IMG/VR virus record: IMGVR_UViG_3300032236_001513
Location: 1-63,107 of that record
Strand: one strand, 5' to 3'
Source: a virus
DNA: 63,107 bases
Made by a program: the position numbers and the translations under genes. The notes beneath the pieces were generated by a model, which saw nothing but the letters and a program-made list of their open reading frames with translations, was not told where the DNA came from and ran no database searches. Shown piece after piece: positions 1 to 63,107 of the stretch; within the stretch, counting starts at the first letter, position 1; each line of letters opens with the position of its first letter.

Positions 1-352
1 CACGACGAAGGATAGGAGCGAGAAACAGATTCCACTCCTGACTGTCAAAGCGTTCAGAAAGATCAGCAATAGCATCACGAGCGGCATGCCCAGTCAGACT
101 ACGTACAGAAAGGTCTTTCAGAATAGTAAAGTAATCTTCATACGGGTTTTCAGCCTCAGTGATTCCTGTGGTATCGGGAATCTGCCTAACACCAAATACC
201 AAATAAGGATTGTAACAAGCCTTGAGCATCAAAAGGAAGCGAGCAGAGACTTCATTGCCTAGCTTTGCGGCAGTCAATGCTTGTCGGATGATATCTTCCT
301 TGTGAAGACGAGAATCACTTTCGTTGAGTTTTTGAATCCAAGAAGCAGACAT
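1..352 (-). CDS. 30: ATP-dependent DNA ligase, N-terminal part (runs off left edge)
   Basis: Reading the minus strand from ATG at 352 gives an open frame to the window edge, about 117 residues, starting MSASWIQKLNESDSRLHKED and containing ACYNPYLVFGVRQIPDTTG. This matches my memory of the N-terminal domain of T4-type gp30 DNA ligases, which seals nicks during phage replication and repair. The adenylation lysine motif lies beyond the edge, so activity cannot be judged. The start has an AAAGGA ribosome site just upstream. It is the last gene of the operon in view. The family call rests on the N-terminus only. Confidence 0.72.
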   Translation of the reverse strand, partial: MSASWIQKLNESDSRLHKEDIIRQALTAAKLGNEVSARFLLMLKACYNPYLVFGVRQIPDTTGITEAENPYEDYFTILKDLSVRSLTGHAARDAIADLSERFDSQEWNLFLAPILRR

Positions 353-398
353 ACAGGTCCTTTCAAAATATATAGATTAATTTATAATAAAAAAAGAA

Positions 399-483
399 CG
401 TCTGCGAATCAGTCCACTGAGGGAATTTACAACCCATTTAAGGGAGACCCAATTTACGAAAGACCACTCGGGATTCGCAGACG
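399..483 (-). terminator. Long-range inverted repeat with U-tract, terminator-like
   Basis: A perfect 12-bp inverted repeat (CGTCTGCGAATC at 399-410, GATTCGCAGACG at 472-483) encloses 61 nt. On the minus strand the distal arm is followed by TTCTTTTTTTATT. It lies between the 497-1156 gene and the ligase. The short GGG-TCT-CCC element in the loop could add structure. It may be a terminator with an extended branched loop, or a small structured RNA. Confidence 0.6.
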
Positions 484-496
484 CTCAAGTCAACAG

Positions 497-1156
497 TTAC
501 TTCACCTTCACACGGGTAAGCTGCGAAGACCCATCACGATGCGCCTTGACAGTACCCTTGATCTTCAACGACGTACCAACTTCGATCTGTGCACGATAGC
601 TGAAGAACACCGACTTGTTATCATCAGTGATCGCAGTCAGGAAGTAGACACCCCAATTATGAGAGTAAACGCACTTCACGACCTCGACGTTGAGTTCAAC
701 CTTACCACCGACATCGCTGACGAAGCCGTTCGTATCACGGACACGACGATCAGTTTCGATACGAACCTTAGCCCGTTCAAACGAAGCAGGAAGAGACGAG
801 ATGACAGCAACGTCATAGAAGCTCTCAATCTTTTCCTTATCAGCGATACGGAGCATAGTCTGCTCAAAGTCAGACAGATTCTTACCCTGCAGGATCTTGA
901 ATGTCAGCGAGTTGCAATGCTGGCGCACTGCTTCCCCGTTCTCACGATCAGTCTCGGTGATATCAAAATCGCCCTGAAGGAACTGCGAAGTCAGCTTCTT
1001 GTTAGCAACCTTTGCAGTGTCGATGATATAGCCATCAGCGTCATACAGGTTCTGATCTTCCTTGAGGTACTCGCCGTTGACGCGCTGGGCAGCACAGGCA
1101 GCAGCAAACACATCAGCAGTCGAGTAAGAAATCTTCGGGGTCTGATAACGAGCCAT
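497..1156 (-). CDS. Conserved phage protein with C-terminal OB-like domain
   Basis: 219 residues. I do not recognise a named family. The last 70 residues alternate beta-strand and turn patterns ending in YRAQIEVGTSLKIKGTVKAH, which resembles an OB-fold nucleic-acid-binding domain; the first 120 residues look helical. Position beside DNA ligase and strong early expression (sigma70-like promoter at 1189-1217) suggest a role in DNA metabolism. It ends in TAA, followed by the structured element at 399-483. Function is inference only. Confidence 0.7.
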   Translation of the reverse strand: MARYQTPKISYSTADVFAAACAAQRVNGEYLKEDQNLYDADGYIIDTAKVANKKLTSQFLQGDFDITETDRENGEAVRQHCNSLTFKILQGKNLSDFEQTMLRIADKEKIESFYDVAVISSLPASFERAKVRIETDRRVRDTNGFVSDVGGKVELNVEVVKCVYSHNWGVYFLTAITDDNKSVFFSYRAQIEVGTSLKIKGTVKAHRDGSSQLTRVKVK

Positions 1157-1188
1157 TCGCTAATTCCTTCGCTTCAATCTATGATCAG

Positions 1189-1217
1189 AATGTACGCCCT
1201 TCTAATGGGCATGTCAA
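1189..1217 (-). promoter_or_regulatory. Sigma70-like early promoter
   Basis: On the minus strand TTGACA (1212-1217), 17-bp spacer, TACATT (1189-1194), 33 bp before the ATG at 1156. One of a set of near-consensus host-type promoters in the window. Confidence 0.75.
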
Positions 1218-1256
1218 GCCTTAAATATGTTTTTTTCAAAAATAAAAATCGAGCAA

Positions 1257-1640
1257 TCATGCATCTAGGTACATGAAGACGACTATCATCACACATGCGA
1301 CCATCAGGCACAGAAAAAATAGGCTGAGGAATTGCAATCCAAAAATACCTGATGCAAGCACAATAGACAGACCACCAAAGCATCCGCTCATCCAAGAATA
1401 TCCTAACAGTTTAGAAAGGATGTTAAACGGAATGTAGGGATTCAAGATCAAGTGCAGCGGAGTCTTACCATCCATTACCAGTTCGGTAAGTTCAGCAGTC
1501 GATATTTCCTTCGGTGGTTCTTTCTGGTTCTTGAGGAAGAACAGTTCCTCTTTTAGATAGTCACGCTCAGCCCTAAGCTGCTGTAGCTGAAAGGAGTCCC
1601 TAGGGACACAGTGAGCATGGCGTGTTTGCTTAGTAAACAA
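1257..1640 (-). CDS. Small membrane protein with TTG start
   Basis: 127 residues. The N-terminal half is charged with a short coiled-coil-like stretch (QLQQLRAERDYLKEELFFLK); the C-terminal half holds one or two hydrophobic segments, about residues 82-97 and 101-125. No ATG is available: the start is TTG at 1640, supported by an ideal AAGGAG eight bases upstream. It ends in TGA. It probably sits in the inner membrane. No family recognised. Confidence 0.65.
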   Translation of the reverse strand: MFTKQTRHAHCVPRDSFQLQQLRAERDYLKEELFFLKNQKEPPKEISTAELTELVMDGKTPLHLILNPYIPFNILSKLLGYSWMSGCFGGLSIVLASGIFGLQFLSLFFLCLMVACVMIVVFMYLDA

Positions 1641-1664
1641 TATGATATCTCCTTATTATAAATA

Positions 1665-1684
1665 GTCAGCCGTCACCGGCTGAC
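1665..1684 (-). terminator. Hairpin over the stop codon of the 1673-1996 gene
   Basis: GTCAGCCG and CGGCTGAC form an 8-bp stem with a TCAC loop. It includes the TGA stop and is followed on the minus strand by TATTTATAATAA. The tail is AT-rich rather than a pure U-run, so terminator strength is uncertain. Confidence 0.5.
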
Positions 1685-1996
1685 CCCAACCTCAGCATTA
1701 GGATTTTCAATGCAGGCTTTCAGGTAGTCTTCCACGAACGGCACGAAATGTTCGTACATTCCCCAACCGTTAGGAGCATTGAACTTCTGATAGTGCTCCG
1801 GATCAGCCTTCAGCTTCGCCAGACCCTCAGCCAGGGGAGCAATCAGCTGGTGAGCATGAGTGATCCCGACTTCTTCGGGGCGCCACACCGGCTCGTAAAT
1901 ACCGGCTTCCATAGCCATCTTGTTCAGATTGTGAGTGATGTTCCGCCAGTACACTTCGGTCGGACGAACTTCAGTCAGATAAACATCCAGCGACAT
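1673..1996 (-). CDS. Small conserved hypothetical protein
   Basis: 107 residues, starting MSLDVYLTEVRPTEVYWRNI, with an aromatic, mixed-charge composition and no membrane segment. I do not know its function. It has its own near-perfect sigma70 promoter (2024-2052) and an AGGGAG site before the ATG, so it is probably made early from a monocistronic message closed by the hairpin at 1665-1684. Confidence 0.7.
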   Translation of the reverse strand: MSLDVYLTEVRPTEVYWRNITHNLNKMAMEAGIYEPVWRPEEVGITHAHQLIAPLAEGLAKLKADPEHYQKFNAPNGWGMYEHFVPFVEDYLKACIENPNAEVGVSR

Positions 1997-2023
1997 GATG
2001 AACTCCCTTTTGTCTATAGTTTT

Positions 2024-2052
2024 AATATAGCAAAATGGGTATCCGATGTCAA
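2024..2052 (-). promoter_or_regulatory. Sigma70-like early promoter
   Basis: TTGACA (2047-2052), 17-bp spacer, TATATT (2024-2029) on the minus strand, 28 bp before the ATG at 1996. Confidence 0.78.
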
Positions 2053-2068
2053 CCTTTTATTTCAAAAA

Positions 2069-2881
2069 TTAACCAACAATCTCGTATTCGATACCATCTG
2101 GGTCTACATAACCATTTAACATGCTGGTAAGTTTTTGGTAGGACAATATACTACGTTCATGTGCCCAATCATCATACTCTGGACTATCCTTATCCGGTTC
2201 TGGTTCAAGGTCATAATCCTTATATTCGTATTGATATCGGTCTACACGTTCTTGATTGCCCGGAAGTTTAAGCCAATCACCGATAACATCAGAAAATGCG
2301 TCATCATCAATTCCGATTACTTCACCATCCTCATCAACATAATCATCTTCGCTAGGACCTTCTGGACCGAAATACCATTCAATCAGCGGCACTAGTATCT
2401 CATCTTTTTCAGTGTCTCTGACTTCAGGCTTCGACTTCATCCGATCGGGAGGATCAAGCACGTAATTTTCATTATCTACAGTGAATCCTAAGTTCCAAAA
2501 TGAATATAACAAAATCATCATTACAAAGCCTGCTACAGATCCCTTTTCATATCTTCCCATAAAGAATCGGCTTAACCAATTGCTTTTCTGACGTATAGCT
2601 TCGGGTTCATAATATTGTATATTGAATTTTTGTTTTAGATCCAACAGTTCAGCTTTTCTTTGATCATTTGCGCTGCGGAAATATTTGTCCATTACATTAT
2701 GAAAGGCAGACCCTTCAAAGTTTGTATTTGAAGATGAAATAGCTAATTTTGGGTATGCCTTATTATACGCAGTAATAAACTGCATGAGTATAGGATAGCT
2801 TTGTGCTTTTGCAAATGGATCATCTGCTTGTGCTTCATTGATTATGTCTACGTATTTTCTAAACCAAGACGGGTCGTTCAT
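2069..2881 (-). CDS. Acidic protein with possible capsid-targeting N-terminus
   Basis: 270 residues, unknown family. One hydrophobic segment near residues 115-135 (SVAGFVMMILLYSFWNLGF) and a strongly acidic C-terminal third (DEDGEVIGIDDDAFSD). The N-terminus MNDPSWFRKYVDIINEAQ contains an I-N-E site of the T4 prohead-protease type about 16 residues in. A late-promoter motif (2904-2911) lies just upstream and TAAGGAA precedes the ATG. I infer a late protein, possibly packaged in the head. Confidence 0.6.
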   Translation of the reverse strand: MNDPSWFRKYVDIINEAQADDPFAKAQSYPILMQFITAYNKAYPKLAISSSNTNFEGSAFHNVMDKYFRSANDQRKAELLDLKQKFNIQYYEPEAIRQKSNWLSRFFMGRYEKGSVAGFVMMILLYSFWNLGFTVDNENYVLDPPDRMKSKPEVRDTEKDEILVPLIEWYFGPEGPSEDDYVDEDGEVIGIDDDAFSDVIGDWLKLPGNQERVDRYQYEYKDYDLEPEPDKDSPEYDDWAHERSILSYQKLTSMLNGYVDPDGIEYEIVG

Positions 2882-2903
2882 TTGTAAATTCCTTAGTTAC
2901 ATG

Positions 2904-2911
2904 TATTTATT
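2904..2911 (-). promoter_or_regulatory. T4-type late promoter (AATAAATA)
   Basis: AATAAATA on the minus strand 22 bp before the ATG at 2881. It matches the T4 late consensus TATAAATA except at the first base. Confidence 0.55.
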
Positions 2912-2938
2912 ATAGTAATGATATTTTACATAAAGAAA

Positions 2939-2961
2939 ATGCCTGACAGAATGCCAGGCAT
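2939..2961 (-). terminator. Rho-independent terminator
   Basis: ATGCCTG and CAGGCAT form a 7-bp stem with a 9-nt loop. On the minus strand the stem is followed by TTTTCTTTA. It closes the operon ending with the gene at 2987. Confidence 0.75.
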
Positions 2962-2986
2962 TTTCCACTATAACAATATCAACCTC

Positions 2987-3250
2987 TTACTTTTTAGGCT
3001 GATTTACGAACTCATACATTTTCTGAGCAGTCTCGAGGATCTTATCTAATCCTGGAAACTCCGGCATACCTACAGTAGTCACGATCTGTCCGGTCTTTTC
3101 ATCACGCTTCTGGGACACCTCCCAGCCAGCGAGTTTAGCACTATACTCAGCCTGTACTATTTCTTTAGCCATGTTAAGAATATCAGAACGAATTTCATAA
3201 CCGTTCTTATTAAACTTTACTTCTGGAAGGTTAAACATTTTATCAGTCAT
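2987..3250 (-). CDS. Small conserved phage protein
   Basis: 87 residues from ATG at 3250 (MTDKMFNLPEVKFNKNGYEI), chosen over an upstream alternative because AAAGGATG lies six bases before it. Mostly helical with a central KTGQIVTTVGMPEF segment. I have an impression of similar short proteins in T4-like phages but no function. It overlaps the stop of the tiny membrane ORF at 3243-3347, so the two are probably translationally coupled. Confidence 0.6.
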   Translation of the reverse strand: MTDKMFNLPEVKFNKNGYEIRSDILNMAKEIVQAEYSAKLAGWEVSQKRDEKTGQIVTTVGMPEFPGLDKILETAQKMYEFVNQPKK

Positions 3251-3347
3251 TATTGCATCCTTTGAAATAATTATTGATTTCTTCACTGACTAGAAATCCA
3301 ACAGGGATAGCAATACTAGCTAATCCAAATACTCCGAATACTATCAT
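3243..3347 (-). CDS. Tiny membrane protein (34 aa)
   Basis: An ORF of 34 codons beginning MIVFGVFGLASIAIPVGF, with one hydrophobic segment at residues 1-19 followed by a short polar tail. The ATG at 3347 has an AGGAG site at ideal spacing, and its TGA overlaps the ATG of the next gene. The ribosome site, coupling and single membrane helix argue that it is a real small membrane protein. Confidence 0.6.
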   Translation of the reverse strand: MIVFGVFGLASIAIPVGFLVSEEINNYFKGCNND

Positions 3348-3359
3348 GTTTGTCTCCTA

Positions 3360-3629
3360 TTACTTTTCTTTACTAGGAAAAATGGTCTTTACGTTGTCTT
3401 GAGCCGTCTTAGACAAGTCACGATAAAAAGACTTGTCAGTGACAGTCTTATATAGGTCGTTGCCCGCATCGAGGATAGCCCCGGCAGCCTTTTTAGTATA
3501 TTCTGTTTGAGTGTCAACAAGTTTGTTGAGAGAAGTTGCGAGTCCTTCATGCTTCACGAAGGTATCAACAAAGATTTTCTTTGAAGTTTGAACCGTATCT
3601 ATGGCGGTGTCAATCATAGTCTTAAGCAT
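3360..3629 (-). CDS. Amphipathic helical protein, phasin-like
   Basis: 89 residues, almost entirely amphipathic helix (DTAIDTVQTSKKIFVDTF and similar), with no cysteine and no membrane segment. The pattern resembles small phasin-type surface-coating proteins, but I cannot confirm the family. It starts at ATG 3629 with AAAGGAAA upstream and has a late-promoter motif at 3675-3682. It leads the short operon with 3243-3347 and 2987-3250. Confidence 0.6.
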   Translation of the reverse strand: MLKTMIDTAIDTVQTSKKIFVDTFVKHEGLATSLNKLVDTQTEYTKKAAGAILDAGNDLYKTVTDKSFYRDLSKTAQDNVKTIFPSKEK

Positions 3630-3674
3630 AACAATTTCCTTTCTGTGTGTGTGGTAGTATTCAACTACAAATAC

Positions 3675-3682
3675 TATTTATG
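3675..3682 (-). promoter_or_regulatory. T4-type late promoter (CATAAATA)
   Basis: CATAAATA on the minus strand, 46 bp before the ATG at 3629, in a non-coding gap. Confidence 0.55.
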
Positions 3683-3702
3683 TAGGGAATAGTATGATAA
3701 AA

Positions 3703-4386
3703 CTATTTGGTTTTTGATCCGCTATCTAGAACCACACTAATTAGTTGTTGAATTCTAGGATTAATATTTTTAGTCATACCGGCTTTTTTTGCAGCCGTAT
3801 ATAACATTTGTGTGGCTTTCTGAGTTGCAGTATGCTGTTCAGGACTGAGTTGATTTTTAATGTAATTTGCTTGTTCAGTGGGATTTGCCATCATAAGTCT
3901 CTGTGCTATTTTAGTACTATCTTGTGTTGGAGCAGTAGCTTGCGGCGGAGCAGTCCCGTCTTGTTCTGATTCTTCCATCTGACCGTTATTAGAATCCATT
4001 GGTACACCTCCAACATTTGGATGCACGAGACCATTAAAGAAATTGAGTACAGACATTAATCCCTTACCTATATGTGACGGATCAAATGCTGCTCCTGCAA
4101 GAATGCCAACAGCAATCACTCCTAGTATTGCCATTCCTTTGACGCCCCCTTTTATTAAAGCATTAGCAAAAGTTGGAAGATATATATATCTAAATAAAGC
4201 AGTTTGACTCTTGAATGTTCTATCAACCGGAATGACCAAGGGTGGTTCTTTTGCTTCACCAATTCTACTTCTCGGAGGAGTAAACGTGTTTTCATTTAGA
4301 TACCGCTTGTTCTTAACAGAAGATGACCCGTTGATCTGGTCAAGCTGCTGTATAAGATTACGCATTTTTTCAGTATTATCTGACAT
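3703..4386 (-). CDS. Single-pass membrane protein, late, ends in amber
   Basis: 227 residues. One hydrophobic segment at about residues 79-99 (GGVKGMAILGVIAVGILAGA), a polar Gln/Thr-rich middle, and a helical C-terminus. The N-terminus MSDNTEKMRNLIQQLDQI resembles the packaged-protein leaders seen elsewhere here but lacks the glutamate of the cleavage site. The gene ends in TAG; suppression would add 14 residues before TGA. A GATAAATA late promoter lies at 4421-4428. No family recognised. Confidence 0.6.
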   Translation of the reverse strand: MSDNTEKMRNLIQQLDQINGSSSVKNKRYLNENTFTPPRSRIGEAKEPPLVIPVDRTFKSQTALFRYIYLPTFANALIKGGVKGMAILGVIAVGILAGAAFDPSHIGKGLMSVLNFFNGLVHPNVGGVPMDSNNGQMEESEQDGTAPPQATAPTQDSTKIAQRLMMANPTEQANYIKNQLSPEQHTATQKATQMLYTAAKKAGMTKNINPRIQQLISVVLDSGSKTK

Positions 4387-4420
4387 CCTAGTCTACTCCG
4401 AGATTTTATGTTGTTAATAT

Positions 4421-4428
4421 TATTTATC
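4421..4428 (-). promoter_or_regulatory. T4-type late promoter (GATAAATA)
   Basis: GATAAATA on the minus strand, 34 bp before the ATG at 4386, between two genes. Confidence 0.6.
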
Positions 4429-4453
4429 TTAAATGTAAAAATTTAATCCAAAA

Positions 4454-4876
4454 CTATTTCACGGATTCCATGTATGAGTTTACAGAACCATACAAGGTAA
4501 TAAGCATTGCTATCTTATGATCATACACTCTTATATAGGGGTGCTTCTTTTTCTTTTCATCTATCCTAACCCCAACATAGTAGGGGCAATGTATCTTTTT
4601 GTTGAGCAGCATGGCATAACCTTCCCAATTGGTATTAGGAAGTGCAAAGTTTTTAATGTTTTCATCGAAGTCAAAATTATAGTGAGCTATCTTAGCTTGC
4701 TCAAACGCTTTGGCCCCCGCATCAGTCAATCGAAGACCTGTACCAATGCGGGCTGTAACAAACCACTCAAAGATTAGCTTATCAGGATCCCGATCCTTCC
4801 ATGGAAAATCGGGATCATTCTGCATTTCAGCAAGTATCGTGCTTATGATTTCTAATTTAGTTTTGGGATAAGTCAT
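4454..4876 (-). CDS. Conserved hypothetical protein
   Basis: 140 residues with a mixed alpha/beta pattern, including PNTNWEGYAMLLNKKIHCPY and a C-terminal HKIAMLITLYGS strand. No recognised motif. Last gene of a tightly overlapping run (4454-7112) and overlapping its upstream neighbour by 20 bp. It ends in TAG; read-through would add nine residues. Confidence 0.6.
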   Translation of the reverse strand: MTYPKTKLEIISTILAEMQNDPDFPWKDRDPDKLIFEWFVTARIGTGLRLTDAGAKAFEQAKIAHYNFDFDENIKNFALPNTNWEGYAMLLNKKIHCPYYVGVRIDEKKKKHPYIRVYDHKIAMLITLYGSVNSYMESVK

Positions 4877-5162
4877 CAGGATACACTGTGCGTCCCGAAT
4901 TCATAAAAACGACAGTGAACTTGTCTGTCTTAAACTGTGCATTCAATTTGCGACAGAGATTGCGAGCGTGTCCTGGATTAGAGAAGCTGGTCTTCTTATA
5001 TTTAGGAGCAGCATCATTAGCAAGATAATGTGATGATTTAAGATTTATAGGCTGATCATCATAGAACACTGCCCATATACCAGCAGCTTCAACTATTTGG
5101 TCACACTTATAGGTCTTCTTGTCAACGTACTCTAAAAGCACATTTGGTTGCGTTCTGCTCAT
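4857..5162 (-). CDS. Conserved hypothetical protein
   Basis: 101 residues, basic and beta-rich (IWAVFYDDQPINLKSSHYLA), with GHARNLCRKLNAQF near residue 65 that looks like a nucleic-acid or nucleotide-contact helix, though no family is recognised. The ATG shares four bases with the TGA of the upstream gene (ATGA overlap), so translation is coupled. Confidence 0.6.
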   Translation of the reverse strand: MSRTQPNVLLEYVDKKTYKCDQIVEAAGIWAVFYDDQPINLKSSHYLANDAAPKYKKTSFSNPGHARNLCRKLNAQFKTDKFTVVFMNSGRTVYPDDLSQN

Positions 5163-5368
5163 TTGAATGATCCACCCTTAACTTCAATTTGTACAACTTC
5201 ACTATCTTTTTCCTGATTATGTTTTTTGTTTAATTCGTGTAGATCAGCTAACAATCGCGTGATTTCATCGCGCAGTCCGCGGGCATCCGGCATGGGTAGA
5301 ACCAAATCCTTATTTTGTCTGGTATCAGCCATTGCCATCTTGTCCATGAATCGTTTGATATGAAGCAT
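5159..5368 (-). CDS. Small coiled-coil protein
   Basis: 69 residues, with a helical central stretch (LRDEITRLLADLHELNKKHN) that is likely coiled coil, and no other feature. The start overlaps the upstream TAA (TAATG). Function unknown; it is one member of the early-type operon downstream of RNase H. Confidence 0.55.
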   Translation of the reverse strand: MLHIKRFMDKMAMADTRQNKDLVLPMPDARGLRDEITRLLADLHELNKKHNQEKDSEVVQIEVKGGSFK

Positions 5369-5823
5369 TATGTATTTAGCTGACTATTTGCTTCTTCTTC
5401 GGTTTTGTACGGACCTTGATAAGGATAACGCTGAATAAAAATATACTTGGGACAAAATACTGTACTCTTTACTCCGTTCTGGTCCATGACAAACCAACCT
5501 GCTGCGTGTTGACACTTAGACTTTCGAGACTTAGTGAATAAGTGCAATCCCCTCTTGACATCAAAAAGAGAATTATAAACACGCGGTGTCGTAGGATAAT
5601 CAGGATAAGGCATTGCTGCCTTTTTATTATTAGATTTGAGCGGCTCAAATCTAATTTGTGTTTTCTTTTTCAACTCTTCAGTGTTGTTGAATTGTAGCGA
5701 AGTGCCGTTGATACTAAGACCATACCCGGCATTATTCGCTTCAATGTTTCCAACCTTTTTGTTACCATCAGTAACAATCCAAAACTGATTCTTAATGATT
5801 GGCTTTGCGACTAGCTCAGACAT
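5368..5823 (-). CDS. Conserved hypothetical protein
   Basis: 151 residues, basic (many Lys) and beta-rich, with two cysteines in KSRKSKCQHAAGWFVMDQNG and STVFCPKYIF. AAAGGAAAATA precedes the ATG at 5823. It overlaps the next upstream gene by eight bases. No family recognised. Confidence 0.6.
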   Translation of the reverse strand: MSELVAKPIIKNQFWIVTDGNKKVGNIEANNAGYGLSINGTSLQFNNTEELKKKTQIRFEPLKSNNKKAAMPYPDYPTTPRVYNSLFDVKRGLHLFTKSRKSKCQHAAGWFVMDQNGVKSTVFCPKYIFIQRYPYQGPYKTEEEANSQLNT

Positions 5824-6118
5824 TATTTTCCTTTGTCAACATTTTAAATAAATCTTTCTTATGCTTTGGTGTCCAGTACTTAGCATCAGGGCCGCAGTCA
5901 CCATGTTTGCGTTCAGATTCGCAATAAGTCATCTTAGCCTTAATACGTTCTGGTCCAGTAACCGGATCAATGGTATCATATTCATCTTTGAGGGTCTTTG
6001 CACACTTATACCAGTGTGATTGAGGGGGACGAAGCTCAAAGATATAACTACAATAAGCAAATAAATTGATACGAGCGTGAATACAATCCTTACACAAATA
6101 AACTGTATCAATTGCCAT
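5816..6118 (-). CDS. Small cysteine-rich protein
   Basis: 100 residues from ATG at 6118 (MAIDTVYLCKDCIHARIN); the longer frame is rejected because AAGGAG lies seven bases before this ATG. Cysteines at C9 and C12 (CKDC), then C23, C39, C67 and C75, suggest a zinc-binding fold. The start lies inside the 3' end of the RNase H gene. Function unknown. Confidence 0.6.
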   Translation of the reverse strand: MAIDTVYLCKDCIHARINLFAYCSYIFELRPPQSHWYKCAKTLKDEYDTIDPVTGPERIKAKMTYCESERKHGDCGPDAKYWTPKHKKDLFKMLTKENNV

Positions 6119-7112
6119 TGAGAACTCCTTTGTATGGTGTATTGAGCCATTTGGAATACGTTTCAGCTTGTTCAGAAATCTTTGCGAGTTCATACTTCCC
6201 GCAGAACTTCATGAGATGAATTCCTACCTGCGGTGTAGTATTTATACGCACATTTTCCTTGATGACCGTATCGACTGCATCCTTGATTTCTTGAGGCTGG
6301 GATCTTAGATCGATCAGCGCCTTGTTGCGTTCATAGTCATCCTTTACGCGATGTTCGACACCCTCGTGGTCAACCCAGCGTTGAAGCAAGAAATTATTCC
6401 AGTGAAAGCCTTGCTTAGTGCGATCTTCGAACGCTTCACGTATGCCTACAGAGTTCTTAGAACCCTTCTCACGCACACCGGGATACGCACTGAACACGTT
6501 GTCAGTAGCATCACCGCGAATGATCTTCTTGAACAGAAGATATGCAGGATCCTCAAGCAGCTTATGCTCGCCGGTCTTCTTGTCCTTGACAGGCTTACCG
6601 CGATCATTGTAGTAGCCGTCCAGCTTGATGAGTTGACCAGCAACACCGTTATACTGATGGACATTCTCGCTGATCAACTGAACGAAGTCGGTGTCGGACG
6701 AGATGATATAATGCTGATCTTCGGGGTGTAGATCAATGAAACGAGCAATGAGGTCATCTGCTTCTGCGTTAGGATGCCGCAGGACGCTAGCGTTAGTCTT
6801 TTGTGATAGGAACGTAGTGAATGCCTCATACGTTTCCCAGAACATTTTGTTTTCTTCGACTTCTGCCTCAGTCAGTGCAGTGTTGTCGATAGCACGATGC
6901 GCCTTGTAAGGCTTGTAGAATTCCTTACGCCACGAGCGTCCCTCAAGGCAGAATACAACATGATCAATATCAAACATGCGAACTGCTTGATTGACCGATG
7001 AAAGAGTGAGATGCATAGCCATGCCTACCTTCTCCCAAGGATCAGTGTTGCGAGCCGCAACATGTCGAGCGCGGAAAAAGGTATTAGCAGTGTCGATCAA
7101 AGCGTATTTCAT
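6108..7112 (-). CDS. rnh: RNase H / 5'-3' exonuclease (T4 Rnh, FEN-like)
   Basis: 334 residues from ATG at 7112, chosen because AAAGG lies six bases upstream. It has the FEN/5'-exonuclease acid clusters: MKYALIDTANTFFRARH with the first Asp, then NAEADDLIARF and IISSDTDFVQL, and IIRGDATDNVFSAYPGVREKG as the helix-3-turn/H2TH-type region. In T4 this enzyme removes RNA primers during lagging-strand synthesis before ligase acts. It is slightly longer than T4 Rnh (305). It heads the operon behind a strong sigma70-like promoter (7140-7168). Confidence 0.88.
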   Translation of the reverse strand: MKYALIDTANTFFRARHVAARNTDPWEKVGMAMHLTLSSVNQAVRMFDIDHVVFCLEGRSWRKEFYKPYKAHRAIDNTALTEAEVEENKMFWETYEAFTTFLSQKTNASVLRHPNAEADDLIARFIDLHPEDQHYIISSDTDFVQLISENVHQYNGVAGQLIKLDGYYNDRGKPVKDKKTGEHKLLEDPAYLLFKKIIRGDATDNVFSAYPGVREKGSKNSVGIREAFEDRTKQGFHWNNFLLQRWVDHEGVEHRVKDDYERNKALIDLRSQPQEIKDAVDTVIKENVRINTTPQVGIHLMKFCGKYELAKISEQAETYSKWLNTPYKGVLNGN

Positions 7113-7139
7113 TCGAAGCCTTTGTTTTAATATGCTCAC

Positions 7140-7168
7140 ATAATACGCTAAATGTAAGCATATGTCAA
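7140..7168 (-). promoter_or_regulatory. Sigma70-like early promoter for rnh
   Basis: TTGACA (7163-7168), 17-bp spacer, TATTAT (7140-7145), 28 bp before the rnh ATG. Confidence 0.8.
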
Positions 7169-7176
7169 CCGAAATT

Positions 7177-8775
7177 TTACAAAGTTTGTTTTAATTTTTC
7201 GAGTCTTCTTCTTTCAGTTTCCAAATACTTGAAAAATTTGGTTCGCTTGATCGCTTTGAATGCTAAATTTTCAGGCTTATATTCAGCACCGGGGCTACCA
7301 TCTAATACTCTGTTACGAGTATCTTGAATTTTTTGCCACTCACGATTTGCCGCTAGCCATGCTTTTTCTTTGTCTTTGGTTTTGCTCCATGTAACATCGT
7401 ATGTATCATGTATTGTATTATACCAAGGAACAAAAAAGTTCTTAATCTCATCGATATGCAGATCCCTTGGAGGATTTGGTTTTCTGATCCATTTTCCATC
7501 TCTTAGCGAATAGACGGCATCAGAACTATGAATATCTCCTGCAACCCTAATAAAAAACTCTACCGGATATCCAAACATAGTATAATGATTTTGATCGTTG
7601 AAAGCTTTTCTTTGTCTTTCTAAGATAGTAGCCATTTCTGCATTTGAAGGCTTTTGATCTAGAATAACATGAACGTCAACATCTGATTCATCATGATATA
7701 CATAATTTGCTAAAGAACCTTTGAACTGAATATCTACAACTCTTACTGGATTAATTCTCATGGACCTAATGAATAAATTAGCCCAGTTTAACATAGTGTT
7801 TTGAACATCAGGCTTTAACCGATCATTATTTTCCCAGAACTTTGGATTTAGCTCATTTTTTAGAGGATACAACTCTACTAGAAACTTGTCAACCCACGGT
7901 AAAGGTCTATTTTTAACTACTTCTTTCGATGTGGTTTCATTAACCCATATATCACCGGTGTTGACCTCAACCCCTCGTTTTTTTAATACTTCAATCGCTT
8001 GTTGCCCAACAAATGTGTTAGCCTTGATGATTTTTATGATATCTGAAGGTTTTAACCCACTCTTGATCATGTCGTTAACGTCTTTGAATTCAGCTACTGA
8101 CTTAGGCCAGATACAGACCTTATATTGGTCTGAAATAGCATTGATGATCTTAGTAACGGTAGACTGTTTATCTAATTCATTATCATAGACAATAACATAT
8201 TGTTGTTTAGGATAGGGCAATGCACTTAGATTTTTAGTGATATCGCCGCCGCCAGCCATTGCGATTGCGTTAGGAATAAAGCTAGCATCGATTTCACCTT
8301 CTAGTACATAAATTGTTTTGTTAGGATCCAATTTATTAAGATTATAAATTTTAGGAGTATTTTTATTGATGATTAATTCAATATATCTAAATCTTCCGTT
8401 AGGATTAATATTTCTACATTTAAGAATGCTGATTACACCATCTTTATCGGCATATGGCAGCATTATAAATGGATCATTTGTTGGGAGATTTGGAACTTTT
8501 ACGTATGGGGAGAGATTTGCTTGTGCCCAATCTCTAATTCGTCCAGCATAGAAAACAGATTTTTTTGTTGCTAGTGTGAACTTTCTAGAATTCGCATATT
8601 TAACTGCACGATGTTTGTCACGGGGAGCTTTATCCTTATCCTGATCCTGCAATTGAAGAATAGTCGGAGCCATAGTTTGTAGTTTACTAAGAGTTAATCT
8701 ATCATCCGGCTTTTTAAAGAGCCCAAGAAACTCACGAACTGGTTCTACACCTTCTACTAATTCTGAAATAAACAT
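7177..8775 (-). CDS. TOPRIM domain-nucleotidyltransferase fusion protein
   Basis: 532 residues. Residues 150-240 look like a TOPRIM domain of the primase type: IYVLEGEIDASFI gives the Glu (about 159-161) and IVYDNELDKQS the Asp pair (198-202). Residues 345-420 carry a DNA-polymerase-beta-superfamily nucleotidyltransferase signature: GSLANYVYHDESDVDVHV (G353-S354, D365, D367) followed by YPVEFFIRV as the third acid. The N-terminus MFISELVEGVEP resembles a packaged-protein leader (L-V-E), and a GATAAATA promoter lies at 8806-8813. I read it as a late, possibly injected enzyme; the substrate is unknown. Confidence 0.68.
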   Translation of the reverse strand: MFISELVEGVEPVREFLGLFKKPDDRLTLSKLQTMAPTILQLQDQDKDKAPRDKHRAVKYANSRKFTLATKKSVFYAGRIRDWAQANLSPYVKVPNLPTNDPFIMLPYADKDGVISILKCRNINPNGRFRYIELIINKNTPKIYNLNKLDPNKTIYVLEGEIDASFIPNAIAMAGGGDITKNLSALPYPKQQYVIVYDNELDKQSTVTKIINAISDQYKVCIWPKSVAEFKDVNDMIKSGLKPSDIIKIIKANTFVGQQAIEVLKKRGVEVNTGDIWVNETTSKEVVKNRPLPWVDKFLVELYPLKNELNPKFWENNDRLKPDVQNTMLNWANLFIRSMRINPVRVVDIQFKGSLANYVYHDESDVDVHVILDQKPSNAEMATILERQRKAFNDQNHYTMFGYPVEFFIRVAGDIHSSDAVYSLRDGKWIRKPNPPRDLHIDEIKNFFVPWYNTIHDTYDVTWSKTKDKEKAWLAANREWQKIQDTRNRVLDGSPGAEYKPENLAFKAIKRTKFFKYLETERRRLEKLKQTL

Positions 8776-8805
8776 TAAAACTATCCCCGTTTATAATTTA
8801 TAAAT

Positions 8806-8813
8806 TATTTATC
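8806..8813 (-). promoter_or_regulatory. T4-type late promoter (GATAAATA)
   Basis: GATAAATA on the minus strand, 30 bp before the ATG at 8775, in an AT-rich gap. Confidence 0.6.
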
Positions 8814-8828
8814 TTTTGTGTTCAAATA

Positions 8829-9305
8829 TTAACTAACCTCGGTGTAGCCGTCACCTAAATCTCGTTGCTGAATAATACGAAGGTCTGATTCTCGTTTAGA
8901 TGGATCAGCGGCTTCTTGTTCATATACTTCTAACACTATATTACGACAGACTGTTTGAAACCATCGATCAACTATCTCAGAGTCAGTGTCAGTACTCTTG
9001 ATCTTATAACCCTGTTTGATCAAGTTGAGAATGAATTTATCATTCCAATCTAGTTCAAATGCACCGTTGTTAATATCGCTGGGGTCTAGGTCTATCTTTA
9101 GAATAGCAACGTATGGTTCGCCGGCAGCAGTTGCTTTTTGTTTATCTGTAAGCTCTACTGGTTTTGGTTTTGGCTTTTTTGGTTTACTTGGCTTCTTCAG
9201 CTTTGGTTCCGGAGGTGGCGGAGTAGGTTCTGTAGTAGGTTCTGGAATGGGTTCCGGCGCAGTGTCTACAGGTTCAGAAAACCACTTTTTCAATTTATCA
9301 AACAT
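8829..9305 (-). CDS. Protein with proline/lysine-rich linker
   Basis: 158 residues. After a short helix (MFDKLKKWFS) comes a low-complexity Pro-Glu-Thr then Pro-Lys stretch at about residues 14-50, a flexible extended linker, followed by a globular alpha/beta domain of about 100 residues (YVAILKIDLDPSDINNGAFE). The ATG has GAGAGG upstream. No family recognised; such linkers are common in virion or tethering proteins. Confidence 0.6.
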   Translation of the reverse strand: MFDKLKKWFSEPVDTAPEPIPEPTTEPTPPPPEPKLKKPSKPKKPKPKPVELTDKQKATAAGEPYVAILKIDLDPSDINNGAFELDWNDKFILNLIKQGYKIKSTDTDSEIVDRWFQTVCRNIVLEVYEQEAADPSKRESDLRIIQQRDLGDGYTEVS

Positions 9306-9308
9306 ATT

Positions 9309-9902
9309 TTACCTCTCAATAGTATATATCTGTTTTTTACCCTGATGTTCAATAACCTGACCCACGATCCAATCGGGCGGCAGTCGATTAGACCAACGCA
9401 ACAAATCTACTTTACCATAATTATAGTAGCTACGATAATTCTCTACTGGATCAGTTCCTACCTTGTACTTGTCATCCATGCAAGATGGCATAGTAGTAAA
9501 CGCTTGCTCAGTTAGATTGGTCGGAGGCTTACTCAGGACGTTCCCCAGCTTATCAATAGTAAGATGACTACGACCATAGCGATAGGTATACTCATCACCA
9601 AGAGCAAGTAGATGATCAAACAACCAATTATAATTTGCAATAGATTGTCGTGTCCAGATTGCCGACGGGTGATTAATATGAGTAGCAGAATACATAATAT
9701 CATCAAGATCATTTGAAAGTTTCCATCGTTTCGCTTTACGACCAGAACTAGACTGGCCCTCGTATTCTACACCGTCTATGATACGGTGTGCAGTTGAAAG
9801 TAGCTGCGCTGTCTCCAAAATCATCTTGACTACATGGCGATCAACCATTGACTGTGCAGCAATTACAGGATCAGGGTGTACATAAAAAATGTTAATAACC
9901 AA
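9309..9902 (-). CDS. Conserved phage protein, possible pyrimidine-dimer-glycosylase-like
   Basis: About 197 residues (INIFYVHPDPVIAAQSMVDR, then HVVKMILETAQLLSTAHR, then ATHINHPSAIWTRQS). The His/Glu/Gln helix and the HPS...W segment recall the pyrimidine dimer DNA glycosylase-type proteins of T4-like phages, but only weakly. There is no ATG: TTG at 9902 is almost on top of the AAGGAG, whereas ATT at 9899 or GTT at 9902 minus one codon has better spacing, so a rare non-ATG start is likely. Function uncertain. Confidence 0.55.
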   Translation of the reverse strand: MVINIFYVHPDPVIAAQSMVDRHVVKMILETAQLLSTAHRIIDGVEYEGQSSSGRKAKRWKLSNDLDDIMYSATHINHPSAIWTRQSIANYNWLFDHLLALGDEYTYRYGRSHLTIDKLGNVLSKPPTNLTEQAFTTMPSCMDDKYKVGTDPVENYRSYYNYGKVDLLRWSNRLPPDWIVGQVIEHQGKKQIYTIER

Positions 9903-9915
9903 ACTCCTTCAAATT

Positions 9916-9923
9916 GATAAATA
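9916..9923 (+). promoter_or_regulatory. T4-type late promoter on the plus strand (GATAAATA)
   Basis: GATAAATA at 9916-9923, correctly oriented for the only plus-strand gene in this half. The predicted transcript start near 9930 favours the ATG at 9947 over alternatives upstream. Confidence 0.6.
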
Positions 9924-9946
9924 CACTAAAGATGGTGGAACCTATA

Positions 9947-11179
9947 ATGGATATTAGAAACATACTCAAACTTATAACAGAAAATTCACAGCCTGTCAAC
10001 AAAAAGGAACCATTCTCAGCTAAGATGCAGGTCATGTCCCTTCCGCAGTTCGTTGAGAAGTCCGAAGAAGAACAGGAAGTTGATGAGGCTAAATTAGATG
10101 CGCCTGCTCGCGTGATAGATGGTGAAGACTTAGAATCATATCTTGATCGTGTTATAGGAACTCCAGTTGTTGATCCTAAAACAGGTGAAGTCAAGAAAAC
10201 TCCTCGCGGCACCGAAAAGTATGTCTCAGGTAAAACCAAACAAGATAAGTTTAAGTTACCTTATGTGCATCGAAGCAATGTTGTTCCTATCGTAGATGAA
10301 ACCGGTAGCAAGTATGACTTAGATACGTTACGTGATATGATCACTAAGCGTCCTGCTAAGATTCTAAAACAGAATGAAAAGATGCAACACAGTGATGGTA
10401 CTGCAAGCGTGTTCTATAACATCGGTTTGCCGGCACTAAAGGGCCTCGCATACGATGAAGAAAATCAAAACTTCGTGGTCATTGATACTTGTCCAGGTGC
10501 CGGGCAATGCCAGGTTTTCTGTTTTGCGATGAAGGGTGGATATGTTCAGTGGAAGGGCGTGTCTCTAAGTCAATCAAGACTGCTGAACTTCCTGTACAAT
10601 GATCCTGATGGCTTCATGTATAAATTAGGTGAAGAGATTGCATCAGCATATAAAAGATACAACAAGAAAGGTAAGCAAACTAAGCTTGCTATTCGCTGGC
10701 ATGACGCCGGTGATTTCTTCTCAACTGAATATCTAGACAAAGCATATGAATTAGCACGTCGTTTTCCTAACGTAGATTTTTATGCTTATACCAAGATAGC
10801 TTCAGTTGCAAAATCAGAGAAACCTGATAACTTCATCATCAATTTTTCGATGGGTGCAAAACCTTCACAAGAACGAGAGATCGATTTTACTAGAGAAAAA
10901 AATAGCCGTGTTGTTCCAGAGGTATTATTCAAGGACCTTGTAGAACGAACCAAAGACGGTAAGTTAGTATACAAAGACGAGCAGTCACTTCAGACATTGA
11001 AGAATCGTATCGCTGCAAAATATAGCGTGGATCCTGATAGCATCATCACTTATGATCAGATGATGAAGATTCCTAAAAGTGAAGAGCGTGGAAAGTGGAA
11101 TGTCATTGTCAAACAGGGCGACGGTGATGACTCTGCTAATAGAAATGATGTTCTCAACACATTCCTATTGATGCACTAA
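9947..11179 (+). CDS. GP88-like protein, possible packaged effector
   Basis: 411 codons from ATG 9947; the longer TTG frame at 9914 would contain the late promoter. Residues 160-300 hold the pattern TCPGAGQCQVFCFAMKGGY, then IRWHDAGDFFSTEYLDKAYE and VDFYAYTK, which recalls the phage 'gene product 88' family (cysteine-rich, function unknown). The N-terminus MDIRNILKLITENSQ has an I-T-E processing-type site. It is transcribed opposite to its neighbours from its own late promoter and converges on the glycosyltransferase at 11185. Family match moderate, function unknown. Confidence 0.62.
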   Translation: MDIRNILKLITENSQPVNKKEPFSAKMQVMSLPQFVEKSEEEQEVDEAKLDAPARVIDGEDLESYLDRVIGTPVVDPKTGEVKKTPRGTEKYVSGKTKQDKFKLPYVHRSNVVPIVDETGSKYDLDTLRDMITKRPAKILKQNEKMQHSDGTASVFYNIGLPALKGLAYDEENQNFVVIDTCPGAGQCQVFCFAMKGGYVQWKGVSLSQSRLLNFLYNDPDGFMYKLGEEIASAYKRYNKKGKQTKLAIRWHDAGDFFSTEYLDKAYELARRFPNVDFYAYTKIASVAKSEKPDNFIINFSMGAKPSQEREIDFTREKNSRVVPEVLFKDLVERTKDGKLVYKDEQSLQTLKNRIAAKYSVDPDSIITYDQMMKIPKSEERGKWNVIVKQGDGDDSANRNDVLNTFLLMH

Positions 11180-11184
11180 AGGCA

Positions 11185-12510
11185 TCAAAACTCAAACAAT
11201 CCTAACCCAGTCACTTCTTCTTTAGGTTCAAAAGAAGGATCCCTTGTCAACCAAGTATCCTTGTCAGTATAGATCACTCTAAACTTATGCTTGTTAGAAA
11301 GCACTGATTTGATATCATCGATACAAACAGTATTTCGATTCAGTCCTGCAATAAAGTCAGCATACTTGATAGTAGTCTCATTACAAATCTTGGCTGTATT
11401 GCTGTTAGACTTCTTACAAGTAAACTCATTGAAGCAGTCATTCCAATGATAGAATACATTGTTTTCTTGTTTTCTAAAGTATTCGATAGATTCGGTAGCA
11501 TACCAAACTCTTGCAGTATAAAATTTTTCATAAGCAAAAAGAATATCGTTAGCCATATTTTTCTTGTTTGTTTTAAAGAACCTCTTACTATCGAAGTTAT
11601 TAGTCCAGCGTTGATTCTCAAGCACAAATGTAGGAAGCTGAATCATCTGTTCATGGAAAGCTATACCGTAGCTCTCTACTGTACTAGGATTGAAGGCGAC
11701 ACGACAATTCGTGATGAAGTCGACCTTCTCTTGACCTATCACACTAACCGCAATCTTGTAATCAACACCTAGCTTCTTCAACCGATCTTCGAACTTCTTA
11801 GCACCATTCGCATTCGTCATGACACGAGCAGGTAGTTTAGTCTGTTCAATCAGATCAAGATAGAGTTCAGGATTCTTGCCTTCTTCCCATCTACCGATAA
11901 ACAGAACACCCTCACGGGGCTTATCATATTCTTGTAATAGTCCCTTTTCAGGGAGAGGAATAGGAAGATGATAAGAATCTTCAATCTGTAGCTGATTGAA
12001 CTTGCTTTGTGTACCAACAAAGATATTATCCATATCAAGTTGTTTACGCATCATCTGATTCACACTATCAAGAAAAGGATTCTTAGTATCCTTGAAAATT
12101 TGACTCTCCAGATGGGTATATGCGATTATCTGAATACAGTCATCCAGTCCCATAGTACTTGCAACCTGCATAGTTTCATATGTGTTGCAAATGAAGGTAT
12201 CGTAAATATTAGTTGTTAATGCCTTGATGATAGCGTTGCGGAAGTTAGCCATGCGTTCATAACAGAAACTATCTCCATACATGAAGATAGCACTGTGATC
12301 CGTATAGCGCAACGGGTTGCTGGGATAAATGATGTTTGCTTTGAGTTCTTTGACAAACTCATCAGCGATGCCTTGAGGATTCTTGTCAGTGATGATATCT
12401 ACATATATTCCATGGCTAGACATCAAATCACAAAAACTTTTTGTGAACTGGCCGATACCGCCGTGCGGAATTAATGTCTGTGAACTAACTAGAAATCCAA
12501 TTCTTTTCAT
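11185..12510 (-). CDS. Glycosyltransferase, GT-B fold (GT4-like)
   Basis: 441 residues from ATG at 12510, which overlaps the queE stop (TAATG). N-terminal IGFLVSSQTLIPHGGIGQFT is the typical acceptor-side Rossmann start; GVLFIGRWEEGKNPELYLDLI and FNPSTVESYGIAFHEQM are the C-terminal nucleotide-sugar motifs, including an E-x7-E-like pair. It would transfer a sugar from an activated donor; acceptor unknown. Co-expression with queE makes modified DNA a possible acceptor, but lipid or protein cannot be excluded. Confidence 0.75.
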   Translation of the reverse strand: MKRIGFLVSSQTLIPHGGIGQFTKSFCDLMSSHGIYVDIITDKNPQGIADEFVKELKANIIYPSNPLRYTDHSAIFMYGDSFCYERMANFRNAIIKALTTNIYDTFICNTYETMQVASTMGLDDCIQIIAYTHLESQIFKDTKNPFLDSVNQMMRKQLDMDNIFVGTQSKFNQLQIEDSYHLPIPLPEKGLLQEYDKPREGVLFIGRWEEGKNPELYLDLIEQTKLPARVMTNANGAKKFEDRLKKLGVDYKIAVSVIGQEKVDFITNCRVAFNPSTVESYGIAFHEQMIQLPTFVLENQRWTNNFDSKRFFKTNKKNMANDILFAYEKFYTARVWYATESIEYFRKQENNVFYHWNDCFNEFTCKKSNSNTAKICNETTIKYADFIAGLNRNTVCIDDIKSVLSNKHKFRVIYTDKDTWLTRDPSFEPKEEVTGLGLFEF

Positions 12511-13358
12511 TAGGTTGCCCAAGCATTCTTGAAAAGCGGCACCTGAAGTCTATCACTATAGCGCCAACCGAACTGTAATGCAGCCATAGCTACATTCTTG
12601 TTGTTCATCGCATAGACACTCTCAACACCACCTACCGGCATCAGATAGATCGGAATATTGAAGTTGTCAATTCCTGCTTTGAAGAAGCTAACTGCGAGTG
12701 TCGCATCAGCGATATCTTCCGGAGTAGCAACTACAAACTTGAGATATGTATATCCCACACTATTATATTCTTCTACGATATGCGGCTTGATAGCTTCATC
12801 AAATGAATGGCTTGAATTAGGAAGTTTAGCACTCACACTAAAAGTGATCTGCCTTTCGCTATCCTGCTTAAGCCATTCAAGCAAATACTTTTTGAGTCCT
12901 TCATTCAGCTTCTGTGTACCATTCGTCTCAAAAGTAATTTCTTTAAGACCCCGCATCTTAGGATGGCTAAGAAGTGCAGGATATGCCTTCTGCCAGCTTA
13001 AGAGTGGTTCTCCTCCCGTAATGACAAGATGTTCATTTCGCCATTCGTTGAACGGAAGGAGTTCCATAATATTATCGACAATAGAATCGACATCCATGAA
13101 CGGAGACAGATGTTTAAAGCGAGGATCCCAGGATGCATATGAATCGCATCCTGTAGTGACGAGCGGAAGTTCTTTGTATTCTTTATAATCATCTGCGTTT
13201 ATCTGCGTCCGCTCAGTTGAGAGTTCACCTCTCAGCATACCAAAGCCACCGCACGTAAAGTTGCAGCCAAATGTGCGAAGGAACACGCTGGGAACTCCTT
13301 GATATCTTCCTTCGCCTTGGATTGAATAAAATAATTCAGATACTTTGATTTGTGCCAT
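12510..13358 (-). CDS. queE: QueE-like 7-carboxy-7-deazaguanine synthase (radical SAM)
   Basis: 282 residues. LFYSIQGEGRYQGVPSVFLR, then FGCNFTC, and HLVITGGEPLLSWQ and ITFETNGTQ, are QueE hallmarks: it converts 6-carboxytetrahydropterin to 7-carboxy-7-deazaguanine. The cluster cysteines are unusual: C32 and C36 are followed not by a third cysteine two residues on but by an insertion, with TGCDSYASW supplying C71 (C-x3-C-x34-C). Its product would feed the DpdA-like enzyme, after conversion by host QueC. The ATG overlaps the 3' end of the upstream gene. Confidence 0.85.
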   Translation of the reverse strand: MAQIKVSELFYSIQGEGRYQGVPSVFLRTFGCNFTCGGFGMLRGELSTERTQINADDYKEYKELPLVTTGCDSYASWDPRFKHLSPFMDVDSIVDNIMELLPFNEWRNEHLVITGGEPLLSWQKAYPALLSHPKMRGLKEITFETNGTQKLNEGLKKYLLEWLKQDSERQITFSVSAKLPNSSHSFDEAIKPHIVEEYNSVGYTYLKFVVATPEDIADATLAVSFFKAGIDNFNIPIYLMPVGGVESVYAMNNKNVAMAALQFGWRYSDRLQVPLFKNAWAT

Positions 13359-13743
13359 TATCCATGTCCTCTAGATACCGTCGTAGTTCTTTATCGGTAG
13401 GTTGTACGGCATAATTGTTTTTAAAGAAGATTTCATAACTGTCACTGCCGTATTTACCGATACCATAAAGCACTTTAGCATCATCATGATCCCATGTCAA
13501 GTAATCACGGCTCATGCCTAATAGCCTTTTCACCCTGATGTTGGTCATGCCTAGAGAAGCAACAACACCTTTAATGTCTTCTTCCTTGGCGTTGAGTAGT
13601 TTGTCAGGAACATCCCAGCGTTTCAGAAACTCAGGTAAAACTTTCTTCACTTGCTTTCTAGATGTTTGATTCAACATTATAACACCGACCATGTGTTGCC
13701 ACGGTCCGTCTATCTGTTGTTGCACCATCAAATCATCACGCAT
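13336..13743 (-). CDS. HhH-GPD DNA glycosylase, MBD4-like
   Basis: 135 residues from ATG at 13743, sharing a base with the upstream TGA (TGATG). PWQHMVGVIMLNQTSRKQVK, then VVASLGMTNIRVKRLLGMSR, and LYGIGKYGSDSYEIF match the catalytic domain of MBD4-type glycosylases: helix-hairpin-helix GIGKYG and catalytic Asp at about 101. Family members remove T or U opposite G, or damaged pyrimidines. It lies inside the base-modification operon. It lacks the Fe-S cluster of endonuclease III. Confidence 0.75.
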   Translation of the reverse strand: MRDDLMVQQQIDGPWQHMVGVIMLNQTSRKQVKKVLPEFLKRWDVPDKLLNAKEEDIKGVVASLGMTNIRVKRLLGMSRDYLTWDHDDAKVLYGIGKYGSDSYEIFFKNNYAVQPTDKELRRYLEDMDNGTNQSI

Positions 13744-14303
13744 CACAGTGCTGACTTCCACCAGTTTTCCCAAGGAAAAATACACCAGACATCATCTTCA
13801 CTTTTATCTATGATTTCAGTAGCATAGTTTGTTTCAAACTCACTTGCAGCGTTTTCCACAAGGGCTGCAAACCTAACATTTGCACCCCAAACTTTTTCCC
13901 AAGCATCCGTTTCTTGTGGCAAGCATGAATTTTGCCAATCCTTTTTGATCCAATTGAATGTTGCACCTGAATCATTGATATCATCAATGATCAAGATTTT
14001 ACTACGCTTTCCTATATCCCATCTTGCGTTTCCATATTTGACACGTTCATCAGAATGGATATAACCAAATGCATCTTCTGCCATCCAGCAATTGGATTCA
14101 GTTATGTTTCCATTACGCAGGCTCACTTTGAGTGTTTCCATTGGAATGCTAAAGTAGTGACTGATCTTGATTGCAGGAATCAGTCCGCCTCGGGATAGGC
14201 CAACTACATAATCAGGGATCCATTTGTCCTTGATCATTTGACGAATAATGTCATGAATACATGAATCAACCTGTTCGTCGGTATAATATACTTTTCTTAC
14301 CAA
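13743..14303 (-). CDS. Purine-type phosphoribosyltransferase
   Basis: 186 residues. PDYVVGLSRGGLIPAIKIS and the PRPP loop SKILIIDDINDSGATF mark a type I phosphoribosyltransferase of the xanthine/guanine or hypoxanthine sort, which makes a nucleotide from a free base and PRPP. The C-terminal DDVWCIFPWENWWKSAL is aromatic, as in xanthine-guanine enzymes. In this context it may recycle guanine for GTP, the substrate of FolE, but the base preference is not readable. Confidence 0.75.
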   Translation of the reverse strand: MVRKVYYTDEQVDSCIHDIIRQMIKDKWIPDYVVGLSRGGLIPAIKISHYFSIPMETLKVSLRNGNITESNCWMAEDAFGYIHSDERVKYGNARWDIGKRSKILIIDDINDSGATFNWIKKDWQNSCLPQETDAWEKVWGANVRFAALVENAASEFETNYATEIIDKSEDDVWCIFPWENWWKSAL

Positions 14304-14323
14304 TTGTGTTCTCCGAAAAATTG

Positions 14324-15166
14324 TTATACAATAACTTGCATAGGCTCAATAAAGAAGCATTGCTTGTTAACATCGGCTTCGCGAAATTTTGCCCAAACAT
14401 CAAACGAATTATCAAGTAAAAATTTATCAAACCAACCGGTATTCTGATTGGTCTTATGAAGATACCAATTGAGCCTGAGTGCCCATTCTATCTTCTTCTT
14501 CATAAAATCTGGATGATTGATATCTCTTGGATCATCCAGATTACTCTCTAGTAATTCTCGTTCTTCGGCAGTATGATCATCATTATTACCTGTCAAATCA
14601 TGACGATCATGAAGGATATAAACTTCCGGTACATTCTGTATACAATCAGTTATGTATCCAAGTTGACTTATCCAGGTATCTGAGTGATGATTAGCAGAGA
14701 ACTCTCCAAATAACAGAACCCAGTCTTTAGGGACACAAGGAAAAATAGCATTAGGATGTTCATTGTGATTATCACGGAACCGAAGTACCTTCATCTGACC
14801 ATTATATTTTTCAATAGCCAAATCCCAGTCATCGGTTTGCATTATCGCATCATCATTCCACAATAACAACCAATTACCAATGGATTGCTTTGACAATTCA
14901 TTGTAGTAATTGTGTAATTTAGCATATCCCTGCCTTGGGCAAACATATGATCTCATCTCAATTTTTGAGTTATTCAATTCTTCCACTAGTTCAGTACCAA
15001 TAAACTTTTTTGTTGCCTCATCATCCTCATCAATGGCAATTAGAAATTCAATTCCTTCCATAGTAGATGCGGTTTTGATCAGCGAATCAATGCTTTGTTT
15101 CAACGAATCTACCCTTTTCCTAGTAGGGATAAGAACAGAAATTCTCAATGGTGTATCATATCTCAT
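14324..15166 (-). CDS. Family 2-like glycosyltransferase (GT-A fold)
   Basis: 280 residues. RISVLIPTRKRVDSLKQSID at the N-terminus is the GT-A nucleotide-binding start, with LIAIDEDDEAT and NWLLLWNDDAIMQT giving the metal-binding D-x-D-like acids. It would transfer a sugar; donor and acceptor are unknown. Its start overlaps the stop of queD by four bases. Together with the GT-B enzymes at 11185 and 18040 it is one of three glycosyltransferases around the deazaguanine genes. Confidence 0.72.
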   Translation of the reverse strand: MRYDTPLRISVLIPTRKRVDSLKQSIDSLIKTASTMEGIEFLIAIDEDDEATKKFIGTELVEELNNSKIEMRSYVCPRQGYAKLHNYYNELSKQSIGNWLLLWNDDAIMQTDDWDLAIEKYNGQMKVLRFRDNHNEHPNAIFPCVPKDWVLLFGEFSANHHSDTWISQLGYITDCIQNVPEVYILHDRHDLTGNNDDHTAEERELLESNLDDPRDINHPDFMKKKIEWALRLNWYLHKTNQNTGWFDKFLLDNSFDVWAKFREADVNKQCFFIEPMQVIV

Positions 15167-15666
15167 TTTAGTAAATCCTCATTCCATTCACGATGACCTT
15201 CTCGGAAGGCCATATTGCTCTGTGTCTCACGCACTTCAACGCGATAGCACCATAAACGTTCAGCCTCACCCGGACCCCAATGATCAGGGATATAGACGCT
15301 ATTAATAAACTTATAGATCATATCCGCAAGAGCCTCACACCCCAATGCAGGGAGAATAGTAAGTTTTGCCATCTTCTTTTCTTGAAGCATCTTGAAGGTC
15401 TCAATCTCAGGATCATCTTCTGCAACGAGAAGTGTATGATCAAACTGATCCTCAAGAATACCTTTGAGGTCTTTCAGACCGCCATAGTCTGCGCACCAGT
15501 TACGAGCATCAAGCGTATCAGCACCGAAGTAAACCTTGATACTGAAACTGTACCCATGAATGAGATTACAGTGACTGTCGGCTCGCCACTGGCGATATGC
15601 ACACGGGAACGCATCATGCCATTCCTTTGTGCTTGTGTATCTATAAACAACTGGTTGATATGTCAT
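15163..15666 (-). CDS. queD: QueD-like 6-carboxytetrahydropterin synthase
   Basis: 167 residues. PCAYRQWRADSHCNLIHGYS, then NWCADYGGLKDLKGILEDQFDH downstream, and LGCEALADMIYKFI with a C-terminal VEVRET strand show the T-fold of the PTPS/QueD family, which converts dihydroneopterin triphosphate to carboxytetrahydropterin. Compared with the classical H...HGH zinc site, this one has AYRQ and HGY, so the ligands are altered (H32, H37 remain); I believe this variant occurs in other QueD-like proteins. It has its own sigma70-like promoter at 15684-15712. Confidence 0.82.
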   Translation of the reverse strand: MTYQPVVYRYTSTKEWHDAFPCAYRQWRADSHCNLIHGYSFSIKVYFGADTLDARNWCADYGGLKDLKGILEDQFDHTLLVAEDDPEIETFKMLQEKKMAKLTILPALGCEALADMIYKFINSVYIPDHWGPGEAERLWCYRVEVRETQSNMAFREGHREWNEDLLK

Positions 15667-15683
15667 GCTTTTCTCCTATGTTA

Positions 15684-15712
15684 GTATTAGCATAGGCGGC
15701 AGAATTTGTCAA
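15684..15712 (-). promoter_or_regulatory. Sigma70-like early promoter for queD
   Basis: TTGACA (15707-15712), 17-bp spacer, TAATAC (15684-15689), immediately before the queD ribosome site. Confidence 0.7.
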
Positions 15713-15732
15713 GCGGGATGACGCCGAGACCG

Positions 15733-15984
15733 CTATTTGAAACGTTTGACAGTGATAACACCGTATCGTAACATACTCGTTTCACACCCTATCCTATTTA
15801 TAACTTGTTCAGCTAGCTGAACCATTCTTACACTATTCCCACATATGATAGTGAGCGGAAATTCACTCTGATTCATCAGTATGAAGTTTTCTACTAAAAG
15901 ATCAACATCCTGATGCCTGACACCATGTAGGTCCAACTGAGTTTTTAGTTCCATATCTAGTATTTTTAATATGTAGTTATCCAT
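15733..15984 (-). CDS. Small Smr-like protein
   Basis: 83 residues: TQLDLHGVRHQDVDLLVENF, then PLTIICGNSVRMVQLAEQVI. The LDLHG motif and the GxS/V segment match the Smr (small MutS-related) nuclease domain, reduced to its minimal core. It overlaps the upstream zinc-ribbon ORF by 19 bases and ends in TAG. Smr domains bind or nick nucleic acid; activity here is not established. Confidence 0.55.
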   Translation of the reverse strand: MDNYILKILDMELKTQLDLHGVRHQDVDLLVENFILMNQSEFPLTIICGNSVRMVQLAEQVINRIGCETSMLRYGVITVKRFK

Positions 15985-16190
15985 TCACCGAGGACTTCTC
16001 GCAAACAATACTGACAGAGGTCAATGCTTATGTGCGTTCCGTCACCGAATGTCTTGTTACCGTAACCACATTGATCTTTCCATGATAGAAACTCTTGCAT
16101 CTCCATAATATCATCATATGTATTTTCACAACGATCACACTTGATAGCAGCAGTAATAGTAATTTCTTTAGTTTCGGTAATCTTACTCAT
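15966..16190 (-). CDS. Small zinc-ribbon-like protein
   Basis: 74 residues from ATG at 16190, one base after the folE TAG. Two C-x2-C pairs (CDRC near residue 18 and CQYC near 60) predict a zinc ribbon. No family recognised. It lies in the folE-queD run and is probably co-translated with folE. Confidence 0.6.
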   Translation of the reverse strand: MSKITETKEITITAAIKCDRCENTYDDIMEMQEFLSWKDQCGYGNKTFGDGTHISIDLCQYCLREVLGEWITTY

Positions 16191-16191
16191 T

Positions 16192-16869
16192 CTACTTTCC
16201 CATTCTTGCAATACTAAGGAATTCTGCCCTAGCAGCCGGATCAGTCTTGAAACCGCCGCCCAGCTTACAAGTCACTGTGCTAGAACCTGTATCTTCCACG
16301 CCCCTAGCAGCGACACAATAATGCCGGGCATCAATCATGACAGCAACATTGTCAGTTTCGAGGATGTAGCACAGAGTATGAAACACTTGTTCAGTCAGGC
16401 GCTCTTGAATCTGGGGACGCTTCGCAAAATATTCTACGATACGATTGATCTTGGAGAGTCCCAGTACTTTTTCGTTGGGAACATACGCTACCGTAGCGAG
16501 ACCGTCGATGATGACGAAGTGGTGTTCGCAGTTGGATTGAACATTTACGTTGCGCTCAACAACCATCTCATCATACTTCATCTTGTTCGCAACCGTGGTG
16601 CATTTAGGGAATGCATCATAATCCAGGCCCCAGAAGATTTCTCCAACATACATCTTGGCTACACGCTTGGGAGTATCCATTAGACTATCATCGCTCAGGT
16701 CTAGCCCCAGAGTCTCCATGATGTCCTTGAACTTGCGCTCAATGATCTCAATCTTATCTACTCTGCTCAGATTATTTTCTTTAGTAGGAGTCTCGACTCC
16801 CTTTTCTACGAGATACTTATGAACTCGTTGTCCCAGATCGGGATCTGCTTTAGTTTTATTAAACGACAT
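16192..16869 (-). CDS. folE: GTP cyclohydrolase I
   Basis: 225 residues from ATG at 16869 (AAGGAAAAG upstream); the longer frame lacks a ribosome site. NCEHHFVIIDGLATVAYVP, KVLGLSKINRIVEYFAKRPQ, then VAVMIDARHYCVAARGVED give the zinc Cys-His-Cys set and catalytic residues of FolE, which converts GTP to dihydroneopterin triphosphate, the first step towards 7-deazaguanines. It ends in TAG; suppression would add only three residues. A CATAAATA element lies at 16949-16956. Confidence 0.92.
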   Translation of the reverse strand: MSFNKTKADPDLGQRVHKYLVEKGVETPTKENNLSRVDKIEIIERKFKDIMETLGLDLSDDSLMDTPKRVAKMYVGEIFWGLDYDAFPKCTTVANKMKYDEMVVERNVNVQSNCEHHFVIIDGLATVAYVPNEKVLGLSKINRIVEYFAKRPQIQERLTEQVFHTLCYILETDNVAVMIDARHYCVAARGVEDTGSSTVTCKLGGGFKTDPAARAEFLSIARMGK

Positions 16870-16948
16870 TTCTTTTCCTTTCCTTTCAAAGCATCTAACG
16901 TTTATGCTCAACGGGATATTTCCAAGTGTCACCTTTGTGTGACGTAAG

Positions 16949-16956
16949 TATTTATG
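16949..16956 (-). promoter_or_regulatory. Possible late promoter before folE (CATAAATA)
   Basis: CATAAATA on the minus strand overlaps the guaC stop codon (TAA), so part of the match may be chance. If used, it gives folE a leader of about 75 bases. Confidence 0.35.
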
Positions 16957-18040
16957 AGTTAGCGAACACTGCGTTAAATTGTTTATTCACGCGAACAAAT
17001 GTAGTGCATTTGCTGAGGTTCTTGAGTTCAGCAGCGCCGACATAAGTGCAAGCACTACGCAACCCACCGAGGATATCCCGCACCACTGCATCTGTTGGAC
17101 CCTTGTAAGGAATAATCACCGTCCTACCTTCACTTGAGCGATAATCTGCTACCCCGCCATTGTGCTTGTTCATAGCAGTCTCGCTGCTCATTCCGTAGAA
17201 CTTTACTAGGGTCTCAGTAGTCAGGATATCGTCACCTTCATCTGTGCAATATCCTGCCTTCCGCCAGCGATAGTGCTTCTCGCCACCGCCTTCGTCACAT
17301 CCTGCGAGCATACCTCCTAGCATGACGAAATCCGCGCCTGCACCAAAAGCTTTGGCAACGTCACCAGGGCAAGTACAACCGCCGTCAGCAATAATGTGTC
17401 CACCAAGACCATGAGCAGCATCCGCACATTCGATGATGGCTGATAGTTGCGGGTACCCCACTCCAGTCTGTATGCGAGTAGTGCAAACACTACCAGGTCC
17501 AATACCAACTTTAATAATGTCAGCTCCACGTAGAATCAACTCCTGTGTCATATCTGCGGTAACAACGTTTCCCGCAATAATCGTATGTTCGGGATACTTA
17601 TCACGAACCTTAGAAACAAAATCACCGAATGCTTCACTGTATCCGTTTGCAACATCAATGCAGATAAAGCGAAGTTCAGAATATGCAGCCAGAATTTCTT
17701 GCAGCTTAGCATAATCTGCTTCACTCGTGCCAGTGCTTACTGCAACATGGTTAGCAAAATGCATACCGTTTTCTGTTTCAGCACGTGTATAGTCATCAAG
17801 TGTATATGATTTGACAAGGCAAGTAAACATCTGATGATCGTACAAACGACTAGCCATATCAAATGTACCGACACCATCCATGTTAGCAGCCATGATGGGA
17901 ACACCTGTGTATTCCTGTCCGCTATGCTTGAACTTGTATGTGCGTTGTAGATCAACCTCCTTACGACTAGACAATGTTGACCGCTTTGGACGAATCAGCA
18001 CATCACTAAAATCAAGAAGGATTTCGTTTTCAATACGCAT
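16952..18040 (-). CDS. guaC: GMP reductase (IMPDH/GMPR family)
   Basis: 362 residues. [19 protein letters not shown] at the start, [18 protein letters not shown] with the active Cys, [21 protein letters not shown] and [13 protein letters not shown] are typical. Length, absence of a CBS insert and the C-terminal AEL region favour GMP reductase (GMP to IMP with NADPH) over IMP dehydrogenase. The ATG overlaps the TGA of the upstream glycosyltransferase (TGATG). Position next to folE suggests control of the guanine pool, perhaps limiting unmodified guanine. Confidence 0.85.
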
Positions 18041-19230
18041 CAGTATTTTGCCTCTCTTGTGTGTTTACGATAGTCAGTGGACATTCGAAGCCACTGTTCA
18101 CCCTTGCCTTCGATAATATCAACAATTCGATCAATAGTCTTGTCAGTCCAATCACTGATCTTGCCCATGTTCGGATGTGCCTTCTTCAACAGATTGTCTA
18201 GCTTACTGATTGCATCATCAATCGACCACGGAATATAAAGACGATCAGGATCATTGGCAAATGTCTCGGGGAAACTGCGATACGCAGGATACAAGACATT
18301 GCAGCCTAAGGCATCTGCTTCACTCACGGTATTTGAAACCCAATCTTGAAGCGCACAATTGAAGACCACACGACTGTCATTGACGATCTCGTAGTACTTG
18401 TTCTTATCAAGATTATCATAGATGGTTAGCTTACCATTGTCAACCATTTTATGAGTGCGAGCCATATAACTATCATTGTTAGATTTCAATTCGCCGCCGC
18501 TGCAAATGACGAACTCAACATCCTTACTTGGGAATCGTTCACGCCATGCTTCAATAAGGTCCATATAAAAGTCAGGTTGCTTCTCTTGATCCCAACGAGC
18601 AGAGAACACAACTCGCAGACGACGATCATTGAATGGCTTGATCTTACCTTCAACACGTTCAATGACTTCTGACTTACCAAATGCAAGACCAGAGATATTG
18701 TAGATAGGTGCAGTCCAACCTGCGACCTTCATATGCATGACCATCTCCTCATTTGATGCGAGAATTGCACCATTGGAGATAGAGACGATCTCATTGACCA
18801 TGCGTTCATAGTCACCCATCCACTTCTGTAAGCCCCACACATGAACAAAATCATCAGGGTCGATTGATTGTGCTAGGCAGCGAACAAAGATGCGGGGACG
18901 AAGTTTTTCTGGAATCTGATTAATGATGTAGCCAAGGCTCTCAAAGCCCGGTTGGAACATGTCTTCAAAGTATACCACATCTTGATTAGTTACCTCACCT
19001 TGCTGCATCAATCGTACTAGGTTCATCATTTGACTCATCGCAAAGTAAGAACGACCGTGTGCATCAAGCACTTGACCAACCACAATCTTTTGACTGTTAT
19101 TGAGAGTCAATCCCGGAACATATGATACATCCAATCCACGCCGAGAAAATACTCGACGGTTCCATTCAGTAAGTTGCAGGGTGTAACGAGCATTGTATGC
19201 TTCCAGACCGCAGTAATATAGCTTTCTCAT
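18040..19230 (-). CDS. Glycosyltransferase, GT-B fold
   Basis: 396 residues. [20 protein letters not shown] begins the C-terminal Rossmann domain, followed by [22 protein letters not shown] and [20 protein letters not shown], where the E-A-x-A-G-C segment matches the donor-binding end of GT4-type enzymes. The N-terminal half ([20 protein letters not shown]) would bind the acceptor. It is coupled to guaC by overlapping stop and start. The acceptor is unknown; DNA modified with deazaguanine is one candidate. Confidence 0.7.
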
Positions 19231-19273
19231 TTATTTTTCCTTTGTGAATTAATTTTACCTTACATGATGGTAT

Positions 19274-19320
19274 GAATGGTTGGCACTAAGTACCAACCAT
19301 TCAGTATTGCCATTGGCAAT
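19274..19320 (-). other. Tandem hairpins between two genes
   Basis: A 10-bp perfect stem (19274-19283 with 19293-19302, 9-nt loop) and next to it a 6-bp stem (19306-19311 with 19315-19320, 3-nt loop). Neither is followed by a U-run on either strand. They could be a processing site or a structured leader of the 18040-19230 mRNA. Confidence 0.5.
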
Positions 19321-19324
19321 TACA

Positions 19325-19567
19325 TCATACACGTTTCTTAGTTGCCTGACGTTCCTTCCAGCGAGCAAGATCAATGCTCCATTGATCCTTCACTGTCTTA
19401 CCTGCAACAAACTTCTGATATTGCCGCCAGATATAATTCTGACTACTATACAAGTCACGCTCATCAAAGCGATATCCGTATTCCCTACAGAAATCACGGT
19501 ACTTATCAAGGTCATCAAAAATCTGAGTAACCGTAGAGGAATTCGACTTAGTAGTTTGGGTAGTCAT
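19325..19567 (-). CDS. Small basic hypothetical protein
   Basis: 80 residues, basic and helical (TQIFDDLDKYRDFCREYGYR and IDLARWKERQATKKRV). ATG at 19567 with GGAGTTATAA upstream. No family recognised. Lies downstream of the T-fold gene, before the tandem hairpins. Confidence 0.55.
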   Translation of the reverse strand: MTTQTTKSNSSTVTQIFDDLDKYRDFCREYGYRFDERDLYSSQNYIWRQYQKFVAGKTVKDQWSIDLARWKERQATKKRV

Positions 19568-19577
19568 TTATAACTCC

Positions 19578-20045
19578 TTAGATGTTGAATGAATTTAAAG
19601 GTTTAGTTGTGTTGTAGTAAATCGTAGCACCGTTCTCACCATCTTCTGAAACAGTGATCTCAATATCACGACCGGGGTATCGATTTGTGATAAGATCATA
19701 GAGATCATCACAAATCATCTCACATGACTTGTGGTCGAGTTGCATCACTCCGTCACGGAAGCTATTTTCTAGCCAACGCTTGAACTGAATAAACTCAATG
19801 TCACGGTCATTGTGAGTTACCTGAATCGCCACCTTGAAGTGAAAGATGTGACGATGCGGGTATCCTAGAAAACTAACGTCATATTCGTCGCCAGTTGCTA
19901 AGTTCGGATCGGTGTCAGCACCGGGATACTTGTGAATGCCTTCACGCTGAAACGTGACCCAGATCATACGCTTTGCAGCGTCCTTGATTCGATGGGCACG
20001 TTCTTGCACGGCGATTGCTTTTGCTGCTGAAATATCAGTAATCAT
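19578..20045 (-). CDS. Second T-fold (PTPS/QueD-like) protein
   Basis: 155 residues from ATG 20045; ATG at 20063 is in frame and also possible, neither has a strong ribosome site. RHIFHFKVAIQVTHNDRDIE, FIQFKRWLENSF, then LDHKSCEMICDDLYDL and IEITVSEDGENGAT follow the strand-helix order of QueD: HxF, a substrate Lys/Glu, an S-x-E/D helix, then a C-terminal E. The zinc site is reduced. It may act in the pterin/deazaguanine route or be a divergent homologue; the call is structural inference. Confidence 0.55.
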   Translation of the reverse strand: MITDISAAKAIAVQERAHRIKDAAKRMIWVTFQREGIHKYPGADTDPNLATGDEYDVSFLGYPHRHIFHFKVAIQVTHNDRDIEFIQFKRWLENSFRDGVMQLDHKSCEMICDDLYDLITNRYPGRDIEITVSEDGENGATIYYNTTKPLNSFNI

Positions 20046-20250
20046 AGCTGTCGTCTTCATCATTATCTACTGTATTATAAACTTCTTCATAATGCAAGCG
20101 AGAAAGTCTTGTTATCTCATCAAAAATTGCCAATCGCTTCTCGTTCAAATCTGCAACATCTGCTTCATTCTTTTTTGCAGCATTCAATTGTTCAGTTAGA
20201 ATCTTAAACTCTCGCTGTAGGGCTTCAATTTGTTCTTCGTAAGTCATCAT
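20035..20250 (-). CDS. Small coiled-coil protein
   Basis: 71 residues, nearly all predicted coiled coil (EEQIEALQREFKILTEQLNA) with an acidic tail (NDEDDSYD). It begins in the dpdA stop region (ATGA) and its end overlaps the T-fold gene, so all three are coupled. It could be an accessory subunit of the neighbouring enzyme; no direct evidence. Confidence 0.55.
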   Translation of the reverse strand: MMTYEEQIEALQREFKILTEQLNAAKKNEADVADLNEKRLAIFDEITRLSRLHYEEVYNTVDNDEDDSYDY

Positions 20251-21797
20251 TCTATGATACCTTCCATTGCATCGTCGCTGTCTTCAATGATTTCATCTAC
20301 TTCTGGTTCACTGTCTTCAATACTAAACAACTCATTAAACATCGTATGTGCGTTAACCGCTTTCTTTCCTGAAAAGCCTTGACCGGCTTTCATTTGAGTC
20401 CAAAATCTACTATGTGACTCTATCAAGTCTAAGCTCTTTTGTCTATCCTTAAGTGAAAAAATCTCATCTACAATTTGCCCAAATGTTCTACCATCAAACC
20501 GATCAAAGACCATGCTAGGGAGGATTCCTCGTTCATACCGCCGATTTGCTTCTTGAACAGCAATCATATGCTGGTACACATTATGAGCTTGGATGAGCGT
20601 GTAGCTGAGTGTGTCCCAGCTAGTCTTAGTTTCCTTACCGTGCTGACCAATGAAGCCTTGCCCGCGATAACAAAGGTCCTTCATGATCATCATATCAGTC
20701 ACGGGACTGTCAGTAAAGAACTCATGAATACCGTCAGATAGTACACCATTGCTAAATTTGCGAGTGTCAGTTGCATACTTCTTGTTTTCAGCAGTCTTCT
20801 CCATCGCATACGTCCACTTAGTGTCATGCTCAAACGTGTTATTGTTATAAGCAAGACCCTTAGCAGCAGCAAAGAACGGAGAAGCACAATCAAACGTGAT
20901 CTGGAACTTAGGATTGTGATACTTACGAATAGCCTTCTGAATATCAGTGAAGATCACTGCATATTCCATGATCGAAGTACCGAGACAGTGAATCAGATCA
21001 TGCTTACCTTCTTCAAGATAGCCATCATGGATGATTCCCACTAGACGCTTCAGCATCAGATGGATGTCAATCTTGTTTTGACCACCGAATGCCCAACCAT
21101 TAAACGCACGATCACCGTAGATGTTAGTATCGCAGTACTTCTTCATCGCCTCATACCAGTCATCAGACTGCTTATGATTACGACCCTGCAACACATTCAG
21201 GAACTTACAACGACCGTCGCGGTTATTGATGAAGTATTCATTGTTGATGTGAGTTGCAGTGATTGCTTCTTCAATCGTACTGATACCGTGTGCGGACTTG
21301 CCAGTCTTCTTGTCCTTGATGTGATAAGTCGTCAGAGACTGTGATGGTATATCAAGACACATGCCATAGTCCATATACTCGTCCATCCACTTTAGGACTT
21401 CGATGCGCTTCTTCATCGCACGTGTACAGTTAGGATCCTTCCAGTCTGCGGGCCACTGACACTTGAGAATCTGGAATCCACCAGAGTCACCTAGAAGAAA
21501 TGTATTCTGCCGATCACGCTTACGAATGATTGATTCGTTGTGGTCATCAACCGTGATGTCCAGATTAGCGTGACCAGCAGAATACAGCCCCCACTTGTAC
21601 GTATACAAGCCTTGGCTCTCATTGAGGAAGTTTAACTTCTCAACATCACCGTTGAATGCCGCAGGGATTCTCGCTGAGTCAAAATATTGTTCACCTTCAC
21701 GCTGCTTGCCTAAGCCCGCGATGAAGAAAGACGAGACTGCTGGCAAAAACAACGCCCAATCTGGATTGTGTGATGCTGAGAGATTAATTTGTTCCAA
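20247..21797 (-). CDS. dpdA: DpdA-like DNA-guanine transglycosylase (TGT family)
   Basis: 516 residues. Family landmarks: LLGDSGGFQILK (D104, the base-recognition Asp), MCLDIPSQS (D149), WAFGGQN (238-240) and FDCASPFFAAAKG (D303), which is where TGT enzymes carry their nucleophile. The CxCxxC zinc site of tRNA-modifying TGTs is not visible, and the protein is longer than bacterial TGT (about 375). These traits suit DpdA, which swaps guanine in DNA for a 7-deazaguanine. The only plausible start is TTG at 21797, overlapping the upstream gene. Confidence 0.78.
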   Translation of the reverse strand: MEQINLSASHNPDWALFLPAVSSFFIAGLGKQREGEQYFDSARIPAAFNGDVEKLNFLNESQGLYTYKWGLYSAGHANLDITVDDHNESIIRKRDRQNTFLLGDSGGFQILKCQWPADWKDPNCTRAMKKRIEVLKWMDEYMDYGMCLDIPSQSLTTYHIKDKKTGKSAHGISTIEEAITATHINNEYFINNRDGRCKFLNVLQGRNHKQSDDWYEAMKKYCDTNIYGDRAFNGWAFGGQNKIDIHLMLKRLVGIIHDGYLEEGKHDLIHCLGTSIMEYAVIFTDIQKAIRKYHNPKFQITFDCASPFFAAAKGLAYNNNTFEHDTKWTYAMEKTAENKKYATDTRKFSNGVLSDGIHEFFTDSPVTDMMIMKDLCYRGQGFIGQHGKETKTSWDTLSYTLIQAHNVYQHMIAVQEANRRYERGILPSMVFDRFDGRTFGQIVDEIFSLKDRQKSLDLIESHSRFWTQMKAGQGFSGKKAVNAHTMFNELFSIEDSEPEVDEIIEDSDDAMEGIIE

Positions 21798-22164
21798 CTT
21801 TGAGTTCTTCTTTAGTTAAGATTTGAACCATCTTGATCTTGTGATCAAGGTCTTTCTTTTGATTCAAAAGATCAGCAATAGTAGGATTGGTTGCTGCCAT
21901 AGCTTCAATCGCTAGTTCTTCATTACGCTTTTCACGAGCCCAATCAAGCAATGATTCTGCCTCACTTGTAAGACCCACAGAAGTATAAGATGAATTTATT
22001 GTAACCCAAGTATATCCATCATACACTTCAAAGTTTTGAGTAGACGTATTGTAGCGAAGGTTGCCAACGCCCTGATTTCCTGAATTAGTATTAATATACG
22101 TAGGTGAGGGAGAACCGCTATTCACCACTGTATACTTACCTTGTTGAATTATACCTTTGATCAT
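21784..22164 (-). CDS. Small protein with tail-fibre-like module
   Basis: 126 residues from ATG at 22164, overlapping the clamp TGA (TGATG). The first half (GVGNLRYNTSTQNFEVYDG) is the short repeat module typical of phage fibre and structural proteins; the second half is helical (AESLLDWAREKRNEELAIEA). Unusual to find directly behind the sliding clamp. Function unknown. Confidence 0.6.
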   Translation of the reverse strand: MIKGIIQQGKYTVVNSGSPSPTYINTNSGNQGVGNLRYNTSTQNFEVYDGYTWVTINSSYTSVGLTSEAESLLDWAREKRNEELAIEAMAATNPTIADLLNQKKDLDHKIKMVQILTKEELKVGTN

Positions 22165-22895
22165 CACTTCGCCTGTGCAGGAAGCAGATAACGATACGTT
22201 GCGAGACCGCTATCAACAGTGATTTCAGCCGCGCCAACATCAGCAAAGCGAACAGTCTTGTCACCAGGAAGATCCATGATAGCAAGAAACACCTTCACGG
22301 GCCAGTTCCACTGACGGCTCAACTTACCAGCAACACCTGGCTGAAATACGAAGTTACCCGAGTGAGTCGAAGGATCGCCGAAATAAATCTTGAGATCGCC
22401 GTTCTCAGTCTTAGTCGTGAACGTAGTTTCTTCACTGTTAGCCTGAGCTTGCTTCTTCAAACGAAGGATTCCTGCAATAGAGGGTTCAAACTCAACGTCC
22501 CACTTGTCGCCCTTGAACGTGACGTTCTTCACCTTGTCTTCGACAAGATTCTTAAGCATCAAGCGGTAGTCATTAACAAAGTCGCCTGTTGCAGTTTCAA
22601 AGTGAATAGCTGCAGGGACCGATTCGCCATCGCGATCAACACGAGTAACATTGATCGTAGCCTTATCATCATAATCATCAAAGTTAACAATCGTCTTTAG
22701 CTTCGTCAAGTTTGGCATACCGAACGTACCAATGAAGTCAGGAATAGTATTCTTAAAGGAACCGGAAACAACAACAGACTTATCTTCTGCATAAGCAGCA
22801 ATCTGTGTTTCTTCAGTAGTACCAACAATTTTTACAAGTTCAATAACACCCAAACCTTGAGTGTGCTGGATTAGGTCGAGCAAATTATCTTTCAT
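22164..22895 (-). CDS. 45: Sliding clamp (gp45-like)
   Basis: 243 residues from ATG at 22895 (AAGGAAAACAC upstream), close to T4 gp45 (228). The protein starts MKDNLLDLIQHTQGLGVIEL and has the two-domain PCNA-type repeat with ATINVTRVDRDGESVPAA and a C-terminal DSGLATYRYLLPAQ. In T4 the trimeric clamp tethers the polymerase and also coactivates late transcription with gp33 and gp55. It lies just before the polymerase gene's end and has an early promoter at 22934-22962. Confidence 0.82.
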   Translation of the reverse strand: MKDNLLDLIQHTQGLGVIELVKIVGTTEETQIAAYAEDKSVVVSGSFKNTIPDFIGTFGMPNLTKLKTIVNFDDYDDKATINVTRVDRDGESVPAAIHFETATGDFVNDYRLMLKNLVEDKVKNVTFKGDKWDVEFEPSIAGILRLKKQAQANSEETTFTTKTENGDLKIYFGDPSTHSGNFVFQPGVAGKLSRQWNWPVKVFLAIMDLPGDKTVRFADVGAAEITVDSGLATYRYLLPAQAK

Positions 22896-22933
22896 GTGTT
22901 TTCCTTTATAGTATTTAGGTTTTGTTATTGTGT

Positions 22934-22962
22934 ATAATAACGGAATTTTTTGCACTAGTCAA
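22934..22962 (-). promoter_or_regulatory. Sigma70-like promoter for the clamp gene
   Basis: TTGACT (22957-22962), 17-bp spacer, TATTAT (22934-22939), about 38 bp before the ATG at 22895. Confidence 0.72.
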
Positions 22963-22970
22963 TGTTCTTA

Positions 22971-25682
22971 TTATCCGAAAGTAAAGAGATCACTCACTGT
23001 GCTATTAGTGTTCGTGTCAGTACGAATACCCCAATTCAATACACCCAATAAGTTATCGATCTTCTCATCTACGAGCTTACGTTCCATATCAAGATCATCG
23101 AATGGAAGTTCAAGGAACCATTTTGGAAGCCTGAGTTCATCAGTCGGATACGCGACAGAAGTAAATCCTAGCGCATTATCCTTGAGTGAACACACGATGA
23201 CTTTCATGCCATCAACGATCTTTTGACTATACTGATCATTATTCATTCTTCTTAGATAGTTATAGTTGATCGCTGCCCTAGCATGACCGACGCCACACTT
23301 GCCTGTCTTCTCAAACTTGATCGTGTGGTTAGTGAGATTGTTCACCGATTTTGGATTGCCCTTAGTCCAGCTATCCTGCTTAGAGAGCCATGTCTTGAAC
23401 TCACGAATCTTTTCTACAACCTCATCGCGGCCCTTACCTTCCTGAATCACCATGCACAAAACTTTCATGAGGAATTCTTGCACATATTTAGGAGTATCAG
23501 CCCGCTTGAGGTCAAGACCCATCGCTTTGACAGAACCTAGCTTACCGTCTTTATCTTGACGCTTGCCTTCCTTATCAAAGATATTGATAGCATATCGCTT
23601 CTTCGTGATGAAGATAGCACGATCACCGATCAGTTCACGTCCAGCTTTGATGATAGACCCGTTATTACGAGGGCAATGAAAGGCCTTCTCCATGAATGCA
23701 GGGAAACTATCGTTTGTTTGATCGGCGATGTTATCATAGAGTTCAATGCATAGTTCTTTGTTCCACTCAAGGTCTCCTTTTTCGATTTGGGGCTTGAGTG
23801 CAGGATATGCAGTGAAGTAACAAGAATCCGTATCACCATAGACGATTGAGTTACCTTCATGTGTGTAGGCTCCTTCAACGATCTCGTTGATCTGACTCAT
23901 CATATGCTTGACGATCTGACGACCTGATAGAGTAACTGACTGACCGATACGCTTGTCGTAGAATCGGCAATGTTCGTTTAGAAGTGCGCCATATGCAGAG
24001 TTGAGCAAAATCTTACGAACAAGCTGACGCTTATCATAGTACTCAAACATATCAGTACCATATGATTCTTTAGCCTGCTTCTGAATAGACTTTCGTTCAG
24101 TGTACCAGCGAGATAGTAGTCCCGGAATGATTCCTTCTTTCTCATAAGTGAAGATGGTACCGTTCGCAGAAAGTATCCAAGGGCGATGACTATCAAAAAT
24201 CATCTTCCAAATCTCAGCAGCAGACTTTTCTTCGCTACGTCCATCAGCGTAATCAAGTGTGAGCATTGTGCCGCGCTCTTGATTCATGATAGCAGTATAC
24301 TCTAGTGACCCGAACAACCCTTCCCAGAGAATAGCACCTGTCACTGCTTCATCGTCGCCGTCTTTCTTGCGGTTCTTCTTCTCCTTAGCCAGCTTCATGC
24401 CTTTATCATGCATGTACTGATCAGTGAGGGTCTGACGAACCTGAGCAACAATCGTCTCCGGTGCCATATTCAAAGCACGGATTGCTGATGGATATAGAGA
24501 ATTGATATCGACTGCCCCTACCCATTCATGAATTCCCTTTTTAGGAACCGCAACATACGCACCAGCAGCCTGTTGTTCATCACCGAACGATTCTTTACGC
24601 TTCTTATCCGGAACGATGAACCCACGTGCATGAGACTCGTTGTAGATCGCCATTTCGATCATAGCCACCGAACCCATGACAGTTGGCATCAGCACAGTAT
24701 TCTCATGCGCCAGAGCATTTGCAAGATCAAGGAATTTCAACTTGTTGTGAATCTTGACCATCAGCATCGTATCCTGACGGTTATACTCAACGAATGTCTT
24801 AAAGTCCTTGTTGTACAACTGATCAAGACTACCTTCATACTGTGTCTTACGTTCTCCTACTTCCATCTCACCGATAGCATCAAGTGAATAGCTGTGACGA
24901 GATTCATAGTTGTACTTCTTGTAGAGTTGTAGATAGTCCATATGAATACGTCCAACGAAGTCATATGTCTGCTCTTCCTTTCCGAAACGTTCATATGTTC
25001 TAGGTTTCGGCATCTGTCCCATCAGACAGAACCTACGAGTGTCATTCTTACTCATTACACGAGTAACACGATTCACCATGTAGGGAACGTCATACCCTTC
25101 TGAGTTCCATCCAGTCAGCACATCTGCATCTTCGATCAAGTCAAAGAAGGCTTCAAACATTTCAATCTCAGATCGAAACAGAAATGTGTTTGAAAAATCT
25201 GTGACTAGTTCTTGTGCTGTCTCATCTGACATATGCTTCGGAGGAATAGCAAGGGTTATAAGTTGATCCAACCAATCAAGATACAGCGAGATTGCAGTGA
25301 CTGGATTGAATGGATCATCAGTTGGACTGAATCCCCGCTCTGGATCGAAGTCCACTTCGATGTCGAAAAAGCAAGTATGAAGTTTAGGAGGTTCAACACC
25401 TAGATAGTTATCAGACAGACACCTGAAGACTACGTTGATATCACTCTCAAACAATTTCTTGTTTGCATGGATCCTGCGCTCCTTCTCAAATTCTGCTTTC
25501 TTACGGGTAGAGAATCGAGTGACAGGATCTCCGTAGATAGAGCGATGCTTGCCCTTCGGGTCCGCGTAATAAAAGACATAGTTTGTGGAATATTCTTTAT
25601 AGGTACGCTTACCCTCAGGAGTGCGTTCTACTACGTAGATCCTGTCTGAGTTTTGTTCTAGGATTGCGTCAACGTATGACAT
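22971..25682 (-). CDS. 43: Family B DNA polymerase (gp43-like)
   Basis: 903 residues, the T4 gp43 size (898). Exonuclease: CFFDIEVDFD (D107, E109), VLTGWNSEGYDVPY and EYNRQDTMLM. Polymerase: VDINSLYPSAIRALNM (motif A), VRKILLNSAYGALL (motif B) and VYGDTDSCYF (motif C), all intact. The C-terminal DLFTFG matches the clamp-binding tail of T4 polymerase. It replicates phage DNA with the clamp encoded next to it. The ATG overlaps the upstream TGA. Confidence 0.95.
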   Translation of the reverse strand: MSYVDAILEQNSDRIYVVERTPEGKRTYKEYSTNYVFYYADPKGKHRSIYGDPVTRFSTRKKAEFEKERRIHANKKLFESDINVVFRCLSDNYLGVEPPKLHTCFFDIEVDFDPERGFSPTDDPFNPVTAISLYLDWLDQLITLAIPPKHMSDETAQELVTDFSNTFLFRSEIEMFEAFFDLIEDADVLTGWNSEGYDVPYMVNRVTRVMSKNDTRRFCLMGQMPKPRTYERFGKEEQTYDFVGRIHMDYLQLYKKYNYESRHSYSLDAIGEMEVGERKTQYEGSLDQLYNKDFKTFVEYNRQDTMLMVKIHNKLKFLDLANALAHENTVLMPTVMGSVAMIEMAIYNESHARGFIVPDKKRKESFGDEQQAAGAYVAVPKKGIHEWVGAVDINSLYPSAIRALNMAPETIVAQVRQTLTDQYMHDKGMKLAKEKKNRKKDGDDEAVTGAILWEGLFGSLEYTAIMNQERGTMLTLDYADGRSEEKSAAEIWKMIFDSHRPWILSANGTIFTYEKEGIIPGLLSRWYTERKSIQKQAKESYGTDMFEYYDKRQLVRKILLNSAYGALLNEHCRFYDKRIGQSVTLSGRQIVKHMMSQINEIVEGAYTHEGNSIVYGDTDSCYFTAYPALKPQIEKGDLEWNKELCIELYDNIADQTNDSFPAFMEKAFHCPRNNGSIIKAGRELIGDRAIFITKKRYAINIFDKEGKRQDKDGKLGSVKAMGLDLKRADTPKYVQEFLMKVLCMVIQEGKGRDEVVEKIREFKTWLSKQDSWTKGNPKSVNNLTNHTIKFEKTGKCGVGHARAAINYNYLRRMNNDQYSQKIVDGMKVIVCSLKDNALGFTSVAYPTDELRLPKWFLELPFDDLDMERKLVDEKIDNLLGVLNWGIRTDTNTNSTVSDLFTFG

Positions 25683-25942
25683 CAGTTAGTCTTACCGACA
25701 GTCTCCAGAATAGTATTCAGTTCTTCATTTTCTTGATTGGTCTCCGCAAGACGAGACTTATGTGCTACGCGAATAGCCTTCTTTAGAATGCTTGGCTTTA
25801 CCTCAAGTTCATCTGCGAGTGCCTTAATAGTGTCATTGAGACCTTCAGTCAAGGTTTCAATCTCTTGCATGACTGACATGCCCTCATTCACGAGTTGAGT
25901 CAGCTTGATCTTAGCTTCAGTGTTAAAAGTACGATTTGTCAT
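25682..25942 (-). CDS. dsbA: DsbA-like dsDNA-binding late-transcription regulator
   Basis: 86 residues, helical, starting MTNRTFNTEAKIKLTQLVNE, then LADELEVKPSILKKAIRVAH. Size and pattern fit T4 DsbA (89 aa), which binds dsDNA near late promoters. The N-terminal helix and the mid helix-turn pattern agree, but similarity is short. An early promoter lies at 25964-25991, and it precedes the polymerase gene in one operon. Alternative: an unrelated small helix-turn-helix protein. Confidence 0.58.
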   Translation of the reverse strand: MTNRTFNTEAKIKLTQLVNEGMSVMQEIETLTEGLNDTIKALADELEVKPSILKKAIRVAHKSRLAETNQENEELNTILETVGKTN

Positions 25943-25963
25943 GAGTTCTCCTTCTAAATAGTT

Positions 25964-25991
25964 ATTATAACTATCTACGCATAGAAGTCAA
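25964..25991 (-). promoter_or_regulatory. Sigma70-like promoter for dsbA-43
   Basis: TTGACT (25986-25991), 16-bp spacer, TATAAT (25964-25969, perfect -10), 21 bp before the ATG. Confidence 0.75.
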
Positions 25992-26026
25992 ACACTTTGA
26001 GTAAGATTGGTTAAATCAATCAGATT

Positions 26027-26608
26027 TTATTGGAAAATATAGTGATGCTTTTCACCATAAATCTTAATATATTTTCCTGCCAATAGGTCAGCCATTGCTT
26101 CGATAGGTGAGCCAGGATAAGAATCACCCGGCTTGATCATGCCCAATTCACCCTGGCGACAATGGACAATTTCATGAAACACTGTACGAAGAATGTCTAC
26201 GAGATTTCGATTCTTTGCATAAACCCAGATTGTAGGATCACCGTCAACATGGCGACCGGTGTGGTGATTGTCTTGTGCATCCTTTGTGTCATAGCTCAGA
26301 TCAATCTTGATTGGATTCTGTAGATGTACGCGGCGCATGGCCCACTCAGCAAATTTCTTTACTTCTTCTTCGATATCAATATCATGGTCATTGATATCTT
26401 CTTTTTTGATCGCATTGATCCACTTATTTGAGGTGTTGCTATATTTCTTTACAAATAACGCTCTAAGAGCTTTGTTAGTGATAGCATACCTTTTGGCAAT
26501 CTTGCGAAGTAGTCTATCGATTGTGCTGTAATTATGTTTGGCCAGACCGGGCAATTCTCTGGCTAATTCCATGACGGCTGCTTCGTAAAGAAATTCTCTT
26601 GCTCTCAT
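26027..26608 (-). CDS. Zincin metallopeptidase, possible packaged protein
   Basis: 193 residues from ATG 26608. VFHEIVHCRQGE (about 151-162) is an HExxH zinc site, with SPIEAMADLLAG downstream providing the third ligand glutamate. The N-terminus MRAREFLYEAAV has an L-Y-E site of the prohead-protease kind. A GATAAATA promoter sits five bases upstream, so the message may be leaderless; the longer TTG frame (to 26635) would include that promoter and is rejected. Substrate unknown. Confidence 0.65.
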   Translation of the reverse strand: MRAREFLYEAAVMELARELPGLAKHNYSTIDRLLRKIAKRYAITNKALRALFVKKYSNTSNKWINAIKKEDINDHDIDIEEEVKKFAEWAMRRVHLQNPIKIDLSYDTKDAQDNHHTGRHVDGDPTIWVYAKNRNLVDILRTVFHEIVHCRQGELGMIKPGDSYPGSPIEAMADLLAGKYIKIYGEKHHYIFQ

Positions 26609-26613
26609 GAGAT

Positions 26614-26621
26614 TATTTATC
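26614..26621 (-). promoter_or_regulatory. T4-type late promoter (GATAAATA), leaderless position
   Basis: GATAAATA on the minus strand with only five bases between it and the ATG at 26608; the transcript would start at or next to the A of the ATG. Confidence 0.6.
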
Positions 26622-26640
26622 TTTTTACGACCCAAAAAAA

Positions 26641-26663
26641 TAACGGTGAGAACCTCACCGTTA
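26641..26663 (-). terminator. Strong terminator after the outer-membrane protein gene
   Basis: A 10-bp perfect stem (TAACGGTGAG, CTCACCGTTA) with a 3-nt loop, followed on the minus strand by ATTTTTTTGGG. On the plus strand it is followed by TTTTC, so it could work both ways. Confidence 0.88.
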
Positions 26664-26688
26664 TTTTCATCATCAACGATAGTTCTTA

Positions 26689-27240
26689 TTAGAACTTGTG
26701 TGCAACAGACGCACCGATGACATCGCGGTCTACGCCGGTTAGGCTGTTATGTACGCGATAGTAGCTAAGACCCAAATCATCGTTCTTCGTTACTGCATAA
26801 GTCAAACCTGCATTGTAACGATCTTCCTTGAAGTTAGCTGCCGTGAATCCTTCACGGTGACGGATACCGACGTTTGCACTTAGAGGACCATATAGTCTAT
26901 GCTCAGCAGTAGCACCGGCACCCCAAAAGGCATAAGACTTACCTGTAGTCGTGGTGCGAGCAAGTTCGCCATACACCTTTGACTTGAATCCTGCATAGAC
27001 AGGAAGAGCATATCCAACCTTACCGACATACTTGTTGCTGATTGCTCCGCGATGGTCTGGTTGATTAGTCGTTAGTTCTGCGCCCAAGAGTGCAGGACCG
27101 GCATGAGTCCAGCCTTGAACAACGAGTTCCTTAGCGTCTGGCTTTGTAAAGTTTCTTACTTCGGCTGACAATGAATCGGCAAAGGCTGGTGCTGAGATAG
27201 CAGCCATTGCCAATGCTAATGCTACGATTACCTTCTTCAT
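26689..27240 (-). CDS. Small outer-membrane beta-barrel protein
   Basis: 183 residues. A clear signal peptide (MKKVIVALALAMAAISAPAFA, cut after A21) and alternating strands with GYALPVYAGFKSKVYGE-like and VGIRHREGF patterns, ending in a terminal phenylalanine (ASVAHKF) as in outer-membrane barrels assembled by BAM. About eight strands would fit. It is last in the curli-like region but has its own late promoter in a hairpin (27279-27304). A role in blocking receptors or in surface change is speculation. Confidence 0.75.
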   Translation of the reverse strand: MKKVIVALALAMAAISAPAFADSLSAEVRNFTKPDAKELVVQGWTHAGPALLGAELTTNQPDHRGAISNKYVGKVGYALPVYAGFKSKVYGELARTTTTGKSYAFWGAGATAEHRLYGPLSANVGIRHREGFTAANFKEDRYNAGLTYAVTKNDDLGLSYYRVHNSLTGVDRDVIGASVAHKF

Positions 27241-27278
27241 TTAGTTCCCTTTTTGTTGAAGTACCTGTCAATCATCTT

Positions 27279-27304
27279 GCAGGCTATTATTATTTATAGC
27301 CTGC
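27279..27304 (-). promoter_or_regulatory. Late promoter inside a hairpin
   Basis: GCAGGCTA (27279-27286) and TAGCCTGC (27297-27304) form an 8-bp stem around a 10-nt loop; on the minus strand it contains the exact T4 late motif TATAAATA (27291-27298). Transcripts from this promoter would lack the 5' arm; read-through transcripts would carry the hairpin before the AAAGGG site of the outer-membrane gene. Confidence 0.65.
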
Positions 27305-27320
27305 AGATACGTGAATTTTT

Positions 27321-29369
27321 TTATTTAGAAGTAGCCCTAAAGACTCCATCCCAATCTTTAGGTGGCGCAGATTGATCTTTCATTCTCTCTTCCATAGCCC
27401 TATAGTATCCAGCTAATTGGCCTTTCCAGAGATTTTCCATGTGAGAAATCAAATCAATCGCATCATTCCATTCGCCTGCACGATACTTATCTAAGAACAT
27501 ATGATGGAAGTTTTCTGATATCGGATCCTTAGTTTCTAGAACCGTGTATATACATGTAGGTTCTTTCTTTCCCTTCACGGCGATCAAGTCTAGCTCTACT
27601 ACTTGATACTCATCGCTAACATATTCAGCAGTCTTTGGTCCAATAATTATCTTGACGCCGTACGGTTTAGACTGACCTTCGAGGCGAGATGCAAGATTAA
27701 CGCCGTCCCCCAAACAAGTATAGTCGAAACGCTGATCACTACCCATATTACCAACAACCACAGTATCAGTATTGATACCGAGACCCATTCCAAAAGCCGG
27801 GACTCCCTCAGCCTTAATTTCTTCATTGAATTTCTCCAGGTCATTTAACATCTGAAACGCAGTTTTAACAGCATCCTTAGCATGTTGCTCGTTACTAAGC
27901 GGTGCATTCCAAAATGCCATCTGAGCATCTCCTATATACTTATCTAGTGTACCGTTGTTCACAAGAATAGCTTTGGTCATAGTAGTCATGTATCGATTCA
28001 TGATCTTAGTCAATCCCTGCACATCTCTACCATAGTGTTCAGAGATAGTTGTGAATCCCCTGACATCAGTAAACATGATACTGAGTTCAACCTCATCCCC
28101 GCCTAGTGCTAATAACTCTGGATTCTTTTGAAGTTTAGCGACAAGATCCGGGCTTAAGTAAGTACCGAATTGCTTTTTAATCTGTTGCTTTTGTAAGTAT
28201 TCACTGATAAACTTCACGCTGTATACATGCAAATAAATAACAAGGGCAGCAAGAAGATTAAAAGAAATATCAAATAATATTTTATTATGACTGAACAAAT
28301 AGATGGGTGCATACACATATCCTGCGATCAGAATACCGATCCAGATGATAGAGTATCGTACATTCGACAGACCAATGACTGCAACTGAAAGGACAACAAA
28401 TGCAGCAAGATCAAGTAATCCAACCCAATTCGGAATCGAAACTGAATCGCCATTTATCAGGGTCTGAAGAATGGACGCTTGCAACTGATGGGGATACTGG
28501 GCACCTGCTGGAGTCGCTACAGGGTTGGCTACTCCATTCGCGCTTACACCAAGAATTACGATTTTCTTTGTTAGATCAGGAACTTTATCCCCAATCTCAA
28601 ATGATTGAAACTTATAGTTTGGATTGATAAATACTCTGCCGTATTCGTCGGTATTAACTTTTCCAAATTGGGGGACACGCAATGCTTCAACACCAGCCTG
28701 ACTTATTTTCGCCTGATAAGAAGGATCACCCGCTAGAACTCTCAGCACTTCAAGAGAGAATGCAGGATAGTATTCATTCTTTGAAATTCCTATTAACGGA
28801 ATTCGACGCACAACCCCGTCTGTCTCTGGAAGAGAAGATGCTATACCGACGCCTGCGGATCCTTCTTGAAGCTCTGGAATGTTATCAAGAACACAGGGAT
28901 AGTTCGGGAGAAATTGCGTCGGTTGGCCGTCACCAATTACAGCAACGCCTGTACGACGAGTCTTCTGATTATCCCTAGTACATTTATCGGATAACGTTTG
29001 GCTTAATACAACTGGATTCTTTTTCAAAGAAGCCGCCAGGATATCATCACCGTTGAATCGATCCTTTTCAGGAAACATCACAGTGGTAGCAACCAATCCA
29101 GCATTAGCACTATACAAATCATCTATGATCTTTGCATGGACATCTCTAGGGAACGGCCATTGACCATACTTTTCGATAGCCTTTTCCCCGATATTAGCTA
29201 TCACGACATGTTCTGACTGTACTGGTTCACCGAGCATCAAATAGTCATAGAATTTTAATCGCATAGCATCTACGAGATATGGGTTGCTTAATTTAATCAC
29301 TAATAGAAGTGCAAAGGTTAACAATGCCAACCAAGGACTCAATAGTATTTTCTTTAGTTGACTCATCAT
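27321..29369 (-). CDS. CHASE2-domain class III adenylate cyclase
   Basis: 682 residues. One N-terminal membrane helix (about 12-30), a periplasmic CHASE2 sensor domain (about 31-305; KFYDYLM, QWPFPRDVHAKIIDDLY), three further membrane segments (about 315-385), then a cyclase domain: ELSIMFTDVRGFTTISEHYG (D435) and DKYIGDAQMAFWNAP (K477, D481), followed by FDYTCLGDGVNLASRLEG. The metal Asp pair and Lys/Asp specificity residues are present, so it should make cAMP from ATP. It follows the curlin and FecR genes; CHASE2 cyclases often neighbour FecR genes in bacteria. Very unusual in a phage. Confidence 0.9.
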   Translation of the reverse strand: MMSQLKKILLSPWLALLTFALLLVIKLSNPYLVDAMRLKFYDYLMLGEPVQSEHVVIANIGEKAIEKYGQWPFPRDVHAKIIDDLYSANAGLVATTVMFPEKDRFNGDDILAASLKKNPVVLSQTLSDKCTRDNQKTRRTGVAVIGDGQPTQFLPNYPCVLDNIPELQEGSAGVGIASSLPETDGVVRRIPLIGISKNEYYPAFSLEVLRVLAGDPSYQAKISQAGVEALRVPQFGKVNTDEYGRVFINPNYKFQSFEIGDKVPDLTKKIVILGVSANGVANPVATPAGAQYPHQLQASILQTLINGDSVSIPNWVGLLDLAAFVVLSVAVIGLSNVRYSIIWIGILIAGYVYAPIYLFSHNKILFDISFNLLAALVIYLHVYSVKFISEYLQKQQIKKQFGTYLSPDLVAKLQKNPELLALGGDEVELSIMFTDVRGFTTISEHYGRDVQGLTKIMNRYMTTMTKAILVNNGTLDKYIGDAQMAFWNAPLSNEQHAKDAVKTAFQMLNDLEKFNEEIKAEGVPAFGMGLGINTDTVVVGNMGSDQRFDYTCLGDGVNLASRLEGQSKPYGVKIIIGPKTAEYVSDEYQVVELDLIAVKGKKEPTCIYTVLETKDPISENFHHMFLDKYRAGEWNDAIDLISHMENLWKGQLAGYYRAMEERMKDQSAPPKDWDGVFRATSK

Positions 29370-29375
29370 GGATCC

Positions 29376-29843
29376 TTAATGTTTTATATAACTATATCCA
29401 GTACAAGCTCCTACTGCACAAAAAATACTCATGGATGCAGTATCACTTGCAATAAGGCTGTTTTGAACTACAGTCACTCCTGTATTAGAACTATTGACAG
29501 ATAGATTGAATATTTTTTGCGGGGTACCAGTTTGCGTGATTGAGATAGTGTTGTTGCTAGAAGGAACAGTCAACTGCAATACGTGGTTTCCGTCTTGTTG
29601 TGTGGTTGATATATTGTTGTTGATTCCCTGTATAGTTGCAACAAGATTACTATTATTATTTTGCTGGCTAGTTACCGCATTGTTATTGCCAACAATGATT
29701 AGACTCTCATAGTTTGAATCACCCACAGATTGAGTGATAATCACTGATGTATTGTTCCCTACAGATTGATCGATATAGATTTTATTTTGAGCTAGTACAG
29801 GTGTTACAGAGAGTAGTAGCAAGAACGGTATCAGTATTCTCAT
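29376..29843 (-). CDS. Small curlin-repeat protein (possible nucleator)
   Basis: 155 residues. Signal peptide MRILIPFLLLLSVTPVLA, then repeats rich in N, Q, S and T: VIITQSVGDSN, VTSQQNNNSN, ATIQGINNN, ISTTQQDGNH and ISITQTGTPQ, matching the curlin Gln/Asn beta-strand-turn pattern. It could be a fibre subunit or nucleator like CsgB. The C-terminus carries two cysteines (IFCAVGACTG), unusual for a curlin. The start overlaps the FecR-gene stop (ATGA). Confidence 0.7.
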   Translation of the reverse strand: MRILIPFLLLLSVTPVLAQNKIYIDQSVGNNTSVIITQSVGDSNYESLIIVGNNNAVTSQQNNNSNLVATIQGINNNISTTQQDGNHVLQLTVPSSNNTISITQTGTPQKIFNLSVNSSNTGVTVVQNSLIASDTASMSIFCAVGACTGYSYIKH

Positions 29844-30985
29844 TTAGGCGGGGCTCCGTTCTGCACGATAGTTATTGTTCCTTGGGGTCTTCCATCTCCC
29901 TGTGTAGTCCATTTTTGGTTTGCAAAATTGTAAGAATCTATAATTCCATTCTGAGAAACAACAACTTCAACCTCACTGTTCTTTGGTAACCATACAGTAG
30001 CGGCTTGTAATTTATCAGGAGATAACACTGAATACACCCATCCTACTTGAATCATCTTTTTGCTGAGAACCGGTGATACATTTGTATATATTAATTTTTT
30101 AGGGAATTCTCCGTTTATGTCTACATACACTTTAGTTAAAGTGTCAGCAGCAGTCTGTTTAGTTTGTAGTGCAACCGCCACCTCTTCAATGGAAAATCCA
30201 TCCGAATTAGGATCAGCATTATTGTCAGCAGCAGCTTGTGCTGGGTTGTTTGCTGCCTTTGCTGAATTCTTTGATAACTTTGCTAGGCTCAATCCGTTTG
30301 TGGTTGTAGGAGATGATATCTGTAGTGAGTTATTGACTTGTTTTAGCGTCATGTCTACTTTCACCGGCGGAGCAGGTGGTGTAAAATTATTTTCAACCAT
30401 AGTTGCTTGAAATGGCTGATTGAGTGTGACTAATCCAGCCGCAGTTAAAACCTCGATAGATCCACTTGTACAGTCATCTGTTATCTTAGTTGGGTCCTTG
30501 TCATCATAACAATTTGGAAGTAAGATGACTGTTGTTTTACCTATCTCATCTACTGACATTAGAAAATCCGTACCTCTGACACCTATGGTTGCAGTGGGTG
30601 TTCTAATATTTACTCCGTTCGAATTACCATGTGCAATTCCACCAGATGCATATCGTACAGTTCCTAGAGCAACTTTGAGTCCTAGTTTACCCTTATTTGA
30701 ATTTCCTCCGTCATATACAAAGTCATCAATGAGTAATCTACTATTTTCAGTGATGTTTACTGTAGTAGCATCAGCAAATGTGATCTTGAATCTACCCTGA
30801 GAATTGGTAGATACTGTGTCATTCTTTTCTATTGCGGATCCATTGCCGGCCGTAATAACACCAGCAGGACGCTTGATCGTGCCCATGCCGCGTGATTCTG
30901 TTATCGACCCTATGCTAGCAAAAGCAGCATGGGCCGATAACAAAAATAGAAGATTAATGGCCAGTTTTAATATTAAACGTGCCAT
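29840..30985 (-). CDS. Secreted FecR-domain protein
   Basis: About 381 residues from ATG at 30985 (a GTG at 30997 is also possible). Signal peptide to about residue 23. Residues 24-165 form a FecR domain (GRFKITFADATTVNITENSR, GVNIRTPTATIGVRGTDFL). The rest is low complexity (Ala/Asn) then a beta-rich end. FecR domains occur in periplasmic regulators and in exported proteins beside CHASE2 cyclases. There is no membrane anchor after the signal peptide, so it is probably exported. Role unknown. Confidence 0.8.
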   Translation of the reverse strand: MARLILKLAINLLFLLSAHAAFASIGSITESRGMGTIKRPAGVITAGNGSAIEKNDTVSTNSQGRFKITFADATTVNITENSRLLIDDFVYDGGNSNKGKLGLKVALGTVRYASGGIAHGNSNGVNIRTPTATIGVRGTDFLMSVDEIGKTTVILLPNCYDDKDPTKITDDCTSGSIEVLTAAGLVTLNQPFQATMVENNFTPPAPPVKVDMTLKQVNNSLQISSPTTTNGLSLAKLSKNSAKAANNPAQAAADNNADPNSDGFSIEEVAVALQTKQTAADTLTKVYVDINGEFPKKLIYTNVSPVLSKKMIQVGWVYSVLSPDKLQAATVWLPKNSEVEVVVSQNGIIDSYNFANQKWTTQGDGRPQGTITIVQNGAPPK

Positions 30986-31733
30986 TTGTTCCGACACTCT
31001 TGATGTTGATTATAGTTTCAGAAGGACCGTACTGTTGTGTAGTGACGTTGTTTCCAGAACCAACAAGATCAACAAACAATGAGTGACCGTATGTTCCTCC
31101 GGTATCAGACTGCGTTACATTGAATGTATTGTAGTCACCGGTAACTAATAGTGTTTGTGATGAATTAGGTGCATTAGATGCAATAGTATAAGCGTTATTG
31201 TTGCCTGTGTTGTTTATAGTTTGAGTGATATTAGAAGCTGAACCGTGGAATGCTAGCATGTTGTTGTTACCAACAAATTTATCATTCAAGTTCAATCCAT
31301 TACAATTTGCATCACCCTCATAGATTCCGCAACGAATTGTAGCAGAGTTGTTATTACCTAATTGCTGAATAGTAGTAGTTGTGCCACTCTCTGATCCAAA
31401 AGAACCGAGTATTCCCATTAGCAATGAATTCGTATTTCCGGTTTGCACTACAGTGACTGTCTGATTATCACCACGTAGGTAGATAGGATCAGTCATTGTA
31501 CCAACAACATTAGTAGTACCGGTCTGTTGGATGTTCACGTTTACATGCTGACCTGCTTGATTGATGTATACTTTATTTGTAGTTGCTACTGTATTAGCTT
31601 CAGTCTCATTAGGTGATGTAGCAATGATTGCAGGTGGATTAGGTTGAGTAGGAAGAACTGCAACAGCCTGAGCAAATGCAGTGCTAGATACTAATAACGA
31701 ACCAAGAATTAGTGCATATTTTATTATTTTCAT
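30954..31733 (-). CDS. Curlin-repeat protein (CsgA-like)
   Basis: 259 residues. Signal peptide MKIIKYALILGSLLVSSTAFA. Repeats with the curlin signature Q-x-G-x-x-N: VNIQQTGTTNVV, VTVVQTGNTNSL, TTIQQLGNNNSAT, ITQTINNTGNNNAYTI and FNVTQSDTGG. Curlins are secreted unfolded through CsgG and form amyloid. The gene follows csgG with an AAAGGA site eight bases before the ATG. It is longer than E. coli CsgA (151) and less regular. Confidence 0.78.
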   Translation of the reverse strand: MKIIKYALILGSLLVSSTAFAQAVAVLPTQPNPPAIIATSPNETEANTVATTNKVYINQAGQHVNVNIQQTGTTNVVGTMTDPIYLRGDNQTVTVVQTGNTNSLLMGILGSFGSESGTTTTIQQLGNNNSATIRCGIYEGDANCNGLNLNDKFVGNNNMLAFHGSASNITQTINNTGNNNAYTIASNAPNSSQTLLVTGDYNTFNVTQSDTGGTYGHSLFVDLVGSGNNVTTQQYGPSETIINIKSVGTNGTFNIKTGH

Positions 31734-31735
31734 CT

Positions 31736-32575
31736 TTATAATCCTTTTTTGATTGTATTGGATTTTTTATAATGCCAAAATCCTCTCTTCTCGCCGTCTT
31801 TTATGAGTTGTGCTACACCGAGTTCAATTGCTGATCGAATAGCATAACTTCCAGGTTCATTTGATGTTTGTTGACCATCTAGTTCGAATGCTTTAGTACC
31901 TAAATCAAAGAATTTAAAGACAGTAATTCCTTCAGAGGTAGATATTACATTCTTACTAATAGTAACACTATCAAGTATTTCACCTGTTTGTGTTGATACA
32001 AGCCGTAGATTAATCACGACCATATCTTCACTATATTGGGTGTTTGGCCCAATTCCTAAATAACGAACACCATTACCACCGGTTTTAGTGTTGCTATTAT
32101 AATCGATAATGCCTCCCTCGACAATGAGTCCTGCTACCATTAACGGAGATAATGCTTTGGCTTTGTCACCATATTCTTGTTCTCGCATCTGACGTATAAG
32201 CTGGCGCTCTTTAATGATGCTATCAATACCTACACGTTCAACTGGTTTGAACCATTTGCCGCCGCCCGCATCAGCTAATGTTTTAATCAGATATGCATCA
32301 GCACCCTGTGTTACGGCAGTGCTAAAGCTACTCACAGTAGATGAGGATTTGCGTTGTCCGGTTTTATCAGTGAATGAATACACTGCGATGGGAATAGGAG
32401 GACCATCTAGATCAGGAATATCATCGAATATTTTTTTATTCGTATATGATATTACTGATGGTCTAGTTCGAAAGATTGCGGTATCCTGATTTAGGATAGG
32501 ATTTATTGCGCCTACGCAGCCAGTTAGAAGCAAGGCAACCAGCGTTAGTGTCAGGAAAGTTAATGACTTCTTCAT
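31736..32575 (-). CDS. csgG: CsgG-like curli secretion channel lipoprotein
   Basis: 279 residues, the CsgG size. Lipoprotein signal MKKSLTFLTLTLVALLLTGC with the lipobox cysteine at 20. RTRPSVISYTNKKIFDDIPD, PIPIAVYSFTDKTGQRKSS, then VGIDSIIKERQLIRQMRE and the YLGIGPNTQYSEDMVVINLR strand match CsgG, which forms a nonameric outer-membrane pore for curlin. AGGAGG precedes the ATG. The order csgF-csgG-curlins makes a coherent secretion unit; CsgE and CsgC are absent from the window. Confidence 0.93.
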   Translation of the reverse strand: MKKSLTFLTLTLVALLLTGCVGAINPILNQDTAIFRTRPSVISYTNKKIFDDIPDLDGPPIPIAVYSFTDKTGQRKSSSTVSSFSTAVTQGADAYLIKTLADAGGGKWFKPVERVGIDSIIKERQLIRQMREQEYGDKAKALSPLMVAGLIVEGGIIDYNSNTKTGGNGVRYLGIGPNTQYSEDMVVINLRLVSTQTGEILDSVTISKNVISTSEGITVFKFFDLGTKAFELDGQQTSNEPGSYAIRSAIELGVAQLIKDGEKRGFWHYKKSNTIKKGL

Positions 32576-32586
32576 TGAACCTCCTG

Positions 32587-33045
32587 CTAGAATGCAAATG
32601 TTGCGATAGGAACTGTTACTACAGTTTGATTGCCGGTGCTATCAACAACAGTCAATGTAACATTCGTTCCTGTTTTTATATAACTAATAGTATTTCCGTC
32701 TAAATTAAATATGCCCGAATTAGAAGCAGTGCTACCTGTTTGAAATAAATTGTTACTCAGTTGGGTGGCTAGTTGTGCATAGACCTGGCTAGTAAACAAA
32801 GAGATAAATTTGTTCAATGGGGTATTCGCTGCGGCTGCGGCTGCGGCTGCTTGTGCAGAAGCTAATGCATTCTCATTCGCTTGTTTATTATTTTGTTCGA
32901 TGTTTTGAACAGCTATCACATGATTAGACCAACCTACACCGTTAAAGGCAGGGTCTTTAAATTGTTGAACAAGTGGATCAGCCATTGCAGGTGATGCAAA
33001 GCAAATTAGTCCTAATAGAGAAAGTATTTTTATTTTTATTTTCAT
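32587..33045 (-). CDS. csgF: CsgF-like curli assembly factor
   Basis: 152 residues. Signal peptide to about A22, then DPLVQQFKDPAFNGVGWSNH, where CsgF inserts its N-terminus into the CsgG pore, then a helical Gln/Ala segment, and ISYIKTGTNVTLTVVDSTGN as the C-terminal sheet. In E. coli CsgF caps the pore and couples it to fibre nucleation. The gene precedes csgG by 11 bases. It ends in TAG; read-through would add five residues. Confidence 0.83.
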   Translation of the reverse strand: MKIKIKILSLLGLICFASPAMADPLVQQFKDPAFNGVGWSNHVIAVQNIEQNNKQANENALASAQAAAAAAAANTPLNKFISLFTSQVYAQLATQLSNNLFQTGSTASNSGIFNLDGNTISYIKTGTNVTLTVVDSTGNQTVVTVPIATFAF

Positions 33046-33068
33046 TATTTCTCCCCTAATGTGTATTC

Positions 33069-33407
33069 TTAACCTTCACCGCTTGCTGCTGTATGGTCAT
33101 CTTCTGATAATTTTTCATACTGTGGTTTATTAATCTTCTTCTCTGCTTCTACTCGTTCGCGTTCTATAGTCTTACCACGCAAGTGTAAAACAGTGTTGAC
33201 TTTTTGATTCAATCGAATCAAGTCATTGTCCAACATTCTGATACGATCAATCAATGCGATTAGTGTTGTGTTGGCTTCTCCTAATACAGGTTTGATCTCT
33301 TTAGTAGCCCATTCCCAGACGTAATAGATCAGGTATCCCATACCTGCAGCAGCTACTGTCGGGAATCCATACTTATTAATTAGTTCTGCTATGTTTCCGC
33401 TCATCAA
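33069..33407 (-). CDS. Small membrane protein B, paralogue of its neighbour
   Basis: 112 residues. One membrane segment (GFPTVAAAGMGYLIYYVWEW, about 14-33), then a helix (LIALIDRIRMLDNDLIRLNQ) and a charged tail. It aligns with the protein from 33404-33685 (YGFP.AA.GAGY, and IxLxDRxxxLxxDxIR), so the two are a tandem duplication. The N-terminal helix with a cytoplasmic helix resembles small holin-like proteins, but that is a structural impression only. It overlaps its neighbour's TGA. Confidence 0.65.
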   Translation of the reverse strand: MMSGNIAELINKYGFPTVAAAGMGYLIYYVWEWATKEIKPVLGEANTTLIALIDRIRMLDNDLIRLNQKVNTVLHLRGKTIERERVEAEKKINKPQYEKLSEDDHTAASGEG

Positions 33408-33685
33408 TCTCTCCTTGCGTCAGATTTACCGTCTGCTCTTGCGATACGATCTACGTCGGGCTTTAAGCCGAGTGCGTTTGATACTACGGTATCGATTCTA
33501 ATCACATCGTGATTCATTGTTTTTACACGATTGTCAAGAGAGACGATTATTCCCTTCATGCCACTGACGCTTCCGGTGACACCTGCGAGGATAAATTTTA
33601 GGGTTAAGAATACGAAATATCCTGCTCCAATTGAAGCTGCGATTGGGAATCCTACTTCGGCTACTAGTTTAAAGAAATCTCCCAC
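33404..33685 (-). CDS. Small membrane protein A, head of the curli-like operon
   Basis: 93 residues from GTG at 33685 (AAGGAA upstream). Membrane segment about residues 9-33 (EVGFPIAASIGAGYFVFLTL), then amphipathic helix VSLDNRVKTMNHDVIRIDTV. Paralogous to the gene at 33069-33407. The pair lies first in the operon with a late promoter (33743-33750) and a leader hairpin, which puts the following csgF-csgG-curlin genes under late control. Holin-like or export-accessory role is possible. Confidence 0.63.
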   Translation of the reverse strand: MGDFFKLVAEVGFPIAASIGAGYFVFLTLKFILAGVTGSVSGMKGIIVSLDNRVKTMNHDVIRIDTVVSNALGLKPDVDRIARADGKSDARRD

Positions 33686-33715
33686 GCACGCCTTCCTTGT
33701 TTTCCATAAAGCTAT

Positions 33716-33735
33716 GCCCTAGCTCTCACTAGGGC
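33716..33735 (-). other. 5' leader hairpin of the curli-like operon
   Basis: GCCCTAG and CTAGGGC form a 7-bp perfect stem with a 6-nt loop. It begins within a few bases of the expected start from the late promoter at 33743-33750, so it would form the 5' end of the mRNA and could protect it from decay. Confidence 0.6.
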
Positions 33736-33742
33736 ACAACAT

Positions 33743-33750
33743 TATTTATA
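33743..33750 (-). promoter_or_regulatory. Exact T4 late promoter (TATAAATA)
   Basis: TATAAATA on the minus strand, upstream of the first gene of the csgF-csgG-curlin operon, in a non-coding gap. Confidence 0.68.
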
Positions 33751-33786
33751 GAATAGGATTCTTGAATTAACTGCGTGTTTATTTAG

Positions 33787-34086
33787 TCATGAGCCAAGAA
33801 CTGAATAAAAATCTTTTAGGCTTTTAGAAGCAATTTCTTGCATCTCTTCACGCTCATATGGTTTAAGCTTGTTATATCGATTCATAAAATCTTGAATGTC
33901 TTTTAGCGGAAGACGATGCTTGCTGCCATCTTTAAAAGTGATCTTGTAATCGCCCTTAAGGTCAAGTGCATTCTTCAACTGCATCACGATGTGTTGAATC
34001 TTATCCTGATCGGGATCCGGAGCTACTTCATCTTCATCATCCCAATCGTCGTGCGAGGACTCGTTAAGTACTTCTGTGATCTTCAT
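33787..34086 (-). CDS. Acidic small protein with capsid-targeting-like leader
   Basis: 99 residues from ATG at 34086 (AAAGGAATCTAGC upstream). MKITEVLNESSHDDWDDEDE begins with a leader ending in L-N-E, as in T4 internal proteins (prohead-protease cleavage after E), followed by an acidic linker and a helical domain. A GATAAATA promoter lies at 34104-34111. I infer a late, head-packaged protein; no family recognised. Confidence 0.6.
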   Translation of the reverse strand: MKITEVLNESSHDDWDDEDEVAPDPDQDKIQHIVMQLKNALDLKGDYKITFKDGSKHRLPLKDIQDFMNRYNKLKPYEREEMQEIASKSLKDFYSVLGS

Positions 34087-34103
34087 GCTAGATTCCTTTT
34101 GAG

Positions 34104-34111
34104 TATTTATC
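34104..34111 (-). promoter_or_regulatory. T4-type late promoter (GATAAATA)
   Basis: GATAAATA on the minus strand, 17 bp before the ATG at 34086. A TTGACA lies about 18 bp further upstream, so an overlapping sigma70-type promoter (with TGATAA as -10) is also possible. Confidence 0.58.
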
Positions 34112-34139
34112 ACAACGGATGAAAAATAGTTGTCAAACC

Positions 34140-34436
34140 TTAGCCGACAACAGACACCATGCTAGCAGGAACGCGATAGCGACCGTACTGTGTCTCAACA
34201 ACCAGATTCTTGATCTTGACATCCATCACCGTGCCGTTGTAGACCTTACCGCGGCTAGAGAATGTGACCTTCGCACCCTTAGAAACAGTACGAACAGTCT
34301 GCTTAGTAAGCTGTTGCCGACGCATCTTAACGTAGGAGAGAATCTCGTTCAGTTCTTCGTTGGAGGCCTTAGTCAGAACAAAATGCGAAATCGTCTCAAG
34401 AGACCCAGTCATTTCAATTTCCTCTTTCGTTTCCAT
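34140..34436 (-). CDS. Small protein with SH3/KOW-like domain
   Basis: 98 residues. An N-terminal helix (ELNEILSYVKMRRQQLTKQT) followed by a small beta barrel: VSKGAKVTFSSRGKVYNGTV, then LVVETQYGRYRVPASMV. The barrel resembles KOW/Tudor modules that bind RNA, DNA or protein. It has an early promoter at 34442-34469. No specific family recognised. Confidence 0.6.
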   Translation of the reverse strand: METKEEIEMTGSLETISHFVLTKASNEELNEILSYVKMRRQQLTKQTVRTVSKGAKVTFSSRGKVYNGTVMDVKIKNLVVETQYGRYRVPASMVSVVG

Positions 34437-34441
34437 AATTC

Positions 34442-34469
34442 ATAATAGCATATCTGCTACCAATGTCAA
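34442..34469 (-). promoter_or_regulatory. Sigma70-like early promoter
   Basis: TTGACA (34464-34469), 16-bp spacer, TATTAT (34442-34447). The -10 lies six bases upstream of the ATG at 34436, so the transcript would be nearly leaderless or start within the gene's first codons. Confidence 0.6.
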
Positions 34470-34502
34470 CAAAAATATTGAGTTACGCCTAAATAATTTG
34501 CA

Positions 34503-34712
34503 CTACGTTTCATCTATTACCTTGTTAATAAATTGGCGCCATCTATCTGGGTACATAGCCTTGATCGGCCATTCTAACTGATCTGTGAACTCCGTAGAGG
34601 TCAGATGTTCTCGCATAAGAGCCAACATAGCATCTGCTGCATCCTGCCGATTGAATCCATACTGATCATATTGTAAAGCTAGTGTAGCAACAATTTTATC
34701 TCTAAAGGTCAT
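34503..34712 (-). CDS. Small hypothetical protein
   Basis: 69 residues, helical (DKIVATLALQYDQYGFNRQD, AMLALMREHLTSTEF). Overlaps the upstream TGA by four bases. Ends in TAG. Third gene of a coupled trio (34945, 34709, 34503). No family recognised. Confidence 0.55.
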   Translation of the reverse strand: MTFRDKIVATLALQYDQYGFNRQDAADAMLALMREHLTSTEFTDQLEWPIKAMYPDRWRQFINKVIDET

Positions 34713-34948
34713 TGTGTTAATCCTTGCATTTTACCATAAGCTAGACAAACTCTCTTTCCTGTAACAGGATCCGGTCCATCTAGTTGCCGATACTTGATAG
34801 GCAAGCGTCTATACTGAGCTAGTGCATGACGCAGATCAGTGGTGGATACAAAGGTCTTGAAGCCACGAGCATTGCCGAAGCCATATGGTCCAAACCATGG
34901 ATGGAATCCACAACACATTCCCGCGCCCACTGAATAATGTGGCTTCAT
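34709..34948 (-). CDS. Small hypothetical protein
   Basis: 79 residues, glycine- and aromatic-rich start (VGAGMCCGFHPWFGPYGFGN) then a basic helix (DLRHALAQYRRLPIKYRQLD). No family recognised. Coupled to both neighbours by four-base overlaps. Confidence 0.55.
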   Translation of the reverse strand: MKPHYSVGAGMCCGFHPWFGPYGFGNARGFKTFVSTTDLRHALAQYRRLPIKYRQLDGPDPVTGKRVCLAYGKMQGLTQ

Positions 34949-35472
34949 CTCTCACCTTCCGCAACGTGGAAGCGGGCTAGGGCGTCATCCCGGCCTTGCT
35001 CATAGGTTTTGCGGGTGACGAAATTAAACGGGCCTTCCCCGTCGTCGTCTGCCCGTCCCCAAGCCTTGGCGGTGTCGATCAAATGTTGTCCGTGACGATG
35101 GGCGTCCTCCCGTTCAGCAAGCTGGGAAAACAATTCGTCGCGGCGCTTTCGATATTCCAGCGTCATGTCCTCATAGTCGTGCTCAAGGCTTGAAACTTTT
35201 GCCTCAGACAAGGCAAGTTGGGCAGTCAGACGGGCGTTCTCTTCCTTTAGCTGTTCTGCCTCTTGCCTTGCTTCATCCCGTTGCAGGGTGATCTGCACAA
35301 ACCTTGTATGTCGGTCTGGATCACGCAAGAGTGCATTCTCTTTCTTCAATTTACTGACCTCATCATAAAGCCGTATCACATCCCAAACGCAGTCATAGAA
35401 GTCATCTCGTCCTGTTTGGTTGCCATTTCTATATTCTAGCCATTGCTCTCGGGTTTTATTCATTCTATTCAT
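34945..35472 (-). CDS. GC-rich coiled-coil protein, probably recently acquired
   Basis: 175 residues from ATG 35472; ATG 35463 is a nearby alternative. Mostly coiled coil (EVSKLKKENALLRDPDRHTR, LKEENARLTAQLALSEAKVS). The 3' part of the gene is visibly richer in G and C than its AT-rich neighbours, suggesting acquisition from a higher-GC genome. An early promoter lies at 35506-35534. Function unknown. Confidence 0.6.
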   Translation of the reverse strand: MNRMNKTREQWLEYRNGNQTGRDDFYDCVWDVIRLYDEVSKLKKENALLRDPDRHTRFVQITLQRDEARQEAEQLKEENARLTAQLALSEAKVSSLEHDYEDMTLEYRKRRDELFSQLAEREDAHRHGQHLIDTAKAWGRADDDGEGPFNFVTRKTYEQGRDDALARFHVAEGER

Positions 35473-35505
35473 TTTCTTCGTTCCGGTTGGATCAACTATG
35501 CTATT

Positions 35506-35534
35506 AAGATAGCACCGTCCTAACCACAAGTCAA
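35506..35534 (-). promoter_or_regulatory. Sigma70-like promoter
   Basis: TTGACT (35529-35534), 17-bp spacer, TATCTT (35506-35511), 34 bp before the ATG at 35472. Confidence 0.6.
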
Positions 35535-35570
35535 GAGGTTTTATCCAGTATCGGAAGAATTATATTCGTC

Positions 35571-36227
35571 TTATTGAGAGATAGCGTGTGCTACAGCTTT
35601 TTTAGAAAAATACACTACCATGTTATGAAACAGATGAGCACCTACCATAGCAGCACCTAAGGTCACAAAATAGTAAGCAGAGATCACAGAAAAATCCATA
35701 GTCTTATTCCAGGCTCTTGCAACTCCTAGGAAGCAAGCCCAGAACCAAGAGGTAGAACTGATGGCTCCGAAGTAGCAGAGCTTCCTAGATAAATCTCCTG
35801 GAATGTAGGCAATGATCATGTTCTCGTTAAGCTTGTCACTATAGTGATGCACAAAGAAACCATTGACAGTGAGAATAGCCACTACCATGAACTTAGCATA
35901 GAGCTTTGGGTTGAGCATGAAGGCAGGATCACGCACCATACCATAGAGCACGATCATTGTTCCTGTTAGAACAAGACCGAACAATGACCAAAACGTCGTG
36001 TTCTTTATGCTTTCTAGATGATGCATACTCTCTTCAGTGAGAGGGATATTGTAGTTCTTCAGAAAGATATAGTCAGAGGTTAAGATACTGATCAATGCAA
36101 AAGCTGACAGCAAGAAGTGTGAGAACACTAGAATAGTCTTGAAATACTGGTCAATAGTCGTCCACACGTTCGGTGAAAATATATGTCCGAATGATGCTAT
36201 ATATATAATAATACTGTTGAAGTCCAT
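35571..36227 (-). CDS. Multi-pass membrane protein
   Basis: 218 residues with about six hydrophobic segments (SIIIYIASFGHIF, ILVFSHFLLSAFALISIL, FWSLFGLVLTGTMIVLYG, FMVVAILTVNGFFVHHY, LCYFGAISSTSWFWACFLG, ISAYYFVTLGAAMVGAHLF) and several His in or near membranes (SHF, VHHY, AHLFH) that might bind haem or metal. It looks like a bacterial inner-membrane protein, perhaps host-derived. Family not identified. Confidence 0.65.
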   Translation of the reverse strand: MDFNSIIIYIASFGHIFSPNVWTTIDQYFKTILVFSHFLLSAFALISILTSDYIFLKNYNIPLTEESMHHLESIKNTTFWSLFGLVLTGTMIVLYGMVRDPAFMLNPKLYAKFMVVAILTVNGFFVHHYSDKLNENMIIAYIPGDLSRKLCYFGAISSTSWFWACFLGVARAWNKTMDFSVISAYYFVTLGAAMVGAHLFHNMVVYFSKKAVAHAISQ

Positions 36228-36334
36228 TTCATTTCCCTTTCGACTACATTCGTATATTTAGTCGACCAAAGGAGAATATGCATCTTAGCCCGTGCTTTTA
36301 TAAAAATTCGCGAGACTTAAAGTAGCTGTTCACA

Positions 36335-36697
36335 CTACTTACGTTCAAACACAATCTTGCGACCCTGCTTAGAGAGATAGCCGACCAGCTCACCCGGAGC
36401 TTCAGTATCATAGAAGCTAGTCATCTTAGGGCTGACACGGTAGACCGGCATCGAATGCTTGCTAAAATCGTTGTCCTTCGGATCACCGAAGGTGACAAGA
36501 ACCAGATTAGGATTAGCCTCACGGGCACGTTCAGCCATAGATTCCATACGAGCAGTCAGGCGATTGTAGCTAGAGCAATCATCACGCCAGTAATACTTGT
36601 AAGCGTAAGCAGTAACGCCGATCTCAATCGGAGCACCGGTATCCATATCAGTCGCCTTCACTGTGTTCTTGCGAAGAGTGTAAACGTAAATGCCCAT
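36335..36697 (-). CDS. Conserved hypothetical protein
   Basis: 120 residues from ATG at 36697 (GGAGACACGAG upstream); the longer frame to 36793 would contain the promoter. GIYVYTLRKNTVKATDMDTG then YKYYWRDDCSSYNRLTARME. No family recognised. It ends in TAG. A strong early promoter lies at 36729-36757. Confidence 0.6.
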   Translation of the reverse strand: MGIYVYTLRKNTVKATDMDTGAPIEIGVTAYAYKYYWRDDCSSYNRLTARMESMAERAREANPNLVLVTFGDPKDNDFSKHSMPVYRVSPKMTSFYDTEAPGELVGYLSKQGRKIVFERK

Positions 36698-36728
36698 CTC
36701 GTGTCTCCGTTTCATCAGCTTATGATTC

Positions 36729-36757
36729 ATAATAGCGAAATGGGCATCCGTTGTCAA
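36729..36757 (-). promoter_or_regulatory. Sigma70-like early promoter
   Basis: TTGACA (36752-36757), 17-bp spacer, TATTAT (36729-36734), 32 bp before the ATG at 36697. It lies at the 3' end of the preceding gene's stop region. Confidence 0.78.
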
Positions 36758-36762
36758 CCGTT

Positions 36763-37602
36763 TTATGCGAAAATTTCTAAAAATGTTCCACATTCTGAGC
36801 AGAACTTATCTGTAGCCCTGTTCTGTTTTCCGCAGGTCACACACTTAGGTTTGGTTTTAACCGTGATCGGTTCACGCACTTCCATATTATCAGGAGTCTC
36901 ACCTAGCAGTTTAAGAATGATATTGTGAGTTTCGCTTTCCGTTGCGAACCAGCTTGCAGTCACGAACTTCTGTTCGCTCTTGCTACCAGGAACAGTGATA
37001 CCTGTTTCACTCTGAGGAGCAGCATTGAATGAACTTGCAGACAGCGTAGCACCAACTGTCATGTTGTTTAGGCTTGCTGATGCAGTTGCATAAGATGCGT
37101 CTGAACAAGCAACACCAGGGTGCGAATACGCTGAAGTTGTAGTTCCTCCGGTGTATGTTGAGCGTAGTACTGAATTGTTTACAGTCCAAGTTGGATCACC
37201 GTAGTACGGCTGTGACGGAGCAGTCCAAGTTAGATTGGGATACTTAGGATATACCTTTTCAAACTGATACTCTACACGAATCAACCCATCTTCTAGCTTG
37301 ATACCACGATGGTCTTCAATGTTGCTAGTGCGCTCAATGAACTTGAAACGATTGCCCTCGCTCATGTTTCCATTGCGAATAGCGCGTTCAAGATCAACTT
37401 CCTGACCCGCATTCAATACGAGTCCACCAGGCACGACATTATCACCGTCAATGTAGACGTTGATCAATGCTCTTATTGTGTTGAGATTTTTGAGAAGTAC
37501 TGAATATTCACTACCGAATGGGATATAAACGGTGTCTTTGAATTCACGGAGTACTTTTCCGTTGGCTTTGATGCTGGCAACCAGCTTACTATTATACATC
37601 AT
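36763..37602 (-). CDS. Conserved phage protein with C-terminal zinc ribbon
   Basis: 279 residues. The first 120 (VASIKANGKVLREFKDTVYI, PFGSEYSVLLKNLNTIRALI, VYIDGDNVVPGGLVLNAGQE) form a beta-rich domain seen, as far as I recall, in other phage virion-associated proteins. A Ser/Thr/Ala-rich middle follows, and the end carries CVTCGKQNRATDKFCSECGT, a C-x2-C...C-x2-C zinc ribbon. A GATAAATA promoter at 37678-37685 suggests late expression. Structural role inferred. Confidence 0.62.
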   Translation of the reverse strand: MMYNSKLVASIKANGKVLREFKDTVYIPFGSEYSVLLKNLNTIRALINVYIDGDNVVPGGLVLNAGQEVDLERAIRNGNMSEGNRFKFIERTSNIEDHRGIKLEDGLIRVEYQFEKVYPKYPNLTWTAPSQPYYGDPTWTVNNSVLRSTYTGGTTTSAYSHPGVACSDASYATASASLNNMTVGATLSASSFNAAPQSETGITVPGSKSEQKFVTASWFATESETHNIILKLLGETPDNMEVREPITVKTKPKCVTCGKQNRATDKFCSECGTFLEIFA

Positions 37603-37677
37603 GTTTCTTCCTTTCTACGGACCACAGACTAAGGCCCTAATTCTTAAAGTCTGTTAAGTAGCACCATGCTACAAACT

Positions 37678-37685
37678 TATTTATC
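37678..37685 (-). promoter_or_regulatory. T4-type late promoter (GATAAATA)
   Basis: GATAAATA on the minus strand overlaps the stop of the gene at 37681; about 75 bp before the ATG at 37602. Confidence 0.5.
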
Positions 37686-37905
37686 TGTTGCGAACCGAAG
37701 TAGTTAAATTATTAATGTCTGTATTCTGGCGACGAATCTGTCGATTGCTCAATCGCAATGCTTCCGAAACACGTTGCATCTGTTCACTCAACTGCTGCAC
37801 TTTACTTTCTAACATATCAAGTCGTGTTTGTTCAACAGTTTTGGGTTCTACGGTTACTGAAATGCTGTCTTCAGTATCTGTTTTAGGTGTATTGTACATT
37901 CTCAT
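37681..37905 (-). CDS. Small coiled-coil protein
   Basis: 74 residues; residues 20-74 are a likely coiled coil (LDMLESKVQQLSEQMQRVSE and LRLSNRQIRRQNTDINNLTT). Overlaps the upstream TGA (ATGA). May be an oligomerising accessory of its neighbours. Confidence 0.55.
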   Translation of the reverse strand: MRMYNTPKTDTEDSISVTVEPKTVEQTRLDMLESKVQQLSEQMQRVSEALRLSNRQIRRQNTDINNLTTSVRNR

Positions 37906-38705
37906 TGTTCAACCTTCTTACCTTGAAATGGATTAGCATATATTAAAGGATTCTTGATCACAAACTGCTCTGGATCTCCCGGAAGATACAACGAATCAAC
38001 ATGCGCTAATCTAAAAGTTACTGCTTTCCGTGTTGTCTGATTCTCGTCTTTATTTTGATTTACACCATGTAGAATATGTCCGCCTGGAAAAGCAAATGCT
38101 GTATTTGGTACAGGCTTGTATATAAAACCCGGATCTCCATCAATCCAAAATTCACCACCGTGTGATACTGTATTTAGGTATATAGTAAAACTATATTCAG
38201 TAACTTCGTCCATAGGAGCATTAAATATTTCAGTGGCTCCGTCAACATGATATGTCAGTAGTTGATCATAGATCAGGACATTCATCAACCCTCTCACTAA
38301 AACCCATTTATCTGAGCATTCATTAAAAGGTGGAAGTGTTTTGATCTTCTCAAAAATTTGAGTTATTCTAGGATGTACTCGTTGTGCTACTGCATTCTTT
38401 GCCCAAGCTACCATTGTGTCAGGCTTTTGATAATACCAATCAGTATCTTCAGTTAGATCAAAAATTTTTCTATCATATAATGTCCCAAAGCTACGCTGGT
38501 TAGCAGTAGCATGTGCGCGTCCTTTATAATAGTATATACTCTGATCCCAATCTACTCCATGAACATGAAACTGTTCCCAGTACTTCAAAAGAGAATCAAA
38601 CTCAGTTTGATTGAGGATGTTCTTGTAAAGATAACCTGTCGTTTTAGTAACTCGGTGATTATATCTAGGTGTTACTGGAATTTCAAGTTTCGTAACTGAA
38701 GTCAT
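37902..38705 (-). CDS. 2-oxoglutarate/Fe(II) oxygenase (prolyl hydroxylase-like)
   Basis: 267 residues. Iron site H153-x-D155 (LLTYHVDGATE) and distal H213 (GGHILHGV), with TFRLAHV offering the 2-oxoglutarate Arg; the strand order SFTIYLN...GGEFWIDGDPG fits the double-stranded beta-helix of prolyl-4-hydroxylase-type enzymes. Such enzymes hydroxylate a protein or small substrate. It lies between the subtilase and the coiled-coil gene; substrate unknown. Confidence 0.78.
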   Translation of the reverse strand: MTSVTKLEIPVTPRYNHRVTKTTGYLYKNILNQTEFDSLLKYWEQFHVHGVDWDQSIYYYKGRAHATANQRSFGTLYDRKIFDLTEDTDWYYQKPDTMVAWAKNAVAQRVHPRITQIFEKIKTLPPFNECSDKWVLVRGLMNVLIYDQLLTYHVDGATEIFNAPMDEVTEYSFTIYLNTVSHGGEFWIDGDPGFIYKPVPNTAFAFPGGHILHGVNQNKDENQTTRKAVTFRLAHVDSLYLPGDPEQFVIKNPLIYANPFQGKKVEQ

Positions 38706-38708
38706 TGT

Positions 38709-40433
38709 TTATTTAAGAACACCCTGTGCTAAGAATACGCTAGTACTATTAGTCAATGACAATGCTCTAGTGATATCATTTTGTGATGTTGTTGCACCGG
38801 TAGCTGGATCAACCTGAAAGAAAAACAACCAAGGACTTTCAAGTGTAATGATATCCGTAACAGCATGAATCTTGAAGCGAACCATTTTCAGTGTTTCACC
38901 TAGCGGCAATGCTACTGTCGGCTTGCTAATCTTGAGTGTACTAGTTGTATTATCTAACATGATAAACGGGTTATATGCTGCTTCGGTAGTTGAATCTTCA
39001 TAACTAATAGTCCATGTCACAGTTGTAGACGGATGAAGAGTAGTATATGGAGCAACATCTATGATAGTATTAACATTTAATTCAATATCATTAATATTAT
39101 CATTAAATGCACCTAAATATAAATCTAATGCAGTTGCTTGAACATCTTGTGCACCAACCAAATGCACGATTCTATTTTCTGTTTCTACGAAATTAGTATG
39201 ATCGAAAAGAATCGCATCTTTAGTAGATACATCTAGTAATTTCTTTGAAAGATCGGGGAACGGAACTTCTCCATCAAATAGTGCTGCAATCTGCGCAGCA
39301 ACACCTGTTGCATAACCTGCAGAGAACGAGGTGCCTGAAATTATTGCATATCCTGATTTGCTTGCGACTAAAACATTGTCTCCAGGTGCAAATATATCTA
39401 GCATATTACCATAGTTTGTAGTAAGTCCGCTATCCGATGGAGCAATATTATTGAAGCCTGCAGGAATATCGTACTTGTCAATTGCACCAACCGTGATCAC
39501 CGCTGGCATTCCTGCCGGAGTTTGGGTTGCAACATCAATACCTGTATTACCTGCAGAACAAATTACAGTAATGCCTGCATCAAGTAATTCTTGAAACTTG
39601 CTCTCAATCCAACTATTCTTATCAATAGACCAGCTTGCATTTACAATTCTAGTCATATTTGGATTTTTCTTAGCTTCGGTTATGATTGCTTCTAGTGCAG
39701 CACCTATGTTAAGAAGTGAAGGAGTATAATTAGGTTCCATAATCTTCACGCTACGTAACTTAATATCACGAGCAATGCCTACATTTACCCCTGCAATACA
39801 TGAAGCAACTTTAGTACCGTGACCAGTCACATCATCAAATGCCGTAAAATCTGAAATCTTCCAAAAATCATCATGATCTAAATTAGCAAATTCAGGGTGA
39901 GTCCAGTCTACTCCGGTGTCAATGATATAAACTTCTGGTTTACTCTTTACTACTAGACTATCATAATATGTAAAGCTAGTTAATAGAGGACGATATGAAC
40001 TTGCTATACGTATTCTAGCCCACTGACCTTCAGTGCCGGTTGGATCAACTACTTCAATTGAAGTAGTTGAATTACCTGTTACTGTAGAGACCCCGTGAAA
40101 TCCCATCGGAGTCAATTCAACTGCATCCAAACTGTTAACTTTATCAAATAATGCAAGACCTTGTGTACTAGTGATATGATAAAATCCTTTTCCCAAATCT
40201 TCATTCACTATTACCAGAGGTGCTACATCTGCTGATGTTGGATCACCGTTCATTATGAATTCTACAGGGTCACTGGTTTCTTGTACGAAGCTGACAGCAT
40301 TGGTGTCAGCTTTTGCTTTTGTTAACTTTTCCCAAGTGATGCTGATAGTAGCATCTGGTTCCGCAGTTAATTTTACTGTCTTTGCAAAAGCAGCACAGTT
40401 CTCAGCAGTGTTAAACGTTACAGTAACGGACAT
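38709..40433 (-). CDS. Subtilisin-like serine protease
   Basis: 574 residues. A 160-residue N-terminal beta domain, then a complete S8 catalytic domain: IIDTGVDWTHPE (D172), GHGTKVASCIAG (H205), ICSAGNTG (oxyanion N296) and ISGTSFSAGYATG (S369). A C-terminal beta-rich domain of about 150 residues (VTWTISYEDSTTEAA) completes it. No signal peptide is apparent. It may process a virion protein or act in lysis or host takeover; the late-type TAAATAC variant lies upstream near 40458. Confidence 0.9.
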   Translation of the reverse strand: MSVTVTFNTAENCAAFAKTVKLTAEPDATISITWEKLTKAKADTNAVSFVQETSDPVEFIMNGDPTSADVAPLVIVNEDLGKGFYHITSTQGLALFDKVNSLDAVELTPMGFHGVSTVTGNSTTSIEVVDPTGTEGQWARIRIASSYRPLLTSFTYYDSLVVKSKPEVYIIDTGVDWTHPEFANLDHDDFWKISDFTAFDDVTGHGTKVASCIAGVNVGIARDIKLRSVKIMEPNYTPSLLNIGAALEAIITEAKKNPNMTRIVNASWSIDKNSWIESKFQELLDAGITVICSAGNTGIDVATQTPAGMPAVITVGAIDKYDIPAGFNNIAPSDSGLTTNYGNMLDIFAPGDNVLVASKSGYAIISGTSFSAGYATGVAAQIAALFDGEVPFPDLSKKLLDVSTKDAILFDHTNFVETENRIVHLVGAQDVQATALDLYLGAFNDNINDIELNVNTIIDVAPYTTLHPSTTVTWTISYEDSTTEAAYNPFIMLDNTTSTLKISKPTVALPLGETLKMVRFKIHAVTDIITLESPWLFFFQVDPATGATTSQNDITRALSLTNSTSVFLAQGVLK

Positions 40434-40491
40434 AGATGGTAATCTCCAAATAGTAAATTCATGTTAGTATTTAGTCCAGATAAGTATAGAT

Positions 40492-41280
40492 ATGATAGAT
40501 TTACATGTAATAAGTAATTTGTATCTACATATGTATGAACATGCTGATCCAGAAGACAATTGTATTCCTGATTGTGATCTAGTTATAATTAACGGAAATT
40601 GCGGATATGTAAAACGGACTATGATTTATGTAGAAAGCCTATGTAAAAAATATCCAAATATGATTTTTCTTGTCAATTTAGGAATGAGAGAATTAATACA
40701 TCAAAAAAATGAAGATGAGATCAGAGAGGGATTAACATTTAGGCGTTTATTCTCTGAACATTGGCCAAAAAATTTAATTTTCTCTTTTAAGAAACCTATT
40801 ATGTTGAGTATCAAGGGCCGAAATATCAATATTCTATGTTTATATGGTTATCCAAATGTAGCAGAAGGGGTTCAGGATGATGCTAATTGGAGATCAACTG
40901 AATGGTATAGATTTACCTATCACGGAATAACGCATGATCAAAAGATGTTTAAGCCTAAAGAAGCATCTGATGTATATCACGGGCATTTTCCTATATGGTC
41001 AACTCCTGATTTATGTAGACGAGATCATGACAAAGAACTTTCTATTGTTTATGAATGGTTAGAAAATACTAATCCGGATGAATGTAAAATTTTACTTACC
41101 GCCATTAGCCCAATCAATGAGCCAGCATTAGATAATATACCATATGAAATGTTTCCTGAAATATCCCCAGACTATTGGATAGTAGGTGGAACTGATATCA
41201 ATCAAAAAATAAATCGTTGCACAGTTTACGGTAATCCAGGACGAGGTATCTTAAGAAGAAATAATATTCTGAGTATATAG
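40492..41280 (+). CDS. Metallophosphoesterase-like protein lacking metal ligands
   Basis: 262 residues on the plus strand. MIDLHVISNLYLHMYEHADP, then CDLVIINGNCGYVKRTMIYV, IFLVNLGMREL and the later STPDLCRRDHDKELSIVYEW follow the order of calcineurin-like phosphoesterases (D-x-H, GD, GNHE), but the usual metal ligands read N-x-Y, GNC and NLGMRE. It may be catalytically dead or a divergent fold. It ends in TAG and overlaps the end of the opposite-strand PP-loop gene by 30 bp. No good ribosome site was seen. Confidence 0.5.
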   Translation: MIDLHVISNLYLHMYEHADPEDNCIPDCDLVIINGNCGYVKRTMIYVESLCKKYPNMIFLVNLGMRELIHQKNEDEIREGLTFRRLFSEHWPKNLIFSFKKPIMLSIKGRNINILCLYGYPNVAEGVQDDANWRSTEWYRFTYHGITHDQKMFKPKEASDVYHGHFPIWSTPDLCRRDHDKELSIVYEWLENTNPDECKILLTAISPINEPALDNIPYEMFPEISPDYWIVGGTDINQKINRCTVYGNPGRGILRRNNILSI

Positions 41281-42231
41281 TGTTTCTAAACAAGAAAGTT
41301 GATCTTCATTTAACAATAATCTTCCGTGCGCAGAACCGTATTTCTTTTGTAGAGGATGTCTAAATCTTTTTTCAAATGCCCAACCATCATTGAAATTCTC
41401 TGCAAAATAATTTTTAACTAATTCAAATCCGGTAAACTTTTGAGATTGGGGCTGTATATTAAATCCTGTCCTACAATATCCCTCTACTTTAGTCTCATAT
41501 CGTTCAGCTAAAATTTCATCAGTAGATTCATTCACACAGATTTGCCATGCTCTTTGATGAGTAGGTGTTAATACAGCAGTAGCCCAGCATAAATTAGGAT
41601 CATGTCCTAAAAAATTACCCATGACTGGAAATTGTTTTTTTCTAGCAAACTCTATATAATTGGCTTGCGCTGCACTAGGTGCTGGTCCCCATCCTGTTTT
41701 CCCTTTAGCAAATGTCTGGCCACCGCAGCATATACCGGTGTATCCTCTGTCGATTAGTATTTCGAACATCTTATAATGCGTGACAAAGTGTGGACTAGAA
41801 CATTTATATAGGTCTGCGATTTCGGCACTTTCTCTCACTAAGAAGGTGATTATATTAATATCTAATTCGATAAGATTTATACCATGAGTAGTGCAATAGT
41901 GTCTTGCATGATTTACATCATGTAAATTTAGCCCATCATTAAAAACTAATGTAGCAACATCAAACTTTAAACCTGCTTCTTTCCAGCAGTGAACCATAGC
42001 TTGACTATCTACTCCTCCACTCAAACATAGTACTGGATTATTTCCTAACTGTGAAGCGGCAGATAATGCAGCATCAATTCTATATTTTTTGAGGCTTTCT
42101 GAGTCAAACTGCAGGGTCTTAAAAAAATCGGGTTTAATTTCTACACGAAAATCAATATAATCTGCATTCGGATCCAATAGATCACCGCACGTTAACCATT
42201 GATTCTTGAAATGATCAAATTGGAATGACAC
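41251..42231 (-). CDS. PP-loop ATPase, asparagine-synthase-like
   Basis: 326 residues. VLCLSGGVDSQAMVHCWKEA (SGGVDS at 71-76) is the ATP-pyrophosphatase loop that adenylates a substrate; VATLVFNDGLNLHDVNHARH and GICCGGQTFAKGKTGWGPAP follow. It is longer than QueC and lacks its C-terminal zinc cysteines, so I do not call it QueC. It overlaps the upstream hydroxylase gene by 17 bases, suggesting a joint modification step. Substrate unknown. Confidence 0.7.
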   Translation of the reverse strand: MSFQFDHFKNQWLTCGDLLDPNADYIDFRVEIKPDFFKTLQFDSESLKKYRIDAALSAASQLGNNPVLCLSGGVDSQAMVHCWKEAGLKFDVATLVFNDGLNLHDVNHARHYCTTHGINLIELDINIITFLVRESAEIADLYKCSSPHFVTHYKMFEILIDRGYTGICCGGQTFAKGKTGWGPAPSAAQANYIEFARKKQFPVMGNFLGHDPNLCWATAVLTPTHQRAWQICVNESTDEILAERYETKVEGYCRTGFNIQPQSQKFTGFELVKNYFAENFNDGWAFEKRFRHPLQKKYGSAHGRLLLNEDQLSCLETLYTQNIISS

Positions 42232-42847
42232 GACGAACCAACTTATCTAGTATATCTGTGTCTGCTATCACATTTAAGACCAGCATAGTGCAGTTATCCG
42301 TGAAACTAAAAACACTATGAACTCTAGTCGTATTGATAAAGTAGGTAAATCCAGGCTCCAATGAGAGTATTTGTTCTTCTTGAATCCATTTCATTTGATT
42401 CTTACCAAAGTTATTGATTGGAACAATAATTCTAAACGTAGGGGAATTCACTATTGCTCCATTATCACGATGCGGTGGAAAGAATCCACCTGCATCTAAT
42501 CTAAGAAAATGAACACGACCTAAACTCTTTCCAAAAAAATCTAGAAAAGGATTAAGTTCAGGAATGAAATCTACAATATTAGTACGGACTTTGAAATCTG
42601 CTTCCCAGTAAGATGTACTGTGCATTGCGTTCCATTCACGTAGACTGTAGAGGTCCGGTTCACCTGAGAATCCGCCATTCAAACTAGTAACACTAAGACC
42701 CCATCGATTGTTTGGCTTATGTGGTTGATAACGAATCCAACCGGGATGTTTTGATAAAACATCTTGTGTTCTCAAAACATCCCATTGCGGGAAATCAAAT
42801 TCTATGACTTGACCAAAGTTAGTGATGAAATCTGTAAGATGACTCAT
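42215..42847 (-). CDS. 2-oxoglutarate oxygenase, aspartyl/asparaginyl hydroxylase-like
   Basis: 210 residues. RLDAGGFFPPHRDNGAIVNS supplies H126-x-D128 and TRVHSVFSFTD the distal H177; FRIIVPINNFG is the strand typical of the aspartyl/asparaginyl beta-hydroxylase group. It pairs with the PP-loop gene. A late promoter motif sits five bases before the ATG (42853-42860), a leaderless position, but the motif overlaps the upstream stop codon. Confidence 0.75.
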   Translation of the reverse strand: MSHLTDFITNFGQVIEFDFPQWDVLRTQDVLSKHPGWIRYQPHKPNNRWGLSVTSLNGGFSGEPDLYSLREWNAMHSTSYWEADFKVRTNIVDFIPELNPFLDFFGKSLGRVHFLRLDAGGFFPPHRDNGAIVNSPTFRIIVPINNFGKNQMKWIQEEQILSLEPGFTYFINTTRVHSVFSFTDNCTMLVLNVIADTDILDKLVRRVIPI

Positions 42848-42852
42848 GAATT

Positions 42853-42860
42853 TATTTATT
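42853..42860 (-). promoter_or_regulatory. T4-type late promoter (AATAAATA), leaderless position
   Basis: AATAAATA on the minus strand with five bases to the ATG at 42847, the same spacing as at 26614-26621. It overlaps the TAA of the upstream gene, so chance is possible. Confidence 0.42.
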
Positions 42861-43386
42861 CATCGTCTTCGTCGTCTAAATCAATCTCATTTACTTTTGC
42901 ATACTTTGGATCATCATATGTCTTGTAGTAAGGTTCATTAGGCATGAGTTTACGTAGTCCAGTAACAACTAGTATGAGCAACGTAACATCTTGCTCATTG
43001 TAAATATCAGTAATATAAAAGGTAGTTGAACAGGCTCCTCCGATCGTTTTGATCGGACCGTGCTTTACCTTATGGTTCTTTAATGAATCTTTTAGTTCAT
43101 TCCCGCGATGAGTAATAACACGGGTGATACCTAGCTTTTGATTCTTAAGACGAGCTTTATCGAATAAGGATAATTTAGAAATGGTAGCGCAATTCGTATC
43201 ATCGATCACTAACAAGCAATCTTTGACTTTGATGCTACCTTTAGTATGCGAATTGTCAGGGGTTTCTTTAGTTGACCAAGAAACAGAACAGTCAACATGT
43301 TCGACATAAAATGTCTCACCATGTGTTTTAACGACCCACATGGGAATGGTCGAGTCTTCTAGGTGCTTCTTATTAAAATGAAACAC
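42856..43386 (-). CDS. Conserved phage protein, possible amber-containing N-terminus
   Basis: 176 residues from GTG at 43386 in an unbroken frame. The conserved core starts IPMWVVKTHGETFYVEHVDC and includes SHTKGSIKVKDCLLVIDD and ARLKNQKLGITRVITHRG, ending in a Asp/Glu-rich tail. I think of it as a conserved T4-like protein of unknown function. In-frame upstream lies ATG-TCT-TAG at 43419-43411 with a perfect AAAGGAG; if the phage's amber tRNA decodes the TAG, the protein starts there and gains 11 residues. Otherwise GTG 43386 or the internal ATG before TGG (Met16) is used. Confidence 0.65.
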   Translation of the reverse strand: MFHFNKKHLEDSTIPMWVVKTHGETFYVEHVDCSVSWSTKETPDNSHTKGSIKVKDCLLVIDDTNCATISKLSLFDKARLKNQKLGITRVITHRGNELKDSLKNHKVKHGPIKTIGGACSTTFYITDIYNEQDVTLLILVVTGLRKLMPNEPYYKTYDDPKYAKVNEIDLDDEDDE

Positions 43387-43410
43387 TAAATCTTTGCAGG
43401 CGTATTCAGT

Positions 43411-43432
43411 CTAAGACATATTTTTCTCCTTT
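43411..43432 (-). promoter_or_regulatory. Strong ribosome site followed by ATG-TCT-TAG
   Basis: AAAGGAG (43426-43432), six bases, ATG (43417-43419), TCT, TAG (43411-43413). The frame continues open through the whole 42856-43386 gene. It is either a suppressible start or a two-codon leader ORF that controls re-initiation. Confidence 0.6.
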
Positions 43433-43436
43433 GAAG

Positions 43437-43444
43437 TATTTATT
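43437..43444 (-). promoter_or_regulatory. T4-type late promoter (AATAAATA)
   Basis: AATAAATA on the minus strand, four bases before AAAGGAG; the mRNA would start with or next to the ribosome site of the ATG at 43419. Confidence 0.55.
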
Positions 43445-43447
43445 AAT

Positions 43448-43480
43448 ATACTCTGGCTGATAAAATATCAGCCAGAGTAT
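43448..43480 (-). terminator. 15-bp hairpin after the peroxiredoxin gene
   Basis: ATACTCTGGCTGATA and its complement form a 15-bp perfect stem around AAA. On the minus strand the stem is followed by ATTAATAAATAC rather than a U-run, so it could terminate, protect the 3' end, or insulate the late promoter just beyond. Confidence 0.6.
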
Positions 43481-43487
43481 AAATGTT

Positions 43488-44036
43488 TTATCCCTTAAGG
43501 TCCATCAGATACTTAAGAATGTTCTCCGGTGAGGATTCACCGTAAGGGTCAGTGGCACAATTATGTTCGATGCCTGGTTCAATAAACCACTTCTCGATCC
43601 TGCCGTTATCAACAATAGCAGCATAGCGCCAAGAACGGACACCGAATCCGAGATTGTCCTTCTGAACAAGCATATTCATGTTAGCAGTGAACAAGCCAGA
43701 CCCATCAGGAATAACCTTGACATTCTGCAATCCTTGATCCTGTGCCCATTTGTTCATGACGAATGAATCATTGACGGACAAGCAGTAGATATCATCGATG
43801 CCGAGAGCCTTGAAATGCTCATAGTTCTGTTCGAAACCCGGTAACTGATATGTCGAACAAGTAGGTGTGAATGCTCCGGGGAGCGAGAATAGAATCACGC
43901 GCTTACCGGCAAACAGATCATAGGTTGTGACATCTTGCCAGCGATACGGATTCAGTTCTTCAGTAGAATCGTCACGGACACGAGTCTTAAAGACTACGGC
44001 AGGGACGAGACTGGGTAGTTGAGATTCATCAATCAT
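43488..44036 (-). CDS. Peroxiredoxin (Prx5-like)
   Basis: 182 residues. LPGAFTPTCSTYQLPGFEQN contains the peroxidatic Cys in the T-x-x-C motif; IDDIYCLSVNDSFVMNKWAQ and FGVRSWRYAAIVDNGRIEKW complete the Prx5/AhpE-type fold. It reduces hydrogen peroxide or organic peroxides with thiol help, and the glutaredoxin encoded at 48748 could be a partner. GGAGAAAAT precedes the ATG, right behind the tRNA. Confidence 0.9.
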   Translation of the reverse strand: MIDESQLPSLVPAVVFKTRVRDDSTEELNPYRWQDVTTYDLFAGKRVILFSLPGAFTPTCSTYQLPGFEQNYEHFKALGIDDIYCLSVNDSFVMNKWAQDQGLQNVKVIPDGSGLFTANMNMLVQKDNLGFGVRSWRYAAIVDNGRIEKWFIEPGIEHNCATDPYGESSPENILKYLMDLKG

Positions 44037-44056
44037 ATTTTCTCCATATAAAATTT

Positions 44057-44131
44057 TGGCGCTTCCGACAGGAATCGAACCTGCTGTCTTGGGCTTTAGA
44101 GACCCTTGCTATGCCAGTTAGCCTCGGAAGC
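44057..44131 (-). tRNA. tRNA with CUA (amber-suppressor) anticodon
   Basis: 75 nt including encoded CCA. Acceptor GCTTCCG/CGGAAGC, D-stem GCTA/TAGC with loop ACTGGCA, anticodon stem AGGGT/GCCCA (outermost pair mismatched, then 3 GC and one G-T), anticodon loop CTCTAAA giving CUA at 34-36 with U33 and A37, T-stem GCAGG/CCTGT with loop TTCGATT, discriminator G. Position 8 is A instead of U. The loop is identical to that of classical amber suppressors such as supF. It lies directly upstream of the peroxiredoxin gene, downstream of the ORF at 44190. The charging amino acid is not readable. Confidence 0.85.
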
Positions 44132-44189
44132 AATAATGAGATATTAATTTATGTGAGGATTTTAATCAATAGATTTGGGCAACTTACTA

Positions 44190-44348
44190 TTAGGGTTGCC
44201 CGTTTTTCTTTACGAATCCTGGATTTAGAGGATTCTTATTTTGTTCCGCTAGCTTTTGTTCATGGACTCGTGTCCAGTTCTTGACTTTATTTCCGGAAAG
44301 GACATGCTGTATCAATGCCTTTCCTGTTCCTAGATTATTTAGATTCAT
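44190..44348 (-). CDS. Small basic protein (52 aa)
   Basis: MNLNNLGTGKALIQHVLSGN, then KVKNWTRVHEQKLAEQNKNP, ending NGQP. ATG at 44348 with GAGGATAATT upstream; its start overlaps the 3' end of the 44335-44880 gene in another frame. The stop lies in a hairpin (GGGCAAC 44177-44183, GTTGCCC 44195-44201). The ribosome site and coupled start make it a likely real gene of unknown function. Confidence 0.6.
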   Translation of the reverse strand: MNLNNLGTGKALIQHVLSGNKVKNWTRVHEQKLAEQNKNPLNPGFVKKNGQP

Positions 44349-44880
44349 AATTATCCTCTACTACTATCCAACCCAACTTAAGAAGGTCGGCTTTAATCTC
44401 ATTAGTGACTACACTTTCATTCACATATCCCCTAGTACCATTCGGATCACCGTTACCCAATCCTTCTCCGATACCAGAGCAATACCAATCTATATAGTCA
44501 CCTTCTTCTCGCATATCAGCAATGATTCCACCTGCATGTCGCCAGGAACAGCTCCACTTCTTTTCAGCGAGTATAGGCCATACGTCATTTCTGATAAAAT
44601 CATTATTGCACAAGGCGGCATACAAATTCTGTGCATAAGATTCACTATTACGAACTTTTGCTAGAATCCAATCTATAGTGCGGAGGTCATATTCCAGATT
44701 GTCTTTTTGCCATTCCGGATCTGCCTCTTGTTCTTTTTTTTCAGTAGTCCAGCTATTATAATATTCTACCATGGTTTTGACTTCCTCATCATTTTCAGGA
44801 GTCTTGCCTTCTGCAGCCTTGTGTTTAATAAACATTCCACGCTGAAAAGTATTACTATCAGGACTTCTAGATATCTTCAT
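44335..44880 (-). CDS. Conserved phage protein
   Basis: 181 residues from ATG 44880 (MKISRSPDSNTFQRGMF); the longer frame is the neighbour's antisense. WSCSWRHAGGIIADMREEGD and YIDWYCSGIGEG are strongly conserved-looking, with an acidic middle (NDEEVKTMVEYYNSWTTEKK). I recall similar proteins in T4-like phages without a known role. A GATAAATA promoter ends seven bases before the ATG, so the mRNA would be nearly leaderless. Confidence 0.65.
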   Translation of the reverse strand: MKISRSPDSNTFQRGMFIKHKAAEGKTPENDEEVKTMVEYYNSWTTEKKEQEADPEWQKDNLEYDLRTIDWILAKVRNSESYAQNLYAALCNNDFIRNDVWPILAEKKWSCSWRHAGGIIADMREEGDYIDWYCSGIGEGLGNGDPNGTRGYVNESVVTNEIKADLLKLGWIVVEDNYESK

Positions 44881-44887
44881 TGTTAAG

Positions 44888-44895
44888 TATTTATC
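44888..44895 (-). promoter_or_regulatory. T4-type late promoter (GATAAATA), near-leaderless
   Basis: GATAAATA on the minus strand, seven bases before the ATG at 44880. Confidence 0.55.
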
Positions 44896-44905
44896 GGTGA
44901 TGCGA

Positions 44906-45178
44906 TTACGCACAGATTCCAGTCTTGAACCATTCAAGAACCTTGCGCTTATCTTTGTTGTAGTACGAGATGCCCGAGCAAGCAGACCCATAATCCTGAC
45001 CATGCAGTGTAGTCTTGAACAGAATACCTTGCCAAGCGGGACCGCCTGCCGACTTCCAGCGACCACGATCAAACTTCAGCTTACCAACAACCTCACCATT
45101 GTGCTTCACAGCGAAAGTATGAAACCGCTCATTCGGGAGATCAGCGAAACCGTCAAGAACCTTAGCAATCGTCCACAT
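44906..45178 (-). CDS. Small conserved hypothetical protein
   Basis: 90 residues from ATG 45178 (MWTIAKVLDGFADLPNERFH), favoured by AAAAGG eight bases upstream over ATGs further out. FAVKHNGEVVGKLKFDRGRW then GGPAWQGILFKTTLHGQDYG: beta-rich, glycine turns. No family recognised. An early promoter lies at 45212-45240. Confidence 0.6.
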   Translation of the reverse strand: MWTIAKVLDGFADLPNERFHTFAVKHNGEVVGKLKFDRGRWKSAGGPAWQGILFKTTLHGQDYGSACSGISYYNKDKRKVLEWFKTGICA

Positions 45179-45211
45179 TGTCGAAACCTTTTGCTCAGTG
45201 ATCATGTTGTT

Positions 45212-45240
45212 AATGTACATGACCATATGGTTCATGTCAA
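45212..45240 (-). promoter_or_regulatory. Sigma70-like early promoter
   Basis: TTGACA (45235-45240), 17-bp spacer, TACATT (45212-45217), 33 bp before the ATG at 45178. Confidence 0.72.
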
Positions 45241-45256
45241 CCGAAAAATTACCTTT

Positions 45257-48163
45257 TTATGGAATCCAACAATCACAATTGCAGACTATGACATGATTGA
45301 TTGCCTGTTGTACGCTGAGTGTAGAAGGTAACAACGTACTGTTCGTGTAGTTAGGATCTAGGTTTGGTGGTAGATTTGCAGGATTGTATTCTGCTGGAGG
45401 CGCAATGATCACTACGCTATCAACGCGGCTTTCCGGTTTTAGAACAGGCCCTGCTGGTACGAGAGGATTGACGACCGGATTCGGGGAACATGAAAGAATA
45501 GGAGTAATGTCTCCTCCGTTCGTCCCTGATCCTTGTTGAAAACCAGGAGTGACATTTGCACTTGCGATATCTGCAGGTAGATATGATCCTGAAGGGATAG
45601 GAGTTATTTCTGCATCACCGATCGAATTAGCAGGCCAGGCAGGAACTGTATAAGGCTTACCACTAGGACAAGTGATTCCAGTATCAGCTTTTGCAACAGG
45701 TGATACACCATTCGCTATGAATTGTTTCGTAGAAGCATCAGACAGTGTGTCAGGAATATTGTTGTCTTGATCAATACCTAACCGTTGCAATCTGACTTGA
45801 TTACGAGATTCGCGCATCAATGCGACAGCACTCTGTCCACCTACTGAATTCATATCTGAAATCGCTTCAAGTGTTTGTGCTGCACCATGCGGGGTAGTAT
45901 CCTGTGCGAAACCGGGCACAGAATCTACGAAGGTGTACATGCTTGCAGGAGAAGGATTCAAGAATGGATCAGTCGGAACTGAGACTGGTACCATAGCTGC
46001 ATAGCGTGAACGTTGTTCTATTGCTAGTTGATTACCAAGAATATCCCAGTATGCATTCAAATACGTAGTAGCGGTTTGATTGCTTGATGCTATGTTAGCG
46101 ATTTCGGTATTTGCTTGATCGATGTATCCCTGTACGACTGAATTCATTGGGCTGTTCCATCCAGTAGTACCACTAGGGGTATTCGTGCCGCCTGACGAAG
46201 AAGTTGGAGGACATTCAATGTTTGCATACCACCCTGAGCCATTTGGATGGCTACCTCCTGATACTAGATTAACACCAGTGACCCTACCAAACGTAGTTAT
46301 ATCTGTTGGATCAGTACCAATAGTACAAGTTGCACTAGCACCAAACGGTAAGGTGATAACAGGAGCTGATGCACCTCCCCTTCCATATCCACCGCCAGAA
46401 GATACTATAGAAAGAGTAGCGATGTAGTAATTGCTAGGTGAGCTATTACCAATGGTGTATGCAAGTACTGCACCGTTCCAAGTAACTGCTAGATATAAAT
46501 TTTGATAGATGTTGTATAGTGCAGGTGTTTCGAGTTGTCCAATCCTATATGCAATGAGTTGCCAAGGATAGGGAAGTCCAGACATGCATCCAAAGAAGTT
46601 ACTCATCGTATAAGAACCATTTGGTCCACTTCCTAATGAACAGATCGAAGTACTAGTATCAATTGCTTGCTGATTGGTTGGTTTGTCTGTTCCTGCAACA
46701 AGGGGCAGATCAGCAGTATTTTCGATTCCTGATGCTACTTTTGCAAACTTCTCAAAATTCAAAGATTCAATATTTTTTATCTGTCGCATTGAATAGGAGA
46801 ATGCTCCGGCTGCTACCGCTTGATCAGCTGGAATGATATCTGCTAGATAAGAACCAAATCCTTTAGGTAAGGTTTGATAATTAGCAGGATTAGTAGTGTT
46901 ATCAAAAATCGGAGGTGTTCCTGTAGGAACAATAGTTCCGATATATTCTTTAATTGCAGGACTATCTATGTTAGGATTCACGCCTCCATTCAAATAGATA
47001 GGATAATATGTTTTGCTATTTGTAGGAAGTCCGGTTGTACCGTTATAAACAGGAACAGTTAATGATGGATAACTAGTAGGGAAAATCTTTCTCACATTCA
47101 ATAGATCAGCTAGAGTATCTAGCCCTTGAGTCTTGCATTGTAGTGGTGCAAGAATATGGGTTAGATTTTCTCCGGTGATGATCAAGAACGCACCGTATAC
47201 CTGTTGTTCTAGATTCTTGCTAGCATTGGGAATGTTGCCGCTCGTTATAGATGCGATATCTGAATTCGACAGGCCTGCTGATAGCAAAGCAAGTCCTAAG
47301 TCTTGTGTCATCGCTCCGTTCTTGCCGATGGTTGCAAGCAGGGTTGATGGCATACCGAAAGTTGCGATATGCTTTAGATCAAGTGCTTTACCTAAGTTTG
47401 TTAGATCATTACCGAAATCATTTGCAGCTAATGATACTCCTGACAAATCACCGCTGATTAAATCACTCATGTTACTGTATACACCCTGCAAGAATGTATT
47501 TGAATTATTAATAGCGTTGATCGCCTGATTCGAAGATGACATGAACGAGTTACATGTTATGAATGAAGATAGGAACTCTTTAAGTTGTGGTGTTGATTGT
47601 GTAGGACTAGAACCATTCCAGTTCAATTCATTCCAAGCTTGCAACGCGAATAGGCGCAAGAATCCCCATTGGGTCACTGCTGCATTTGGGTTAGTAGTAT
47701 CATATGGATACCATGTTGCTTGCTGTCCTGTATCAGTATTTCCTGTAATACCGTAACCGCTGTTTACGGGTCCGGGTAATGCAGGAGAAACACCTTGATT
47801 CTGTGCATAAGCTAATGCAGTTGTTGTCCATACTCCACTAGGATCTGATACTACATACTTGGAGGATACTGCATTTCCTAGTGCAGGAAGTACTCCAGCA
47901 CCAATAGAGATCAAGTTATTATAAGTTGTGTTGGTGAGTGTGGTATTACTGTTGCCCGGACCTCTAGTATAACCATCATTGATTGCCCAAGTCAACATTC
48001 TCAATGAACTGTTTTGAACAATGGATCCAAATGTATAGGTACTATTGTTTTTACTAGAACCAATATAACCAGTGACTACAGGATTAATACCTATGCCTGT
48101 ATTCTGTAGCAGCGACCCTAATAGATTTATTCCTAACGGACTTTGTTTACCTGTGTTTGCCAT
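45257..48163 (-). CDS. Large virion/baseplate-type protein
   Basis: 968 residues, Asn/Ser/Thr/Gly-rich, beginning MANTGKQSPLGINLLGSLLQ, no signal peptide. Long stretches look like structural virion protein (VVTGYIGSSKNNSTYTFGSI, WAINDGYTRGPGNSNTTLTN), with a helical RRSRYAAMVPVS-type region later. It is preceded by the PAAR gene with 9 bp between, so I infer a baseplate or tail-spike-associated component. No enzyme motif is evident. AAGGAAATAGT precedes the ATG. Confidence 0.6.
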   Translation of the reverse strand: MANTGKQSPLGINLLGSLLQNTGIGINPVVTGYIGSSKNNSTYTFGSIVQNSSLRMLTWAINDGYTRGPGNSNTTLTNTTYNNLISIGAGVLPALGNAVSSKYVVSDPSGVWTTTALAYAQNQGVSPALPGPVNSGYGITGNTDTGQQATWYPYDTTNPNAAVTQWGFLRLFALQAWNELNWNGSSPTQSTPQLKEFLSSFITCNSFMSSSNQAINAINNSNTFLQGVYSNMSDLISGDLSGVSLAANDFGNDLTNLGKALDLKHIATFGMPSTLLATIGKNGAMTQDLGLALLSAGLSNSDIASITSGNIPNASKNLEQQVYGAFLIITGENLTHILAPLQCKTQGLDTLADLLNVRKIFPTSYPSLTVPVYNGTTGLPTNSKTYYPIYLNGGVNPNIDSPAIKEYIGTIVPTGTPPIFDNTTNPANYQTLPKGFGSYLADIIPADQAVAAGAFSYSMRQIKNIESLNFEKFAKVASGIENTADLPLVAGTDKPTNQQAIDTSTSICSLGSGPNGSYTMSNFFGCMSGLPYPWQLIAYRIGQLETPALYNIYQNLYLAVTWNGAVLAYTIGNSSPSNYYIATLSIVSSGGGYGRGGASAPVITLPFGASATCTIGTDPTDITTFGRVTGVNLVSGGSHPNGSGWYANIECPPTSSSGGTNTPSGTTGWNSPMNSVVQGYIDQANTEIANIASSNQTATTYLNAYWDILGNQLAIEQRSRYAAMVPVSVPTDPFLNPSPASMYTFVDSVPGFAQDTTPHGAAQTLEAISDMNSVGGQSAVALMRESRNQVRLQRLGIDQDNNIPDTLSDASTKQFIANGVSPVAKADTGITCPSGKPYTVPAWPANSIGDAEITPIPSGSYLPADIASANVTPGFQQGSGTNGGDITPILSCSPNPVVNPLVPAGPVLKPESRVDSVVIIAPPAEYNPANLPPNLDPNYTNSTLLPSTLSVQQAINHVIVCNCDCWIP

Positions 48164-48172
48164 ACTATTTCC

Positions 48173-48442
48173 TTATGGCACAAACACATCAGGACTACCT
48201 TGAGCAATCTTATGTCCGCAAGTATTTCCTGACCCAACCCGTAGAACGGCGACCCCCTCAGCAAACACAGTCGGACTACCTTCAGTAGTCTTTGCTGATT
48301 TGTGTTTGTCTCCTTTAGGGTGAGGGGTGATATCACTCACATGCAAGCCAACAGCAATGCCGTTAGCAAAGACAGTACCTGCCCCTCTAACAATTTTACC
48401 GCCTGCATCGTTCTGGTCGCCTTTTCTACTTAGTTGTGCCAT
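48173..48442 (-). CDS. PAAR-motif spike-tip protein (gp5.4-like)
   Basis: 89 residues built of short metal-binding turns: AQLSRKGDQNDAGGKIVRGA, GLHVSDITPHPKGD, then GSPTVFAEGVAVLRVGSGNT and CGHKIAQGSPDVFVP. The repeated G(S/A)PTVFANGxAV phrase with His and Cys is characteristic of PAAR proteins that sharpen the central tail spike for membrane penetration. T4 encodes an equivalent, gp5.4. It is followed by the 968-aa protein. Confidence 0.8.
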   Translation of the reverse strand: MAQLSRKGDQNDAGGKIVRGAGTVFANGIAVGLHVSDITPHPKGDKHKSAKTTEGSPTVFAEGVAVLRVGSGNTCGHKIAQGSPDVFVP

Positions 48443-48443
48443 G

Positions 48444-48743
48444 TCATCCCATTATGAGTTTCTTATCCGGAATCTTAATTCCGGTCGTTGCTTCAATGTA
48501 CTTTGACTTAACGCTTGCGTCAGTCAATGCAAACACTGTGATGTTCTTAGTATTTAGTCTGGTCTCGGCCTTGGGATCTCCGGTGAATAGAGAAGGAATG
48601 AGACCAACTCCTTGAGGACCGGGTGCGACTGAGAGGGGATCATGAATCACGATTTCATCTCCGTCGATCTTTAATACCTTAGTAACTAATTCTTCACCAG
48701 AGGTGAGCTTGAACGTATATACCTGATTGATGTTTAATTCCAC
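48444..48743 (-). CDS. Small Sm/LSM-like beta-barrel protein
   Basis: 99 residues: VYTFKLTSGEELVTKVLKID, then DEIVIHDPLSVAPGPQGVGL. The strand pattern (xFxLxxGExxxxxVxxxD) is like an Sm-fold or similar small barrel; a GPxGV loop follows. Neighbour of the PAAR gene. It could be a baseplate part or RNA/DNA-associated protein; not certain. Confidence 0.55.
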   Translation of the reverse strand: MELNINQVYTFKLTSGEELVTKVLKIDGDEIVIHDPLSVAPGPQGVGLIPSLFTGDPKAETRLNTKNITVFALTDASVKSKYIEATTGIKIPDKKLIMG

Positions 48744-48747
48744 GTTG

Positions 48748-48972
48748 TTATCCTTGTAACTTTTCTTTTAGTTCTGTAAATCCGCCTACATATTCTCCAT
48801 CAAGGAAAATCTGCGGTACTGTACGGGCAGTCGGAACAGCTTCTAGTAGCTGCTCTTTTGTATATCCGTCACCGATCTTGTACTCTTCAAATTCAATACC
48901 CTTACGCTCCAGTAGAGCCTTTGCTTGTACACAATATGGGCAGGAATCTTTACTCCAAACTGTTGCCTTCAT
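48748..48972 (-). CDS. grx: Glutaredoxin
   Basis: 74 residues from ATG 48972 (AAGGAGAAAGAA upstream). ATVWSKDSCPYCVQAKALLE has the CPYC active site, and TVPQIFLDGEYVGGFTEL the cis-proline and glutathione-binding end. It supplies electrons to ribonucleotide reductase (as T4 NrdC does). It follows nrdB by 11 bp in the same operon. Confidence 0.93.
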   Translation of the reverse strand: MKATVWSKDSCPYCVQAKALLERKGIEFEEYKIGDGYTKEQLLEAVPTARTVPQIFLDGEYVGGFTELKEKLQG

Positions 48973-48982
48973 TTCTTTCTCC

Positions 48983-50083
48983 TTATAAAGTTGGTAATTC
49001 ATTGTAATCAAGAGTATCGCTCATGACTCCGATAACGTAGTTAGTTGATTCTGATTCTTGTAGTGCTGTTTGCTTTTTGGAGGTATCCGTATGCTTGTTG
49101 AACCAAGGGATAGGAGTAGTCTTTGGTGCTGGATTCCAGTATTTAATGCCGATCTGTTTAAGAGCGTCTACGGCAGTATAGTCTACAAAGTCGATAAGAA
49201 TGCTAGCGTTAAGACCAATGACAGGACCCTTCTTGAAAAGATACACTGCCCAGTCTTTTTCTTCACGGATCACATCCTCATAAATCTGTCTAACTTCAGC
49301 TTCGCAATCAATCTTTGCTTGAGCAAAGCGAGGATCTTCCTTGACAACCTGATTGATGATCCATGCCGTCCATTCCTTGTGCAAGAGTTCATCTTGCAGG
49401 ATCAGACTGATGATATTGCCGTTGCCCATAAAAATCTTATTCTCTACCATTGCGAGAGAAGTAGCAAAAGATACCATGAAACGGAATGCTTCAAGCGCAT
49501 ATGATGCATGAAGTGCTAACCAGATCGCATTGATATGCTTTTGTTCATTCACATATCCGTTGACTTCCTTGATGCAATTTAGTTCATGCAAGTCATCATA
49601 GTACTTGCCGATACTCGCTGCCATGCTAATGATTTCGTGTGTTTCATGAATTGTGTTAAACACTTCCTTCGGAACGTTATAGATGTTACGAATGATGTGT
49701 GAATAGGAACGTGAATGGATGTTCGTCTCAAAGAAGCCCCAGTTGTACATGAGTGCTTCTAGCTCAGGAATAGAACAGACAGGAGTGAATACCTGAGTAG
49801 GTCCGCGACCCTGAATGCTATCTAGTGCAGTCTGCCTAAGTAGGTTGCTTGTAAAGATATGTGAGATTGATGCAGATGCATCTTTCATATCATTAGCATC
49901 CTTAGTCAATGAGATTTCTTCTGGTACCCAAAAGAATCCACGAGCAGTCTGTTCGATCTTCTGTAGCTTTTGATACTTGACTTCTTCGAAACGCTGAACA
50001 GTCACAGGACCTTCTGGATCCAAAAACATCTTGCGTTGAAGGTAGTCGGTCTTAGTGGTTAGGTCGTACTGTTCTTTGCTCAT
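48983..50083 (-). CDS. nrdB: Ribonucleotide reductase small subunit
   Basis: 366 residues. FETNIHSRSYSHIIRNIYNV carries the iron-ligand Glu/His and a candidate radical tyrosine; HETHEIISM and LQDELLHKEWTAWI supply other ligands, ending in DTLDYNELPTL, the C-terminal tail that docks on NrdA. With NrdA it makes dNDPs for replication. The ATG overlaps the end of the HNH gene (ATGA), so its translation depends on that junction. Confidence 0.93.
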   Translation of the reverse strand: MSKEQYDLTTKTDYLQRKMFLDPEGPVTVQRFEEVKYQKLQKIEQTARGFFWVPEEISLTKDANDMKDASASISHIFTSNLLRQTALDSIQGRGPTQVFTPVCSIPELEALMYNWGFFETNIHSRSYSHIIRNIYNVPKEVFNTIHETHEIISMAASIGKYYDDLHELNCIKEVNGYVNEQKHINAIWLALHASYALEAFRFMVSFATSLAMVENKIFMGNGNIISLILQDELLHKEWTAWIINQVVKEDPRFAQAKIDCEAEVRQIYEDVIREEKDWAVYLFKKGPVIGLNASILIDFVDYTAVDALKQIGIKYWNPAPKTTPIPWFNKHTDTSKKQTALQESESTNYVIGVMSDTLDYNELPTL

Positions 50084-50757
50084 TCTTTATTCCATTCTGG
50101 GTCTTGTGTTGGAATCCAACCACTTCTAAAATATTTTACCATATTCATATACGGTCCTATAACCTTGCTTTCATTAATATAACACTTATCGTTCACTAAT
50201 GTATATAACTTACAATACGATGGTTTATGGTTTTCTACCCAAACCTTGTAAATCGTTTCTGCTTGTTTCCAAACAGATTTAGAATAATCTGTTGCTCTTG
50301 GATGATTCCAGGGTTTAACACCAGAACATGGATTTTTTCCACCCGTCATTCGCGTAGACATTGATTTTATTGTGTCGTCCGAAAAGTTAACTTTATTTTT
50401 ATAGCCTGTTATACCCTTGTTCCATGGCCCGTTTAAGATTGACGGGTTATTAGGACCACGCATATACTCAGAATATTGTCTCTTTAACCAACCGTATGAC
50501 TTGTTGTTTCTCTGTTGTTCACTATTTGATGATAACATAAACATAGCGGCTTTTACCAGTTTTATATTGTTAGGATACAGTTTAACTAATAGCAGATGAC
50601 ACAAATAATGTTCTTCAGGAGTCAATGATACTAAGTTAGTTGCGTCATCTGTTCCACCAAGACATTTAGGAACAACATGATGCTTCTCACTATATCCTTC
50701 TAATATTCTACTTTGTCCTCTACTTACTAATGTATCGTATATTTTTTGATAGTTCAT
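50080..50757 (-). CDS. HNH homing endonuclease
   Basis: 225 residues. EKHHVVPKCLGGTDDATNLV (H26-H27, N41) then SLTPEEHYLCHLLLVKL form the HNH zinc/catalytic site; the rest (WNKGITGYKNK, SGVKPWNHPRATDYSKSVWK) is the DNA-contact NUMOD-like region. Free-standing mobile endonuclease inserted between nrdA and nrdB, a common location in T4-like phages. The ATG has AGGAG six bases upstream, just behind a hairpin containing a late promoter (50769-50792). Confidence 0.88.
   Translation of the reverse strand: MNYQKIYDTLVSRGQSRILEGYSEKHHVVPKCLGGTDDATNLVSLTPEEHYLCHLLLVKLYPNNIKLVKAAMFMLSSNSEQQRNNKSYGWLKRQYSEYMRGPNNPSILNGPWNKGITGYKNKVNFSDDTIKSMSTRMTGGKNPCSGVKPWNHPRATDYSKSVWKQAETIYKVWVENHKPSYCKLYTLVNDKCYINESKVIGPYMNMVKYFRSGWIPTQDPEWNKE
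50080..50757 (-). mobile_element. Homing endonuclease gene insertion in the nrd operon
   Basis: The ORF splits nrdA from nrdB and carries its own hairpin-late promoter control. No self-splicing intron core was looked for or seen; the flanking nrd genes are complete, so it is a free-standing insertion. Confidence 0.7.
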
Positions 50758-50768
50758 ATGAATCTCCT

Positions 50769-50792
50769 GTAAACTTATTTATCATAGTTTAC
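50769..50792 (-). promoter_or_regulatory. Late promoter inside a hairpin before the HNH gene
   Basis: GTAAACT (50769-50775) and AGTTTAC (50786-50792) form a 7-bp stem around a 10-nt loop whose minus-strand sequence includes GATAAATA (50776-50783). The hairpin lies just upstream of the AGGAG site. Transcripts from nrdA would carry it and could hide the ribosome site; transcripts starting at the late promoter would not. The layout matches T4 homing endonuclease and lysozyme gene control. Confidence 0.7.
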
Positions 50793-50813
50793 AGAAAACT
50801 TATAGTTTACATA

Positions 50814-53129
50814 CTATAACTTACAACTCTCGCAGGAATCTTCATCTTCAAAGAAGTCAATAGCCTCAAGTGGAGCCGCATCTTCTAGTTCCTTTGAACC
50901 CTGTTTATTAATCAATGAATAATAGAAAGTCTTGATTCCCCAAATCTGAGCCTGCATGAGATTCTTAGCTATGATCGTAGTAGGAACCTTACGATCAGGG
51001 AAGTGTGCAGGGTTATAGAAAGTATTAGTAGAGATAGACTGATCCACATATGCAGCTAGAACAGCGGCAGTCTTGAGATACGGAGCACAATCTGTCTGAT
51101 CCCACATCAACTGATACTTGTTCTTCAGCTTTTGATATTCAGGGACGACCTGCGTGAATGATCCTGCTTTTGATTCCTTGACAGAGATCAACGACATAGG
51201 CATCTCAATGCCATTAGTAGAGTTGATAACGACTGACGAAGATTCAACCGGAGCAATTGCCATGACAGTTGCATTACGAACACCGTGCTGCTTCATTTCA
51301 GCACGTAGATGTTCCCAGTCTAACTCTGGTGCAAAGTTTGCGAGTTCATTAACTCCTTTTGCTCTGAGTTCCCAAGGAAAAATACCCTGACCATAACGAG
51401 TCTTATCAGAATGCAGACACGCGCCGCGCTCCTTAGCTAGTTCAACATTAGCTTCCATCAAATAGTATGATTGATGTTCTGACCATGTCTTAACATCTTG
51501 TAGAGCATCTGAATCCCCATACTTGTAGCCGCGCTTGGCGTGCCAGTATGCAAGATTTGTCACCCCGATACCAATGGGTCGAATCTCATCATTTGATAAC
51601 TTTGATTGGATAGATAGAAAATCCTGATAGTCAAGAATGTTGTTAAGGCTACGAAGCAGAATGCGACATGCCCTACGCATATCTTCTGGATTACGGAATG
51701 CACCCCAGTTTATCGATCCTAAAGTACAGAGTGCAATCCTTCCTTTCTCATCGTCCAAACGGCGGAAAGGCTTAGTGGGAAGCAAAATCTCACAACACAG
51801 GTTGCTCTGATAGATCGTATGATATTCCGGATCGAAGGGACCCTGATTCATCACGTTATCGATGAACACAAGGTAGATACGACCGGTGTCGGTGCGTTCC
51901 TTTAGAATGCCACCCTTGAACACATCTTCTGCTGCCATAGTTTTCTTGCGAAGGTCCTTACGCTTCTCATACTTCATATAGAGTTCTTCAAACTTTGTGA
52001 TGTTTGAATAGAATGCTTCATACAGATCCGGCACTTCATTTGGATCAAAGAAGGTTATGTTTTCTTTGTTCTTGAATCGTCTCCAGAACAATGCTGACAG
52101 CACGACTCCGTAGTCCATGTGCCGCACCCGGGTTTCCTCAGTTCCTTGATTGTTCTTAAGAACGATAAGATCATCAAACTGATGATGCCAGATTGGATAA
52201 AATACTGTAGCACTTGCATTGCGAATTCCTCCTTGTGAACAAGAACGCAGATCACCGAACCACTTTTTTAGAAAAGGAATCATACCAGTGTGCATGATCT
52301 CTCCGCCACGAATGGGTGAACCTAGCGGACGAAGCCTACCAATCTCAAGACCGATGCCAGCACGTTTGCTAGCATACTTTGCCATCATCTCTCCGCTAGC
52401 AAATATGCTATCCAAATCATCGTCACTGCGGATAAGTACGCAACTGCTGAACTGTTTAGTCGGAGTGCCAAGACCAGCCAGCACAGGTGTAGCAAGAGTA
52501 AATAAACCGTCCGATGCGGCCGAATAGTACTCCTTGATATATCGTAGTCTAGCTGAATTAGGTTCTTCTTTATGGAAGACAGTTGCCGCAGCAACCATAT
52601 AACGAACCTGAGGGGTCTCGTAGATTTCTTTGGTAGCTCTGTTTCTAACAAGATACTTCTCTATTAGCTGTTCGATGGCGGCGTATGAGTACTCTTCATC
52701 TTTTGAATGGTCGATGATATCGTTCATCTTATTCCAGTCATCTTCGGAATACCATTCTAAGAGTTCCGAAGTGTAAAGGCCCACCTCAACGTTCTTCTTC
52801 ACTATCTCATACAAATGCGGTGGCTGGTATGCTCCGTAAACATCTTTACGGAGCATAGATAAACGTTGCTTTCCTGCAACATATTGATAATTAGTATGTC
52901 CTATCGTAGGGTTGTTTTCTACATCAATAAGATCAACTATCGCTCTAAGGGTAAGGTCATCAATCTCTCTAGTCGTGATTCCATCATAAAAATGAGGATG
53001 TGCCTTGATCTCAATCATAGACTGACTTACATCTGCAATTCCTCTACAAATCTTAGATATCTGCCCTTGCCACTTTTCTAGAGCTAGTAGCTCTACACTT
53101 CCTGATCTTTTAGTTACATTGATAGTCAT
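50814..53129 (-). CDS. nrdA: Ribonucleotide reductase large subunit (class Ia)
   Basis: 771 residues. Thiyl-site and substrate region: TKQFSSCVLIRSDDDLDSIF, YQSNLCCEILLPTKPFRRLD, ALCTLGSINWGAF, VMAIAPVESSSVVINSTNGI, with the N-terminal cone region before. The end, EDEDSCESCKL, is the redox-active C-x-x-C tail that glutaredoxin reduces. It provides dNTP precursors with NrdB. It ends in TAG right after the tail, so suppression would extend the redox tail by 13 residues. Confidence 0.95.
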   Translation of the reverse strand: MTINVTKRSGSVELLALEKWQGQISKICRGIADVSQSMIEIKAHPHFYDGITTREIDDLTLRAIVDLIDVENNPTIGHTNYQYVAGKQRLSMLRKDVYGAYQPPHLYEIVKKNVEVGLYTSELLEWYSEDDWNKMNDIIDHSKDEEYSYAAIEQLIEKYLVRNRATKEIYETPQVRYMVAAATVFHKEEPNSARLRYIKEYYSAASDGLFTLATPVLAGLGTPTKQFSSCVLIRSDDDLDSIFASGEMMAKYASKRAGIGLEIGRLRPLGSPIRGGEIMHTGMIPFLKKWFGDLRSCSQGGIRNASATVFYPIWHHQFDDLIVLKNNQGTEETRVRHMDYGVVLSALFWRRFKNKENITFFDPNEVPDLYEAFYSNITKFEELYMKYEKRKDLRKKTMAAEDVFKGGILKERTDTGRIYLVFIDNVMNQGPFDPEYHTIYQSNLCCEILLPTKPFRRLDDEKGRIALCTLGSINWGAFRNPEDMRRACRILLRSLNNILDYQDFLSIQSKLSNDEIRPIGIGVTNLAYWHAKRGYKYGDSDALQDVKTWSEHQSYYLMEANVELAKERGACLHSDKTRYGQGIFPWELRAKGVNELANFAPELDWEHLRAEMKQHGVRNATVMAIAPVESSSVVINSTNGIEMPMSLISVKESKAGSFTQVVPEYQKLKNKYQLMWDQTDCAPYLKTAAVLAAYVDQSISTNTFYNPAHFPDRKVPTTIIAKNLMQAQIWGIKTFYYSLINKQGSKELEDAAPLEAIDFFEDEDSCESCKL

Positions 53130-53572
53130 GGTTTACCTATTTTCTTTGTCAATGAGTCTGTACTGATGTGCTGTACGATTTTGAATTGTGTTAGATCAGT
53201 ATTTACTACTGAGTTTGGACACCAATTCATCACATACTTTGCGTTGTCAACCAAAACTAATACAACCTCATTCGCATTATCATCTAATGCGTCTACAAAG
53301 TCAATATCATTTATGCCCAATAACATTAATGTGTAGATCATGCCCAGTGCACGAGCATAATCACAATAGTTGTTATCGTTTAATAGGTCCCATGGGTTAG
53401 GCCAATCTTCTATATCGGCTGGATGTAAGTAGTGACTCATCATCGGGCATTGCTGCCAAAATTTATCTACCTCAATACAGCGGGTTTGAAGGTCGGCATC
53501 TTGCAGTGATTCTTTAAGTTCATGCCAAGCACGAAGTCTAGCATAAAAATCTAATAAAAATATGTTTATCAC
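53126..53572 (-). CDS. Conserved phage protein upstream of nrdA
   Basis: 148 residues from GTG 53572 (no ATG in frame). ARLRAWHELKESLQDADLQT, WPNPWDLLNDNNYCDYARAL and GMIYTLMLLGINDIDFVDAL look helical with no membrane span. The function is unknown; I associate similar proteins with T4-like nucleotide operons. The nrdA ATG overlaps its TGA. Confidence 0.6.
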   Translation of the reverse strand: MINIFLLDFYARLRAWHELKESLQDADLQTRCIEVDKFWQQCPMMSHYLHPADIEDWPNPWDLLNDNNYCDYARALGMIYTLMLLGINDIDFVDALDDNANEVVLVLVDNAKYVMNWCPNSVVNTDLTQFKIVQHISTDSLTKKIGKP

Positions 53573-53606
53573 AGTCTTACTTATGATAACTTAATTAAGT
53601 CAAAAA

Positions 53607-54656
53607 TTAAGAAATTGTAACTTTATCTAATATAACACCGTTAAAGGCCACAGAAGATAGTGTAGAGTAGATAATAATTATTGCTCCGTTTGCTCCGTTG
53701 CCGCCCTGACCGCAGGTCGATTGGCCACCGCCCCCTCCGCCTCCGCCGCCGCCGAAGTTGCCGGCATTGCCGGCGGTTCCACCTGCACCAGCGCCTTGAC
53801 CTCCGCTCCCGCCTCCGCCGCCACCTGAACCTATAGTTCCAACTGAAGCAGAACCGTTAAGCTGAACATAACTTATTTCTGTTCCGTTTCCACCTGATCC
53901 GCCGCCACCAGACACCCCGAGGGATGTGTTATCACCGCTCCCTCCCCCGCCTCCGGCGCCAGTAGATCCGTTTCCACCGGCACCGGTGGCTACTCCACCG
54001 GTACCGCCCGGACCTCCTAAATAGGTTAGACCACCTGCAGCACCTGCGCCAGCCGCAGTCGGAGGTGCAGAAACCTGCTGAGGCGCGCCTCCTGTTCCGC
54101 CGCCTCCTCCGCCACCAGCGGATGCAAGATTGCCTCCGCTGCCACCTGTAGTCCCATTACCGTATGGGCCGCCAGCAGAGCCGCCGCCGCCTCCTCCGCT
54201 AGTAGCGGCGGCACCGCCACCGGAACCACCTGTTCCACCGTTAAATTTTGTTGTACCTATACTAGTGCTTGCTAAACCGCCGGCGCCGCCAACGTTGTTT
54301 GTACCGCCTGAACCGGGTTGTGCTTGTGCACCCGTAGTGCTAAGTGTAGGTGCGGCATTTGATGTGTTTAACCAAGTAGTTGATCCTGCTCCTCCGGCAG
54401 TTGATCCCGGAGCAGCTCCAGTGCCTCCTGTACCTATAAATAAAAATAATGTCTGACTTGCAGTTACGGTAACACTTGATATTGCATAAGCGCCACCACC
54501 GCCACCACCGGCACCAATTGCGTTAGGAGCACCGCTAGCACCGCCGCCTCCTCCTCCAATACAAATTACAGTAATAGGTTGGGTTACGTCTGCATTTGCG
54601 GGTACAGTGATACTGCTATATCCGGTAGTTGTGTATGCAATAGTTGTTAATGGCAT
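53607..54656 (-). CDS. Glycine-rich protein, putative receptor-binding adhesin
   Basis: 349 residues. An N-terminal beta-rich part (TTTGYSSITVPANADVTQPI, CIGGGGGGASG) is followed by long G-rich runs (GAGGGGGGAYA, TGGSGGGAAATSGGGGGGSA) interrupted by short ordered bits. This composition resembles the polyglycine-helix tips (gp38-type) of T-even long tail fibres that contact the host receptor. It lies next to three fibre genes. A repeat-caused low-complexity protein of another role is possible. Confidence 0.62.
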   Translation of the reverse strand: MPLTTIAYTTTGYSSITVPANADVTQPITVICIGGGGGGASGAPNAIGAGGGGGGAYAISSVTVTASQTLFLFIGTGGTGAAPGSTAGGAGSTTWLNTSNAAPTLSTTGAQAQPGSGGTNNVGGAGGLASTSIGTTKFNGGTGGSGGGAAATSGGGGGGSAGGPYGNGTTGGSGGNLASAGGGGGGGTGGAPQQVSAPPTAAGAGAAGGLTYLGGPGGTGGVATGAGGNGSTGAGGGGGSGDNTSLGVSGGGGSGGNGTEISYVQLNGSASVGTIGSGGGGGGSGGQGAGAGGTAGNAGNFGGGGGGGGGGQSTCGQGGNGANGAIIIIYSTLSSVAFNGVILDKVTIS

Positions 54657-54668
54657 AGTGATATCCTA

Positions 54669-57446
54669 TTATGCCGCGAAGATACCAGCGTTAGCCGGAA
54701 GTTTTCTAACAATGTAATAGCTGCCTGCTTGAGGGGTTACGGTGCCGGCGCCGGTTGTTACCCTTAGACGTATGTTTGTTGCTGCGGTAGTGACTACGTG
54801 AACTTTAAAGTGATAATGATGATATACTGCTGTAGACAATGAACCTGTTGCAGCGTGAGCTAGTGCAGTTGAAGTCTGCTGAATTGCCATAGCAGTGACC
54901 GGTGTAGTAGTTATTACTGTTGTCGTAAAGCCGCCAGTAGCCGTACCAACATAGTAACTTCTTGCCATTGCAACAGCAGACGAGAATGCCCAAGTCCAGG
55001 TTACAGTACCAGCTGTAGTTTTTAGAAAATATGCTACACATTCAATGTCGTAATATGAGCTTGCTTCTAAGTTCAATGATGAGTTAGTTGGGAAATAGTC
55101 AGCAATTGTTGCACCTATTGCAGAACCAGCCGCAGTATAACGATACATTTGGGTAGGCTGTGTAACACCGCGACCAGAAGTCGTGTTATCCGTGTTATAC
55201 ATCGCAGTACCGTCATATTCAAACGTACCTGCAGTGGCTGCTGATAAGTTAGTACCAGATGTCAACTTAATCGGGGCGTTTGTTGTAGTACCGGCAGTAG
55301 TCTGCACAAATCCCTGTAAAAACGTACTGCTTACTAAGTTTGCACCTGTTACGTTACCTGCAGTACCTGCGTTGAAAACAACGTTTGATGAGGTCACTGT
55401 CAATACGTTAGCAGTACCGCCAACGCTAAAGAAAATGTTACTGTTAGCTACTGCGTTGATGTTTGAGTTACCGCTAGCGATTGGGAATCCTGCCGACGCG
55501 GTAACACCAGTCAACTGTGACCCGTTACCGATAAAGAACGATGCAGATACGTTACTTGGAAAATTGATATTGTTATTAGAAGAATACAATGTAATTGGAG
55601 TACTAGCTACTCCGGTCGCATTTTGAGTGAAAATACGGAAGTTATTACTACTGTCAACGTCAAGATTCCAAGTACTATTAGCCTGGCCAGTAATACCAGT
55701 AATACCAACATAACCCAATACTAGCTGTCCACCTTCAGTTTGGTTTGACCCGATGACCATATTATTGTTTGCATAAACAATACTAGTTGCGCTTAAGTTA
55801 CCCACACTTGTGTTGTTAGTACCTGTGTTTAATGTACCGGCTACGTTTACACCAGTTCCGGTTACGACAAGTACGTTTGCAGTACCACCAACTGAAGTGT
55901 TGACGTTACCGCCTGAAGCCGGAATATTAACATTTGAGGTACCGTTTGATATTGATGCACCACCTGAAGCAGATATACCAGTTAGCTGTGATCCGTTACC
56001 GATAAAGAAGTTAGCAGAGAGGTTTCCGCTTGTATCTCGTTGTGCAATTGTGTTTGCTGTGTTGGCAGTTGCAGGGGTATTGCCTTGTAGTGCATTAGCA
56101 CTCAAGTTAGCGACAGTTGTAGTAGAGGTGACTACCAGTGGCGCAGTACCAGTTGCAATGTTTGAGATGAACTGCGGAGTTGTTATGTTAGCCGATGCAA
56201 GTACCTGAGCAGTACCTAAGTTACCTACGTTACTATTGCCAGTACCACCTTGAATATTGCCAGCAAATGTTGTAGCAGTGATAGCACCGTTGGCTGTATT
56301 AGCAATAAATGTAGCATTGGCGTTTAACGACACGTTAGTCGAAGTAGATGCGTTACTTAATGAAAGATAGAAGTTACCTGTGGTTTGCGCTGTTTGAACA
56401 TGATAGTTAGCAACGTTAGCATTACCAGCAGTTGCGACATTCAAGTTTGCTACCTGAGTGGTTGATGTTACTACAAGCGGAGCAGTACCGGTAGCAACTC
56501 CTGATGTAAATGTGTTTGCAGAAATGTTGTTTGCACCACTAATGTTTCCGCCTAATCCAGCTCCGGTAATTAGATTTCCTACAGTAGCATTACCTGTGGA
56601 ATTAAGCGTACCTGCTATGTTAACACCAGTTCCGGTTACGACAAGTACGTTTGCAGTACCACCAACTGACATGTTTATATTACCAGCCGAAGCAGGAATA
56701 TTAACATTTGAGGTACCGTTTGATATTGATGCACCACCTGAAGCAGATATACCAGTTAGCTGTGATCCGTTACCAATAAAAAAGTTAGCAGAGATATTGC
56801 CGTTTGCATCTCGCTGCACAATTGTATTTGCTGTTGCAGCGGTTGCAGGGGTATTGCCCTGAAGTGCGTTGGCACTCAAGTTAGCAACAGTCGTAGTAGA
56901 AGTAACCACCAGTGGTGCAGTACCAGTCGCAACGTTAGAGATGAACTGCGGAGTTGTTATGTTTGCAGAAACACCTAATGTACCGGTGATGTTTGCACCT
57001 GTACCAGTAACAACCATTGTTGTGTTGCCTACTGCTGTTAGGTTGATATTTCCGTTAGCAGCAGGAATACTGACATTTGAGTTACCATTAGTAATAGAAG
57101 TACCACCTGAAGCAGTGATACCGGTTAGCTGTGATCCATTACCAATAAAAAAGTTAGCAGAGATATTGCCGTTTGCATCTCGCTGCACAATTGTATTTGC
57201 TGTTGCAGCGGTTGCAGGGGTATTGCCTTGTAGTGCATTAGCACTCAAGTTAGTAACAGTCGTAGTAGAGGTGACTACCAGTGGTGCAGTACCAGTCGCA
57301 ATGTTTGAGATAAACTGGGGAGTGGTTACATTCCCCGAAGCAGTAACCACATTACCGGAAACATTGCCGTTGGCATCGATGATGCTTGTGATAGTAGCAT
57401 CTCCGATCGTATATCCGGTTACTGAATTAAATTGCCTGATTGTCAT
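54669..57446 (-). CDS. Repeat-built tail fibre protein
   Basis: 925 residues. Short modules such as ISANFFIGNGSQLTGITASG and SNVNIPASAGNINMSVGG recur many times, forming beta-helix or beta-prism rods. C-terminal YHHYHFKVHVVTTAATNIRL resembles the end of related fibre proteins. Three 197-bp DNA copies lie inside it (55981-56177, 56755-56951, 57124-57320). AAGGTAAACT precedes the ATG. It probably forms part of the long or side tail fibres. Confidence 0.78.
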   Translation of the reverse strand: MTIRQFNSVTGYTIGDATITSIIDANGNVSGNVVTASGNVTTPQFISNIATGTAPLVVTSTTTVTNLSANALQGNTPATAATANTIVQRDANGNISANFFIGNGSQLTGITASGGTSITNGNSNVSIPAANGNINLTAVGNTTMVVTGTGANITGTLGVSANITTPQFISNVATGTAPLVVTSTTTVANLSANALQGNTPATAATANTIVQRDANGNISANFFIGNGSQLTGISASGGASISNGTSNVNIPASAGNINMSVGGTANVLVVTGTGVNIAGTLNSTGNATVGNLITGAGLGGNISGANNISANTFTSGVATGTAPLVVTSTTQVANLNVATAGNANVANYHVQTAQTTGNFYLSLSNASTSTNVSLNANATFIANTANGAITATTFAGNIQGGTGNSNVGNLGTAQVLASANITTPQFISNIATGTAPLVVTSTTTVANLSANALQGNTPATANTANTIAQRDTSGNLSANFFIGNGSQLTGISASGGASISNGTSNVNIPASGGNVNTSVGGTANVLVVTGTGVNVAGTLNTGTNNTSVGNLSATSIVYANNNMVIGSNQTEGGQLVLGYVGITGITGQANSTWNLDVDSSNNFRIFTQNATGVASTPITLYSSNNNINFPSNVSASFFIGNGSQLTGVTASAGFPIASGNSNINAVANSNIFFSVGGTANVLTVTSSNVVFNAGTAGNVTGANLVSSTFLQGFVQTTAGTTTNAPIKLTSGTNLSAATAGTFEYDGTAMYNTDNTTSGRGVTQPTQMYRYTAAGSAIGATIADYFPTNSSLNLEASSYYDIECVAYFLKTTAGTVTWTWAFSSAVAMARSYYVGTATGGFTTTVITTTPVTAMAIQQTSTALAHAATGSLSTAVYHHYHFKVHVVTTAATNIRLRVTTGAGTVTPQAGSYYIVRKLPANAGIFAA
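55981..56177 (-). repeat. 197-bp direct repeat, copy C
   Basis: Clearly similar over its whole length to 56755-56951 and 57124-57320, with mostly third-position differences and no length change. It encodes the QLTGI-to-FIS segment of the fibre module. Confidence 0.75.
56755..56951 (-). repeat. 197-bp direct repeat, copy B
   Basis: Second copy of the fibre module; nearly identical to 57124-57320 through its first half. Confidence 0.8.
57124..57320 (-). repeat. 197-bp direct repeat, copy A
   Basis: First copy in transcription order, 369 bp from copy B. Confidence 0.8.
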
Positions 57447-57464
57447 AGTTTACCTTATTTCAAC

Positions 57465-57472
57465 TATTTATG
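57465..57472 (-). promoter_or_regulatory. T4-type late promoter (CATAAATA)
   Basis: CATAAATA on the minus strand in the gap between two fibre genes, 18 bp before the ATG at 57446. Confidence 0.6.
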
Positions 57473-57481
57473 CAGCAATTA

Positions 57482-60400
57482 TTATAGCAATCTATATTGT
57501 GTTGTCCAAACGGTTGAGTTACTGCTTGATGGAGTTACTTGTAATCTGATTGCACCTGTAGCTACTGAAACCGCAAACGTACCTGTTGCTCCACCTAATA
57601 CTACTCCACCATACGTAGTATAATCTACGTTAGTACCATCGGTTACAGCATGTACCATTGTCACGCTATATTTTGATCCAGCAGAGTCAACACCCTTTAC
57701 TAGATATTCTATGCCAACAACTCCAATAACAGGGAATGATGCAATTGTTTGGTTCGCTGTCACAGAAGTGGTCGTTGTTGAACCCCAGGTAATTGTAGTG
57801 GTTACTGCTGCATTGCCTAAAATAATATTACCTGAAACGTTAGCAGTAGTTAAGTTTCCGTTAGTAGCACTCAAATTGCCTACGCTAGCATTACCTGTTG
57901 TAGTGAATACTCCTGAGCCTAGGTTTGCATAACCAGCAATATTAACACCTGTGCTTGTTACCACAACAACGTTAGATGTGCCGTTTATTGAAACAGCAAT
58001 GTTTCCGTTTGTAGCAGGTATACTAATGTTTGAATTACCGTTAGCAAAGGTGCCGATTAAGTTACCGCCCGTTATGTTACCAGATGCAGTAAGATAACCA
58101 GTGACGTTTGTGCCTGTACCAGTAACAACCATTGTTGTGTTACCTACTGCTGTTAGGTTGATATTTCCGTTAGCAGCAGGAATATTGACGGTTGAATTAC
58201 CATTTGCAAAAGTACCAGTAATATTACCACCAGTAATATTACCACCGAAATAACTATTACCTGCTGCAACAAACAATGCATAGGTGTTAGTTGCAGTTAC
58301 GTTTGTACTTGCAGTAGGTGCACTCTGAATGAAGAAGGTTGATAAATTCGTTGTTGTGATCGCATTACTTGCAATGAGTGTTGGGGTACCAATCGCATGA
58401 ATTGCTGCGTTGGCAACAGTACCGGCTGCAGCAACGTTATCTGTATAAGTAGCGGCAATTGCACGAATACCTAGATTACCAGTAACCGTTGAAACGTTAG
58501 CATTACCTGATGCATTGCCTGATGCAGTAATATTGTTTGCAATAACAACACCACTCGTACCATTTGCAATCACGTTACCTATATGAGTACCGAAGATATT
58601 TCCACCAGTGATGTTACCTGAACCAGTGATTACCCCTGAACCAAAGCCCAAATTACCTACGTTCGCGTTACCAGTAGTAGTGATTGTGTTACTTCCAGCT
58701 GCGATAATACCGATGATATTTCCACCTGTAATGTTGCCAGCAGCAGTGATCGTTCCATTTCCAAATGTAGTATTCGCAGTAGCGTTACCTACAGTCAAGT
58801 TAGCGAGTGTACCAACTGAAGTCAAACTTGAAGTCACGATTGATGCATTGAGGGTTGTACCAGTCAAGTTAGCAGCATTTGCTGCGATTACAACGTTAGA
58901 TGCTGCTGTCAATTGTCCCTGTTGGTTGACAGTAAACTGTGCAACTCTATCACCATTACCGTATGTACCGATAGTTACCCCGGTGGTACTAATACTGAAT
59001 GTAGTGCCTGTTAGAGTTAGTCCAGTGCCGGCACTATAAACTTGACTAGTGCTGAATAAAGAAAATGTAATACTACTAGTACCAAATGTAATCGTGCCAG
59101 TAGGAGCACTCACGATATAGGCTGTACCTTTATTCACAGTACCATTTTGCACAAAGAAATAATCATTAAGGCTTAATTGTTCTATACTATTTGGACCATA
59201 TTCGTCCGCATCAGTAGTTCTTGTGATAGCAGTTGCGTTTGTATATTGATAAACCCCGTTAAATACTGCGTTTGCTTCGTCTTTAATAAGAATACGAGTT
59301 CCGCCAACGTTAATAGCATAACCGTCAATGTTTGTAAATGTACCAGTTGTGCTGATATAAGCACCAATACCATTTGCCGCACCGTTCGGTTGGGTATAAG
59401 ATATTGTACCACCTGTTGCTACTGCTAGTGTAGTTGTAGTTGCGGCTGCTACTGGTTGGTGATAATTAATACCGGTTGAAACAAGAGTATCAACATAACC
59501 TTTTGTTGCTGCATCTTGTGCACTAGACGGATCTTTTACGTTTGTAATATATGTTTGAGTTGATAAATTGATATTACCGCTAGTAGTCAATGTGATATTA
59601 TTACCGCTGCCGGTTGCACTCAGTGTTAATACACCTGGACTTATGACGTTAGGAGAATTAAGATTTGTGATTATATTGACATTTGTAATATTAGCAGTTG
59701 CAATATTAGCAGTACCTGGAATATTTGCACCAGTACTAGTTACAACCAACTGAGCAGTAGCGTTACCACCGTAGTATACAGAAACGTTAGCATTTGAAGT
59801 AATACTAATATTTGAGTTACCGTTTGCAACGGTGCCGATTATATTGCCACCTGTTATATTACCGGTTGCAGTAATTGCTCCGCCCGTACCTAAGTTACCT
59901 ACGTTAGCATTACCGGTTATGTTTGCAGTACCGGTGATATTTGCACCAGTAGTAGTAACAACAAACACGTTAGCCGTACCACCAACCGAAGTGCTGACAT
60001 TTCCGTTTGAAGTGATACTGATGTTTGAGTTACCGTTTGCAAGAGAACCAATTAAATTACCGGCAGTAACATTTCCTGCAAAATAAGAGTTACCTGCTGC
60101 AACAAACAATGCATAGGTGTTAGTTGCAGTTACGTTTGTACTTGCAGTAGGTGCACTCTGAATGAAGAAGGTTGATAAATTCGTTGTTGTGATCGCATTA
60201 CTTGCAGTAAGGGTTGGAGTACCAATCGCATGAATTGCTGCGTTGGCAACAGTACCGGCTGCAGCAACGTTATCTGTATACGTTGTTGCGAGTGCACGAA
60301 TACCTAAGTTACCACTGACAGTAGAGACGTTAGCATTACCTGATGCTGCACCTGATGCAGTGATATTGTTTGCAATAACAACACCACTCGTACCATTTGC

Positions 60401-61627
60401 AATCACGTTACCTACATGAGTACCAACAAAACCAGTTGCAGTAATATATCCATTTGCTAAGTTAGCAGAGAAGTTCGCATTTGACTGAAGCGGGTAGTTA
60501 GATGTTGCAGTAGCTGAGATGAATGGGATATATCCAGTACCAGTAGTTGTTAAGGTAGTTGATACGTTAGTTGCGTTTGACGCAGTTGTTGCAGTACCGC
60601 TCAATGAACCTACAAAAGTTGTTGCAGTAATAGAATTGTTTGATAAGTTAGCATTTATACCAGATACTGTAGCAGCACTATAATATCCATTTGCAGCCGA
60701 AGTTACGAATGTAGGATATACTGTAGTAGCAGTTGACGTATTGGTTAAGAATGAGTTGGCTGCGGTTGCGTTTGCTACCGCACCTGTTACGTTACCACCT
60801 TGAATGTTACTTAAGTTGTTACCTGAGCCAATAAAATAACTTGCAGTCACGTTGCTGGTGTTGATACCAGCTGTAGTAACAACAACAACGTTAGATGTAC
60901 CACCGACTGAGATTGTAACGTTGCCGCCCGATGTAGGAATGTTAACGTTTGAGCTACCATTTGAGATACTACCGGCTGTACCGATACCAGTAAGCTGTGA
61001 TCCGTTACCGATGAAGTAGTTTGCAGAAACGTTGGCGTTGGCATCACGCACTACGACAGTATTGGCTACTGCGCTAACAGATGTGTTGTATCCATCTAGT
61101 AAGTCGGCATTTAAGTTTGTTACTACTGTTGTAGATGAGACTACGAGAGGAGCGGTACCAGTAACCACAGATGATACTAACTGTCCTGCAGTAGTAATAT
61201 TTCCACCTGATACGTTGCCGGTCGCAGTAATTAATCCACCTGTACCTAGGTTACCTACGTTAGCATTACCGGTTATGTTTGCATAACCGGTAATATTTGC
61301 TCCAGTGCTAGTAAATACTACAACGTTTGCAGTGCCGTTAACGCCAAATAATATGTTACCGTTATTTGTAACTGTGACGTTTGAGCTTCCGTTTGATAGT
61401 GCACCAGTAGAAATAGTGGTGAAGGTCAGATTTCCGGCACCATCGGTAGTAATTGCCTGACCAGCGATACCACCTGTAATTTTGACATTGCCGATAGCAT
61501 TTAGATTAGCTGTACCCGTTGTTGTTATATTATTTGTCGTGATATCACCGTTGGCTACGATGACTGTTGTATAAGGGTAATCCCCTGTTGAATATCCACC
61601 GACTGAGTTAAACGTTTTAAGTGCCAT
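57482..61627 (-). CDS. Giant repeat-built tail fibre protein
   Basis: 1381 residues. Modules of the type NVGNLGTGGAITATGNITGG and YFIGNGSQLTGI repeat throughout; residues about 665-720 include SAQDAATKGYVDTLVSTGIN (tail-fibre collar-like phrase), followed by a distinct domain and more modules. The C-terminus matches the neighbour's (TPSSSNSTVWTTQYRLL). A 335-bp duplication lies inside (58257-58591 and 60090-60424). It probably forms a long, kinked fibre. GTAGGAAGACAAA precedes the ATG. Confidence 0.8.
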   Translation of the reverse strand: MALKTFNSVGGYSTGDYPYTTVIVANGDITTNNITTTGTANLNAIGNVKITGGIAGQAITTDGAGNLTFTTISTGALSNGSSNVTVTNNGNILFGVNGTANVVVFTSTGANITGYANITGNANVGNLGTGGLITATGNVSGGNITTAGQLVSSVVTGTAPLVVSSTTVVTNLNADLLDGYNTSVSAVANTVVVRDANANVSANYFIGNGSQLTGIGTAGSISNGSSNVNIPTSGGNVTISVGGTSNVVVVTTAGINTSNVTASYFIGSGNNLSNIQGGNVTGAVANATAANSFLTNTSTATTVYPTFVTSAANGYYSAATVSGINANLSNNSITATTFVGSLSGTATTASNATNVSTTLTTTGTGYIPFISATATSNYPLQSNANFSANLANGYITATGFVGTHVGNVIANGTSGVVIANNITASGAASGNANVSTVSGNLGIRALATTYTDNVAAAGTVANAAIHAIGTPTLTASNAITTTNLSTFFIQSAPTASTNVTATNTYALFVAAGNSYFAGNVTAGNLIGSLANGNSNISITSNGNVSTSVGGTANVFVVTTTGANITGTANITGNANVGNLGTGGAITATGNITGGNIIGTVANGNSNISITSNANVSVYYGGNATAQLVVTSTGANIPGTANIATANITNVNIITNLNSPNVISPGVLTLSATGSGNNITLTTSGNINLSTQTYITNVKDPSSAQDAATKGYVDTLVSTGINYHQPVAAATTTTLAVATGGTISYTQPNGAANGIGAYISTTGTFTNIDGYAINVGGTRILIKDEANAVFNGVYQYTNATAITRTTDADEYGPNSIEQLSLNDYFFVQNGTVNKGTAYIVSAPTGTITFGTSSITFSLFSTSQVYSAGTGLTLTGTTFSISTTGVTIGTYGNGDRVAQFTVNQQGQLTAASNVVIAANAANLTGTTLNASIVTSSLTSVGTLANLTVGNATANTTFGNGTITAAGNITGGNIIGIIAAGSNTITTTGNANVGNLGFGSGVITGSGNITGGNIFGTHIGNVIANGTSGVVIANNITASGNASGNANVSTVTGNLGIRAIAATYTDNVAAAGTVANAAIHAIGTPTLIASNAITTTNLSTFFIQSAPTASTNVTATNTYALFVAAGNSYFGGNITGGNITGTFANGNSTVNIPAANGNINLTAVGNTTMVVTGTGTNVTGYLTASGNITGGNLIGTFANGNSNISIPATNGNIAVSINGTSNVVVVTSTGVNIAGYANLGSGVFTTTGNASVGNLSATNGNLTTANVSGNIILGNAAVTTTITWGSTTTTSVTANQTIASFPVIGVVGIEYLVKGVDSAGSKYSVTMVHAVTDGTNVDYTTYGGVVLGGATGTFAVSVATGAIRLQVTPSSSNSTVWTTQYRLL
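58257..58591 (-). repeat. 335-bp direct repeat, copy 2 within the fibre gene
   Basis: Near-identical, equal-length counterpart of 60090-60424; encodes the GTSGVVIANNITASG to AGNSYF segment. Confidence 0.85.
60090..60424 (-). repeat. 335-bp direct repeat, copy 1 within the fibre gene
   Basis: Counterpart of 58257-58591, 1833 bp apart in the same frame, with few differences, so it is a recent duplication or gene-converted pair. Confidence 0.85.
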
Positions 61628-61647
61628 TTTGTCTTCCTACTTTACTA

Positions 61648-61655
61648 TATTTATC
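61648..61655 (-). promoter_or_regulatory. T4-type late promoter (GATAAATA)
   Basis: GATAAATA on the minus strand, 20 bp before the ATG at 61627 of the giant fibre gene. Confidence 0.62.
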
Positions 61656-61662
61656 TTTTGGG

Positions 61663-63107
61663 TTACGGAGCAAGCACCGTGATCAACATTTTATAGACTG
61701 TGCTATTTGTCGTATCAGGAGTCACTGTCAAGTCGAGCGAAGGGTTAACTAAAATATTGCCCGGATTATACTCAACTCCAAATGTCCCAACACCACCATT
61801 GATATACAGTCCTGCATATTCATTATAGGTCACGATTCCTGCATAGTATAGAGAAGAAATCTTGAGTGACTGCCGCTGTAGTCCAATAGAATCAGTACCG
61901 ATAATTTCAAAATCTACCCCAGAACACTGTGTTACTGGAATTGAATATAATACCTGTTTAGCAGTTGATGCTGTGGTCGCAAAATAAACAGAAGATGTTC
62001 CAAATTTATATGTTCCGGATCCCAACTGCATAGAATTTGCAATCAGTTGTCCCCCGATCTGTACAGTATCTGTATTAGAATCGAAAGTGAAATAAGCACT
62101 GCCGGCAAATGTTCCGTTACTATTGTATTGGATTTGCGTGTTACCGCCACCAGGGCTTCCGCCACCGCCACCGCCACCAGGAGCCCATGTTAGGTTTCCT
62201 AAACCATCAGTCTGTAAGAAATATCCATTCAAGCCGCCAGCAATATGAATATTACCTATGCTTCCTAACGTGATATTTCCTGAGGTAGAAAGATTAGTAT
62301 TTCCAGAAACAGTAATTCCATTACCAATAGTAGCTAATCCAGTAGTCTGTATTGTCCCTACATTAGCAGGACCTGATGTTTGGAATGCGGCTGCACTTAT
62401 AAATTGTCCACTTAATATATTACCTGATACAGTCAATGAGGTAAGGGTACCCACTGAAGTTATGTTTGACTGCACCGGTTGAACAACATAATTAGCAGAG
62501 TTCGGAACTATACCAGTAAGATATGCACCGTTACCGTTAAAGTAAGTTGCATTGACATTTCCTGAAACGTTTGCATTACCGTAGATAGAGTTATTATTCG
62601 ATGTTATATTTTTTACAGTGACATTACCATTGACTGCTAGGGCATTGGAATATTTGTTAAATGTCATTCCATCGGAACCGCCGAACACTCCATTATCATT
62701 GAACTGCACAGCAGAGTTCGTTCCTCCCGGAGAGCCACCGCCACCGCCTCCGCCAGCTTGCCAAGTAAGATTTCCTGCACCATCTGTTGTTAATACGTAT
62801 CCGTTTATTCCACCTGTTATTTTAACGTTTGATACTGAGCCTAAACTAGCGGTTCCTGAAACAGTCAGTGAAGTCAATGTACCGACACTCGTTATATTTG
62901 ACTGTGTTGGTTTTATAACGTAGTTTGCTGTATCATTCGTGATGCCAGTCAAGTATGAACCGTTACCGATGAAATAGTTTGCATTGACATTACCGGTACT
63001 AACGTTATTAGGAACAAGAAGATTACCTGTCAATTTGTTGAAAGTAAATCCGGAAACACCGCCAAAATTGCCTGAATCATTGAATTGTACTTGTGTGTTA
63101 GCGCCGC
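61663..63107 (-). CDS. Tail fibre protein, C-terminal part (runs off right edge)
   Basis: At least 481 residues; the frame stays open to the right edge, so the start is outside. Three copies of a module near GNTQVQFNDSGNFGG, TNSAVQFNDNGVFGGS and NTQIQYNSNGTFAGS are separated by GGGGGGSPGG linkers and YFIGNGSYLTGI-type units. The end (YNPGNILVNPSLDLTVTPDT) is like those of the other fibre genes. It is the first of three fibre genes, read towards the left. Confidence 0.75.
   Translation of the reverse strand, partial: GANTQVQFNDSGNFGGVSGFTFNKLTGNLLVPNNVSTGNVNANYFIGNGSYLTGITNDTANYVIKPTQSNITSVGTLTSLTVSGTASLGSVSNVKITGGINGYVLTTDGAGNLTWQAGGGGGGGSPGGTNSAVQFNDNGVFGGSDGMTFNKYSNALAVNGNVTVKNITSNNNSIYGNANVSGNVNATYFNGNGAYLTGIVPNSANYVVQPVQSNITSVGTLTSLTVSGNILSGQFISAAAFQTSGPANVGTIQTTGLATIGNGITVSGNTNLSTSGNITLGSIGNIHIAGGLNGYFLQTDGLGNLTWAPGGGGGGGSPGGGNTQIQYNSNGTFAGSAYFTFDSNTDTVQIGGQLIANSMQLGSGTYKFGTSSVYFATTASTAKQVLYSIPVTQCSGVDFEIIGTDSIGLQRQSLKISSLYYAGIVTYNEYAGLYINGGVGTFGVEYNPGNILVNPSLDLTVTPDTTNSTVYKMLITVLAP

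Follow-up and report, generated by a model that had tools for sequence, protein, structure and literature searches.

The nine-gene run described here is best read as a type VIII (curli) export cassette that the phage encodes and expresses late, with a FecR-CHASE2 envelope sensor that would make cAMP, and on the evidence of its sequence we consider this reading reasonably probable. The window analyzed was the whole of a 63,107-bp virus record from IMG/VR, with the curli run on the minus strand at positions 26,689-33,750. All nine open reading frames were found on that strand at the coordinates given below, closely spaced or overlapping, in the order TM1a, TM1b, CsgF, CsgG, curlin 1, FecR, curlin 2, CHASE2 cyclase and a small exported protein, followed by a hairpin. 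The open reading frames and their domain and family matches confirmed the sequence-only reading of this DNA, which had placed CsgF, CsgG, two curlin-type proteins, an exported FecR protein and a CHASE2 cyclase in one minus-strand run. A curli cassette with FecR and a cyclase is not new, having been published for pelagiphages between 2020 and 2022. New here are the jumbo-like backbone, the non-kinase nature of the small protein pair, the TAAATA statistic, the FecR-CHASE2 pairing, and the C-terminal β domain of FecR. The phage curli cassette is thereby extended past the SAR11 and OM43 phages to jumbo-like phages, and to hundreds of viral contigs on which it almost always occurs as a multi-gene unit. 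In addition, the kinase label is corrected for two of its most conserved proteins, and FecR is linked with the cyclase instead of iron; the gain to the phage thereby becomes directly testable.

Expression signals, secretion pore and curlin proteins

The run was preceded by a TATAAATA box resembling a T4-type late promoter (33,743-33,750, minus strand, exact match), and a leader hairpin with a folding-energy z of -5.9 lay between the box and the first gene (33,700-33,742, minus strand). Similar leader hairpins were found in loci L004 (z -7.2) and L006 (z -6.4), with mononucleotide shuffles as the reference for all three scores. An intrinsic-terminator-like hairpin with a 14-bp stem closed the run (26,636-26,667, minus strand), and the fold of 26,636-26,690 had an energy of -18.6 kcal/mol. 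Within the window, TATAAATA by itself was not enriched (6 occurrences, 4.4 expected), and a scan of the window for promoters and terminators gave chance level. Across related loci, 173 distinct regions upstream of the leading gene were compared, and 146 of them had a TAAATA core no more than 110 nt from that gene; shuffles predicted 22. The count does not amount to a probability because the regions share kinship. Ahead of internal genes the core appeared in 73 of 501 cases (51 expected), which was much closer to chance. The box and the family-wide statistic support the earlier claim of late expression; TAAATA appears to be the late-promoter core and gives promoter evidence that the cassette is expressed late. 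The wider claim that the phage builds its own amyloid export line late in infection was upheld in its phage-borne cassette and its late-promoter signal, but the same cassette had already been published. The last gene (26,689-27,240, minus strand) encoded a signal-peptide protein, possibly a small outer-membrane barrel. The sequence-only reading had ended the run with such a barrel; the open reading frame was present, but the barrel match was weak (Porin_4, E = 0.0052, below the cut-off) and a second TATAAATA box lay ahead of the gene (27,291-27,298, minus strand, exact match). Only two further loci (L100 and L109) had homologs after the cyclase, and the gene is probably a transcription unit of its own, with its own promoter-like box.

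CsgF (32,587-33,045, minus strand) matched Pfam PF10614 at 4.7e-16, and positions 31,736-32,575 (minus strand) were placed by Pfam in CsgG, the lipoprotein that forms the outer-membrane secretion pore, as had been proposed (PF03783, 2.8e-52). The CsgG family profile matched the E. coli CsgG structures at 7.5e-68, aligned over its length, and the Cys of the lipobox was invariant in the alignment. When the family profile was aligned with E. coli CsgG, KPYPASNF, the site that we take to be the pore constriction, was replaced by KPSSTLSSF, and the Tyr was absent. The earlier statement that CsgE and CsgC are missing agreed with the searches: CsgE had no match anywhere in the window and none above the cut-off in 30 relatives (0/30), for which the E. 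coli control was positive, and CsgC had no match within the 63-kb fragment. CsgE has been reported to raise output yet not to be essential (PMC7029224).

Both proteins taken earlier for curlin-repeat proteins, one large and one small, were upheld as curlin-type. Curlin-repeat protein 1 (30,954-31,733, minus strand) had no Pfam hit of its own in the window copy, and its identity was established from its family, in which 12 of 22 aligned members matched Curlin_rpt (best 1.3e-7); the family profile retrieved solved curlin chains (8c50, 2.3e-6; 8enq CsgA, 0.029). The AlphaFold2 model was a strand-turn solenoid of half repeats of about 11 residues (pLDDT 81), with which Foldseek found generic β-solenoids only, none below E 0.001. 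Curlin-repeat protein 2 (29,376-29,843, minus strand) showed a 22-residue period with a z of 4.9, above the 99th percentile of 3.8 for the shuffle maximum, and its homologs were recognized by position and HMM. It was short, with 155 aa here against about 350-760 aa in most relatives possessing it, and was absent from some cassettes.

The cyclase, its FecR neighbor and the small membrane pair

The gene at 27,321-29,369 (minus strand) encoded a CHASE2 domain, a transmembrane segment and a class III adenylate cyclase, and Pfam placed it in both families expected of it (CHASE2, 2.6e-36; Guanylate_cyc, 2e-19). The catalytic acids that had been called intact, D435 and D481, were present together with K477, T551, N558, and R562, which completed the metal, base and transition-state set. 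The proposed coupling of curli with cAMP was borne out as a genetic link between curli genes and putative cAMP synthesis. The exported FecR-domain protein (29,840-30,997, minus strand; Pfam FecR, 2.7e-12) gave a predicted model that matched the anti-sigma FecR/PupR domains, followed by an extra C-terminal extension that was modeled as a separate β domain. The extension with its IxIxQ-type end was found in 124 of 127 phage FecR proteins; among distinct proteins the end occurred in 101 of 109, against 40 of 1,629 other open reading frames, an approximately 38-fold rate. The FecR C-terminus was also considered as a true curlin repeat, which profile comparison did not support (hhalign probability 1.3%).

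Of 51 CHASE2 domains in 35 genomes of one bacterial order, that of a Paracoccaceae MAG, which we take to be Rhodobacterales, 45 had a FecR gene at a distance of 3 kb or less, where 0.13 were expected. The short loci from the order to which a Polaromonas MAG belongs showed the adjacency in few cases, and the pairing is thus not universal. The same clustering is reported in Campylobacterota (PMC9239204). FecR beside CHASE2 is, judged by gene neighborhoods, a general bacterial pairing, though not a universal one, and the FecR protein here therefore need not concern iron. This bears on the proposal that CsgG is an import pore admitting nutrients, siderophores or cofactors, with FecR controlling iron uptake (put forward in PMC9599517 and, as regards uptake, in PMC7029224). 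The name FecR and the failure to find the CsgE gate agree with import, but the curlin proteins are left unexplained by it, and neither a FecI-type sigma factor nor a TonB receptor was recognized among the cassette genes; with the generality of the FecR-CHASE2 pairing, this makes import very improbable.

The two small proteins at the head of the run, TM1a (33,404-33,685, minus strand; phrog_18771, 4.6e-33) and TM1b (33,069-33,407, minus strand; phrog_18771, 3.1e-30), had been described as paralogous membrane proteins, and both indeed belonged to the one family. They were 93 and 112 aa in size, and TM1a had one predicted transmembrane segment. Their cores were strongly conserved: 20 columns were invariant in an alignment of 13 TM1a members, and the TM1b core RIRMLDNDLIRL was nearly invariant. 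Small genes ahead of the cassette have been labeled “histidine kinase” (PMC9599517). This identity was rejected, since no kinase family was matched by Pfam in 34 pair members and the H-box-like His of MNHD was missing in L046, L047, and L082 and hence not conserved. The nearest family match of the pair was YvrJ, which would suggest a BhlA/YvrJ-like holin but was insignificant (hits in 8 of the 34 members, with a best E of 0.064). Three arrangements of the pair relative to the cyclase were seen across loci. Of the 60 TM1b loci that were found without recourse to CsgG and had 5 kb or more of sequence downstream, 57 had the cyclase no farther than 5 kb away, and in contig G009 the pair and the cyclase stood together with CsgG about 20 kb away. 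The pair keeps beside the cyclase even where the cassette is rearranged.

Such distances from CsgG would suit a cyclase that acts chiefly on host transcription through cAMP, apart from the fibers, and that is linked with curli by joint transfer only. We consider this unlikely, given that the FecR and curlin genes adjoin each other and the cyclase in most loci and that the FecR and curlin 1 genes overlap in the window. A lysis device is likewise an improbable reading of the cassette. A lysis role was proposed for the CsgGF of phage Melnitz (PMC9004378); here CsgG/CsgF would be a gated outer-membrane pore and the transmembrane pair would be holin-like, so that the cassette times or aids lysis instead of making fibers. 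The holin size of the small transmembrane and coiled-coil-like proteins, with the weak YvrJ matches, would agree with it, as would the late promoter, the CsgE gate that was not found, and the altered constriction of CsgG. Lysis needs none of the curlin, FecR and CHASE2 cyclase genes, yet almost every locus keeps them along with the pore, and none of the cassette genes or sampled inserts was recognized as an endolysin. Moreover, the Melnitz record annotates two curlin-repeat proteins, contrary to the reported absence of curlin genes. Neither of the two main rivals of the export cassette, lysis control or import, accounts for the kept curlin, FecR and cyclase genes.

Phage origin and proposed function

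The cassette was present on 80 kept loci found through CsgG and on most of 80 loci found independently through TM1b, which was confirmed in a scan on at least 588 viral contigs. Where the flanks of a CsgG locus were long enough (35 loci), CsgF, curlin 1 and FecR were present without exception, and the cyclase and the membrane pair in 32; these loci are kin of one another and the contigs are fragmentary. The cyclase and pair may be dispensable for export because three CsgG loci (L042, L043, and L045) had neither in view. The cassette order recurred on scores of viral contigs, and in G001 and G002 the same DNA polymerase lay beside the cassette; this excluded host DNA misassembled into the contig, an objection raised by the sequence-only reading itself. 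A cellular donor was rejected as well: the closest “bacterial” matches (L084, L085, and L087) were cassettes of the phage type on short MAG contigs, which were probably of phage origin and had been binned with bacteria, and the longer bacterial CsgG contigs (L088-L090) had no FecR or cyclase in view. The DNA polymerase of the window was 81-85% identical to those of G001, G002, and G006 and 53-64% identical to those of contigs of up to 383 kb. On the basis of this one gene and the size of the related contigs, the window probably represents part of the genome of a jumbo-type phage. The polymerase and CsgG similarities conflicted, with 82% for the polymerase but 55% for CsgG in L048, and 30% but 67% in L018 and L039, and the cassette, or the polymerase, has thus moved between backbones.

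Under the export reading, late phage transcription would supply CsgG/CsgF pores and curlin subunits, and the subunits would exit without CsgE and build fibers on the infected cell. By analogy with the same pairing in bacteria, the periplasmic FecR would be the partner of the CHASE2 sensor; it may tell the cyclase of curlin export or of the state of the envelope and so raise cAMP, with the small membrane pair cooperating with the cyclase. A more specific version is possible but rather doubtful, in which the cassette is an envelope-to-cytoplasm signaling unit: the C-terminal β domain of FecR would sense curlin subunits or the state of the pore, CHASE2 and the membrane pair would relay the signal, cAMP would tune host and infection to fiber export, and the unit would travel between jumbo and smaller marine-type phages. 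The phage may benefit through a block of superinfection, aggregation or the timing of lysis; the biofilm embedding and help in release suggested by the sequence-only reading are likewise conjectural. Most likely, the infected cell would be remodeled in surface and state against competing phages, or neighboring hosts would be made to aggregate. Genes inserted in relatives, which encoded a signal-bearing Endonuclease_NS, a GT4 glycosyltransferase, a lipase and a calcineurin-like phosphoesterase, are circumstantial evidence that fits envelope change and the exclusion of other phages.

Comparison with known systems

The cassette shares CsgG, CsgF and curlin repeats with the E. coli csg system and differs from it in having no CsgE or CsgC match in the window, in the addition of FecR and a CHASE2 cyclase, and in the altered pore constriction. 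In the bacterial pairs of the Rhodobacterales-type order and of Campylobacterota, the FecR gene adjoins a CHASE2 cyclase as in the phage, whereas the genuinely bacterial FecR proteins sampled, several of them cut by the locus edge, were without the phage C-terminal [ILV]x[ILVTF]xQ ending. Jumbo phages of the Rak2/121Q/Atu_ph07 type had the closest DNA polymerases among isolated phages, at 42-47% (Phosso 47%, Vibrio phage 2.275.O 46%, Atu_ph07 45.5%, and 121Q-type 42%); searches of the phage collection with CsgG or TM1b found none of these isolates, and a narrow literature search found no paper on jumbo phages with this cassette.

The nearest published relatives of the cassette are found in pelagiphages. 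CsgF and CsgG were described in pelagimyophages in 2020 (PMC7029224) and in Melnitz in 2022 (PMC9004378), and the whole cassette including FecR and adenylate cyclase, without CsgE, in podo- and myophages in 2022 (PMC9599517). Melnitz EXVC044M and HTVC008M carry the full cassette on one strand, as in the window, with identities of 43-47% for CsgG, 39% for the cyclase, and 30-36% for the DNA polymerase; no clumping was seen with Melnitz (PMC9004378), which counts against the export reading. The T8SS cassette of HTVC023P-type podophages and pelagimyophages (PMC9599517, PMC7029224) has the same genes in the same order as the window, namely one or two small proteins followed by CsgF-CsgG-curlin-FecR-curlin-cyclase, and the window differs from it in its jumbo-type backbone, its shortened curlin 2, and its small proteins, which are not histidine kinases.

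Gene content of the phage fragment and its relatives

The phage fragment with the cassette also carried genes for a dehydrogenase (window 16952-18040), a subtilase (38709-40433), a redoxin (43488-44036), and ribonucleotide reductase (48983-53129). A tRNA gene with a CUA anticodon, named tRNA-Pyl by ARAGORN, was located at window 44057-44131 (-) and may encode an amber-suppressor tRNA. TAG was the stop codon in 6 of the 56 genes counted in the window, where read-through would add short extensions of 2-20 aa.

In two close relatives, the DNA polymerase genes (G003:C1:46280-50697 and G011:C1:72956-76791) were split near residue 540-570 by approximately 1-1.6 kb of DNA, which was perhaps an intron or other insert.

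Related cassettes and the leader hairpin

The phage-type cassettes at L084, L085, and L087 were found in bacterial MAGs on contigs shorter than 11 kb, which were probably phage DNA misbinned into these MAGs. The leader of the window's cassette contained a strong hairpin (33700-33742) downstream of the late-promoter-like box; a strong leader hairpin was also present at the related loci L004 and L006, with stem sequences different from that of the window.

Likeness of the FecR domain

The model of the FecR domain (residues ~28-95 of the exported protein at window 29840-30997 (-)) was similar to the cell-surface anchoring domain 5ix9. Across 61 columns, 33% of the residues were identical; the E value was 0.013 with Foldseek and 0.06 with the HMM.
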